A DNA stretch of 64,000 nucleotides, taken from contig JACZZP010000002.1 in assembly GCA_015183035.1 (NCBI GenBank), positions 2,542,001 to 2,606,000 on the forward strand, read 5' to 3'. The DNA is from Meloidogyne chitwoodi. Lineage: Eukaryota > Nematoda > Chromadorea > Rhabditida > Meloidogynidae. Positions 1 to 64,000 of the stretch are shown piece by piece. Both the position numbers and the translations under genes were made by a program. The notes beneath the pieces are model-generated. The model was not told the origin of the DNA, did no database searches, and saw only the letters and a program-made list of their open reading frames with translations. Numbering within the stretch: position 1 is the stretch's first letter; the number at the start of each line of letters is the position of its first letter.

Positions 1-902
1 AAAATTATTAAATTATAAATTAAATTATTTAAAAATTTTTATAAATTTTCTAAACCAAAAAAAAAATCAAAAAATTTATTTTTATAATTTAACACATATT
101 TTAAGCATCCTCTAAGGAGAAAAATAAAATTAGATTGAAAGAAGGTCAAAAATCACGCAAAAATAAATTTTACGTGTTAAACAAATTTTAAAAAATAATT
201 TTGAGGTGTGGATGTGAAAGAGCCGAGTGTTTTGCATCTTTTTATTAAGATAAAGTTCGCACAAGTGGTTGGGAATATTTTTGAAAAAATAAAATTAGGA
301 AATGATACGGCAGCTTTTTTTAATAAACGGGCCCTTTTCTGATTAAAATAGGGTTAAAAAATGCCAATTTTTCAAATATTAATTTAATTCTTGGCATTAT
401 GTATTAAAAAAAAAATATTTTTTTAAAGCCTAGATTCTGCTCTATTAAACGATATATAAATTAAATTTATATCTCTATTTAATCAAGAATTATAGCCTTT
501 CGAACACTACTACCCTCTCCCTTATTTTCCCTAAATACATATGCTTAAATTTAATAAAATATTTCAATTTTTTAAATTTAAAAATTTTTAGTTTTAAAAT
601 TTTCTTTTGGCATTTTTTATAACAAAAAATTAAAAATAAAATTAAAAGGAATTCAACAATGGAATAATAAATTCAATGGGAAAATAATGCCAAAAAATAA
701 AAAAAAATTTTTTTGGCATTATGTTTAAACTTAAAAATAACAAAAAAAAAAACAAAAAGGTGGATAATTTTTTTTAATGAATTTTTGAATTATTAAGGTT
801 ATATTTTAAAATAAAATTATTAATAAAATAAAATCAAAACGCCAAAAACAACGCCAAAACGAAAAAAAAAATATATTAAAAAGCCTGCCAACTTTCTCGG
901 TT
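1..902. other. 3' flank of the nuclear receptor gene, no gene seen
   Basis: No coding signal was found. The stretch is AT-rich with homopolymer runs. It contains AATGCCAA and TTGGCATT motifs in inverted pairs, at about 361-401 and 686-722; the second is a near-perfect palindrome. The same motifs recur inside the receptor gene near 2017-2126. They may be short hairpins or remnants of a small repeat family. A polyadenylation site for the minus-strand receptor gene should lie here, but no single site can be chosen from the sequence. Confidence 0.5.
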
Positions 903-3900
903 TCAATCCATTCGCACTTCTTCATCTTTCAATTCTTCGTCTTCATCATCCTCCCCATCTTCATCATCCCCTTCTTCCTCTTCTTCATAATCTTCTTCCT
1001 CAGCCGCCTCAGCGGCGAGTCTTGTTAACCCTGTCGCACGCATTGGACCGTCATTGCTGCTATTTGTAGTCCCTGTACTGCTCGAAGACGCGGCGGAGGT
1101 ACGACGAGCAAATGAAGTACTAGTTAAACTATTCTGCATAAATGTTAAAAATGTTAAAATGATGTCAGGCTCAACAATGCTGTTAAAGCTTAAAGGTTGT
1201 TGTTGTTGCTGTTGAAATTCAACAAGAGCTTGGACTAAGTTGGAAATGAGTGCTGCGATTTTCTAAAATTTTACATTATTATTTCACTCTAATAATTACA
1301 GGAAAAAAATTTTTTAAATTTATTAAAAAATTTTTTTAATAAATTCTCTATTGGGAGGAACACCAAAAGACACAAACATATAGTTTGTTTGAAAAATTAC
1401 AATCCTGAAATAAATTACCCTTTCTATAACTAATTGGTATCTTTCGATAGAGAATTAAATTTTCTATAAAATGATATATAAAGGAAAAATTTAAGCTAAT
1501 GAAACAAAAAGTTAAAGGCAAAAATAAAGAAAAAGATACTCGAAAAATTCAACTTTATCACACTTTTTCGACCATAACATTTTTTCCCCGGTCAAATAAA
1601 TTTTTACTTTTTAAGAATTTTGTAGCCCCTTCAATTCTCTATTTATTAATATAAAAAGTTTTTAAATCAGTCCATCTATTAGAGAGTTATGATTTTAAAA
1701 CTAAGGCCACCTCTATTTTAAAAAATTCAATCTCTCTTACCGTAATGTTAGCCACAATCATTAATAATCGACCAAAACGCCCAATTGCCAATTGCATTTG
1801 AGAACATTGATCTACTAAATGGAGAAAGAGAGCATTCTGAACAGAATCACGAGCAACATTAAGTAGACGAATTGTCTCCCGTCCTAAGCCTGGTGTGTGA
1901 GGTTCTAAGGCTATAATTGCCTTTAATGTAACATATTCTACTTCGCTTAAACAAAGTTGCTCCAAAGAAGGTTGCTATAATGGAAAAATTTAAAATATGC
2001 AAAAACTATTAAATTGCCAAATCAAAATGCCAAAATTCAATATTTCAAAAAATTACAAAATGCCAAATTACAAAACGTCAAAAATAACCAAAATAACAAT
2101 TTAAACAAAAAATTCCTTGGCATTGTGTTTTATTTAATTTAAACAAACCAAAGTATTAAGCCATTCAGCCCGTATATTCTCCAATCGCCAGCGCAACATT
2201 GGCGGACAGATCATTCCCTTTCTTGGCAATAATAAATCTAAAGCAGTATGTGCATCTATAAATAGTCCATTTGGTAATAAAATGTGTTCGCTTCTGTGGA
2301 CAAATGCACTTTGGCAAGCTACCGAGAAAACAGTAAATGGCAATAATGTTCCACGAAGGAGTGACAACTGAAAGAATTTTTAAATCAAAAAAATTTTCAA
2401 AAATTTCTTACCCTTTCCACCTGTGCCAAATCAGCAATAGGTTTAAGTGTATTCGCATAGTCTATAGCCAACAACAATTGTCTACGCAAAGCATAACGTA
2501 ATTCTGACCATTCTGTTATTGCACGAATGCCAGAATAATTCAACTAAATAAAATTTAATAAATTAAATTTTATTAAATTAAATTTTCAGTTTAAAAGGAA
2601 TTCGCCCATTAATCTTTGCAATACAATAAATTGCCAAGCTGACAGCTTGACATCCAAAAATACAATCTCATTTCCTAAAAACCCTATATTTACAACTTAT
2701 CTATAGTTAGTTATATTAAAACATAATTGAAAAAAATTATATTATACAGATTAGTTACTCAAGTTTTTAAGTTTACAATGAAGCTTTGCTTTTTTTATTT
2801 TTAAGTCATTTTATAGTGTACTTTTTAATTATGAGGCGAAAAGTTCGTTAATTTAATAAAACCCAAAATATCAAAAATACATCAAATTTTAAATTTTCTT
2901 AAATAACAAAATACTTTATATTTTATATTGCTTGCCTCACATCAAAAGGATTAAAGTACACACTAAAAGAGCATTACAATAAATTAGCCAAGCTGTTCGC
3001 TCGACTTCCAAAAATACAAAAAGAAAAAACTTATTCGTTAACATTTGTCCCTTCTTGTTAGTTGCTGTTATTAAAACTTAATTGAATAAACTTATACTGT
3101 GCAAATCATTTTTCCCTTCCATGTTTTTCGGCTTACGCTGACGTTAAATTTTCTTTTTTTTAAAAAGAAAGAATTTTAATCTTACTAAAAAGTCCGAAAA
3201 AATAAATTTTATTTTCCTAAATCCTCCCTACATTAAAAAAAATTCCCTCGAAAAAAATTTATTTTAAAATTTTTTTATTTTTCCCTTTTTTCCACACGGT
3301 TATTCTCGTAAATGCACTTTATAAATAAATGTACTATATATTTACATTTATATTTTAAATTTTGCCAAATGGACTTTAGTCTTTTTTCAGTCGACCAAAA
3401 ATCTTTTTTTCTTCTTTTTCCTCCCGCCAACGCTCTCCTTTTTTTAAAATGGCACAACGACCAAAAAATTATTTTTGACTGCGACCCTCTATTGGCAGAC
3501 AGCCATTAAAACCCTCTATAACACTCTCTTTCATATTTTATTCCCCAACACGTTTTTATTTCAAAAAAATTTTCCGCCAGTCGCTAGGCGTGTCACGAGA
3601 AATTATTTTTTTGTTCTTTTTGTCAACAAGTTGGTCTCTGCCCTAAAGATCACTTTTAATTTTTTTATTTTATTGTTTGTTTGTGAAAGAAGAAAAAATA
3701 AATAAAAAAAATATTGAACAATATAAGGAAAAGTATGACTTAAAGCGTAAACTTAAAAACAAAAAAATGAATGTGCTTAATATATGTTTATTCAATTAAA
3801 TTTGAATTTAAACTAGATAATAGATAGCAGAAGAATGCAGCATCCTGCTGACGGTCCGTTGAAGTATTTTTGGAAGTCAAGCTTGAATGCTTGACTAATT

Positions 3901-6900
3901 TATTAATATTTATGTCAGTGTAACTTATAAACTCAAAAAATGACAAATTTTTTTAATATATGTTTATTCAATTAAATCAAAATTTAAACTCTAATAGATA
4001 TATGAATATTTATTTCTTACATCCATGATTTATTTTTGGAAGTCAAGCTTGAATGCTTGACTAATTTGTTCAGTGTAAACTTGATAAATTGAGTAAATAA
4101 CAAATTTACTTAATATATGTTTATTTAATTAAATCTTAATTTAAACTGCATAATAGATAGTAGTATAATGAGATATCACTGTGGCCCTCTATATTTATAT
4201 TTTTGAAAGTCAAGCTTGGATGCTTGACTAATCTAATAATTTGATTAAGAGTAAACTTAAAGACTTAAAAAATAACATTTTTGTTTAATATATGTTTATT
4301 CAACTAAATTTTAAGTTAAACTTTAATAGAGAAAAGCAGTATTGCACACCGGCGCTAGGTCCTGATTTATTTTTGGAGGTCAAGCTTTAATGCTTGGCTA
4401 AGTTCTATTGTGTCATTGTAACTTATAAACTTAAGTAAATGAAAAATTTACTTAATTTATCTTTATTCAATTAAATCTTAATTTAAACTACATAATAGAG
4501 AGATGAGAATGCCACGACCAATCAAGAGGCCGCTGATTTATTTTTGGAAGTCAAGATTGAATGCTTGGCTAATTTATATTAATGTTCCTTCATTTTAGTT
4601 CATTACTTGGGAATTTCGACTTTTGATTTCCGCAATTTTTTCTATCATAGGAGTGTACTTTTGGCAAGAAAATAAAAATGCCTCGAGTACAATATCAATC
4701 TTTTCTATCCTACAGTATTTCCCTAATTTTAAGTAAATTTTACCACCAACCTCAGTTCGTTCAGAAATAAGTTTAGGTTGTTGTAGTGCAGCCAACATTT
4801 GATCCATTTCACTCAATGTTCCAGTTTTAATTGCAGAATCAAATTCTTTACGTAATTTTGCTTCATTTTCAAGTTCTTGTTTATTTTTAGCAGAAGAAAT
4901 ATTATTAAGCAATGGAGATTGTCTTTGTTGTTGCTGATCAGAAATACAAACAATACGTTCAATTTCTCTTAGCGTCTAAAAATTAAAAAAAAAATAAAAT
5001 TTGCATAATATAAATTATTTCAATTAAGTTTAATTATGAACATTTGGTTAGAGAAAAATATAATAAAGGAGAGAGTAACTAGCTTGCATGTTTTTGTTTG
5101 TATTTATTTGCAAAAAATTTGTTTATTTTACTTCTCGCCTGAAATTTAAATTTTCTTTGTGTTTATTTATTCTATATTTAAGACGAATTTTTAGTCGTAA
5201 CTCTTAGTTTGCAAGGGCATGTGAATGTATTTTTGTAAGTCAAGCATTTACTGCTAGACTAAATTACATGGGACCTGTACATTTCATCGAACAAAATTAC
5301 ACGACATTTCGCCTCTACGGCAAAAAAAAATACATTTCGTTTATCCGAACCCACGTTTTTTTCCGTTGGGATGAAATTTGCAATTTCTATCGACCAAATT
5401 TCTGGACTCGAATTACATTCTTTTGTTTAATTATTTAATTAACAAAGCTTTTAATTCCTTGAGAATAACACGTTTCTAACGAGTAAATACATGTCCAAAG
5501 TATCCTTTAAATTTTAAGCAAATTTAACAAACCTGTATAATTAAAGCCTTTTCTTGACTCATTTGTTCAAATTCTGGTGATGAAGCACCCCCATTATTAT
5601 TATTACTATTATCATTACTATTAACAGCTGTAGCACTTTCAGAAATACGTTGTAATTGTTGTTGGTCATAATCTCTTTGTGAGCGCCTAATTTCTTCCGC
5701 TAAAGAACGCAAATCATTTATCGTGTTAGCCCTTCGTCTAGCTAAAGGATCATTTTGTTGTTGCAATGTTTGATGATTATTATTATTACAAAAATCTTCA
5801 TCAGTAATTAATTGATTTAATTCTCCTGCTACACTTGTATTTGTAGACTGAGACTTTATTGTCAGTGTTCCACTTGTTCCGTCAAAAAATGTTCCATTTG
5901 AGTATTGGGAGGATGAACCAATGTGGGAAGAGCGGCGGGGATTTCGTTGCTTTCCTGTTTTGTCCCGGTCTGGGCGTATCGCTTCTGGTTCCATTCCGAC
6001 AGTTAAGCATTTTTGGAAGCGACAAGCACGACAGATGTTTCGGCCAACTTAAAAAAAAATTGAGGAAAAAATTAAAAAAAAATTTTAATTTGCATAATAG
6101 CGATTATTTTGTTTACATTTAAATATAAATTTTAATAAAAATATTTCTCTGCCGTATTTTTAATTTGAATTCGAAGATAATATTTTTGTAAGCCAGCAAT
6201 GTTATTGTTTGGCTAAATTTTACGAATTTTTTAGTTCAATTTTTCTAAAATTTATCTTTTAAAAGTTCCAATACCTTTATCAATTTGACATTTCTCCTCA
6301 TAACGGCAGTTGTACTGTTTATTGGCGCGTACTGTTCTACGGAAAAATCCTTTGCATCCAAAGCAGGTGGATGCACCGTAATGACGACCGGACGCTTCAT
6401 CACCACAGACATTGCTTAAAATTGGGCAGTTAGAATGTTTTGAAAATTTTGAAAAAGTTGAAATTTTGAAAAAGTTGAAATTTTAATAAATTTGGTAGTT
6501 TAATAAATTTTATTTTTAACCAACCAAACATTAATTTCCATAGGTTGTCCATTAATTGTTGTATCAGCAGAGGAATTGCTACTTTGTTGTTGTCCCCCAT
6601 AAATTTCAAGACAACCCTCAGACCTATTAGAGGCATTTAATTTAGCAGCTAAAGTAAATTTTCCAATTTGAAAATGCGGGGGATCAACGTTTCCATTAAT
6701 AAATAAATTTTGATTGTTTGGAGAAGTTAAAATAGCTGTAGGTGTGGTACTTCGAGATGAGGAACAAGGTGAACTAAAAAAAATAATTTTTATTTTTTAT
6801 TGCGTTTTTCTTGTTACACTTGGCTAACTTTAAAAAAAATATTTTTTTTTTCAACAACAGAAAAAAAAAACTTTTTTCAATTGCAGAATTAAAGGAAACT

Positions 6901-8131
6901 CAATGAGCATAATATTAGATATTTCGTTTAAAATTTAATATATACAAATTAATATTAAGGGACAATATTCAACTTTTAATCCATTTGAACCATTAAAATA
7001 TTTTTGTAAGTCAAAGATTATTATCTTTGACTAAACTTTATTAAATTTAAAAGGATAAACCCAAGTAGCGCTCCCGGAAAAGTGTGCAGTGGAATATTGG
7101 GCAGTGAAGAAATAGTACAAAAACTTTTAAGAAAATACAAAAATACATGAAAAATACAAAAATACATAAAAACAAAATACATCAGTAACACAACATTTTT
7201 TAAGTGTTTTTGTATTTTTCATGTATTTTTGTATTTTCTTGCAAGTTTTTGTACTGTTTCTTCACTGCCCAATATTCCACTGCCCACTTTTCCTATTCGA
7301 AAAGTAAGGAGGGTGATGAAAGTTTTTTTTTAACATCCCAAGCACATAATAAATATAAAAAGTTCAAAAAAAAAATTTTTTTACCCTTGTTGATTGAAAA
7401 TGTCGTTTTGGTAACTTTGTGTTCCATCATCAATTTTAATATTTTTATATTTGGTTGATAAACTTGCATTGCTTATTTTACTAGTTAAATTGTTGTTCAT
7501 ATCTTCTGGTATTTTAATTTGTGAATTTTCTATTTTTTGTGTTATTTTTGCATTTGAAGATGCTGCTGTTTGTTGAGGAAGGGCGCTAACAAAGTTTTGC
7601 TGAAATTTTAAAAGTTATTGGTTTATTTAAATTTTTAAAAGTATTTGGGGTAAATTAAACAATTTTTAGATATTTTTAAATTTTTTTTAAATATTTTTAA
7701 AAAATTTTTTAGATATTTTTAAAATTTGCAATTTTAAAATTTTTGCCCAATTTTTGGAAAATTGTTCAAAAATCCAATAAAAAAATTTTTTTCTCTCTCA
7801 CCAAAATCGTATTTGCAGCAATAACAGCGTTTGATTGCGAAGATTGTAGTGCAAATAATAAAGAATTAGCTGTAGATGCCAAATCTGCCAAAGACTGAGG
7901 GGGTTGTTGTTGTTGTGTAGAAGAAGAAGAAGAAGAATTATTTATTTTTTGTTGTTGTGAAGGAGGAGGAGAACCAAAAGCACTTAATAATAAATTTCCT
8001 CCATTATTACCATTTTCTCTCATTTCAGTTTTAAAATTATTTGGAGAAGATAATGAAGTTGGAGGTAATGAATTTTGATTGTTTATGTGTTGTCTGTGAT
8101 GACCACCAAATGTTTCGCCCAAAGAAAACAT
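903..8131 (-). CDS. Nuclear hormone receptor with DNA- and ligand-binding domains, 10 exons
   Basis: Ligand-regulated transcription factor of the nucleus. Ten exons join in one frame to about 920 residues: 8131-7802, 7599-7385, 6773-6525, 6414-6275, 6047-5533, 4975-4607, 2543-2412, 2367-2149, 1974-1741, 1262-903. Residues 1-264 are a Ser/Gln/Asn-rich N-terminal region. A C4 zinc-finger DNA-binding domain follows at about 265-335, with [16 protein letters not shown]-box [10 protein letters not shown] and a second finger containing CRACRFQKC. The ATRPD-like hinge start [12 protein letters not shown] resembles HNF4-like nematode receptors. The ligand-binding domain (about 610-830) shows the helix 3 to helix 5 signature [14 protein letters not shown]. 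The C-terminus is unusual: a Gln run, then a very acidic tail of Glu/Asp. I do not see a clear AF-2 helix. ATG 8131 is the first Met of the open exon. The exact paralogue cannot be named. An ortholog search would decide. Confidence 0.88.
3776..4575 (+). ncRNA. Tandem array of five Sm-motif plus hairpin units (candidate small RNA genes)
   Basis: Five units repeat every 166-171 bp inside receptor intron 4606-2544, on the opposite strand. Each has a conserved upstream AT block (around TAATATATGTTTATTCAAT), then a TAATAGATAG-like block, then a variable, more GC-rich core of roughly 30-45 bases. Next comes an ATTTTTGGAA-like motif and a terminal hairpin GTCAAGC...GCTTGAC. The left arms begin at 3876, 4042, 4209, 4379 and 4550. 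An Sm site directly before a 3' hairpin is how nematode spliceosomal, SL and SmY RNAs end. The conserved upstream block could be a promoter element. The common SL1 leader sequence is absent. Substitutions in units 4 and 5 change GCTTGAC to GCTTGGC, which keeps a G:U pair. Which RNA class this is, or whether it is merely a repeat, is not settled. Confidence 0.4.
5231..5262 (+). ncRNA. Single Sm-motif-like hairpin, sixth copy
   Basis: ATTTTTGTAAGTCAAGCA followed by TGCTAGAC forms the same motif-plus-hairpin as the tandem array, in the intron between receptor exons 6047-5533 and 4975-4607. The pre-hairpin motif is ATTTTTGTA rather than ATTTTTGGA. The loop is short. It is antisense to the receptor transcript. 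Confidence 0.3.
6181..6217 (+). ncRNA. Single Sm-motif-like hairpin, seventh copy
   Basis: TATTTTTGTAAGCCAGCAAT followed by ATTGTTTGGCT forms the hairpin in the intron between the two zinc-finger exons. Both arms have changed relative to the tandem units, yet pairing is kept (AGCCA with TGGCT). That covariation is what selection on RNA structure would produce. Confidence 0.3.
6275..6414 (-). other. Exon encoding the first zinc finger and P-box of the receptor
   Basis: This exon begins in phase 2, completing the first zinc-binding Cys codon across the intron (TG|C). It encodes [16 protein letters not shown], then [20 protein letters not shown] and [10 protein letters not shown]. The P-box core is CFGCKG rather than the CEGCKG or CDGCKG common in vertebrate receptors. 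The second finger continues in the exon starting at 6047. All eight expected zinc ligands can be placed across the two exons, so DNA binding should be intact. Confidence 0.9.
6999..7033 (+). ncRNA. Single Sm-motif-like hairpin, eighth copy
   Basis: TATTTTTGTAAGTCAAAGAT is followed by ATCTTTGACT, giving a perfect nine-base stem. It lies in the intron between receptor exons 7599-7385 and 6773-6525, on the plus strand. The arm sequence differs from the array units (AAAGAT instead of AAGC), but the fold and the preceding U-rich motif are kept. Confidence 0.3.
7076..7292. repeat. Long inverted repeat in a receptor intron
   Basis: Two arms of about 80 bases pair with few mismatches. The left arm begins GGAAAAGTGTGCAGTGGAAT; the right arm ends ATTCCACTGCCCACTTTTCC. 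The centre is AT-rich. It looks like a small foldback or MITE-type element inserted in the intron. No clear target duplication was found. Confidence 0.6.
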
Positions 8132-8429
8132 TTTTCTTTTAATTTTTTTATTTTTTCATTCAATTTAAATAATTAATTTATTAAGGGAAGGAATGCGTTG
8201 TCTTTTTTTTTTAGCTGAATTTAAGCTGTGAGAAAGACTTTAATATTTTTTTTTGTTATTTAAATTTTAATTTTGAATGTTTTAAGTTCTGAAAAATAAA
8301 AAAATTATTACAAAAATAATTTGCCAAATTTTGAGACTCTAATGGACCTTATGGTTTAAAACTAATGGGTATGAAGTTTAAGACTCTAATGTGTCACTTG
8401 GTTTGAGACATCATTTAAAAAAATATTTT

Positions 8430-8632
8430 GAGACTCTAGTTGTCAAATAATTTAATAAAATATTTTGAGACTCTAGTTGTCAAATAATTTAAAAAAATAT
8501 TTTGAGACTCTAGTTGTCAAATAATTTAATAAAATATTTTGAGACTCTAGTTGTCAAATAATTTAATAAAATATTTTGAGACTCTAGTTGTCAAATAATT
8601 TAATAAAATATTTTGAGACTCTAGTGTCTAGT
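8430..8632. repeat. Tandem repeat, 37-bp unit, about 5.4 copies
   Basis: The unit starts GAGACTCTAGTTGTCAAATA and ends with AATAAAATATTTT. Copies begin at 8430 and follow every 37 bases, ending with a partial copy. It lies 300-500 bases upstream of the receptor start codon. The GAGACTCTA core is the same as in repeats at 17.6-21.5 kb. Confidence 0.85.
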
Positions 8633-11600
8633 ATAAAAGAAAATTACCCCGAAATTTAATTTCTGAACATTTAAAAATAAATTAAATTATTACAAAAATT
8701 AAAAATAAATTAAAAATAATAAATATAGTAAAATATAAGTTATCATAAAAAGATTATGTCAAGTCACATGGCGCAGATTTATTTTAATTTTTTACATGTT
8801 TACAATTAATTAAAGAGGGGAAATAAAAAATAAATTTCCGGCATTTTATCCTAAAAAAAAATTTTTTTTTTATAGAATTTAGGCATTATTCTAAGCTAAA
8901 TAAAAAAAAAATAAAAAATAAAAATAATATTTATAAAATTTATATAAAAAAAAGAAAAAAAGTGTTTATAAATAAGTAAGCTTTTAGTCCAACAAGCAAA
9001 GGGCAAATAACAAAAAAAAAATTTTTAACTTTTTGTAAACAAGTAATTTAAAAAAGGCGATAAAAATGTAAATATGTAAAAATTAAATTAATTAAATATG
9101 TACATTTTTAATTGATAAAAAAATTAAAAAAAGAAAAATAACTCACAAGAGCTTAGGACCTTGAGCCACTAAAAATTTTATAACTTTTGAACGGCTAAAC
9201 TTTTTAAAGCCGTTTATATATCATTTTATAGAGAATTAAATTCTCTATAAATTAAAATTTAAATCAAAATTTTAGGTGGCTAAACAAAAATGTTAGTGTT
9301 GAAAAATAGACATTTTTAATGAAAAAATTCTATTTTTGTAAGTTTTTGAACTTTAAGTTTTTGTTTATTCACCTTAATTTTTTTATTAAAATTGAACTTT
9401 ATAGGGCTTTTAATTCTCTATTTAATGTGACTTTTTTGTTTGTATAAGGTCAATTTATTAGTGAGATATTAAGCTTAGACTCAAATGACCAGATAAGGAA
9501 ATATATTGGTAGAATTTAATTTTTTATTTTATGGTTTTTGATTTTAATTTTTAGGAAGAGATTTTAGGAGATGAAATTAAATTAAGGAAGTAAAATTTCA
9601 TTAAAAATTTATTAAAAATTAAATAAAAAAATTTTTTACGCAAGAAAAATAATTTTTAATAAAATTAAAAAAAATAAAAAAATTTTTTTTAATTAATCCA
9701 ACTAGCAGCTTTTAAATAATTTAATTGTTTTAAAGTCTTTAGAAAAGCTACTCTTTAAGTTTTACAAAAATAAAAAAATATAAAAATAATTAAAATTAAT
9801 TTAAATTTTGTCTAATAATCTTTGAATTTTCTCCTCTTTTCCCTTTTTAATTTTAGTCTAGGGTGGTCTTTGATTTTGATCATTTAGTGATCATTATTGG
9901 TGTTTTTGAGGGTAAAATAAATAAATAAAAATGGCTATTTATTTAAAGTAAATTTTTAAAATTTTAAAGGGCAAAATTTCAAAAATAAAAAATTAAATAT
10001 TTTATAAAAAAGTCAAAAAAAATTATTTTATCAAGGCAAAACTTAAAAATCCGTCTAGTAGCTTTTTAACTCACTAGGTTGCAACAGTAGGTTTAAAAAA
10101 GCTACTAGTTGGAGTAATTTTAAAAATTATTTTTTAAATTATTTAAGTTTCATGGTTTGATTTTATTTAAATTTATAAATTTCTTAATGTTAAATTTTCA
10201 ATTTTTATTAAAAAAAAAAAAGAATAAATTTTATAAAAATGTTCTCTCTTTTATTCGCGCGCGTAGTACAATTATGTTCTCCCTCTCATCACCTTTTTTT
10301 ACTCCATTCCAGAGAATTTGGCCGAATATATGTTGTCAAGAGTGCGGAATGGAGTAAAAGAAAAAGGAAGAAGGTTAAATTTAAAAAAAGCGAGAATTTA
10401 TTGAGAGAAAACGGAAAAAAGGGTGTTTTGTCTGCACTGGTAAAGTCGCGCGAAGACTTATAAAAAAATCAAAAATTGAGCTATAAACTTGAAATTTTAC
10501 AAAAATATCATTAACATTATAAACTAGCATTTGTATAAATTTTAGAATTTTAGGTAAATTATTTGCTAAGTTACAGCGAAAAATTGAGGTTATTTGCGAA
10601 ATTCGACTTTTTCAACCATAAGTGTCAAAAAATCAAACTAAAAATTCTCAAATTTTTAGAATATTTAGAGGAACATTTTTAAAATATTAAAACAAATTTT
10701 TGAAGCTCTATGTAATAATTGGACAATTTTATAAATAATCGCCGAACGTTACTACTACGCCAAAACTTTCTCCTCTCTACTCTTTTTAAATTACATCGCT
10801 GGGGCGCTTTCTTTGTTCTTGCCCCCAATTTTCTTAAAACTTGAAAAAGACTCTCTTTTAAATTTTAGTACTTTAGTATTGGTCTATATTTGTTAAAATT
10901 TAAAAAAGTCAAAAAGACAATTTTATTTAATTTTACAAATTTACGGCCGTTTCGGCACTTTTTTTTTAATACCACTTTAAAATTTTTTTAAAAATTTAAA
11001 AAAATTGGAAGAATAAAAAAAGGAAAAAACAGTGTGATAGTGTAGTATTAAATTATTTTTTAAAGAAAAAATAATAAACAAATAAAGTAATTTTGGTTTT
11101 TGCGATTATTTTTACAATTTTAAAAAGTGAAAATTTTGAGTCTGCGTTAATTATAAATTAAAAGAAGATTGTTTAATAAAGTGAATGGAATTAATTTAAG
11201 AGTTTTTAAGGCAAATTTTTTTTTAAATAAATTTTTTAAATAAATATTGAAATGGGTATAACAGGCCATTTGGGTGCGACATTATTTTAACATTAAAAAT
11301 TTTACAGCTAATTTTTAGTTTATTAATAATAACAAAAATAACTAAAAAGAATTATCTGTTAAAAAGTTAAGGAGAATGGCACTAATCGAACGTGCAATGA
11401 ACCGGCCAATCGCTTAGTTGGGCGCATAAGAAAAATAAAAAAAATTAAATTAAACTTGAGAAGGAATAAAAAAGTAAATTTTCTTGAATGATAAACAAAA
11501 ATCAAAATAATTGATATTTATACTACAAAATTGGCTCTTGTGACGAAGATCATGTGAAATGTTTTATTTTTTAGAAAAAAAAAATTTGCTAAAAAAATGT

Positions 11601-11924
11601 ACAAGCTTACAAATTTTAAGAATGTGTGTCATCATTAAAAATGGCGGTTCTATAAAAGGCCATTTAAATAAAAAAGTTGAGAAAAGAAAAGATTAGTTGA
11701 TCAATTGCTTTTAAAGTTTTTTTATAAAAGGCGCCGCCAATAAAATAAGTAGTAAAAAGGTTAAGAACTTAAATAACAAATAAAAAGAGAGAGAGAGAGG
11801 CTTTTTTGAGAAAATGACGCAAACATTTTTATTGTGTTTTTCTAAACTTTGCGCAAGGAATTAACACAACAAACGCTTACGTATTTGTTTGTGAATGAGG
11901 AAATAGGAAAATGAAAAAATCAGA

Positions 11925-12145
11925 AATTGTAAAAACAGAATTGTAAAAAAAAATTTGTGAAAATCAGAATTGAAAATTCAGAATTTATGAAAATCAGAAT
12001 TTGTAAAATTCAGAATTTAAGAAAATCAGAATTTGTAAAAATCAGAATTTGTGAAAATCAGAATTTGTAAAATTCAGAAATTGTAAAAACCAAAATTTGT
12101 GAAAATCAGAATTTATTGCAATTTATATAATCAGAATTATAAAAT
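11925..12145. repeat. Degenerate tandem repeat of AAAATCAGAATTTGT
   Basis: A unit of roughly 17 bases (AAAATCAGAATTTGTGA and variants) is repeated about a dozen times with small differences. It has no open reading frame and no clear structure. Confidence 0.7.
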
Positions 12146-13901
12146 TCAACTATATTCCCCTACAGCTTATTGTTTAATTTTTCAAAATACAATTGTAAAA
12201 ATTAGAATTATCTATTAACATATACCCTCAATGTACATATATATATAAACCAATAAAATTATTAATATACTAAATTAGGCAACACCCCCACACACCTTTA
12301 TTTTTATATTTTCCAACCCATTTGCAGAAAGACGAAAAATTTTGGTTTAGAGATTACACGAAAATAAAATTGCGGGGAAATGCGCAGAGATTGAAAATAA
12401 AAATAAAAAATAATTCTTTGCTCTCATTTTGGTTTAAATTCTTTGGTTAATGGGCAAAGATCGGAAAGGAGAAAAATCGAGCAAATAAAATTTTTTTATG
12501 TTTTTTTATATTTTTTATTTAAAAAATAAATATGATTAATTAAGTTGAAGAAATAAATTATTAATATTTTTAAATAATTTCCGGGAAACTTAATAATTTA
12601 TTTAATGACGTGAGAGAAGAAAAATTCTATTAATAAATGTTAAAATGCTAAATTAATTTTTTTTTTAAATTTTAATTTTTTAAAATTAGTAAATTACTCA
12701 TTTTATTAAACCAAAAAGCATTAAAAAGCAATAAAAAATAAAAAAGATTTTAAAAAAATAAAATCTAGTAATTACCAAATTTTTCCAATAAAATTAAATA
12801 ATTTTTAGGAATTTTTTTGTTTAACATAAACAAAATTTATAAATATATTTATTTATTTATAAAATAAATAAAAATTATTCAAGAGTTTTCGATCTTTGTT
12901 CTCTTATTTTACGAAGGCAATTGGGCGAAGTAATAAAAAATATAAATAAGAGGTAGAAAGAATAGAGCTGGGCTCTGGCCAAACCAATATACAAGAGAAA
13001 ATGTGGTTGACGCCATCCCACTTTTTTTTTTGGTTGGTGACGTTTAAGCGCAAGTAATGATTCGGCGCGAGCTTATAATTCCGTCTAAACAAAACTTTGG
13101 GCTATGAAATTTAGCAGAAAATTTCTTCAAAGGGTTATCTAACTTTGACAAAAATTTCAAAATTTTTGGTTAAAAATTGCTGATGTTATTGTCAAAAATG
13201 TAAAGCTTGTGCTTTTTCCGCAAGTTTGTTTATAACTTTGGTAATTTTGATCCAAAAATTTTAAAATTTTTTTCTTTGTTAGATAACCCTAAGAAGAATT
13301 TATTTGCAAAATTATATAGCTCAAAACCTTGTTTTAACAAAATTATAAGCTCTCAATGACGACTACTACTTTCAAAAAAAAAAGAAATAAATGTAGTTGT
13401 AGTTTATTTATTTTCTCTTTTTTTACTTATACACCCACGGACTACGTAATAAACAAAAATGATGTTTAAGCTATTTGTAAAAGAAAAAGTGATGTAAATA
13501 GTGGGATTATATATTAGTAAAAAGCCCACACAGTTAAATTTGGGCTAACGCTTTTTTTGTTGATAAAAATGACTTGAAGCATTTTGAAAGGGTATAAGAT
13601 GGTCAAAGACCATAATCAAAGATTAAAATGAAGAAAAAAAATTTTCGAGAATTTTAAAGGAAGAGAGCAAAGGTGAAAGGAAAGGGTGGTGACACATTAA
13701 AAGGATTTTTAAGATTTTTTCAATTAAAAAAGAATAAAATAAAAAGCAAATAATAGAGCTAAAATAAAGAAAAATTTAATTTATTTTTTTAGTTTTTTAT
13801 AAATATTTATTGTACATAATTAATAAAAGTTTTAAAAATAAACACTGTAATCTATTAATAAAAAAAATAAGGGAAAAATTTAAATAAACTTAATCAACTT
13901 G

Positions 13902-13973
13902 TTTCTTGGTGTAGTCGGAAAACGCTTAGACTAGGTGGGTAAACAGTGAAGGTTCGAGCCTTCTTGCTGGAAA
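13902..13973 (+). tRNA. tRNA-like sequence or tRNA-derived element, possibly decayed
   Basis: The 72-base stretch has a good A box (TGGTGTAGTCGG, 13907-13918) and a good B box (GGTTCGAGCC, 13951-13960) at normal spacing, and partly pairing ends TTTCTTG and CTGGAAA. A T run follows downstream. The anticodon stem is poor, so no anticodon is assigned. It may be a tRNA pseudogene or the head of a SINE. tRNAscan-SE or a covariance search would decide. Confidence 0.35.
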
Positions 13974-16900
13974 ATTGTTTTTAATTGCTTAATTGATAAA
14001 GATTATTATTTTTTAATTTTAAATAAATAACATTTATCATTTATACATATTTTAAAATATTTTAATTACCTAAAAAATTTTAATTTTGTTTTTAGAATTT
14101 TTTATTTAAATTTTGCCTCATCTGACTTGAGAGCTCTACCAAAAAGGAAACTTAATCTTTATTTATTTTTATTTTTCTTAAGGAGAAAAAATAAAAATTT
14201 CAAAATTAAAAAAATAAAAATGGGTATTGTGAAATATAAAAAAAATAAAATATTTATTTTTGCATTATGCGAAAAATACAAAAAAAAAAATAATATTGGT
14301 CTTGACTATAAAAATGGTCTTTGTTCAACGGACTTTGTTTAAAGAAAATTACTAACTATTCTCTTCCGTAAAAATGTTGAGCAATATCGTAAATAGAAAA
14401 ATAAAAAAAAAAATGAATGATTAACCAAAAGGTAACATCAAAATATTTTTTTTAAAAATTAATATTTTTTAGAAAACGATATGCAAGGAAAAGCTGCTTA
14501 ATAAATTCAAAAATTAGAAAATAAAGTTATAAAAAAGAGAAAAAAATTGAAAAAAAAATTTCCCAACTTTTGCTTCTTTTTTTTTTCTTTTTATTTTATT
14601 TTTTGGATTTTGTGTGTTTATCAAAAGTATTAAAAATAACAATTTTGTGTGTCCTTGTTATTCTCTTGCAATTAAAGCTCAGACAATTGTTGAATGATTT
14701 TGTTTTGTTAATGTTTGTTAAGCCTCTCAGACTCTAATTGAACTTTTCATATTTTCGTGCAACAGACTCTTATCGAAGTTTCAAGTTCAAATAAGAAAAC
14801 ACACAGTATTTTTAACTTTAAAAATTTTTCAAAATGTCAACTTTTCAAAACGCCAATTATTAGAAATATTTAAAAATGTTAGAAATGAAAAAGAAATATT
14901 TTGCAAATGCGCAAAAACTATAAAAAGTTCTCATTTTTTGTATTATATCGAGAAAATGAAGTGTAGTGTGAAGAGAACATAGAGGTAGTGTGGAGGGAAC
15001 ATAGGGTTAGGGTGGAGGGAACATATTTGAGTAATAAAAGTTTTAATATTATAATATGCATAGTAAGTCAACAACAGGAGTTAAAGGCCAAAGAGATAAA
15101 TATTTAAAATTCTAGACTCAAAAGTCACCAATTTAAAGTAATTAGAGTCTACCGGAATTAACTAATCTAACAACTGGTAAAAAGTCTTAACAAAATTAGA
15201 ACAAAAATGAGGAATTTAGGTAGGAGTGAATGTAAAAAAGTGAAAAATAAAGAAAAAATAAAAGAAAATTGCCAAGAAAGTTGTTTGGATGTGAACTTTT
15301 GCACAAGATAAGTAGAACATAAGCTGTGTTAAAAACGGAAAAAATGAAAGCAAAACAACAAAAAAAAAGAAGGAAATAAAAAAATTCCGGCAAGGGTGTC
15401 TGCTAAAGCTTTACTCTCGTAAAAATAGAATAAAAGGACGTTGGAGACGAAAAAATAAGGATGGTGGTCTAGACAGCAAAATAAAAATAATAAGAAAAAG
15501 TAAAAAAAGAAAAAAAAGGTTAGAGAGTATTTAGTGTATTGCATTTACGCCAAAAATACTAAAAAAGTTCCTCTTTTTAACGTGTTTTTCTCGGTCGAGA
15601 CAAATAAGAGCAAGTGTGGTGTGAAGGGAATATAAGGGTAGTGTGAAGGGAACATATAGTACTAAATACGTGGGTGGTTTGCAAAAATAACAAAATAAAT
15701 TTAACAAATATATTTACTTGAATTATCAACTTGATAAAAATTTTCTTTCTACAATAGTAGTCCTAATTTTAATTATGACCGTAGGTATACTGTAAAAGAA
15801 GAACCCAAGACTTTGAAAAATGGGAAAATGTGAAGGTATATAAGGACAGTAAGAAAAATAAGAAACGAACAAAAGTATAATTAAATGACAAAGTGTGGTA
15901 GTGACGAAATGATGAAGTGACGAATTATAATGTACAAAATGAAAATTTTTATTTTATTAAATGGGAGTAAAAAAAAATTAAAAAATAGTTTCTTAAAAAA
16001 CGTATGACCTTAAATTATTTTTTTCAAAATTTAATAAGCCCTATTTTTATATTTTTAGATTCTTTAGAAAAACGAATGTTAAAAAATAGACTAAAAATGA
16101 ATGAAAAAGAGGAAAAAAAGGGAAGTGAAAAGGTCTATCTTCTGTGTGGTTGCTTAGTGGTTGGTCTTATATTCTCGAGACAAAAATGACAAACTGAAAA
16201 AAGAATTGAAAGTTGTGCGCAAAGATTTGTTGCGTTTTGCTAAAAAGGCAAAACGCCTATTTAAAAAAATTTTTAATTGTCATTTCAGCTCAAAATACTT
16301 CAAATCCCAAAATCCAAAAAAAAATTTCAAAACGCCAAAAATTAAAAAATAAAAACAAAAAACGCCAAAATTAACAGCGCACAGCCAGAAAACTAGAGGG
16401 AGCATGAAGAGACAGCCAAGGTTTTGTTTTTTTCTATTTTGGCCCAGACAGAAAAAAATATAACCTATAGAAGAAGAAAAATATAAAAATAAAAATATAG
16501 TGCAGAGCTTAATGAATACTGCCAGCGTTAAAAAAATAAAAAAAATAAAAAGAGTCGAGAAAAAATGAAAAAAAGAATTTTGGCCTCTTCTGTGGTCTTT
16601 TCTTGAGCAGAAAAAAAAATTGTTGTTTTGCTCGTTTTTTTCTTGTGTCGCGTCTGTTTTGGTAAGGGGCGACCGGGTCGTCGTAGTCGTCGGCTGGAAG
16701 GAATTAGTATATAAAAGTATATATTGAAAAAAGGGCGGAAACTAAAAAAAGAGAACAAGTGGAAGTAAAAAAGGGCATTTTTTTATACACTCAAAAATAT
16801 TATAAAAATAAATATAGTAAAAAATATAAAAGACAAAAATAAAATAAAATATATATATTAAAATATATATATTATGTGCAAATGTATTTATATATATTTT

Positions 16901-17035
16901 GTAAAAAATGTGCGCAAATAATATTACTTACAACTTTTAATTCTTAACTTTTGTAAGAATTCATGTAAAGGTGAAAAAAAAAAAGAAAATAAACTTATTG
17001 TTAGATTAAGAAGTTGTAGCTTTAATAAAATTTGG

Positions 17036-17180
17036 AATTTTGAAAATTATGACATTTCGAAAATTTTGACATTTCGAAAATTTTGACATTTCTACAGTTG
17101 ACAATTTCGACATTTCGCAAATTATTACATTTAGAAAGTTCGACAGTTCGAAATTATGACATTTCGAATTTTCGACATTT
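17036..17180. repeat. Tandem repeat of GACATTTCGAAAATTTT
   Basis: A 17-base unit, GACATTTCGAAAATTTT, is repeated with increasing divergence about eight times. No coding potential. Confidence 0.7.
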
Positions 17181-18040
17181 CAAAAATTTGGTAAATGACT
17201 CTTATGACATTTTTCCGTGAGCGTATATTCCAAATAAAGAGTCTTAACTCAATTTTGGGTGTTTTGAAAAATTGACATTTTGAAATTTTTTTATTTTTTC
17301 CTTTCCTTATAATTACTAAAAGGTTATGTAAATATTATTCAAAAATTGAGACTTTTTATATTTCGTGTACAATTTTATCATTATTATTATAATTCAGCAA
17401 AGTATAAAAACTTGCAGCTTTTTTTAATTTTCTCTCTTTTTTTTTTCAGACGTTTGCACTTTTGTTTTTCTCATTTTCTCTTTCAAAACAATTCAAATAA
17501 CAAACGGAAAAGGAAAAAATAATTATAGAATTATTTATAATATTATTCATTATTATGGAAAGTTTTGGTGGGAGGAAAGGGCAGAAATACATTTTTAAGC
17601 ACTTAAGAGTCTCAGACTCTAATGTCCATTGCTCAAATTAAGAATTTTAACAAATAAAATATACCAAGACTCTAAAGTAAATTTAAAAACTCTAACGACT
17701 CTAATGGCACTATAATAAAATTAAAATTTCTTAGACTCTAATGTCCACTTACAAAATAAAAAATTTAAAATTATTATTAAATTAAAGAAAAAATAATTAA
17801 AATGATGCGTGTCTAGTGAAAATATAAATAAACAAAATAAACTAAAAATCAAAGGTTAGAGTGATCAGACAAATTTCTCCCTTTTTTCCTCGCTTAAAAG
17901 TCAATTTTTCGTCAACAGAGCCGTCTTAAATGCGAAAAAAAATTGGAAAGCTAACCCAAAATATCAATTAATTAAAAAATCATAAATGCCACTAGAGTAT
18001 GTGAAAATAACAATTAAGACAATTACAAGTCAAGTGACTC

Positions 18041-18152
18041 TATCTAAATTATACAGACTCTAGTGACACTATCTAAATTATTCAGACTCTAGTGACACTA
18101 TTTAAACCATTCAGACTCTAGTGACACTATTTAAACCATTGACACTAAAGGT
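18041..18152. repeat. Tandem repeat, 29-bp unit with GACTCTAGTGACACTAT core
   Basis: About four copies of a 29-base unit beginning GACTCTAGTGACACTAT. It shares the GACTCTA core with the 8.4 kb repeat and with many isolated copies between 17.6 and 21.5 kb. Confidence 0.75.
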
Positions 18153-18642
18153 CATTTTTGTTGATCTTTTGGATTTACCCTGTGAGCCCAAAACGAGCAA
18201 AATAACAAAAAAAATGCAAGTCTGGCCAGACGAGTCTTTTCAGGGCCATAGATTCACTATCATACGAGACAAACCCTCTATTAAACCAAACAACTAGGAC
18301 AAAATGCAACGATTGCACTTTTACATTTTTGTTCCTTTTTTATTTTTTCTATTATTTCCTGTTTGACTAGAAAAGGGCTCATTTCAATTTTTTCTATTTT
18401 TTCACCTATATTCTCGACCGAACACAAAAAGGTTATTTGAGTCTAGATTAATAACTTTTGAATGTAAAATATTAAAAAAAGTTTTTGATACAATTCGATA
18501 GAGAAGGTGGTTAAATTTGTTCTGATGGCAATTTTCACTTATTGGCCTTTTGTCCTTAATGACATTTTGCCCCATTTGTTCCTATTGGCTTAATGACTTC
18601 AGTGGCAAATAGTCACTTATTGGCATTATTATGTCTCTTAAA

Positions 18643-19832
18643 TAGAGCTAGGAACGGGAACGGGTCCCGATCCCGTTTCCCGGTTTCCCGGTCCTTTTTC
18701 CCGGCTTTTTTTGAGTCACCGGGATGAAAACGGGATCGGGAATACCCGGTTTTCCCGGTTCGGGTCCCGGCCGGTCAACTTTCAATTCCCGTTTCCCGTT
18801 CCCGATCCCGGACATTTTTGCACCGGGAAACCGGGAATAATATTTTAATTAAATTGTTTTAGTTTGGCGCAAATTTTTTAGTTTGGCGTTACGTTTCTTA
18901 CATAAAAGCGAAATAGAGTCTAATTTTAGAACAAATATAAATGTTTAATAATCAAAAATAAAATTAACCACGTATTATTGATGGTCTTAAAAAAAGATTT
19001 ATTTCAAAAGAGACAGACAAATAATTCCAAAAATATTTAAAATTTATAATTCCTTTTAACAGACTTCATTCAATTTTAACTTTTGTCGATCCGAGATTCA
19101 AACACAGTTGTTCAGATGATCGAATTTTATTTCTTGCAAGGGTCACCAATTGGATTTTAGAGGAAGAAACTAAAGTAAAATTATTCAATTTTTGACGGAA
19201 TTAATTCTTTATATTTAAAATATTGAATTAGAAGACGAGCTTGAATGTTTGAGTCCAGTTGCCAAACAATCACTTACATTTTTTGATGTTTTAGAAGTTG
19301 CTAGTTCTAGTAAATGTACAGTTTCTCAAGAAAACAAAGAAATAGAACAAGAGATAAAAATTTATTCGGAAGTGCCGAGTTTGGATCCAAGAGCGAACCC
19401 ATTAGATTGGTGGAGAGAAAATGAGATGACATTCCAGAAATTGGCTTTAATCGCTCGTCGCTTCCTTACGGCACCTGCTACCAGTGTTGCTAGTGAACAT
19501 TGTTCAGTACCGCGCGTGATACTTACGATTATAAGAGATCAAGTTTAACTCCTGAGACTGCAGAAATGATTATATTTCTGAACAAAGCTATTCCATCACT
19601 CAATTACATTTATTAAATCTTATATTGATATGATTATAAACATTTTTCAATTTTTTATACTGTTTTTAAAAAAATTAAATTTCCCGGTTTCCCGGTCGGG
19701 ACCCGGTCTTTTTTTGACCGGGAAAAAAAGTGAACGGGAATTCCCGGTTTTCCCGGTCCCGGGTCCCTCCCGGTCGTTCCATTCTTAAATTTCCCGTTCC
19801 CGGTCCCGGTTTTTTCAAAATTCCTAGCTCTA
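18643..19832 (+). mobile_element. hAT-type DNA transposon, 1,190 bp, internally deleted
   Basis: The ends are TAGAGCTAGGAA and TTCCTAGCTCTA, perfect 12-bp terminal inverted repeats. The flanks are an exact 8-bp duplication, CTCTTAAA (18635-18642 and 19833-19840), as expected for hAT elements. Subterminal regions at both ends are GC-rich arrays of CCCGGTTTCCCGG-like motifs, inverted relative to each other. The interior keeps only C-terminal transposase sequence. The element sits inside an older repeat whose halves both carry AATGACATTTTGTCC-like motifs. The exact ends and duplication suggest a fairly recent insertion. Confidence 0.9.
19063..19548 (+). pseudogene. hAT transposase C-terminal fragment
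   Basis: A first block (19063-19174) contains TFVDPRFKH, matching the DPRF region of hAT transposases. A second block (about 19234-19548) reads NPLDWWRENEMTFQKLALIA followed by [15 protein letters not shown], which is the hAT dimerisation domain signature (PLxWW ... ATSxxSE). The two blocks do not join cleanly in phase at the obvious splice sites. The N-terminal BED finger and most of the catalytic core are missing. The copy cannot encode an active transposase, though a full-length relative could mobilise the element. Confidence 0.85.
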
Positions 19833-21296
19833 CTCTTAAACGCAATTTATCTCTTCATGACATTTTGTCCAAATGACATTTTGTCCTTAATGACAGCTTA
19901 TGTGGACTCATATTTTTCTTATTTTTAATTCCTTCATTATACAAAATATACACGTTAAAAAAAGTAAGAAGAATACACATGCACAAATATATAAGTAGAG
20001 TACATATATTAAATAAATAAATAAATAAATACAGCTATCTGGCAAAAGCCCAAACTTTCACCCTTAAAAAAGGAGAGAAAGAGGAAGTTGTTTTTAGAGA
20101 GAAAAATGATTCAATTTAAGTTAATGGTGTTGGGTGGTGGCTTTTTTTAATATAAAAAGAGAAAAAAATAGAATTTATTTTACTAAAAGTGCAGAAAATG
20201 AAAAAAAAATTAAAAGATTAAAAAATGCCTAAAATAGAAAATAAAGTAAAAAGATGAAAAATAAATATTTAAAATTTGCTTTTCTTTAATTCTATCTTTG
20301 TTAAAGCCAGGAAGTATATTGAAAGGAGATAAGTGATAAAATTTGATAAGGAGATAAAAATAAGTTAGTGGATGGTTCATTAAGTTGTGTATTAAAAACT
20401 ATAAAAGTTTGAGACTCTAATGTACCTAATGGTTAAATAGGTTAAGTAAGTATGGTCGTATTGTGGTACCAGTTGTGTCTAGATATAAGTATGCTAATTG
20501 AGTCTAAACGTAAAAGTTAAGGCTAAAGTACATATACAAGTTGAGTCTGAGATAAATACCTATGCCAGTTGAGTCTGAGGATTTTCTAATAAATACAAAA
20601 ATATTGCAATATAACACAAAAACTATAAAATTTGATAAGACTCAAATGTAACTAATGGTTAAAAAATAAAGGAACCGAGCCTTATTTGGAAAAAAATACT
20701 TGTATAAATTTAAGCAAATTTGAAAGCTAGACTCTAACACACCACCCAATATACAAATTAAAAATATCAACTCTCCCGTATGCATTTGGTCTTTATCCCA
20801 CAAAATAGTAAAAAATAGAAAAAAACGCTTCTCGTTAAAATAATAACTTCCCCTCTTTTTTTTAAAAAAAACTAAAAAGAAAAGGGCAAAAAAATAAAAT
20901 GAAGCTAAATAGTACTAAAAAGCCTCCTTTGGCAAATATATTCAACCAACTACTATTATTATAAAGTAGTAGTAGTTGCTGTCAAAAAAGGGATAAGGAA
21001 CTAGTAATATACAAAAGAATTTCTCTGTTTATGCGTGCACTTTAAAAAATAAAAAAATAAAAAAGTAAAGCAGATATAAATATAATATATTTATTTTAAC
21101 GGAAAAAATGCTTGTTAAGATGATGAGAAGGATTTGGCCGAGTAGCGTGAAAAAAAGACCAAAAAAGCAAAAAAAAATGTAAAGATAAAGAAAATAAAGT
21201 ATATTTTTAACATAATTTCCTGGCAATTTTTTAATAATTATAATAATTCATTACAGTATTCCTAAAATATTTTTTAAAGAATTTAAATATTTATTT

Positions 21297-21440
21297 CCAG
21301 ACTCAACTGGTATATTTTTATTACCAGACTCAACTGGTATACTTATGCAGTGACTCAACTGGTAATTTTTATTATCAGACACAAATGGTATACTTAGCAG
21401 TGACTCAACTGGTATATTTTTATTTCCAGACTCTAATGAA
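21297..21440. repeat. Degenerate tandem repeat with GACTCAACTGGTATA core
   Basis: Four to five copies of about 27 bases with core CAGACTCAACTGGTATA. Related single copies (GACTCAAATGG, GACTCTAATG) lie on both sides. It belongs to the same loose GACTC-type family as the 8.4 and 18.0 kb arrays. Confidence 0.65.
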
Positions 21441-22374
21441 TTTAAAATACAAAATTTGTTGACATACTCAAATGGTCAACAATCAACTGAAAAATAAATT
21501 TGCATAAAGACTCAAACTTAAAGTTCTCCTTGATATTTCCACTAGAATTTATAAGTCAAAAACTTAAGTTTTTTAAAAGTGAATAAAAAATAAAAATAGA
21601 GTACATTTTTCTGTTGACGCTAATTGCTTGGACAGAGCTCTGTCTAAAAAAACAAAATAAAAATAGGCTTAAAAATAGTAAAAAAATGTAAAAATAAGCA
21701 AATACTAGGAAAAACAAATGTTTTTATTTAAATATACATAGCATTAAAAAAATTTTTTTTAGTCGAAGTTTCCTAGGAAATAGAGAAAGTTTTAATTGAG
21801 GTAACATGAGTCTAGGCCTTATAATTCTTGAATGGATGGACCTTTTTTAATAATTTAGATACCAATCGATAGAGAATTAAATTTGCTACAAAATAAAATA
21901 AAATCAGAATTTTACTTAAAATTTAAACAAAGTTATCTTGAAAAAATTAGTCCCTGTTAAGTTAGTTTTAGTTTAGGCCTCATAACTTAATAACCAATAA
22001 ACGTTTAAAAACGCTTATGATACCATTCGATAGAGAATTAAATTTTCTACAAAATACAATTAAAATAGAAAATTAAATAATATTAAAAAAGTTGGGAAGA
22101 AAAAATACCTTCAAATGCTAATCCTTGAACTTCTTGTAGGTATACCTAATAATAATTAAAAAATTAAAAAAAGCCTATAAAATAAACGCGATTATAAAAA
22201 GAATGAGAAATAAATGGTGTATTGGTCAATATACGTTTTTTGATCAAAATGATCAAACATTAAATTGATAAATAATATTTATAGTGGTAGCGGTTTGCTG
22301 CTTTGCAAAAAATATTATTTACCATTTTTAAATAAAGTTAATGGAGTCTAAGAATCAAAACAAGTGAGAAATTA

Positions 22375-22610
22375 AATATCAGAATAAAATCAGAATAAAA
22401 CAGAAAAAACAAAAAATCAGAAAAACAAAATCAGAATAAAACAGAAAAAACAAAAATCAGAATAAAACAGAATAAAACAGAAAAAACAAAAATCAGAAAA
22501 ACAAAATCAGAATAAAACAGAAAAACAAAAATCAGAATAAACAGAAAAAACAAAAATCAGAATAAAACAGAAAAAACAAAAAACAGAACAGAAAAATATA
22601 ATAAAAAATC
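22375..22610. repeat. Low-complexity tandem repeat of CAGAATAAAACAGAAAAAAC
   Basis: Purine-rich repeat with unit CAGAATAAAACAGAAAAAAC and variants, more than ten copies. No coding signal. Confidence 0.75.
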
Positions 22611-24327
22611 AGAACAATTTCTCCCACTGTCACAAACAAAATAAGCGAGACCAACGATCAGCTGAAATGTGTAAAAATAAAATATAAAGAGAATATAAGC
22701 ATTATTAAATAAATAAATGGGAAAACGCTCGCTTAGTGAAGTAAACAATCAAAACGCGTGACTGACAAGGGCAGCTGCGCTACGTTCTCCGTTCTCTAGC
22801 AATGCTTTTAAAACAACAAAGATCACATCATTGTTAGAAGGCCAAGGCCAACAGGAAATAATTTTTTAATTTATTAAATAAAAAATTTTTTTTATTTTAA
22901 AATTTTTTTTGTAATAAAAAATTTTTTTTTAATTTTAAATATTTTTTTATTATAAAAAATAATTTTCAGGCAAAACAAAACAGTTGTACAATAGTTGGAT
23001 CCGAACCAAGCAGACAACATGAACAAAACCAAATATAAACCAACTACACCAAACATTTATAATAAAAAGATTATTTTAATTAGTAGTAGAAAACAAAAAA
23101 AAAATCAGAAAATAAAATAAAAATAAATTTGTTTTTAATAAATAAATAGTAAAAAATTGTTTTTAAAAACAAAAAACAAGTAAAAATAAAAAACAAATAA
23201 AATTTAAAAAATAAAGTTTGGCTAATCCTTGTAATAAAATAAATTTTAATAATTTGGCCTAAATATTATTTTCATGTCCCAATTTTACTAAATTTGTTTT
23301 TGAAGGTTAAATGTGCAAATGTATAAAAATAAAATTAAAAAAAAAGATTAAGTGAAAATATAGTGTATATGGAACGTGACATTTGAGCGTTATAGTGCGT
23401 AGGGCGCAGAGTTATAAAATTGTTTAATTAGTACCTAATGAAGTAAAATTTTGTGTAGACCTCCCTCATAGTGTCAACCAACTTTTCTAAAAATTTGAAA
23501 TTTTTAAATTAAGTATTTCAAAAGTTATTAGCAAAAAAGTGCGCAAAATGTGCTCTTTTTAGTAAAATTCTGATATTTTCGACCAGAAATTCTGAAATAT
23601 AAAACCAAAAATTCTGATATTTTTGTACAGATTAAATAACACAATTAGATATATCGATGCAAAATTTCAGGTTTATATGTGTTCATTTGGCAATTATACA
23701 ACGTTGCGCCCAAACAACCCTGACTGCACATCAACTCCACGTTTTTATTTGTCTAGTAAATAAAAATGCTAAATATTAATAAAATTGGCGTGTTAAAAAA
23801 TGTAAAAACATGAAAACAAAAGTTAGACAAAATTTAAAAAATAAAATGAAAAAAGATAAAAAATGTTAATATTTTAAAAACAATGTGTGGGGTAAAATAT
23901 CAGAAAATTGTAATAAAAATGGATTTAAAAATTAAAAAAAACTTTTTTTTGCAGAAAAATTAAATAAAATTTAATGGGAAAAAATTAAAAATAAATTTTT
24001 AAATTAGTCAAAAAATTAAAATAAATTATTTTTAGAAAATTATTTTAAAAATGGGAAAATAAAAATAATAAAATTTAAAAAAAATAAATTTTGTTGAGAA
24101 CACAATGTTTTTTTAACCTCACAATATTCCTATTTTTTCATTTTTATTTAATCATAACAAAATATAATTTATTTATTTATATTTATTGTGAGTAATTATT
24201 GAGAGAAAATATAAAGAAATAAATATAATTTTTAGAGGAAAAAGAGTATCGGAACGATCAGTGAATTAATGAGCAAAACACAATTTTTTAATTTTTAAAA
24301 AAAAAAATTAAAAAAATTAAAAAATTA

Positions 24328-24452
24328 AAGGACAGTTCGGTGCGATGGTTCAGTGTCAATCCCGACTGGAACTCCGATCTCGCCGTAAACTAACTAAAAA
24401 TGAATAAATACGGCGGGTATACGTAAGACTCTTCGGGATGAAATTCTGGAAA
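24328..24452 (+). ncRNA. GC-rich foldable block, candidate structured RNA
   Basis: A 125-base island of higher GC content in very AT-rich DNA. It can form nested stems: ATCCCGA (24359-24365) pairs perfectly with TCGGGAT (24433-24439), and inside it CTCGCCGTA (24379-24387) pairs with TACGGCGGG (24409-24417) with one G:U. The strand is a guess. No known family was recognised. A covariance-model search or small-RNA reads would test it. Confidence 0.35.
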
Positions 24453-25444
24453 GAAAAAAAAAAGAAAGAAAATCAAATAAATAAAATATGATCATAAAAA
24501 TATTAGAAAAAGCAAAAAACTGACTTTTGATCTCACATTTCTTAACCCACCAAAATTTAAAAATAACAAAAAGAACAAAAATGAATCAACAACCACAAGT
24601 CAAACATTTTTGCAATGTTTGCAAAATGTTTCCTTTTTTTCCTTTTTTTTTAATTTTTTATTTGCTGTAGAGAGATATGTGACGCCCTCATTACAAAAAT
24701 TTTAATTTCTCTTAAATTTATTCCAAATTGTTCCAATTTTTTTTTGAAATTATTTTTAGAATTTGCTCTTTAAGGGCTTTTGATTGATATATCACTTGAA
24801 TCTATTTTAAAAATTTAGTCAAAAATTTTGAAGAATTTTAATCTTAGAAGCCGCGCCAGAAATTATTTGGCGCTCAAACGTACTACCACTTCTACATATT
24901 TTCTGTCAGTTAAATGTATGCGATTTTTCGAGAATTTCTGCAACTAAAATAAATAAATATATATTTTACTCTTTTTATAATCTTTGTATTATATAAATAA
25001 ACATAAAATATTTATTTTTATGTATTAAATAAATGCAAAACATAAAATAAAATAAAGCAAACACGTAATCAGTGTTTCTAGTAAAAAATAAATTAAAAAA
25101 GAGAGAAAAAAGAAAGCTAATTTTAGCTAATTGTATTGAAATTTGAAAAAAACAATAGCTCAGAATTTTGAAAAAACCGAACTTGAATTTTAAATATAAA
25201 ATAAGAGACAATAACAAGGCACAAGTTAAGCAGTGATTTCCTCAAAAAAAAATAGAAAAAATAAAAAAAAAGTTGCGGACAAAATTTACGGTTAATTTCG
25301 AATAAAAAGAAGTTTTAATAAAATTAAGAAACACGTTAAGAAAATAATTTTTTCCTTACAAATTAAGCTACAGAAATGATAGAGATTTTAATTTTTAAAA
25401 TCTAAACAAATCCAAAAAAATTTTTTTACTTGTTTTCCTCATTT

Positions 25445-26869
25445 TTATTCATTTTTAATCATTCCTCCTCTATTTTTACTTTTATTTTCTTTTGAATTCT
25501 TCATTAAACATTTATCTACTAAAATTCCAATTTTTTTACAACTTGTATTTGTCAAGGAGACAATTTGTTCAAAAGTTGGAAACTAAAAATTCAAAAAGAA
25601 ATTAATTTATTTTTAATTTGGGGATATTAAAAACTTAATTTATGACACAAAAATGTTAATCAAATATTGACACTTTTAAACATGTCTTAAAAGAAGGCAA
25701 ATACTGGATAATTAGAACAAGCAACTCTTTACTTTTTTATTTCAAAAATAATTCCTTGAAAAATTTAAACTAAGGGTTACTTATTACAAAAAAGTTGACG
25801 CGAGTTATTCAAATTACCAAAAGTCGAAATGATAGCATATCTGTGATTTCCTTTTCGAACTTTTCTAAGTCATGTTTTGTAGCCATTGTCTTTTTGAGCT
25901 CAGTGAGATCTTAAATAGAATTAATTTAATAATCTTTAAAAAATTGTCACAAAGCAACAAAAATAAACTAATAATATTAATGACGATAAAACAATTCATT
26001 TTAACATTAAAGTTCAAAATTTCTTTCTATTATTTTAAAATTTTCATAGCAGATCAATTTTGCTAACATCATCTTTTAACCAAAACTTGATAGAAATTTA
26101 AAAATTAAAGACCTCGATGAAGCTGAACGAATCCGATAGTATTGGAGTTAGATCCTGTTTCCGCGCTAACTATTGCTGTAAAAAATTAAATGAAATTTTA
26201 AGAGGAAAAATTAAAAAAACCTTCTTTTGGCCAGCCTTGTAATGGTTTAACAAATCGCCCTTTCTCGAAGTCAAATCTTAAAAATATATTTAATAAATTA
26301 AAATTTTATTAGCCTTAAAACTATAATGATAACTCATTTTTGTAAAAAAAGGTGAACCAAATCTAACGTCAATTTTTATTTTCAAATCTTTTTCAATAAA
26401 ACAATTTAGAACATTTCTACCTTTAAATGCAAAAATGAAATTATTATATCACGAAAAACTGATAGGGAAAGTTTTGACAATTTTTATTCGATTATCAGAT
26501 ATGTAAATAATTCGAAACTAGTTTTGACTTAAGGAAAATTTTAACCCAAACCCTCGACAAAAAAGGTGCGTCAAAACCTAATAACACACAAGGATTCAGG
26601 TATCAAACCTTGCCTAAAAAATTTATTAAAAATACCTGATAACATTATAAGGCTCAGTCTCATTATTTCGGAAAAGAAGACTTGTGGCTTGAGGGAAATG
26701 CATAACCAAAGTTTGGTACGAAAGATATTCACCATCCAAAACCAGCTTAAGCTTTCGCTCACTACCTTTAGTACGAACAAGTAAATATTGCTAAATTAAA
26801 ATTTTTAGATTAAAAATTAATTAATAAAAAAACGTCAGTAAGATCTGCCATTTTAATTTTAGAAGGCAT
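25445..26869 (-). CDS. Stand-alone TDP-43-like N-terminal-domain protein, 179 aa
   Basis: Six exons with consistent phases: 26869-26834, 26790-26636, 26276-26221, 26175-26113, 25909-25818, 25582-25445. Residues about 13-90 match the pattern of the TDP-43 N-terminal domain. QYLLVRT corresponds to EYIRVTE. DGEYLSYQTLVMHFPQATSL, followed by LFRN, corresponds to the [20 protein letters not shown] region and the following YRN. A GRFVKPLQGW motif follows. In TDP-43 this ubiquitin-like domain drives head-to-tail oligomerisation. No RRM and no glycine-rich tail follow. Instead there is a short amphipathic, probably coiled-coil segment (TELKKTMATKHDLEKFEKEI) and a Lys/Asn-rich basic tail containing two Cys. 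There is no signal peptide, so the protein is probably cytoplasmic or nuclear. The family assignment is pattern recognition, not a database search. Two related copies lie at 31.4 and 56.2 kb. Confidence 0.75.
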
Positions 26870-27408
26870 AGATGTTAAGAAATAAATTAGTTTAATTAAA
26901 GTTAATAGCTAAAAATAAAAACATTAAAATATTATAAAAATTGGTTTTATTCTTAACATAAGAAAAGGAAACATAAAAATTATTGATTTTACAAATGGTG
27001 TTGTTTATTTGAGTATAAACTGCTTCTTTTTTGCAAAATCAACAATTTTCAGACTTTAATGACTCAATGGGTTTTGCACTGGAGAGCATTAGAGAAAGCA
27101 GAAAATTTTAGTATCAAGGGAAAAAGGAAGAGAAATAAAAGTAGACTTTTTCTTCTCCTAGTTATACACTTCTATTTTCCTTACATATCTAAAATGAAAT
27201 TTCCCATCATTGAACATTTCGTTATTGACCATTTTATAACTTTTCTCATTTCTGACCATTTTATTTTTATTTATTACGAAAGCGATAGATGATGTAAAAT
27301 AAGAGAGAAAAAAACAGTTAAAGACTTTTTGTATTTTTTGAAAAACTTGTTATACTAAATTTTGTTCAATTTTCTTGTATTTTTTCAAAAATATTTTAGA
27401 TAATATTA

Positions 27409-28503
27409 ATGGATCACTCAACAAATAAAATAAATGGATATGAAACTTGTACTTGTTCTGCAGCTGCTGATGTTTTAATTTTGCGAAAAGAATTGGATTA
27501 TTTTCGTTCACTGTATATTTTAATATTTTTAAATGAGGTTTTCTTTAATAATTTAAAAATAGAAATCTTCATTTTTGGGTTAAAAAGTGAAAAGAAATTT
27601 TTCAGAATTTAGACCATTTGTCATCTTCAAAAAATAAAATTGATTTTTCAGATACGAACGTGAACGCGAACAGTTCATCGAATTTCAGCAATATTCTAAA
27701 GAGCTGGAAAATGAAATGGAGGTAGAGCTGAAACAACGAGATACAAAGACGTTTGAACTTGAGGCTACTAAAAGGAGGCTAAATTCTGAACTTACAGAAC
27801 TTAAGGTTTTATAAAATTTTCGGTTTAATTTAGATCTGGATTAAGCTGTAATTTATTTTTTTAATGATTCTTATATTAAAAAAAGTATATTTTAGGCAAA
27901 AATTCATCAACAACATCAAAATCATATTAAATCTGAAGAACAAATGCAAAGCAGAATTTCAATTGCTGAACAACAATGCCTTGAATTACGTCAAAAATTG
28001 AGAGCTGTCGAACAAGAAAATGATAATTTCGAGCGGCGCGAAAGGTTTTTTAAATTAAAATTCCTAAAAAATTTTAAAATTCAGAATCAATGCTCAACAG
28101 CTTCTCGATTTGGGCGATCGCTACGAAAAATGTTTAGAACGCTGTGCACTTTTTGAAGTTGGAATGGTTACAGAAGCAACTTTAATTATGCCAGATGACT
28201 CTGAAATTAACAATACAATGGTGCCAGAATCTCCAAAAATTGAAAATCATCGACATATGGACAGAAACGAAAGTCAACGACTTATAGAAAATATGCTGAT
28301 TAAAATTGAGGTTTTTTTTTATTATAATGAGATGTCGGATGCATTTTTAAAATTTTTAGGCAATAGAATCAGCAATTCTTTCTGGCAGCAGTTCTAGTGG
28401 ATCACCTAGTGTGAATGGATGTTTTTCTACAAATGGAGGAAGTCTTCGCCTTTATAATCAACAAAATGGACATTTAAACAATAATTTGGAAAAGAAGAAC
28501 TAA
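27409..28503 (+). CDS. nud-2: NudE/NDEL1-family dynein-LIS1 adaptor, 258 aa
   Basis: Coiled-coil scaffold that links LIS1 to cytoplasmic dynein in nuclear migration and spindle function. Five exons: 27409-27512, 27652-27805, 27896-28044, 28085-28310, 28360-28503. The first coding segment has KELDYFR, then YEREREQFIEFQQYSKELEN, the conserved LIS1-binding start of NudE proteins. A long coiled coil runs to about residue 165. RERINAQQLLDLGDRYEKCL, then ERCALFE, is the second conserved block. The C-terminal part is Ser/Asn/Gly-rich. The protein is a little shorter than vertebrate NDEL1. The start ATG lies 9 bases after ATATTTTAG, a possible trans-splice acceptor. HDAC3 follows on the same strand after 462 bases, so co-transcription is possible but not shown. 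Confidence 0.88.
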
Positions 28504-28965
28504 AAGGAGTCTAATGGTTTATTAATGCATAATTTTATTTTAAAAGTCAAAAATATTATTTTTTGCTCACTGACATAATGGCCAAAATTTAATTTATTTT
28601 TTAAAAAGCGGACTTTTTTAAATAAAATTTTTTATTTTCTTTTTGGCCATTTTGTCTTTTGAATTTTACCTCGTTTATGAAAAATTATACTCTTTTTCGG
28701 CTTGTGACTCTTTATGTATATTTGTAATCAAAACTTTTTTTTTTTGGTGCTATAATATTATATTTAAAAACGATATATTTAATTTACAAAAAAATATATA
28801 AAATTTATTTTTCAACTGAATAAAATTTTATTATAATTCTTTTTTTTTGTTTAAAAATATATATTATATAAAAATTTATTTTTTTATTTATTTTAATTTC
28901 TAATTTTTTTATATTCAAAGTTTTATCAACTTTATTATTTTTAGAAGAATATTTTTTAAATTATA
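28504..28965. other. Spacer between the NudE and HDAC3 genes
   Basis: AT-rich with long T runs and no open frame. It must hold the NudE 3' end. An acceptor-like TTATTTTTAG ends at 28943, 22 bases before the HDAC3 start codon. That would suit trans-splicing of a leader if the two genes form an operon. The spacing is longer than the usual ~100 bases of Caenorhabditis operons, so an independent promoter is equally possible. Confidence 0.4.
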
Positions 28966-30990
<2,025 letters not shown>

Positions 30991-31189
30991 TGTATTTAAT
31001 ATATAAATATTTAAAATAAAACATTTTATGCAACTTTTTAAAAATATTTTATTTTCATAAAAAGGTTTTCAGTTTAAAAATTAGAAGGTTTTAATTTTTT
31101 TATTTATTTTTGTGTAAAAATGTCGTTTTTATTCTTTTATTTGCATTCAGAATTTTAAAGTAGGGAGATCATTGTTGGTGTTGGCTGGT

Positions 31190-31310
31190 CTCTCGAAACC
31201 ACTTGTAATTTTGTAGTTCAAGTTTAATTTTGTATTTCAAGTTTAATTTTGTAATTCAAGTTTATTTTTGTTTTTCAAGTTTAATTTTGTATTGCAAACT
31301 TGGTTGTTAG
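31190..31310. repeat. Short tandem repeat of TTTAATTTTGTATTTCAAG
   Basis: About five copies of a roughly 20-base unit, TTTAATTTTGTATTTCAAG and variants. It lies where the first two exons of the truncated TDP-43-NTD-like copy would be expected, so it may mark the breakpoint. Confidence 0.6.
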
Positions 31311-31394
31311 ACAAGTTTTTAATTGTTTTATTAAAAAGATTTATTGCCAAAAAAATTGACTTAAAATTTTGATTTTATTTAAAAATATTTTAAG

Positions 31395-33624
31395 CTTTGA
31401 CAAGGGCAAATTTCATAAACCTCAATTTGGATGGCCTTCTGGTGGAGGTTTTTTTTTATTTTCCTATTCATAAATTTATTTTTTATAGTAATTGTTATCA
31501 GAAAGGCTGAAGGGGAGCCATCACTTGGAATGCTTCAACTGCAAACTGGTATTTTTTAAATTTCAATTATCTTTCGGTACTTGTAGTTTAAGAGTCTTTT
31601 GCGGATATTCTGCAAAGAATTTTAACATGTAAATTGTCAAAAAGTTCTGGAAAAATCTTTCGATTTCCCCAAGTAGTAGCCAGGAATTTTCGCTATAAAA
31701 ATAAGGGTACTTTTTAATTATGCCCACAAAAGTCCGCAAATTATATTGAAAACTTTGAGAACACTGGCAAATAATTTTTAGCTATCTGGGAATTTATAAA
31801 AAGGGAAGATGTGAAAAGAAGAGAGTTGATCAAACCTGCGGACAAAACTTGCAGACTTTTGTGGACATAATTAAAAAATACCAAAATAAAACCTAGAAGG
31901 ACCAGTTTTCTAAAAATCCTTTTCTATTTTTTGATATGTAATTGAAAAAATATTTTGGACTTTCAAGGCACAAAAATTCATTTTTTCAACAAAATAAATA
32001 GATTCTTCCTTTTAGAATTAAGATTTTAATTAAGTGATATCAAAGATTAGAGATTATTAAACTATTAATTTTTAGACGTTGATGAAATCAAAACTTCAAT
32101 GAAAGATATGGTGACAACGGAAGTTTTCAATGAGAAGATGAAAGAAATGACGGAAGTTTTCAATGATAAGATGAAAGAATTAAAGGCAGATATTATTGCA
32201 TCATCGTCGTACAGGCTCAATGTAAGTTGGAATAATTTGCACTAATTTTTTAAAAACGTAGCACTTAAATATTTATATAGCTATCTTTCTCTAGAAAATG
32301 ATTTTTCATCCAAAACTAACTCAAATTTTTTTTAGTTTATTTGCATTCCTTACTAAAGCATTTTTTATCACATCTTTTTTGAATTTTTTAACCTAATTTT
32401 TACTAATCAACTTTCTAATGTAAAAAATAATTATTATTTTGTGCCCTTATTACGCACTAAATAAGCATAATCACAAATTTTTTGTTTCATAATTAAAAAA
32501 TTTTTGTAATCTTTCTCTTAAAATTTAATTTCCAAAAGTTCTGACATGTAAGCAAATGTAGAGAATTTGTCACCAAAATTTTTTTGGTAATATTAGAAAG
32601 AAATAGCATTTGATTCGCTCATCGAACTGATTCGAATTGGACTAAAATTATCTGAATTTATTCAATTTTATGACCAATCGAAAAAAAGCATTAATGTTAG
32701 CAGCCTCGGTAATCACTTAATCGAGCTTACTCCCCCCTATTGTTTTGAAAATTTTGAGGGATTTTATCTTTATTTATAATAGTTTAGCACTTTTAGAATG
32801 GTCTGATTCCAGACTCAATTCGACGAGACAAACCCCATTCCCTTTTAGCGCCGCAGGCGAAAAATTTTTAAAATAATTGTACTTAGCTGCCAAAAATTCA
32901 CCTTTTTAGCACCGCAAGCAAAAATATAGGACTTATATTTTTCTTATAAATTTAAAATGTTTCAAAACTAATGTAAGGAAAAATAAATCAGATAATAATT
33001 ACTGTCCAAGAATATTATGCAAATAACATAGAAAGCAACCCACATAAATATCACTATCATAAACTAACACACTAACCACTCAACCACACTCATACTTGGA
33101 AAGAAAACATTTTTAATTATAATGAATCTTTCCTTTTAATATTTTTCTCTTCCTTGAATCAAAGTAAAACACCCGCCCCTTGTAAGCCATTTTCTCAAAA
33201 AATACAATCTTTAGGGGTGTAAAAAATACTCGTAGTGAATCGAAATTATGAAAAGTTCGAAATCGAAATTCCTTCGAAATCGAAATTTTTTAATTTCGCG
33301 AAATCGAAATAATTCGAAATAAAAACCTCGAAATCTCGAAATTCTAAATCGAAATTTCGTCTCAGCCCTGTTCGAAAGTACAAGAGTCGATTTTAAAGTT
33401 TTGTACTTTCATTTAAAGTACGAATCCGAGTCCTGAAATAAATGAATTAATTTCTTTTTTTTTTTAATTTTTAGTTTCCTGAATTTAATCAAATTGTTTC
33501 TTTGACAAATACAAGTTGTAAAAAAATTGGAATTTTATTAAATAAATGTTCAATGAAGAATTCAAAAGAAAATAAAAGTAAAAATAAGGAAGAAAAAATA
33601 AAGGAGAAAATGATTAAAAATTAA
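31395..33624 (+). pseudogene. 5'-truncated TDP-43-NTD-like copy
   Basis: Four exons match the last four exons of the 56.2 kb paralogue in size and sequence: 31395-31447, 31489-31548, 32076-32221, 33475-33624. They encode FDKGKFHKPQFGWPSGG, VIVIRKAEGEPSLGMLQLQT, a Met/Lys/Glu-rich coiled-coil segment with a near-duplicated EVFNEKMKE/EVFNDKMKE, and a Lys-rich tail. The two exons for the front half of the N-terminal domain are absent; repeats take their place. The remaining exons keep open frames and splice sites, so truncation may be recent, or an unrecognised new 5' exon may exist. Long stretches of its last intron match 56.4-57.3 kb in inverse orientation. Confidence 0.65.
33230..33365. repeat. 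Low-complexity TCGAAAT-rich stretch in an intron
   Basis: Irregular repetition of TCGAAAT and TCGAAATCGAAATT, within the last intron of the truncated copy. The matching intron at 56.4-57.3 kb lacks it, so it was probably gained after the duplication. Confidence 0.6.
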
Positions 33625-34783
33625 AAAGATGGGAAAATTTAAAGGAAAAAATTTTTTTTTAAGGATTTGGTAAAATTTTTTTAATTTTTTACCATATATG
33701 ATTTTTAAATTAAATTTGTAAACATAAAAAAATGTTTAAAACTGTCTTTAAATTTATTATTAATTTTGACAAAGTTTAATGTGAATATAAAAAATAATAT
33801 TTATTTCTTTTGGATAAAATTTTTTTCATATAATATTTTAAAATAAAAAATAAATTTCAAAATATTCTTTAGAAGAATATCATCGTGTAGAGAAGAGCCG
33901 ATTTATTTATTTTTTGGATCAGATACATAAATTGAAAAGTGTTAATTTAGTTGGAAATATTAATAAATATTCATACATAACACTTTAATTAAAATATTTT
34001 AAATTTATTAATGAGTTTCGCCAATATTGCTTGGTATATACTTTCACATATTAGTCATTAAATTTAAATATACTATATATTTTAATAAATTAGATAAGCT
34101 ATAATAAATATTCCGATATAAAAATAGAAGTAAAAAATAAAAATTTAAAATTAAATAAATAAATAAACTTTAAACAATTAAAGTAAAAATTAGACTAAAT
34201 TTTGTTTTTTCAATAAATTCTTTAAAAATATATCAAATTTTATAAACTTTAATTTTTAAATAAATAAAATATTATTATTCTATTTTTTAAATTTTAGTTT
34301 ATATTTTTATATAAATTTAAAAAAAAGTTATGATTAAATAAGTAAATATAAGGATAGTTGAGTTAAACAAAGGCAGAGAGCGCAGAGTAGGTTACTTTTC
34401 TCTCTTCTTTGCAGAGACTTCTATTTATATTAATATTTTATAAAAAACTTTTTTTTAATAAAATAAAATTTTGTTGATCATATTGTTTTTGCATAATACA
34501 AGATCTTTTTTTCTTGTCACTTTTCTATAAAAATAACCAAATTTAGGGTGTTCAAATATTTTTAATTTTTTATTCTATTTTCAGTTTTCATTAATTATAA
34601 ATCTCTAATATATATTTAAAATAATCGAATCAAAAAAATATTAAAATTTAAATGACTCATCTATTAAATAAATTTTTTATTTATTAAAAATATAAATTAA
34701 AAAATATAAAAGTGTTGAATAATTTAATTTTAATAAAAAAGCATTTAAATTTCAAATTTTGCTCTAACAATATAATTTTAAAA
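33625..34783. other. Intergenic AT-rich DNA with a duplicated block
   Basis: No gene was found. From about 34200 to 34430 the sequence matches three other places in the window (52.5-52.8 kb inverted, 55.7-55.9 kb and 62.0-62.2 kb direct). This places the repeat about 360 bases upstream of the transthyretin-like gene. Confidence 0.55.
34355..34424 (+). repeat. Conserved repeat core, copy 1 of 4
   Basis: The core GGCAGAGAGCGCAGAGTAGG, followed by TTACTTTTCTCTCTTCTTTG, is nearly identical in all four copies. Flanking AT-rich DNA also aligns but is more divergent. The function is unknown. It may be a transposon end or a conserved regulatory block. Confidence 0.7.
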
Positions 34784-35959
34784 ATGACTTTTTTATTTAA
34801 TTACTTCTTAATCTTCGCTATGTTCAATTTATCATTCACATTAAATCAAGACGCAATTTGGAAAATAGAAGGTGATATAGAGTGTAGAGAAGACATTCCT
34901 GGATTTGGAGAATTTTCATTTCTCATTCAGGACGTAGTCATACATTTAAAAGAGGCTGACACAGGTATGCTTGTACAAATATAATATTTGTTATTTTATC
35001 ATTTTAATTAGGTTCGTCCCCGAAGAGTGAAGAGGACTTTATCGGGAGCGAGGATGAGAAATATTGTCAAGGAAAATCCGGGGATTGGGTAGATTATAAA
35101 TTGCGGGGTCAGCTTATGCTTTGAGCAAAATTACCGGGGACAATCCATAGGAGGACCTTTTGCGTATTTTAAAGTCAAAAGCCCCGTTAGAGACATGGGG
35201 ACGAACACTAATTTTAATTTCTAATAAATTCTTTTTATGTAGTATCTGATGATCATATAGGCAGTACAACTACTGATAGTCTTGGACATTTCTCTTTTAA
35301 GCCGAAAAGACAGTATGACAGTGGTAGCTTAGATCCGTATTTCATAATTGAGCATATTTGCTTTACTCCAGCGGTTAAAGAACCTTTCAGAATGGTAAAA
35401 AATAGTCAAAAAAGGAATATTGAAGAATCTGAACTTGAAAAACTTGATAGAAACGGCCTAACGAAGGGTTTACAAGAGACATTCCAAGACCAAAAATAAC
35501 CAAATCCGGTACCAAGACCCAAAAAACGGAATTTCCGAGACTTACAAGATCAAAACTCTTTGAATGAGCTATCATATATACATTCTAAAAAAATTTTTTT
35601 TAATTTTTGAAATAATGAGGATACAAAGCCTATAAGTAGTGTTTGGAATTTTCGATTTTGTTATACTCATAGTTCATGCCGAGGTATGAGTATGATTTTG
35701 ATATGACCTTCCAAGCACTGCCTATAAGTAATAACGAAAATTTAAATTTTATTTTTAAATTTTTCTAATTATTAAAAGTAATGTATTTAAGGGATGCCAT
35801 TATGAAACGCGTATTGATTTTGAGCATAAACCTGATGAAAAATATTTTCACATATACTTGGGCATTGAAGGCATTGAATTTATTGTTGATAATACCAAAG
35901 GAGGTCCAAAAGAACAAATTAAAAAACATTCTACAATTTTAAAATGTCCTGAAATGTGA
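34784..35959 (+). CDS. Secreted transthyretin-like family protein, 166 aa
   Basis: Nematode-specific extracellular transthyretin-like (TTL) protein. Exons: 34784-34964, 35243-35394, 35792-35959. The chosen Met opens a clear signal peptide, MTFLFNYFLIFAMFNLSFT; an upstream in-frame ATG at 34712 would bury it. Matches to the family: the IEGDIECRED start (V/I-x-G-x-L/I-x-C), the DDHIGSTTTDSLGHFSFKP strand-turn, DPYFIIEHIC (PYxxIxHxC), and a second Cys in GCHYETRIDF. In plant parasites some TTL proteins are effectors, but nothing here shows that for this one. Intron 1 contains a short inverted-repeat element. Confidence 0.88.
35005..35212. mobile_element. Small inverted-repeat element in intron 1 of the TTL gene
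   Basis: The ends read AATTAGGTTCGTCCCC and, inverted, AATTAGTGTTCGTCCCC. The element of about 200 bases is more GC-rich than its surroundings and fills the intron. No coding capacity. No clean target duplication could be read, so the class is unassigned. Confidence 0.6.
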
Positions 35960-36986
35960 TTAAATTTTAAAATAAATTTATTGGAAATTATAGACTAAAA
36001 ATTTAAACTTTTTTATTAAATTTAAAAAGTTTCAAAACAACCGAATTTATAATAATTCTACACATTTACATTATTTTGCTCAATAAAAATATTAAAATTT
36101 ATAGGTATTTTTGATTAAATTAACAATTTCAATTATAATTTTATTTTTGTCATTGGTTGAGTTATAAAACCAAATTTAAATTTTTTACTTACACAACTAT
36201 TTTAATAAATAGTATATTTTTTTGTTGGCTAAATAAACATTTATGATAATTCAATGGCTCTCGGAAAATCCGTCAGTGGAAGATGCATCAGTGGAAAATC
36301 GGTCAGTACTCGGAAAATGCGTTAATATCGAAAAAAAATCATAAGGAAAAACAAAAAATACAAGAAAAACATAAAAATGTATTTTTGAGTAAAAAAATAA
36401 AAATACATAAAATACAAAAAGTTTTATATGTGTTTTTCTGCCTTACACAAGTTTTATGTTTTTCATCTATTCTGACGCATTTTTCGAGTACTGACCGATT
36501 TTCCACTGACGCATTTTCCGGACACTTATCAACAAATAGCTGCTAATATTTACGAAAAACATTAATAATTATTTTAATTTGAAAAAATTTATTTTTTATT
36601 TCATCATTATTATTTTTGCGGAATTTATCCATTTATCTCTTTTTACAATCATTTTTTTATTTTTTTTTATTTTGCCCAGTTTCCGTTAAATTATTCATCA
36701 CTAACATAAATTCCATTAAAATCAACTGATCAGGCAAAAATAATATTTTAATTAAAAATAAATAAAAATATTAAAAATTAAATGATTCATTTTTATTTTA
36801 AATAAATTTATTAGTTAATTAAAAAAAAGGAACGCCTATAAAATTAATGATATAAAAGCATTAAATGTAAAAAGGATATTTTAAACATATGTTAATTTTT
36901 ATTTTACTTGACTGTTTTAAAAAATAATTTTTTTTAATTTAATTAATTTTTAAATTTTTTTTTAAATTTAGAATATTAATTTAACA
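35960..36986. other. Intergenic DNA with a foldback element and an inverted duplicate
   Basis: No gene was found. It contains a long inverted repeat at 36257-36532. At about 36680-36850 there is a block (AATGATTCATTTTTATTTTA, then GGAACGCCTATAAAATTAAT nearby) that occurs in inverse orientation at 50.96-51.12 kb. The promoter of the following secreted gene must lie here or just after. Confidence 0.55.
36257..36532. repeat. Foldback element of about 275 bp
   Basis: Long imperfect palindrome. The left arm carries GTGGAAAATCGGTCAGTACT and the right arm AGTACTGACCGATTTTCCAC. The AT-rich middle repeats ATACAAGAAAAACATAAAA-like motifs, similar in style to the 7.1 kb foldback. Confidence 0.7.
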
Positions 36987-39900
36987 ATGAATTTTTTCTT
37001 CCTTATTTTTATTATTTTTATTTCACCCATTTTTGCTAATAAATTGAAATATGAGGAATGTCCATTCTCGAACACGGCCTGCGGAAACGTCGAAACGTTA
37101 ACAAAATATCTGTCAAAATGCATTGGGTAAATATTAAATAACTAAATTTTTGTAAAATAAATACATTAAAAAGCCATTTTCTTTTAATTATAAATTTATT
37201 TATTATATTTTTAATTTACTTACAGGCTTTGAATACCGTATTTTTTGAATTAAAAAAATTTATTTTATAATATATGTATATATTATAGCTCATTCGAAAG
37301 AGCTAGTCAAGCTGAGTCGAATGAGTCCAAAATCAACGAATTTGGTCAACGTTTACCAAAGTTATAATAAATTGAAACATGCAACTAGTGTGCATCAACT
37401 AGATTCAATCGTTCATAACTTTGTTTATTTAAAATCAAATTCGTTGATTTTGGTCTCATTAGACTCATCTTGACGAGCTCTTTCGAATGAGCTATCATAT
37501 GCAATTATTATAAAAAATTTTTTTAATTCAAAAAAATACGGTATACAGAGCCCATAAATATCTTTTTTTTAATAATTCTATTTAATTCAACAGTATCGTG
37601 CTTTGTTACCAGAGTCTTTTGACCAACCCCGGCGTCTTTGAACACTTCAAGTTCAGTCAAGAATTTGAGGTTCAGCAGGGAAAGGGACACAGATTCTGTG
37701 ACTACTGTAAAAAGATTGGACAGTGCGCAGACTCTGTTAACGGAAAAAAACTAGAATGGAATGGTTTAAAATTGTATTTTTATGAAAATATCCATACACT
37801 TCAATTGGACTTTGATTTCTATGGAAATCGGTATTTTTTGATATTTTTTTAATTTTTTTATTTAAAAGGTGTTTAATTAGTATTTTTATTCAAAAAATTT
37901 TTTTATAATATTTTTATTCAAATTTCTTAAAATAATTAAATTCTAAAAATTTAAGATTTTCACAAAATATTTCTGGAATTTCACCTATTGAATTTATTAA
38001 AATGATTGGCCGTGGAGATCAGGAACTTTGTAATTTTTTAATTAATAAAATAAAATTAAAATTATTTTTTAGTGAAATTAAAAAATAATAATCAGAAGAA
38101 CTATGCTTTGGATAGTTTAAATCTGGATTTGTTTTTCTATTTTGAAAGATACGATCTTTTGAAAAGTCGTAAAGCATATCTTGGTCTCCATGGACTGGAA
38201 GGGTGCGAAGAAAAGGTAAATTTTGATTTTTAAAATTTTTTGAAAAAAAATTTTAACTTTTAAAGACGACAACGGTCAGCACATCTACCACATCAACAAC
38301 ATTAACAAAATTACCGACAACTGTCAAAACTACTAAGGTAATTTTGAAGGAATTTATTTATTTTTGTTAAAAAAAATATTTTTTTAAGAAAACAACGGTC
38401 ACAACAACAAGCACAGTCTTAACAAAATTAGCAACAACTAAGGTACTTTTGAAAAAATTTGTTTTTATTAAAAAATATTTTTAAGAAAACAACGGTTACA
38501 ACAACAACCACAGACTTATTACCAACAACTAAAACAACTAGGGTAATTTTGAGGGATTTTTACTTACAAAATTTTTTAAAATTATTATTTTTAGAAAATT
38601 ACAACAAGGAAATTGTCAACAAAAACAACATTAAAGGTAAAAATAAGTATAAAATTTAAAAGTTGAAAGGAAAAAAACCTCGAAATTTCGAGACAGCTCT
38701 CGTCCTTGTTAATAAATGTTCAAAATATTTTTAATAAATTTTTAGAAAAAAATGTCAACACCAATCTTCACAACTCTGTCCACTGGCAAATTGAGCACAA
38801 CCTTAAAGGTGAAATAAATTTAATTATTTTATTATTTAATTTTTAATAAAAATTAAAAATTGTTTTTAAGGCAGATGAATGTGAACAAAACATTTCAAAA
38901 TTGTATGAACAATACAGTTGCAAGTAAGTTTTAATTTATTAAAATAATAATTTTAATAAATTAAATTAATTTTTATTTTATTTTTAAGTTGTGGGAATAT
39001 CAATTTATTTGGAATAAATAAGTTTGTTATTAATTTTGAATAAAATTGTAAAATTAGACGAGTAATAACCCTGGCACTAATGTAAATATTATTTATCGCC
39101 TAAAATATTTCTTTTCTTCAAAATTGGTTGAGAGAAGATAAAGGGTTGGGTTAACTTGAAATTGCTTGGGTCTTGGGCTTCAGTTTGAGTATACGCGTTA
39201 AATTTCATTAAAACTAGAGTTTCGTATAAAATAAAAAAATCCAAAATATTGCGTCTTTTGGGGGTGTATAATTAATTTTTTGAAAATTCATGAATTTCTT
39301 TCTTAATAAAAATAATTAAATATTTTTAAGATGCTGTGAAAAGCACTCCTTTTGCATCTGGAAAGTTAATAATTTGAAATGTTTTGAAAATAAAAATGAA
39401 AAATGCCAACAAGAATTGTGCCAATGTGACAGGTATTTTTAAATTAAAAAAAATATTTTATGCAAAAATTAAAAAAATATGGTTCTTGAATTTCGACTTA
39501 GTTTCGATTTTCTTATTTTTTGAAAGAAAAATTTAAAAAAATGTTAAATTAATTTTTTTATAAATTTAGTCAAGTTGCAAAATGTTGGTCAGATCTACCA
39601 GTTCCGGCAAAACAAGAGCAATGCCTCAGTAAAATCGTTGCTGAAGTTTTACTTAATGCTTCAAGCGTCAACGAGCTGGTTTCCATTTTAACAACTGCGC
39701 GACATCAAATAATGCTAACACAAGAAAAATATGAACAAATTTGGATAAATATAATAAATAAAAATAAATTTGACAAAAATGAAGCAGAAATGTCCATCCA
39801 AAATGCTATTGAAATAATTGATGAAAGTATTAAATTATTGGATAAACTTGACATAAAAATGAATAACACAATATCCGAGGCATTTTTAAAAGCTAAAATA

Positions 39901-40086
39901 GCTTTTAAAATTTTTGAAAAAACAAAAAAGGCCGAAGATAAGCAACAACTTGAAATTGAAACTAAAAATTATTTAAACATAATTAATGCTGCTCCAATCT
40001 ATCAACTTGAATATAAAATGACCGTAGCTACAATAGAAAACGTCCGTTTTTTGTTGGCTAGCTTAATTGATAAGATTAATAAATAA
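36987..40086 (+). CDS. Secreted protein with Thr-rich linker and degenerate phospholipase A2-like domain, 528 aa
   Basis: Thirteen exons join in frame: 36987-37126, 37594-37830, 37956-38029, 38073-38215, 38266-38337, 38389-38442, 38486-38542, 38595-38636, 38746-38808, 38871-38923, 38989-39021, 39331-39432, 39570-40086. Signal peptide MNFFFLIFIIFISPIFA. Residues about 20-198 form a Cys-containing domain of unknown family. A Thr/Lys-rich linker follows, encoded by five phase-0 micro-exons. A phospholipase A2-like core comes next: YSCNCGN, CCEKHSFC, CQQELCQC and KCW fit the CCxxHDxC ... C-x-C frame. The catalytic His is present but the following Asp is Ser, so hydrolytic activity is doubtful. 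The last 155 residues are helical and charged. Intron 1 holds a foldback element. A binding or effector role is possible but unproven. Confidence 0.75.
37222..37556. repeat. Long foldback element in intron 1 of the secreted PLA2-like gene
   Basis: The ends GGCTTTGAATACCGTATTTT and, inverted, GGCTCTGTATACCGTATTTT enclose about 335 bases. Inner arms include GCTCATTCGAAAGAGCTAGT and its inverse. Shorter relatives of the GCTCATTCGAAAGAGCT motif occur near 35.57 and 63.35 kb. Confidence 0.7.
38266..38808 (+). repeat. Five iterated Thr-rich micro-exons
   Basis: Exons of 72, 54, 57, 42 and 63 bases, all phase 0, share a start of AAAACAACGGT or similar and an end of ACTAAG before GTAATT or GTACTT. 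Introns between them also align. This looks like internal tandem duplication of an exon-intron unit, which lengthens a mucin-like, probably O-glycosylated linker. Copy number could differ between alleles or strains. Confidence 0.75.
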
Positions 40087-40724
40087 ATTATGAAAAATAT
40101 CGATATGGGGAATTGAATTAGATTTTTAAATTTTATTTTTTAATTAAAGGCGGAAATTATATTTTTTGAAAATTTATTATTTCTCGCCTTGAACTAAAGA
40201 ATAAGCTAAAAAAGAAATATAATAATTTTTAAAAATTCCTCATATTCGAGATAATTTATTTAACTTATCCAATATAATTAAATAATTTTTTAATTAAATT
40301 ATGTAAATAATTTATTTTTAATATTTAACTAACTAATATTGTATATATTTGTTAAATAAAATAATTGTTTTTACTTTTACTTATACAATAGAATATTACA
40401 TAGTTGGGAATTCTGGTTCTAACTATACATAAATTTAAAAAGGAAATTTAATTTATAATGTTTAAAAAGTGTCTGTTCAAAATAAGACGATTATAGGTGG
40501 AATATACATAAGGCATATTTATTAAAGCTGTTCTAAGCCAAAAATGTAATAGTAGTGTTTATTCCCCATTTTTTAAAAAATTACTTTGTCTTAAAAAATT
40601 TAATATCAAAAAAAGACTATTGAAGCTTATAAGAATTATCAAAATAGCGTGGAGCCTGAGAATAAACGTTTAAAATAAATACAATAAAGCTTTTATAGTA
40701 GCACAAATCCACTAACATAATAAT

Positions 40725-41255
40725 TAGAGACCGGATTTTTAGGACATAAAAACCTTAAAATAGGTACCTAAATAGGTCGTAAAAAAGACCAAAATAGGTC
40801 ATAAAAACTCCAAAATAGGTCAAAAAATTTTTTTATTCTATTCATTATTTTGGCGATTTTTACAAAATTATAGGCAAAAATGACAAAAAAATAACTTGAA
40901 TTCGATAAAAATAGGTCAAAAACGCCTTATATTAGCAAATTTATCGTAAAAACAATGACTTTTGTCAATTTTTATAGTGACATTTTTATGTAATTACTCG
41001 AGTTCTGACTGAATTTTTGGCATTTTATTTTATAATTTTCTTAAATTTTGTCTAAAAATATAAGAAAAATTTCAAATTTTACAAATTTTGACGAAAATTT
41101 ACAAAAAAGGTGACAAAAAGCCAAAATAGGTTATGGGACATATCAATAGGTCACGTCTAAACACATAATTTTTCAAAAATAACTATAGATTTGAGCTTCT
41201 CTCATCAGGGCTGATCCGTGAAAAAAATAGTTAAAACCTAAAAATCCGATCTCTA
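40725..41255. mobile_element. hAT-like MITE, 531 bp
   Basis: The ends TAGAGACCGGATTTTTAGG and, inverted, TAGAGATCGGATTTTTAGG form terminal repeats. Exact 8-bp duplication ATAATAAT at 40717-40724 and 41256-41263. The interior repeats AAAATAGGTC-like motifs. No coding capacity, so it would need a transposase in trans. Confidence 0.85.
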
Positions 41256-41562
41256 ATAATAATAATTGAATAAATAACTCTTTTCTTATCAATACTTCTC
41301 ATTTTATACACTCGAAAGATGTATGTATTAAAAAAAGGCACTTGATGACTACCAAAAAATAAATGTGGGGAATAAACGTACTAATACCGAAAAATTTTAC
41401 ACAAATATCAAATAATCATAAATTTATGCTTACAAGATTTCGTAAACATAATAAATATCTATTGATAAATTTAAAATAAAATTTATATTTTTTAATTTTT
41501 AATATTTTATTGTGATAAATATTAAATAAAATTAGTAAAAAATTTAAATTTTGCATGTTCTT

Positions 41563-42233
41563 TAAAGCTGTCCGAGACTCTTGGTCTTGGGTCTTGACTC
41601 AAGACTTTTCTTGGTTTTTTTCGGTCTTGGTCTTGGTCTTGGATTTTTTGACTTAAAAAAAAATTTAAAAAAATTTATGCCTAAAAAACGCAAATTTTTG
41701 GCAACTGAGGTTAAAAATTAAAAAAAATTTTGCCTGCGGCGCTGAAAATGGTGAATTTTAGCAACTAATGTGCAATAATTTTTCGAAATTTTTCGCCTGC
41801 GGCGCTAAAATACAAAGTTTTTAAAATTTACCAGAACCGAAACGTTTGCTAAATCCAGAACAACACTATTTGAAATACTTTTCTCTTCGAAAATTTTAAG
41901 ACTTTTGATACATAAAAAATACCCCCCCTCCCCCAAAATCTCTTAGTTTTGACCATTTTGGAAATTTTAAGTGATTTGCGGATATATCCGTGGACGGATA
42001 CAGCAAATTTGACGCGGATACAAAACGGATACGGATATGACCCCACGTATATATCCGTATACAAAAATTCGTGTCCGTGCACACGCCTGCTTATATTTAC
42101 ATATTTTTAAAATTTTTGCGCTATATTTAAAGCCTTGTATCTTTATAAATTTTGGTCTTGAGCTTGGGTTTCCAGTCTTTGTCTTGAGTCTTGGTCTTGG
42201 GTCTTGGTAAAATTTTGGTCTCGGACAGCTCTA
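41563..42233. mobile_element. hAT-like MITE, 671 bp
   Basis: The ends TAAAGCTGTCCGAGA and, inverted, TAGAGCTGTCCGAGA are terminal repeats. Exact 8-bp duplication ATGTTCTT at 41555-41562 and 42234-42241. Both subterminal regions are arrays of CTTGGTCTTGGG. The inside carries a CGCCTGCGGCGC-like motif also found near 32.85 kb, which suggests shared or nested repeats. Confidence 0.88.
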
Positions 42234-42512
42234 ATGTTCTTCATCATTTATGTTCGGCCCTTCATCACTAAAATATAAAAAATAACTAAATTTATATAGT
42301 AAAATCAGAGATTGTGGAACTTAAAAAACGAAAGGCTCTTACTTAGTACATACGTCCCATGAAGTAGATTTGTTCTACCATGGACAATTAAGTAATAAAT
42401 GGTAAAATTAAGTAAAAAATTTACTCATTTTACCAAAACTTTTTTCATGACTTAATCTATGGTTCAATAAATTTACTTAAAAATGTATTTTACTACTGTA
42501 TTTTCAATAAAT

Positions 42513-42667
42513 TAGAGTTATTCACGGTAAGGTAATACTGCGGTAATTTTCGGTATTACCGCGGTAAAATTATCGAATTACCGTTTACCGTACCGGTCGA
42601 TTATGAAAATTATCGGTACTTAAATTACCGAAATTACCGTTACCGGAAAAACGCAAATGAATAACTA
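42513..42667. mobile_element. hAT-like MITE, 155 bp, rich in GGTAATTACCG motifs
   Basis: The ends TAGAGTTATTCA and, inverted, TAGTTATTCA. 8-bp duplication CAATAAAT at 42505-42512 and 42668-42675. The whole interior consists of short inverted GGTAAT/ATTACC motifs, including TATTACCGCGGTAAAATTA. Confidence 0.8.
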
Positions 42668-42871
42668 CAATAAATAAATACATTTTTGAAAAGTTAAGGA
42701 TTGTTGACAATCATTACTTAAATTCAATTTTATCATAAGACGCAGATACTCTCATGGAATACATTTCCTAAACTAATGGTAAGCCGCACGAAATACGGGA
42801 AATTTAAAAAAATACGGTAAATAATTCAATAATCGCTAAGTTTTAGTCAAGTCCAAATAAAATCATTATTA

Positions 42872-45588
42872 TTATAAACATACATTCGCAACCCAACGTC
42901 CACCAACACTACCAAGTGTACAGAAACCTTTAGCTATAATTGTTCTGCATAAATAACTGTCATCGGAAGCGGCATGCTTAAAAAATTTTATTTAATTACT
43001 TAAATATTTTCTAGCAAAATTAAATATTTTCAAACAAATAAATTGTGAATTTTGAATGTTAAAATGAAAAAAAATTTTGTGGTTTTTTACTCAAAAAACA
43101 TACATCAAGACAAATACAAAATTTCTTATCACACGCATCCCGATCATACTTATAATAACATTTATCGTGTTCAAGACAACAATTGTTCAGAGCATCTAAA
43201 TAAATTTTATTAATTGGTTTTTCATACGATCAACAAGTAATTTTTAAGTTTATTTGTTTTGTAAGAGGGAATTAGTCACCTAAGGGTATATTTCATTATA
43301 CACTATTTCGCTTCAGCAGATATTTATCCACCCATTTTATTCTCATATTTAATCGCACATTTCCCCGTTATATTATGTTAGTCTGGATGTCAGTTGGAAG
43401 GTTCAGTTAGTGTGGTTATCATCTTATATTATTGTGAATATACTATGTTCCATTTTCCCTATGAATAGAGGCATTAAACATCTTTGTGTATTACATCTAT
43501 GCTTCGGCATGCCCAAGGACTTGATCAACCCTTGGCGCTGTCGAATAGGATTTGGGTTCCTATAGTAATGTCCAGCTAAATACCCCAGTAGATAGGCCCT
43601 AGCCAGCACCATTCCGCAATAGGCGCGACGCGTTATTGTTTTAAAAATCTGTTAAAAAAATAGGTACAAACTCTAGGTTAGAACCAGTGATGAGAAAGTT
43701 CGAGTTCCTGAACTGGAACTACCAAATTTCTGGAACTGGAAGTTGTTCCGTTCATCACCCCACAATAGTTCCGGAACTGGAAAAATGAAAATAAAATGCA
43801 TTTCCAGAACTGGAACAATTAAAAAATGCAGTTCTGGAACTGGAACAAATTCAGTGGAAATTTTGGAACTTTCCCATCACTGGTTAAAACCATGTTTTTT
43901 GGAAAATTGTTAATAAAAAATATGTCTCAAATAATTTGACTAACTAAATGTTGTGCCTTTATCGCAATTACCACGAGCAGCAGCGCATGATAATTGTTCA
44001 GTTTCATGAAGGTCTTTAGATGTACCATCTCCACTAGCTCCACAAGACCATTTATGATTAGTTGTTTCACACACACTTCTATCACCTTATTTTTAAGTGG
44101 TTAATTAAATAGTAAAATAAATGTCAAAAAAATAATTCATTGAATTTTGTATCTTTTTAGAACATTATAAATTAATAATAATGTCATTGATTTAAAATTC
44201 CAGCTTAACAAAATATGTAAATTAATAACTATTTTTAAAATAAGATTAGATTTAATTAATGCTTATTGATAAAAAAATTTACCATTTATAGCGCAAACCA
44301 TATTCCGAATGTCCTTTCCTCCAGGTACCTTAAAATAGTTTTAAAATTATTTGAGAATAAATTGTGTAATTAAAGTTGACTCTGTTTTGACTTGATATAT
44401 TGAACTAAAATGTTCAATGAGCCAATGAGAAACTTAGAATATGTATTAAAATGTCCAGATTATTTCTAAAGGTAAATCACAAGCTAGATTATCTAAACAA
44501 AACTATTTTTCTATTTAATAAATTTGTATTTTAAGGGTAAATAATTCGGGGTGCGACCGATGTGGATCGACATTTGAGGACCAACATTAGAGTAAAAAAA
44601 GGAAAACAGTCACAACTTTAGAAAGCTTATCCAAAATCGAGCCCTTAACTTTGAATTTATCAGACACTGGCATTTTTTTACTTTTTTTCTCAATTTTTAC
44701 TCAAATATCAGTCCGCAAATGTCGGTCCCCAAGTGTCGTGTCGCTAAATAATAGTTAGAACATGCTTAGATATTTATAATTAAATTTAACTGACCCAATC
44801 CACAGTCTTTTTGAAACCAATCTCAATATAATCCAATAAGCCTGGATTTTCTTTTTCATTTTTCTTTGCCCCTGGATCGTAATTAGGGTTGCAAGGATTA
44901 TTAGATGTTTTTTTTCCAAGCTCCAACGGATCTGTAAGCTTTTCACTTTTTTCTTTTAAATTCATCTTTTTATTTATTTTTGATGTAGTTGACGTTAATT
45001 TTTTCATACGAATTTTCATCTTTAAAATATAAATTATTTATTAATATAGATGTATTTTAATTTGTTAAATAAATTACCCCAAATAAATTTTTTTTAATTT
45101 TTATTCTACCCTAAATGTTTGACAATTAAAAGATTGTCGATTCCAAATATCCGATAATTTTCCAGGAACCGACATAATGCACGGAGGAAAATGCACTTTA
45201 AAAAATATAATATTTTACCTTAAATATTTCATCGTCTGTACTCGAATCCTTTACTTTTATTTTAGCAATCTCTATTGCTAAAATATTAATACTTTCACCA
45301 TAACCTTTAAGTTTTGTCATATATTCTTCATGTCTTTTATTGTCCAATTTTTTTTTCTTTTCAAATTCATCACTCATTTTCTTCATATAACGTTTAAATT
45401 TCTGATCAATTTCATCAATCTTCTTATCCTGTGTTTTATCCTTTTCATCAATTTCATCAATCTTCTTATCCTGCTCTTTATCCTTTTCATCTTTTTTATC
45501 AAGTCTTTCTTCATGTTTGTCAATATTTTCTTTATTCTCAATAGCAACGCGGACAGTATCGTGAACAAGACGTCCATTTTCACACTTC
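42872..45588 (-). CDS. 3' part of secreted protein: coiled-coil linker plus phospholipase A2-like domain
   Basis: Exons: 45588-45219, 45019-44795, 44328-44283, 44085-43945, 43195-43104, 42976-42872. The first exon encodes KCENGRL followed by a Lys/Asp/Glu-rich coiled coil with tandem DKKIDEIDEKDK-type repeats. The later exons give a phospholipase A2-like domain: NNCCLEHDKCYYKYDRDACD, then KKFCICL, then LCRTIIAKGFC. The catalytic His-Asp pair (EHD) is kept, so lipid hydrolysis is possible. No signal peptide or start codon was found upstream of 45588. That exon needs two bases from a previous exon, and the phase matches exon 48250-48140 of the upstream gene. Joining the two gives an unbroken 534-residue frame with the same order of parts as the plus-strand gene. 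One transcription unit is therefore likely. The GTCAGT donor at 44794 is weak. Confidence 0.65.
43198..43684. other. Intron sequence of the minus-strand PLA2-like gene
   Basis: The intron between exons 44085-43945 and 43195-43104. It includes a 62-codon frame at 43612-43424 on the minus strand that has no family resemblance or splice support, and one MITE (43685-43882). Nothing else was recognised. Confidence 0.4.
43685..43882. mobile_element. hAT-like MITE, 198 bp, in an intron
   Basis: The ends CAGTGATGAGAAAGTTC and, inverted, CAGTGATGGGAAAGTTC are typical hAT-like terminal repeats. Near-exact 8-bp duplication, GTTAGAAC and GTTAAAAC. The interior is a run of inverted GTTCTGGAACTGGAAC motifs. 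Confidence 0.82.
44546..44744. mobile_element. hAT-like MITE, 199 bp, in an intron
   Basis: Exact 8-bp duplication TAAATAAT at 44538-44545 and 44745-44752. Imperfect inverted ends run from about GTGCGACCGATGTGGATCG on the left and, inverted, GCGACACGACACTTGGGGAC on the right. Both then reach a shared CGACATTTG. Confidence 0.75.
45130..45177. mobile_element. Remnant related to the 51.3 kb MITE
   Basis: GATTGTCGATTCC near the start and GATAATTTTCCAGGAACCGA at the end match the two termini of the 172-bp element at 51343-51514. The middle is lost. It lies in an intron of the PLA2-like gene. Confidence 0.55.
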
Positions 45589-45626
45589 CTATTAAAAAAA
45601 ATTTAATTTCGTATGATAAAGGGGTC

Positions 45627-45806
45627 AACCCTGAATATTGAAACCCTGAATATCTTTGGCTAATTGGTCAAATTGCTTAAATGCAGAAGTAATAAAACAC
45701 CCCCAATAGAACCTAGTTTGTGCGGGACCAATAGTTGTAAAATATTTGGCCGAATTGGCAATTTGACCAATTGGCTAGTTAAATACTCAGGGTTTCGATA
45801 TTCAGG
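45627..45806. repeat. Foldback element upstream of the coiled-coil exon
   Basis: The left arm contains TTGGCTAATTGGTCAAATTGC, the right arm GGCAATTTGACCAATTGGCTA, with CCCTGAATATTGAAACCCTGA-like ends. It is 38 bases from the acceptor of exon 45588, so it could influence splicing. Confidence 0.65.
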
Positions 45807-45994
45807 AGTGGACTCAATATTAAAATTAATAATTCTAAATTTAACTAAAACAGTTCCCCTAGACGCGCTTGAGAAATATTTAATTAAAATTCTAGCTAAA
45901 CGTAAATTAAGCAATGAGAATAAAATCTTGATATTTAGTAAAACTTGAACAGAATAAGTGTTTTGAATATTTAAATACTTATATGTATTAATTT

Positions 45995-46294
45995 CGGCTC
46001 TACTTCACTTTATGAGTCCAATCGAACTTTATGGGTCCAAACAAGTTTTGGCAAGCAATTAAAGTCTCATTTAAGTTTTACTTGAACTGGACCCGGTTCC
46101 AGTTCCGGGGCCCTTTTCGGTTTTTTGAAAATACTTAAATTTCCGGTCGGTCCCGGTTTTCAAAAAATTGGAAAAGAGAACCGAAACTGTAACCGGGTCC
46201 AGTTCAAGTAATCACTTAAATGAGACTTTAATTGCTTGCCAAAACTTGTTTGGACCCATAAATTTCGATTGGACTCATACAGTGAAGTATGGCC
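45995..46294. mobile_element. Foldback MITE of about 300 bp
   Basis: Arms of about 120 bases are almost perfectly complementary. The left arm contains GGGTCCAAACAAGTTTTGGC and the right arm its inverse. The flanks share TTAATTT, a possible 7-bp duplication. It lies within the proposed long intron of the PLA2-like unit. Confidence 0.75.
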
Positions 46295-46720
46295 TTAATT
46301 TGAAATAGAATTAGAAATACAAAAATCAAATGACACTTTCCTACTTAAATACTAATATATGTAATTTTTTTACAATATATATTAAATTCAAGTTCTTAAA
46401 TTTTACATTAATAGATTTAAAATATTTTTAAATAAAAAGAAAATTAATTTAAAATTTTATAGATTATATAGTAAAAATAATAGGTAAAAATGAAAATATT
46501 TTGCAAAATTTTAAAAAATTATTTTTCTTAAAAATTCTTTTAAATTAGTCCAAACAAGTCAAATCGATTGACTTAAAAATTATTATATTTTTTAACTTTT
46601 TATAAAATTTTTCTAAAATTTTGCAAAACTTTTAATTAAAAAAATATTTATTTATCGGTAGGCCCTTTCTGCGGAAATTCTTAAAATGCGCAAATGATCA
46701 CCCACAACCCTTGACTTTTC

Positions 46721-46797
46721 TCAAAAGAAATCTGCCAAAACTCCAATAATAGCTACTCCAACGACAACAAAATTAATTCCAATAATTCCAGTAATTA
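46721..46797 (-). CDS. Possible alternative last exon encoding a membrane segment
   Basis: After a TTTTAAG acceptor the frame reads ITGIIGINFVVVGVAIIGVL, then ADFF and a stop. This is an ideal transmembrane helix with almost no tail. The acceptor needs one preceding base. A GTAATT donor inside the Thr-rich exon (exon end 47312) has that phase and would give a membrane-anchored isoform without the Thr tail. This is speculative, and RNA reads would settle it. Confidence 0.3.
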
Positions 46798-47039
46798 CTT
46801 AAAATTAACAAAAATAAATATGTGAGGGAATTAATTAAATTTACTAAAATTATATAAGGATAGAAAATAATTTTAAAAATTGTTAAAGAAAGAATAAACC
46901 CAAAAATTGTTTCAAAAAATAATATTTCTGTATTAACAATTAATTTTAGAAATTTTAAAATAATTTTTGGAAAATATCTTCATCGAGAAAGATTAAATTG
47001 TTCTATAAATTAATTATTTTAAATATTATTTTCTATCTT

Positions 47040-49456
47040 TTATAAAATTAACATTCTAAGGGCATGTTTAAGAATAAGGAAAAGAAATTCCCCCCTCTTG
47101 CCTTCGGAAATAATTTCTGAATTATCAAGTTTAGTAGGAATAATAGTTGATGGAATTGTTTCAGTAATTGTTTTAATTTCTTTAGTTGAAGATTTTGAAA
47201 CTTTGTTTTTAATATTTGTAACAGTTGTCATTTTTGTGGTCAATGTTGTAGCTGAAGGTTTAACAGTTGTTTTTGTTGGAGGAAAGGTTGGAAGAGGCAA
47301 TGAATAATTACGTTCAAGTCGACCATTATTATTACATTGCCTTTTTTAAGAAAAAATTCAATATTTATTGAATTTTTTAAAGTCAATTATTTCGATATTT
47401 TTGAAAAATTAATTATTTTACAGAATAATCGAAAATTTACATAAAAACGAGTGAGGATTTGTTAAATAATAAAAAAATGAAATAAAAATTACTTGTAAAA
47501 GAAAGAAAGATAATTAGGAGGATAATTAAATAAATAAAATTATTAAATAGATAGGTGCCCGGAAAATTCCTCCCCGAAGATTTTAAGAAAATTCCTCATC
47601 AACTTTTCGGAAAATTCCTCTTCATCGGAAAATTCCTCCCCGAGCTAAATTATTTGAAAATATAAAATAATTTTGGATCATTTTAATAAAGTTATTCTAG
47701 CACAATACAATTTTTTAGGTGATCCGAAATCATTTAATACTTATTTTGGGAAGATTTGTATTTAAAAGAGGAATTTTGCACAAAAGAATTTTCAAATAAT
47801 TCATCTCGGGGAGGAATTTTCCGATGAAGAGGAATTTTCCGAAAAGTTGATGAGGAATTTTCTTAAAATCTTCGGGGAGGAATTTTCCGGAGAGGAATTT
47901 TCCGATATCAGATAGATAAGGGTTAAAGGATAAAAGTTAAAATTCTTTCTTTGACAAAGACTTTTTTAAATTAAAAATGCTTCAAATATATTTTTGTTTA
48001 TAAATGCTAGTTATTGTCTTTCCCTTAAATAACTCAATTAAACGGAAATAAAATGTTACTTAAATTTTTAATGGAATTGGCTAATATAATTTTACTTATT
48101 TTTATATTTTTAATTTAATATAAAAGCTAATTAACTTACATTGCACAATATTTGGGTATCTTTGGTAAACGATAAATGGAAGTAGACCATGAACCACTAA
48201 TACTAGGCCAAATATATTCCCACACATCAAATCCTTCACATTTTTCAAATCTAAATTTTATTTTTCTTAATTTAGATAATAATAAAGGCATTAAATAATT
48301 TTTATAATTTATTTGTATTTATAAATATATTTTTTAATAATATTAAATTATTACAATTCTATGTTGGCATCATTGCATTCCTTTACTTTTTCACAACACC
48401 TAATAAATATGTAAATTATTTATTATATTTAATTAGAAACGAGACATTTATATTTTTTATTTTTAAATGTTAATTAGATTTTATTACAATATTTAAAGAA
48501 AAGTTAAATTGTGACCGTTTATATAATAGTTTAATTATATTTTAAATATAATTTTTAGAATATTTTTATCAAAAAAATTTTACAGACTCTTAAAATAAAT
48601 AAAATTTTTATAAGTTTTATTTTACAATAATATTAATTTATTTTTTAATTAATATTTTACCACTTCATTCCTTCATCATAAGGCTTAAATTCCTTTGAAC
48701 ATCTAAAAAATATAAATAATTTATTGTAAAAATATTATTTATAATAATATATATTTATTATTTTTCTTTAAGTGATATTTTAACATCTTTAAATAAAAAA
48801 TTTATTTTTATTCATTTTTTCAGTTTATTAATTTTATTAAATTACTTTCTTACAATGGATATTCGTTGGTGGTGTCAAATTTACATGTATAATTTTTATT
48901 TTCTTTAACACAAAGTTCTTTAATAATTTTATCCTCTTTAGATATAAAACCAGTAATCCGTACCCCAAACTTGCTAAATTTTAAATAAATTAATTACATT
49001 TATTATGAAAGAGTTATAAAATATTTTTTAAACAACTGACAGTTTTGGATCCCAGTCACTTTTAAATATTTTTTCAACCTCATTCGCGCTTTCATTAACC
49101 ATTTTATCGAACGTTTTTATATCTAAATTTTAAAAATTTGATAAGTTTAATTAGCAATAAAGATTAATGATACTTTTAATGATACCTAAATTATTCACTA
49201 GAAGGTATGCATTATTCATTTTATTATAATCAGGATCGCAAGTATAATTACATGTATATCTCGGAGCATTGGCACACCATTGTTCACAGTTCGGGCATGG
49301 ATATAATCCCTAATAAAATAATATCAATTTAAATCACTTATTAATTAAATATACAAAAAATATAGGAATTGGTTTAGGAATTTTATCTAAATCAAAGGCC
49401 ATAGTGTTAGCAATCATAAGAAATACAATAAACATAATCCAAATAATTGAAGACAT
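47040..49456 (-). CDS. Secreted Cys-rich protein with Thr-rich tail; 5' part of the PLA2-like unit
   Basis: Eight exons join in frame to 308 residues: 49456-49355, 49309-49186, 49122-49037, 48969-48854, 48702-48661, 48399-48355, 48250-48140, 47340-47040. Signal peptide MSSIIWIMFIVFLMIANTMA. A Cys cluster YPCPNCEQWC, then RYTCNYTCDPDY, follows. A later KWCCEKVKEC resembles the CCxxHxxC core of the related genes, but the catalytic His is Val. The last exon begins QCNNNGRLERNY and becomes Thr/Lys-rich (PTKTTVKPSATTLTTKMTTV). The exon at 45588 begins KCENGRL in the same phase, so the Thr-rich exon and the coiled-coil exons look like alternative 3' ends. The acceptor chosen for exon 48969 (GCAAG) is the only one keeping the frame open. 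Confidence 0.65.
47555..47908. mobile_element. Foldback element, about 354 bp, in an intron
   Basis: The arms are made of GGAAAATTCCTCCCCGAAG-like units and their inverse, about 100 bases each, complementary almost throughout. AGATAG occurs on both sides. It lies between exons 48250-48140 and 47340-47040, so it could affect the choice of 3' exon. Confidence 0.7.
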
Positions 49457-50959
49457 TTTCCTTAAATAAAAAATTATTTAAAAATTTAATTAAATATATT
49501 TACTAATAATTTTATTTTTAAAAATAAAATAAAATTTTAAAATTTCAATAAAAATATAGTTTATAATTTAATTAATATAAGGAAATTTTCAATTCATCGC
49601 TAAATGGTCATATTTTCGAAAACTTCTTTCTAAATCATGTTTCTTTTCTGATAAAATAATTCCGAGTTTTATAGAACACAAGTGACTTAGCTTTATAAAA
49701 ATATTTTAAATAAGCTTACTTTTTTCCGATTTGTTGTTTTGAGGTCCCAAAGATTGTTTTGTTATTTATTTAATTTAGAGTTTGAAAAGATTAATATTTT
49801 TAAATGGAAATATTTTTCAGAATTAATTATTTTAAAAATATTTATTTTTAATTAGATTTTACAATAAATTTAATGAAAATAACAAAAAATAAAAAAAAAT
49901 TGAGTGAAAAAAGATTTTTGGATAGAAGTTTTAGAAAAAATTAATAAAAAAAATTAAATTTATCAAAAAATATAATTTTTGTAACAGTTTAAAAAATAAA
50001 AATAATTAAATTTTGAGTTAATTATTTTTCAAAAAATTTTAAAAATTACTAAAATGATTATATTTTTGTAAAAAAAAATTAAAAATAATAAAAAGATTAA
50101 TAAATTTATTTAAAAAAATGTAATAATGATATGTGCATTAATAAATAAATTTATAAATTAAATTAAAATTTATTTATTAAAATTTAAAAATTAAATTTTA
50201 ATTGAAAATTAGAGAAATTATTGTTATGAAATTAATTTATTAATTTTAAAAGAGTTATAGCAATTTTATTAAATAATATAAGAAAAAATAAAAATAAAAT
50301 TTTAAAATAATTAAATATATTTTATAATTAATTTTAACGAAAATTATTAAGATTCTTAAATTTAGATTTAAATTTTTTAATAAAAAAAATAATTTAGAAA
50401 ATATAATTTTAGAAAAAATAAATATAGAAAAAAATCTTTTTTAAATAAATTGTTCAAAAAATGGATATTTATTTTAAATCTTTTCAAACTCTATTATACT
50501 TTTTTAATACAAGAAGTTGAATAAATATAGGTAAGTTGATAAATTAATCAAATTGAAAATAATGAATAAATATATAAAAATTGAATTGGTTGAAAAGTTG
50601 ATAAAATATAACTAAAAAAGTTTTAATTATTTTTACAATTGTAAATTAACTTAAAAAATACAAAAATTTAATAAAACTTAAGAGATAAAAAATAAATCTT
50701 AAAATTACAAAAGGAATAAATAAACTTTAAAATTACAAATGTAAAAAATAAACTTACAAAAATAAAAATAATAAACTTATTTTTCTTTTAATTGAAAAAA
50801 TAAATTTAATTAAATAATTATTATTAATTTAATAAATATAAATTTGAATAAATTGTTTTTTGTTGATTAAAAAGTTGGTTATTTTGATAGTTTTATTGAT
50901 AGTTTTTTTAGTTTTTTGTTAAAATTAATTAAATTATTTAATGCTTTTATATTTTTAAT

Positions 50960-51125
50960 TTTATAGGCGTTCCTTTTTTTATTAACTAATAAATTTATTT
51001 AAAATAAAAATGAATCATTTAATTTTTAATATTTTATTTATTTTTAATTAATTGTTTTTGCCTGATCATATGATTTTAATAGAATTTATGTTAGTGATAA
51101 ATATTTAACGGAAACTGAACAAATT
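50960..51125. repeat. Inverted copy of the 36.7 kb block
   Basis: GGCGTTCCTTTTTTTATTAA, then AATGAATCATTTAATTTTTA and TTTTGCCTGATCA nearby, match the inverse of 36.68-36.85 kb over about 170 bases with small gaps. It supports an old inverted duplication of the region. Confidence 0.65.
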
Positions 51126-51342
51126 AAAAAACTGATTGTAAAAAGAGATAAACGGATAATTCAGTAAAAATAAAAATGATGAAATAAAATAAATTAATTT
51201 TTTAATTTAAAAATTAATTTATTAAGATTGTTTTTTAATAATTAGCAAGTATTTGTTAAGAATAGACTCTTTTCTATTATTTTATTTTATTATGAGCTAT
51301 AAACAATCAATTTATAATTTTAATAAGAACCGTTGTGTAGAA

Positions 51343-51514
51343 TAAGGTTGTCGGTTCCGGGTATCCGGAACCGAAAAAAGGCCGGATACCCGAAAATTTT
51401 CGGTTCAGTTTTCGGATCCGGTTCCGGATACCCGAAATTTTCGGTTCGGTTTTCGGTTCGGTTTTCGGTTCCGGTTCCGGATACCCGGTAATTCTCCAGG
51501 AACCGACAACCTTA
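51343..51514. mobile_element. hAT-like MITE, 172 bp, GC-rich
   Basis: Perfect 16-bp terminal repeats, TAAGGTTGTCGGTTCC and GGAACCGACAACCTTA. Exact 8-bp duplication GTGTAGAA at 51335-51342 and 51515-51522. The interior repeats TTTTCGGTTCGG and CCGGATACCCG. The clean ends suggest recent insertion. Confidence 0.9.
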
Positions 51515-52547
51515 GTGTAGAACATAGTCAATTTTTTATGTTTAAATTTTTTTTCTTTCTTGAATATGAACATGAAATTGAAAATTTATAGTGTTTTAAA
51601 TTCAAAGTTATTCAGACAATAATGAACTAGAAAAGGAGTAAAACAAATGAAAAATTGTAGAGGAGATAATGTTAGAGTATATCAAGTGGAAAAATGGGAA
51701 GATAAAAAGAAATAATTAAAATACAGTAAAAAAGTAATCTCCTTTTCTCTTCTCTCATCTCTCTCTCTCTCTTTTTAATTAATTTAATTCTCTCTTTTCT
51801 TTTCTTTTCCTTTATCTCAAAAGAAATTTACATAAGAGTCGTTTAAATAAAACTTTTTTAGCTTTAAATTTATTTTAAATTAAAAACAAAATTTTTTAAT
51901 TTTAATTTAACATTGGAAGAAACTAAAATAATAATTTTAGAATTTTTTTAAAAAATTTATAATTTTTCTAGAAAATATTAAGATCATATTTTAAATTTTA
52001 TCTAAACTTATTTTTTAAATTTTTTGAAAATTTTCTTTACTTAGTATAATATTTTTTTAATTTTAAATTTGCACATATCAAAAAAACATCATTTTCAATG
52101 ATTAAAAATTAATTTAAAAAATATTCCACACACGACTAAATATTTTAACAATTTTATCCATTCTGTTAAAATGATGAGCTGTCATAAATATTTTTTAAAT
52201 ATTTTGTTTAATGTTAAATTTCCGGTAATTTTCAATTAAAAATAAAAAAATTCATTGACTAATATAAATAAATATTTTCTAAATTTTAATAAAAAATGTT
52301 TTTGCTCGGTCAGATGATTTTATCCATTTTTGTAAATAATATTTAATCAAAAACATTGTAAAAAATAAAAAAATAAAGTTAATTTAATTGGATTTAATAG
52401 AAATAAATAAATAATATTCATTTAATTTAATAAATAAAATATAAAAAATTTTAATTTAAAATTAATTAAATAATTATAAGAAAATTAATTAATTAATTAA
52501 AAAATAAAATATTAAAAATATTTAAATAAAGGAGAGAGAGAGAGTCT

Positions 52548-52612
52548 GTGCAAAGAAGAGAGAAAAGTAACCTACTCTGCGCTCTCTGCCTTTGTTTAAC
52601 TCAAATACCCTT
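52548..52612 (-). repeat. Conserved repeat core, copy 2 of 4, inverted
   Basis: Inverse of the 34.36 kb core: TGCAAAGAAGAGAGAAAAGT, then CCTACTCTGCGCTCTCTGCC. The following AT-rich 150 bases also align in inverse orientation. Confidence 0.7.
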
Positions 52613-54589
52613 ACATATTTAGTTATTTAATCAAAACTTTTTTTAAAATTTATATAAAAATATAATTTAAAATTTAAAAAATAGACTAATAAAATTACAT
52701 TTATTCAAAAATTTAAGTTATAAAATTTGATAAATTTTTAAGAATTTATTGAAAAAATAATTAATTTAAAAAATATTAAAAATTAACAAATTTAAAATTA
52801 CTAAAGTGTATTAAAATTAATTATCAACTTTTTGCTAATTCATCAGCTTGATGAATCATATCAGGAAGAGAAATGACCAAAATAACAATTTATTGAGAGT
52901 AGCAAATTTTAAGAAACATTTCTGTCATTTTGGGTCATTCCAACTTTTTCATTTTTCAAATTTTGATATCGAAGCATTTTTTGATTTTATTCTTTGCAAA
53001 TTTTTTGATTTGTTTAGCTTTGTAGCAATTTATTTAATAACACCCAAAATCATAAACCATTCCATTCATTTCATCATTTAAAATTGCAAATTTATTTTCT
53101 TAATTAAATTGCAATAAAATAAATTCTTTATATTAAATTTATTTACTACAATCCAATTTGAGTTTCACGATTTTAAATTCAATTCGACGTTTTTGCAGAG
53201 TTTATTACAAGATTTGGCATAATCACTTTCTTTGATCTTTCTAATTTTGATTATAACAAATTGATACGTTGACACGGAATTCATACTTTAAATAAATTAA
53301 ATAAATATATTTAAATCATTTTTTAGTAAAAAATTAATTAATCCTTTTTTCTGGAAAAATAATAATTTTTAAAGTCTAATGAATTAATAAATTTTAGTTT
53401 TGTTTAAAAAAATTATTTATAATTTTTAAAATTAATTTACCTTAATAGAATAATTAGAATGTGAAAAAGAATTCAGTCAAATCAGAACAACTCATAATTT
53501 TATTTATTAATGACAGAGCAGTTGGTATTACAATTTGATTGACCAGAATTTAATTCTTTTTAATTTTTTAAATGTCGTTTGGTGCCTACAACAAACATAA
53601 ACTTTTGTTTTATAATTGTTAAAATATCCAATTTTAAATTTATTTAATTAAATATTCTTTAGACTGTAGACGCATTGTACTTTAATATATTTAAAAGACT
53701 TTCTTCAAAAATATAAATAATAAATTGTCATAAATTGTAATCCAAAAATCATATCTATAAGCTTTCCTTCCTTTTAGTCTAATTATGTTAAAAACATTGA
53801 ACACAATCCAGATTTTTAAAAAATAATTTCATTGGCTGAAATACTTGTAGTACGCATAATTCTAAAAGTTAAAAGTAAATTAAAAATTATTCAATTAAAT
53901 TAAATTTTTAAATTTATTAAATAAATAATAAAATTGTAATATATTAAAGCATTCAATAAAATTAATATTTAAATTTATTAAATAAAATTAAATAAATTTA
54001 AAACAAAGATTAACCTTGAATATGACATTTTTAAAATTATGTAAAATTTAGTTCTGATCAATATATATCTAAAATAATAGAAATTATACAACTTTTTTAA
54101 ACTTAATTTTGAGGAAATTATTTTCTAATTTAAGTAAAAAATATTTAATTTTAATTTATTATTTTATTAAATTATTTATTTATTTTTTAATTTAATTCTA
54201 ATTATAAAGAATTAAAAAAAAAGAAAATTACCTATATTATTAAATTTAATTTAATTGAATATATAGACAAATATATCCTTTAGGATAAGTACATTTAGAC
54301 AATTTATGAATTAATCAGGAGATAACCACCTTTTTTCAACAATTTTTGCACTGGTCCATATTTAAATAAAAATAATTAAATTAAATTAACTATTAAAATA
54401 TGATAATAATGTTAGAGTTCACTTTATTGCCTAAAAATTTATTTTTTAAATTTTAAATTAAACTATTAATTAATTTAAAAAAGTATTTAAGATGAATAAT
54501 AAAATTTACCTTTTTAATTTTGGTTAAATAATATTTTTATTAATTAATTCTTTCATAAAACAGCTTGGAGAACTCCATTAAATTAATAA

Positions 54590-55905
54590 ATTTAAAATTG
54601 TTATAAATTGTATTTTCTTCTACAGTTTGATTTCTGAGGTAAAAAAATAAATATTTTAATTTAATTAAATAATTAATATTTTGGAATTTTGCTATTTTTA
54701 TTGAATTATTTAAAATTTAATTTTATGTTGAACAAACCTTCAATAATTCTTCAAAATAAAATAAAATAAATTAAAAAAATAAAAATGAAGAAATCAAAAC
54801 TGATTTTTTGGGCTAATCCATCAGCTATTTATAATAATTTTGGTGATGGGCGGTTACTAAAATATTGAGTAATTATTTTAAAAATATATTAATTTATTTG
54901 GGCGTTTCCTACGCCAACTCATCATATTTATTTAAATTTTGGTCAAAAACAATTTTTTTTAATTTTTTTTGTTTTTTTTTAAATTTATTAGTAGTGGAAT
55001 GAGTAATTTTTGTATTTATTGAAAATTGTAAAATTAAAAAAAATATATATTTATTTAACAAACTGAAAAATAATTTGTGTTGACTAGTTAAAACAAATTT
55101 GAATTTCTAATCTTTTAAATATTTTTTAAAAATAAATTAGTCTATTTTTATTACATTTATTTTTTCCAATTTTTTCCTCTAATAATTATTTATTTTTTAA
55201 ATCTTAATTTTATATAAGACCAGAAAATTTAAAAATTGAAAAATTATTGTCTTACAAGCATTATTAAAATTAATATTAAAATAAGCTATTTAAAAATATT
55301 TTAAAATCCATCCACTCTTTTGGATATCCATTTGTATAATTATTTTTAAATTACTCATCTTCTCAACTAGCTTTAGTAATTATTTTATAAAATTAAAAAA
55401 TAAATTAATTTCCCAGGAATTAAATAAATGATTCATTTAATTAAATAAAAATTTAGTTTGGGAATATTAATAAATAATTACTTTTTAATTAATTAATATA
55501 TTTAATTAATTGATCATTTCCGGTCATTTTTTGTAAACATTTCTCATTAAATTTAAATAAATTATTTTTTTAAATTGACTCTAGTATAAATAAGTATAAT
55601 AAAATATTTTTTAATTAAAAGAAAAAAATAGAAATATTAAATTAAATAAAATTGAAAGAAATAAAATTAAAATTTGACTAAATTTTGTTTTTTAAATAAA
55701 TTTGCAAAAAATTTATCAAATTTTATAAACTTTAATTTTTAAATAAATATAATTTTATTAATCTATTTTTTAAATTTTAAATTATATTTTTATATAAATT
55801 AAAAAAAAAGTTATGATTAAATAAGTAAATATAAGTAAGGGTAGTTGAGTTAAAACAAAGGCAGAGAGCGCAGAGTAGGTTACTTTTCTCTCTTCTTTGC
55901 ACAAT
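54590..55905. repeat. 1.3 kb direct segmental duplication, copy 1
   Basis: It aligns to 60868-62187 along its whole length with small gaps. Shared landmarks: AAAACTGATTTTTNGGGCTAA, TTTGGTGATGGGCGGTTACT, GGGCGTTTCC(T/C)ACGCCAACT and TTGATCATTTCCGGTCATTT. It ends with the conserved repeat core. No open frame, so it is probably a non-coding repeat or duplicated flank. Confidence 0.75.
55839..55904 (+). repeat. Conserved repeat core, copy 3 of 4
   Basis: GGCAGAGAGCGCAGAGTAGG, then TTACTTTTCTCTCTTCTTTG, as in the other copies, at the right end of the 1.3 kb duplication. It is about 305 bases from the end of the TDP-43-NTD-like gene. Confidence 0.7.
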
Positions 55906-56208
55906 TTTTTTAATAATTTTTTTCTTCTATTAAATTAATTTATACTTTTTTTAATTAAAAAAAATTTTTTTAGAGTCAATTATAGAATTATTTTTTTTAT
56001 ATAAAAGTATCTTGGAAAAAAGTTGATTAAAAATTATCTCTTATATTTAAAAAATTTTATTCATAATTATATACACACATTTAATCTGAAGATTAATAAT
56101 AAAATTAAAAATAAATTTGTAAAAAAAATTTTGTACAAATTTAAATTAAAGCTAAAAAATGGTAGAGATAAAAAATCTCTTCCCAAATCCAAAATTTTTT
56201 TTATTTCA

Positions 56209-58548
56209 CTAAATTTTTCTCATCTTATTTTTTTCATTTTTAATCATCCTCTCTTTTTTCTCTTCTTTATTTTTAGTATTTTTTTCTTTTGAATTCTTCA
56301 CTAAATCAGTTAATAATATTTCAATTTTTTTACAACCCTCATTAGGCAAATTAACGATTTGTTTAAATCCAAAACTTGACAACTAAATTAAAAAATTTAT
56401 TTTTTAATTTTTAAAAATTTTGGGGTATTAAAAACCTAAATTTATGGCACTAAAAAAATCAAACGTGATAATCTTAAACAGTGGTCCCAGATAAAAAATT
56501 TAAACTGCGTAAGTTTAACGTAAAAATACACTTTTGTGTAAAAAACGTATATAAGAAAAATTAAAATTTTCAGTGCCGCTAGCGAAAATTTTGGAAAAAT
56601 TTAATTCTTTAATAGTTGCCAAAAATTTAGAAAAATGAAGAAGATATACATATATTTTGGCAAACGCAAAAAATCTGTCACCATAAAAATTTTTGTCCAT
56701 TTGAAAGAAATAAAATTCAAAGTTGGGGGTTTGTCTCGTCGAGTTAAGTCTCGAATGTGACCCATCTTACAATTGCAAAACTACATATAATCCAAGATAC
56801 AATCCTTCGAAAATTTAAAAACAATAGGGGGGAGTAAGCTCAATCAAGTGATTACCGTGGCTGCTAACATTAAATGCTCTTTTTTTCGATTGGTCATAAA
56901 ATTGAACAAATTTAAATAATTTTAGTCTCATTGAATTAGATCAATGAGACGAATTTGATGGTATGTAAATGTTTTTATTTAAAAAATTTTACTGTGTGAC
57001 AGATTCTCTACGTTTTCATACTCGTCATAAATTTTGGAAAATAAATTTTAAAAAGAAAGATTACAAAAATTTTTAACTATAAAACAAATCACTTATATAA
57101 TTATTTTTTAAATTTGAAGTTAATTAGTAAAAAATTGATTAAAAAATTCAGAAAAGAATGTGATTAAAAAATGCGTTAGTAAAGAATGCACATAAACTAA
57201 AAAAAATTTTTTGAGTTAGTTTTTGATTAAAAATCATTTTCTAGAGAAAGATTGCTATTTAATTACTTATTAAAAAATTAGTGCAAATTATTCCAACTTA
57301 CATTGAGCCTGTACGAAGATGTTGCTATAATGTCTGCCTTTAATTCTTTCATCTTAACATCAAAAACTTCATTTGTGACATTTTGTTTCATTTTCTCGTT
57401 TATTTCTTCAATAAACGTTTTTATGTCACTAACATCTAAAAATTAATAGTTTACTTATCTCTAATCTTTAGTGTCACTCATCAAAATAAAAGCCTAATTA
57501 AAATCTTAATTTTAAAAAATTAAGAATCTATTTATTTTGCTGAAAAAATGAATTTTTGTGCCTTAAAAGTTCAAAATATTTTTTCAATTACATATCAAAA
57601 AATAGAAAAGGATTTTTAGAAAACTGGTCCTTCTAGGTTTTATTTTGGTATTTTTTAATTATATCCACAAAAGTCCGCAAGTTTTGTCCGCAAGTTTGAC
57701 AACTCTCTTCTTTTAACATCTTACCTTTATATAAATTCCTTGATAGCTGAAAATTATTTGCCGATGAATTCCAAAGTTTTCAATATAATTTGCGGACTTT
57801 TACGGGCATAATTAAAAAGTACTAAAAAGTACCTTTATTTTATAGCGAAAATTCCTGGCTATAATTAGGGAAATCAAAAGATTTTTCCAGAACTTTTTGA
57901 CAATTTACATGTTAAAATTCTTTGCAGAATATCCGCAAAGGACTCTTAAATTACAAGTACCGAAAGATATTGAATGTTAAAAAATACCAGTTTGCAGTTG
58001 AAGCATTCCAAGTGATGGCTCTTCTTCTGTCTTTCTGATAACAATTACTATACAAAATAAATAAACTTATGAATAGGAAAATAAAAAAAACCTCCATCAG
58101 CAGGCCACCCAGTTGGAGGTTTGTGAAACTTGCCCTTGTCAAAACTTAAAAAATATTTTTAAACAAAATTAAAATTTTATGAGTCATAAATTTATAATAA
58201 AAAATAAACTTTTGTATAAAATTTATGAATTGTTTTGGGAAAAATTTTAACCCAAGAGTAATTTTAATATTAAATCATTGTGTACCAAAATCTAACAACA
58301 TCAAGATGTACGTATTAAAAAATTATTAAAAATACCGAATCATTGTATTTATTCGACCCCTTCCTTTGAATACTAATTTTCCAATTTCAGGAAATGCCAT
58401 ATGAACAGTTGTATAACTAAGATGGCCGTCACTTTCTGAAAGCAGATTCATCTTTTCTTTTTCATCTTCACTCTTTACAAGTACATACTTAATTAAAATT
58501 TTTTATATTAAAAATTAATAAAAAAACCTCTGGCATTGTAGGTAACAT
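56209..58548 (-). CDS. Stand-alone TDP-43-like N-terminal-domain protein, paralogue, 197 aa
   Basis: Six exons with consistent phases: 58548-58528, 58487-58336, 58144-58092, 58047-57988, 57435-57302, 56382-56209. After a 7-residue first exon the domain reads YVLVKSED, then DGHLSYTTVHMAFPEIGKLV, FDKGKFHKPPTGW and VIVIRKTEEE. These correspond piece by piece to the TDP-43 N-terminal domain and to the 25.4 kb paralogue. A coiled-coil segment (SDIKTFIEEINEKMKQNV) and a Lys-rich tail follow. There is no RRM and no signal peptide. The intron positions are the same as in the 25.4 kb gene. Exons 3-6 and the long last intron are duplicated inversely at 31.4-33.6 kb. The function is unknown. In TDP-43 this fold self-associates, so polymer formation or interference with TDP-43 itself is a reasonable guess. 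Confidence 0.72.
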
Positions 58549-60082
58549 AATAACTATAATTAGTATTACTTTTTAGAATATTAATGAACTTTCTAAAATA
58601 TAATTTTGTTTAATAAACAAAAATTAATAAAAAAGTATATTTACTAAAAGCATTTAAAAATTTGGCTTATTACAAACAAAAGATTTAAAAATTGGACTTA
58701 AGAAAAATAAAAATTTATAAATTGACTCGCCATATGAATAAGCTTTTTAAGTTTGATAATTTAATTGTATCATGTAATGGTCATATAAGTAAAAGTCAAT
58801 AATTTTCAACAATAATGACACGGAAAAACAGAGAAAGGAGACAATGCTAGAGTATTGAGTAGAAAAGAGTAGCAGCATATTTTCTTTTCTCGCATTTTTA
58901 TTAAACTCATACTCTACTTTCATTTTTCTTTTCCTAGATTAAATAACATTTCGAGTCAACCACTGATGATCAACACACTCAAAAAATAAGTTTTTTTAAT
59001 TACATTTTGAATGTTTAAAAAATTTGTGTTAAGTAATTTTTAAATTTTTGTAAAAAATTTCCATCGCTCAAAATTTGATGAATATAGTATCAATTGAAAA
59101 AGGATTAGATATTGAATCGAATGAGATAAGAAATTCAAAAAATTATGGGTTAGTTTTTGAGAAAAAATTTTTTGAAAAGTTGAAAAATTTGGGTGATTGA
59201 GAATCATTATAATTTTTAAAAAAACGACATTTTTTATGCAACACCTAAAAAAAATTTTTTAAAATTTAAAAATATTAATTTTAAATATTTCTAACCATTA
59301 AAAAATAACTTATCATATATTGCAAAAATCGAATAGAACAATATGAATCTAGATTAGTTTGAATGTACCAAGATATTGAATTACATAAAGAAGCAACTGA
59401 CTTTTTACAAACTTGCTAGTTTTAATTAAATAATATTTTGGTGTTGAGTTAAATTTGAATAAATTTAAATATTTTTTGTGTTCTGTCTAGACTTTTTATA
59501 TATAATTTTATTTACTCTAATGTTAAAGTTAAATTAATAAATCTTATTTTTAGATAAATTATTAACATTATGAAAAATTTAAATATTAAAAAAAATTAAA
59601 GATTTCAGATTTAGAAGTTTACATATTTTTAAGGAATAAAGAAAATCTTCTAAATCAACTAGAGAATACTGAAAATAAAAGAAAAAAGAAATTAAAATTT
59701 AAAAGAAGAAATTAAGGATCTGATTTCACATATTGAGGCTGAAACATTAATAAAAGAAGAAATAAAGAATGATGGAATTTAGTTTTGGAATTAAAAGAAT
59801 ATATCTAAAAATTATTAATAAATGTGATTGTTGAGATAAAAATTATTTAAAATATAACACATTTTGAATTTATCCTTTTTTTTAAAGTAAATAAATATAT
59901 TAATCTAATTTTAATGTAAAAGTAATTTGTTATATAGTAAATATTTTGTAAAAAAGATTCTTTTTAAAAATGTTTTTGTTAATGTATTGTGTAAATCTCC
60001 AGTCTTTTAACATCATGAAATATTTTCAAAATATTATCATATGCTTTTAACTGATCTTTGGTCTATTAAGCACTAGCAAAAT
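58549..60082. other. Intergenic DNA, with possible degenerate coding remnants
   Basis: No intact gene was found. Around 59330-59400 and 59620-59780 (plus) there are short Glu/Lys-rich frames such as IEQYESRLV and EEIKDLISHIEAETLIKEEI. Stops interrupt them. They may be a decayed coiled-coil gene. The rest is AT-rich. Confidence 0.4.
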
Positions 60083-60626
60083 TCAACAGTACAATTTTAT
60101 ACTCTGCTCCAAAATTGTATGCCTTACCATCCAAATAGTTGTTCTCCAAATAAGATGTTCTAATATTATTTTGTCTTCTTGAAATAAATTTTTTGTGTTA
60201 ATGAGAATCTCGTTCACCTCCTTTTTAGAATTTTGAGTGATGTTAATTGACGATTTTGCCACAAGAACTGCTAATAAGATGGTCCCATTAGCCTCAGAAA
60301 GATCACTTTCTTTGTTTATATTCTTGCTTTGATATACTAATTCATTATTCTGTGCTGCACAATTTTTCTGAACTTTAATTACATCCTTTATTGGTTTAAA
60401 TGCGAAATATATCACATCATCCCAATAACAGCTCAAACAAATTGGAGTTTCCAGTGGAGGAGTAAGTTTTGACCAACATTGTGCAACTGCTCTGAAATTG
60501 TATATTATTTAAATTTATATTTAAGAAATTTATTTAAAATTAATTTTTAATTTGTACCTGTTGTATTTGCAAAGAGACGTTGGCAAGCGTCATTCTTTTT
60601 GGCTAAGCATTTGATGGTGTTCTTTG
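60083..60626 (-). pseudogene. Frameshifted C-terminal fragment of a phospholipase A2-like gene
   Basis: Two exons, 60626-60558 and 60491-60083, match the end of the 36.99 kb gene. KNTIKCLAKKNDAC corresponds to VNNLKCFENKNEKC, LCKYNRAVAQCW to LCQCDSQVAKCW, and the following 130 residues are a charged helical tail. The two halves of the first exon are in different frames, so one base has been gained or lost between KKNDAC and LCKYNR. The upstream exons with the signal peptide and the CCxxH core are absent. The tail exon itself is open to its stop. Confidence 0.65.
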
Positions 60627-60867
60627 CTATATTTAAAAGAAAAGTTTAAAAAAGTAATATTTAACAAAAAATATTTAAATAAATCCGGTAGGGTAATTTA
60701 TCTACACAAGTTCATATTAAATTCCCTCATATGTTTTTGGCCTTATAAAACAATTTTAATCTTAAAAAGAGGATATATAACTTTAATTTAAATATAGAGG
60801 AAAATCAAAAAAGAGAATCTTAGGGTTTTGGTTTCTTAGGATTCGACTTTCTATATTAAATTGCTAA

Positions 60868-62187
60868 ATTTAAAATTGTTATAAATTGTATTTTCTTAAA
60901 CTGTTTGATTTCTGAGTTAAAAATTAATATTTTAATTTATTAAAAATTAATTTTGGAATTTTGCTATTTTTATTAGAATATTTAAAATTTAATTTTATGT
61001 TGAACAAACCTTCAATAATTCTTCAAAATAAAATAAAATAAATTTAAAAAATAAAAATGAAGAAATCAAAACTGATTTTTAGGGCTAATCCATCACCAAT
61101 TTATAATAATTTTGGTGATGGGCGGTTACTAAAATTTTTGGTAATTATTTTAAAAATATATTAATTTATTTGGGCGTTTCCCACGCCAACTCATCATATT
61201 TATTTAAATTTTGGTCAAAAACAATTTTTTTAATTTTTTAAATTTATTATTAGTGGAATGAGTAATTTTTGTGGCTATTGGAAATTGTAAAATTAAAAAA
61301 AATTATATAAATTTTTTTGCAGATGAAATAATTTGTGTTGTGAAGTTAAAACTAACATAAGTTGAATTTCTAATCCTTGAAATTTTTAAATTTTTTTCTA
61401 ATAAATTAGTCTATTTTCAAGCTTTATTTTCTCCAATTTTTTCCTCTAATAATTCTTTCATTCTTTTATTTAATTATTTTTTAATTTTATATAAGACCAA
61501 AAATTAAAAAATGGACAAAATTATTGTCTTACAAGCATTAATAAAATTACATATGCTATTTAAAAATATTTTAATATTCAACACTCTTTTGGTAAATTAA
61601 TTATTTTTAAATTAAATTACTCATCTTCTCAACAAAATTAGAAATTAGCTTTGTAATTATTTTATAAAATTAAAAAATAAATTTAATTTCCCAGGCAGTA
61701 AATAAATGATTGATTTAATTAAATAAAAATTTGGTTTGGGAATATTAATAAATAATTACACTTTTTAATTAATTAATATATTTAATTAATTGATCATTTC
61801 CGGTCATTTTTTGTAAACATTTCTCGTTAAATTTAATTAATTATATTTTTTTTAAGTTGACTAACTATAAATAGGTATAATAAAATATATTTTGAATTAA
61901 AAGAAAAAATAGAAATATTAAATTAAATAAAATTGAAAGAAATAAAATTAAAAATATGACTAGATTAATTATTTTTTCAATAAATTATTTAAAAATATAA
62001 AAAATTTTATAAACTTTAATTTTTAAATAAATATAATTTTATTAGTCTATTTTTTAAAATTTAGTTTATATTTTTAAATAAATTCTAAAAAAAGTTACGA
62101 TTAATAATTAAATTTGTAAGGGTAGTTGAGTTAAACAAAGGCAGAGAGCGCAGAGTAGGTTACTTTTCTCTCTTCTTTGCAGAGACC
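60868..62187. repeat. 1.3 kb direct segmental duplication, copy 2
   Basis: Matches 54590-55905, same orientation. It also ends in the conserved repeat core (62119-62186). Small indels separate the copies. It fills most of the space between the PLA2-like fragment and the last gene. Confidence 0.75.
62119..62186 (+). repeat. Conserved repeat core, copy 4 of 4
   Basis: GGCAGAGAGCGCAGAGTAGG, then TTACTTTTCTCTCTTCTTTG, followed by CAGAGAC as in the 34.36 kb copy. It lies 300 bases from the stop of the last gene. Confidence 0.7.
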
Positions 62188-62485
62188 TCTTTAAATAAAA
62201 TATTTTTATATTTTATTTATTTTTTTAAAATTTATTCTTTTCTTCTACAAAAAAATTAATATTTTTTAAATTTAATAAAATAAAATTTATTATAATATTT
62301 TTAAGTCTATTAACTAGAAGGATTAAATTCTTTAAAATTGAGAGTTATTTTTTACCCAAAAAATTTATTTTAAATAAAAAATGTTATAAATAAATAAAAT
62401 AAAAATAAGAAAAAAATTTAAAATAATTAAATTAAAAAAATTAGTAAAAAAATTAATATTTTTATCCATTTATTTATCTTTCTTC

Positions 62486-63944
62486 TCAATTTATTTTACA
62501 CACATCCTTCTTACTCCAACAAGCAATGTTGGGATCCATCCACTTCTCAGTTACTTTATCATTTAATTTGTATTCAATGCCACTACGGACATATTGTTTA
62601 ACTTTTCCATCATCTAAATTGACCCACAAACCACGAATCTCGGCAACTCGGTCCTTAATAAATTTTTAAAAAATTTAAAATAATCCGAAAGTTAGTGAGA
62701 GAATGTGTATTAGCTTATTTTAAATTAAATATTTATTTAAATATGCAAACTTGCCTTAAAAGCTTTAATATCAATATCTGGCAAATTAAGGACCTTTGTT
62801 CCCTTAACTCCCCCACAACTAAAAAATTAATTTTTATTTAATATTTTTTATTTTAATTTAAATAACCTATATTTGATGTGGAGCTTTATTCCTACATATT
62901 TATCGCCTACAACAGGTGTGGTAAAAAAATTGCCACAAATTCGATGATAAAGTGTAATTGGAACGGAGAAGGATCCAACATTTCCATTAACCTTATTATT
63001 ACCAGGCACCTTGATTGAAAGTCCATCAACACCAAATGCTTGATATTCCTTCTCTTCGCTACATTTTGAAAAAAAACCGCCGGATTCTTCAAAATGAGTT
63101 AGACGAAGTCCAGTGATTTCTCCTTCTTTAGTACATTTAGCACATCCATCCAAAAGTAAAAGCATTTCTTTTAAAATATATTTTTTTTATTTAAATTTAT
63201 TTTTAAATTAACTTTTATGTTTGCTATCTTTTGGTGCATTTTCCGGGTTTTTGTCTTCAAACATGCTGGCCTGAAATTAAAAAATTTTAATTTATTTTTG
63301 ACAGGGCCAAAATGGTGTGGAGAAGCTTATGATGGTACCATTCGAAAGAGCTTGAAAAGCTGTATCTAATGAGCTATTTATTTAAAAATCTAATGACTAG
63401 AATTCGAGAACCATGTTCATGAATATAGAAATTTTTTGGGAATTAGAAATTTTCTGTAAATCACAAAAATTTATTTTTTTTATTGACAGGATCCCTGGTA
63501 TAAAGCCATACATGAATATTCCCTTATGTACTTAACGAAGGAGAATAAATATTTAATTTTTTATTATTTATTTTAAATTTAAATTCATACCAATGCGCAC
63601 TGTTTAATAAAATTGAAAAATTTATTTCCACAGATAGGCATCTAAATATTTAAAGTATTTTAATTTATTTTTATTTAATTTAAAAAAACCGTTGCAATTT
63701 TTAAAAAATTTTCAGGATTGTTAAGATCAGCCGTTGGTAAGTTAAAGCTAGTTGGTCTTTTTCCTTCAAATACACACCCACACACCTCTTTACCTTCAAC
63801 ACTTTTACACTTATACTCCGTCGACTTTTTATTTTCCATTTCCTTATAAATCTTATTTAATGCCATATCAATATTTAAATAAAAATTATTATTTATTTGA
63901 GTATTTGGTGGATCTTTCATAACAATGGGCACTTCTGTTGCGAC
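62486..63944 (-). CDS. Cys-containing protein of unknown family, 3' part; continues beyond the window
   Basis: Six exons join in frame to 298 residues: 63944-63690, 63641-63591, 63270-63213, 63167-62867, 62818-62755, 62653-62486. The 5' end, with any signal peptide, lies past 64000. Features seen: YKCKSVEGKEVCGCVFEG, LDGCAKCTKEGEITGLRLTH, ITLYHRICGNFF, SCGGVKGTK and a C-terminal WMDPNIACWSKKDVCKIN. At least ten Cys suggest a disulfide-bonded secreted protein. The last intron (62754-62654) needs a GC-AG donor, GCAAGT; the nearby GT donor breaks the frame. It does not clearly match the PLA2-like neighbours, and I cannot name a family. Confidence 0.65.
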
Positions 63945-64000
63945 CTTAAATAAAATATTAATATAAAACTTTATTTTAAAATTTAAAACAGAGGCTAAGT

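Follow-up and report, generated by a model that had tools for sequence, protein, structure and literature searches.

TDP-43 assembly through its N-terminal domain (NTD) is central to the normal splicing role of the protein and is studied in ALS. The human NTD is reported to polymerise head to tail, with salt bridges between E17 and R52 and between E21 and R55 (PMC5491494, PMC5830921). For C. elegans, a review names TDP-1 as the sole protein homologous to TDP-43 (PMC12820612). The cysteine-cradle domain, found in aECM proteins, is described as being defined by four cysteines (PMC11925461). Literature searches, judged by titles and the opening lines of abstracts, turned up no described family of TDP-43 NTD proteins that lack RRMs.

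The window, that is, the whole 64,000-nucleotide stretch of the Meloidogyne chitwoodi genome analysed here, contains a gene of this kind, gene A, together with one further gene and one partial copy. New here is the origin of their tail exon, by which the window genes are very probably chimeric.

Gene A and its N-terminal domain

Gene A consists of six exons on the minus strand (26869-25445), which amount to 540 nt including the stop codon and encode 179 aa. An earlier note on this DNA had described a six-exon, 179-residue frame with intact phases, and this frame is real: all five introns are GT-AG and their phases are 0,2,1,1,0. The exons are:

26834..26869, minus strand: exon 1, start codon at 26869, donor GT
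26636..26790, minus strand: exon 2, first two thirds of the TDP-43 NTD
26221..26276, minus strand: exon 3, with F..P..GW; phase as in TDP-1 exon 3
26113..26175, minus strand: exon 4, closing the domain; followed by intron 4, beyond which no intron is in common with TDP-1
25818..25909, minus strand: exon 5, charged stretch
25445..25582, minus strand: exon 6, basic tail, a copy of a cysteine-cradle gene's final exon

The motifs listed in the earlier note (YLLVRT, DGEYLSY, FPQATSL, LFRN and GRF..P..GW) are present in the protein. Gene A matches Pfam PF18694 (TDP-43_N) over residues 33-84 with 27.1 bits (E 3.8e-6), which is exactly the curated cut-off of 27.1 bits, so that the match is borderline when gene A is taken alone. 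Core residues G24, F35, P36, L41, P64, G67 and W68 are retained; G37 is replaced by Q and G40 by S. The closing beta-strand proposed for the domain is weak in gene A: the PF18694 match reaches only position 70 of the 74 in the profile.

A phmmer search of the PDB with gene A alone returned four matches (E 0.25-0.66), all to the part encoded by exons 4-6 and none to TDP-43, and no DIX family was listed for gene A in Pfam up to E 1. AlphaFold2 models of exon-2 peptides only, which are part of the domain, were of low confidence (pLDDT 61.5 and 55.2).

The short coiled coil that had been placed after the domain was not recovered. Hydrophobic residues at heptad a/d positions, counted against 2000 shuffles, numbered 5 in gene A versus a shuffle mean of 4.9 (p 0.69); for the paralogues B, D and E described below, p was 0.38, 0.09 and 0.03. 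The basic tail stands, with 9 K+R and 4 D+E among 45 residues, and is a copied exon, not an arbitrary tail. A hydropathy scan gave no membrane-like hydrophobic peak in A, B, D or E, and no signal peptide was seen by eye in gene A.

Paralogues in the window and on the same contig

Genes B, D and E were found in a genome search with the gene A protein. Gene B lies in the window on the minus strand (58548-56209), with six exons and phases as in gene A:

58528..58548, minus strand: exon 1
58336..58487, minus strand: exon 2, TDP-43 NTD
58092..58144, minus strand: exon 3
57988..58047, minus strand: exon 4
57302..57435, minus strand: exon 5
56209..56382, minus strand: exon 6

Genes D (C12:2458894-2460629) and E (C12:2400481-2402428) are on the same contig as gene A and also have six exons with phases 0,2,1,1,0. 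PF18694 scores were 34.9 bits for B (over profile positions 1-72 of 74), 41.9 bits for D and 26.0 bits, just under the cut-off, for E. All four genes matched the profile at E <= 0.01, three of them at or over the cut-off.

When a profile built from A, B, D and E was searched against the PDB, the top 8 of 11 matches were TDP-43, the best with E 4e-6, and hhalign of the same profile with TDP-1 and three other NTDs of the genome gave a probability of 98. The earlier note had assigned the first ~80 residues of gene A to the TDP-43 NTD. Because paralogues of the same structure match, this identity is settled: the domain in the window genes is almost certainly the TDP-43 NTD in what can be read from the sequence, in a divergent form in gene A.

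Copy C (31395-33624, plus strand) comprises equivalents of exons 3-6 only; no counterpart of exon 1 or exon 2 turned up.

31395..31447, plus strand: exon-3 equivalent
31489..31548, plus strand: exon-4 equivalent
32076..32221, plus strand: exon-5 equivalent, B-like
33475..33624, plus strand: exon-6 equivalent, A-like; the copy is a mosaic

Exons 3-5 of copy C resemble those of B (82% over 1536 nt, introns included), and its exon 6 is closer to A (90%) than to B (80%). A histone deacetylase gene (window positions 28966-30990, plus strand; outer ends set by eye) directly precedes copy C; one piece of it matches PF00850 with 46.9 bits and another with 18.1, below the cut-off of 27.9.

Relation to the TDP-1 gene

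RRMs accompany the NTD in two TDP genes of the genome: TDP-1, on contig C1, and its paralogue at 1418 kb of C23. PF18694 matches them with 80.7 and 77.3 bits, respectively. RRM_1 matches two stretches of TDP-1; in the paralogue one stretch passes, and the second RRM region was matched by the RRM part of TDP-1 in tblastn.

The first four exons of TDP-1 measure 39/167/56/54 nt, with phases 0,2,1,1, and those of gene A 36/155/56/63 nt. Introns 1-4 are common in place and phase to TDP-1, A, B, D and E; the C23 paralogue is without the third of them (its exon 3 is 104 nt long). At the DNA level, gene E and TDP-1 are 76% identical over a stretch of 92 nt that spans exon 3 and the greater part of intron 3 (E 1e-10), while unrelated AT-rich matches in this comparison reach only about 1e-4. 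Since the introns are shared and the DNA of gene E is like that of TDP-1, the break that detached the window family from a TDP-1-type gene was probably at intron 4 or close to it.

No RRM match was found in the 64-kb window. Across the window and 17 fetched loci, tblastn with the RRM parts of both TDP genes gave matches at the two TDP loci and nowhere else, and none of the 90 places listed for PF00076 fell in C12:2.39-2.61 Mb or C23:424-641 kb. The tblastn result is the stronger test, because the PF00076 search can miss RRMs split between exons, as it did with the intron-split RRM of the second TDP gene. The claim that the gene A protein carries no RRM is borne out by both searches.

Origin of the last exon

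The parent of exon 6 is a gene at C12:2778.7 kb (L032), on the same contig and about 180-380 kb from the five copies; it came up in the genome search with gene A as well. Its last exon encodes a cysteine-cradle aECM domain (PF23626, 55.7 bits), one of two PF23626 places found in the genome. Over the aligned nucleotides, exon 6 is identical to the parent exon at 86% in A (105 nt), 80% in B (150 nt), 84% in C (122 nt), 83% in D (189 nt) and 81% in E (189 nt). The shuffle control was run on A and D: the DNA alignments scored 127 and 164, and 200 shuffles of each reached at most 61 and 72. The tail of gene A shares 19 of 26 residues with the parent peptide (BLASTP E 8e-12). The opening stretch of exon 6 in B, D and E is in another frame than in the parent, and the exon-6 peptides of D and E are identical.

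Because exon 6 is a copy of a cysteine-cradle gene exon, A, B, D, E and fragment C are very probably chimeras, composed of a TDP-1 front and the copied last exon of a cuticle gene. The exon-6 peptides of A, B, D and C do not match PF23626 up to E 10, and gene A keeps two of the four cysteines that define the domain; for these reasons the cradle itself is probably not kept in the window genes. For exon 5 no convincing match was obtained at the TDP-1 or the cysteine-cradle locus (best E 0.37).

Upstream of the parent cradle exon, on the same strand, is a long Ser/Thr-rich open frame. If the two belong to one gene, this would fit DPY-6 as it is described (PMC11925461).

RRM-less N-terminal domains in the genome

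A genome search with PF18694 gave 26 places: 17 at C23:426-640 kb (L022-L027), the two RRM-bearing TDP genes, one each on C29, C30 and C10, two on C8 and the two arms of a repeat on C1. All four C12 genes were missed by that search. Together, the 26 places and the four C12 genes support, within this genome, the suggestion that the domain was detached from RRMs and expanded.

Thirteen of the 17 C23 places form three groups with a spacing of ~1 kb. The domain core is free of stops in 17 of 17 units in our spliced-alignment script; only the core was used, the parts modelled before the domain (in units 545, 547, 548, 564 and 565 at least) being artefacts of the script. All units except 639, which ends there, extend past the GW motif (16/17). 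Four (545, 546, 547 and 567) are modelled to stop within about 20 residues after the domain and are by these models NTD-only proteins; near the other 13 no TDP-type RRM was found.

On C10 (L031 3254-4151) and C30 (L030 3140-5177) the NTD (45.2 and 40.7 bits) is followed by two hydrophobic segments, with Kyte-Doolittle 19-residue means of 2.25 to 3.08, and there is also a charged stretch. These proteins are a possible membrane-anchored form. On C29 (L021 1480-3313) an NTD of 64.6 bits precedes a long region that is coiled-coil-like by appearance; one intron of this gene is modelled with a GC donor.

The place on C1 (2898.3-2899.4 kb; L020 3836-4874) is an inverted repeat of 492 nt, whose arms are 99% complementary and separated by 55 nt. 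It carries TDP-1-like NTD exons and is either a palindromic duplicate or an assembly artefact. On C8 an NTD-like fragment occurs twice (L028 about 2231-2529, L029 about 2428-2709), beside other coding stretches that are nearly identical; the pair reads as a segmental duplication.

A tree built from 27 NTDs placed A, B, D and E in one group (85/77, a modest support, with long branches); a separate branch (85/66) carried C10, C30, the C23 paralogue and the C23 units. The branches of C10, C30, C29, A and E are long, and their position is unsure. At least two detachments of the NTD are likely, because the split in the tree and the intron pattern agree.

A collection of 5.8 billion proteins was searched with the single gene A sequence, which gave 23 candidates, and with a 15-member alignment of seven of the 17 C23 units, TDP1, TDP2, C10, C29, A, B, D and E, which gave 364. 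Neither search gave a relative, a result that says nothing on other nematodes.

The polymerisation interface

In gene A the interface positions of human TDP-43 are changed: E14 is replaced by R, E17 by K and R52 by N, E21 is deleted, and R55 is kept. These assignments come from an alignment of ~20% identity, in which residues near gapped loops may be misplaced. The net charge is +2 in the tail segment and 0 in the head of gene A, versus -5 and +3 in the human domain. At the E17/R52 positions A has K/N, B N/T, D E/Y and E K/C. D and C29 keep E17 alone, and most C23 units are without E21 and R55.

The earlier note had proposed that proteins of this type could form filaments or poison TDP-43 assembly. 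By way of the known interface this is not supported for gene A, which has lost E14, E17, E21 and R52; the proposed action is less likely for gene A than for the C23 units. The general form of this idea, in which TDP-43-like filaments are built from the detached NTD, or the NTD acts as a dominant negative by capping TDP-1 polymers, appears unlikely to us. It is plausible for the C23 units: the NTD is reported to polymerise through the E17/R52 residues (PMC5491494, PMC5830921), the pair is kept in 14 of 17 of these units as well as in TDP-1 and the C23 paralogue, and one unit matches PF18694 with 86.1 bits over positions 1-74 of 74, above the 80.7 of TDP-1. Against it, the pair is retained in none of the four C12 genes and in none of the three on C10, C30 and C29, and for most of the C23 units the tail surface is neutral or basic (net -3 to +3 versus -5 in human).

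Selection and probable gene conversion

Substitution rates were estimated with a Nei-Gojobori script and are rough in such an AT-rich genome. The dN/dS of A and B was 0.56 (Fisher p 0.004), a ratio that is rough since dS is about 1.1, and that of exons 3-5 of B and C was 0.31 (p 0.0007); both values point to purifying selection. For exon 6, A-B and B-C each gave p 0.04. No significant constraint was detected for exon 6 of A-C (p 0.06) or exons 1-5 of D-E (p 0.07). Among the C23 units the median dN/dS from the same rough script was 0.71 over 136 pairs, with several values above 1.

D and E (loci L033 and L034) are 58-64% identical in exons 2-4 and 58-71% in exons 2-5, versus 99% in exon 6, where they differ at three positions, all synonymous and none a replacement. 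This pattern indicates gene conversion, by which exon 6 was probably shared between the two genes.

The genes could also be decaying pseudogenes, TDP-1 5' exons with new 3' exons left as relics of duplication and gene conversion. The mosaic copy C, for which exons 1 and 2 were not found, points this way, as do the other fragments in the genome (the two C8 places and the palindromic C1 copy), the high protein divergence (A and B are 38% identical in aa) and the two comparisons above without significant constraint. We nevertheless consider decay improbable: four genes have six open exons, GT-AG introns and identical phases, synonymous changes exceed replacements in A-B and in exons 3-5 of B-C, and exon 6 of D and E has synonymous changes only.

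That the resemblance to TDP-43 arose by chance or convergence, the domain being another ubiquitin-like fold, we regard as very remote, since gene A alone on the cut-off, its PDB search and the low-confidence AlphaFold2 peptides are countered by the family profile with TDP-43 as its first eight PDB matches, the hhalign probability, the introns in common with TDP-1 and the TDP-1-like exon-intron stretch of gene E.

Proposed function and comparison with known systems

The explanation that we favour, and hold to be reasonably probable as a whole, is that the C12 genes are a chimeric family which uses the NTD as a docking module, separate from TDP-1 chains. The gene A protein would be intracellular and unable to bind RNA in the way TDP-43 does, and its NTD would act in protein docking, with a putative function and partner. 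Because the residues of the head-to-tail salt bridges are lost or reversed in charge, the protein most likely stays out of TDP-1 chains; it may instead use a re-tuned surface to pair either with other copies of itself or with its paralogues. This mechanism, in which gene A remains outside TDP-1 chains and its changed surface binds itself or its kin, is tentative, and on the residues compared here we would give it slightly less than an even chance.

A wider reading is possible, if rather doubtful: in this nematode lineage the TDP-43 polymerisation domain would be a free-standing, re-shuffled module in three sets. In the first, the clustered RRM-less NTDs with the salt-bridge pair would be natural caps or co-polymers of the RRM-bearing TDP paralogue. 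The second would be the chimeras of the window, with their cuticle-matrix exon and re-tuned interface, assembling apart from TDP-1. In the third the NTD would be anchored in membranes.

An NTD split from RNA binding many times in one genome offers natural variants of the interface, with contacts kept, lost or reversed, and makes it possible to test in an animal whether TDP-43 polymers are regulated by isolated NTDs. The window family would also be a clear case of new genes formed from the 5' exons of one gene and the last exon of an unrelated one.

Three described systems can be set beside gene A. With TDP-43 (TARDBP) and C. elegans TDP-1 it has in common the NTD pattern and core residues, and with the TDP-1 of its own genome introns 1-4. 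It differs from them in that TDP-43 and TDP-1 have RRM1 and RRM2, of which none was found for gene A, and in that the polymerisation pair E17/R52 is K/N. The DIX-domain proteins Dishevelled and Axin offer an analogy, a small polymerising domain of like fold class joined to other modules (as reported in PMC5491494); unlike them, gene A has no listed DIX family. To the aECM cysteine-cradle proteins (SPIA-1, DPY-6; PF23626) the window genes are linked by exon 6, 80-86% identical in DNA to the last exon of a member on the same contig, but the copied exon fails PF23626 and gene A has two cysteines in place of four.
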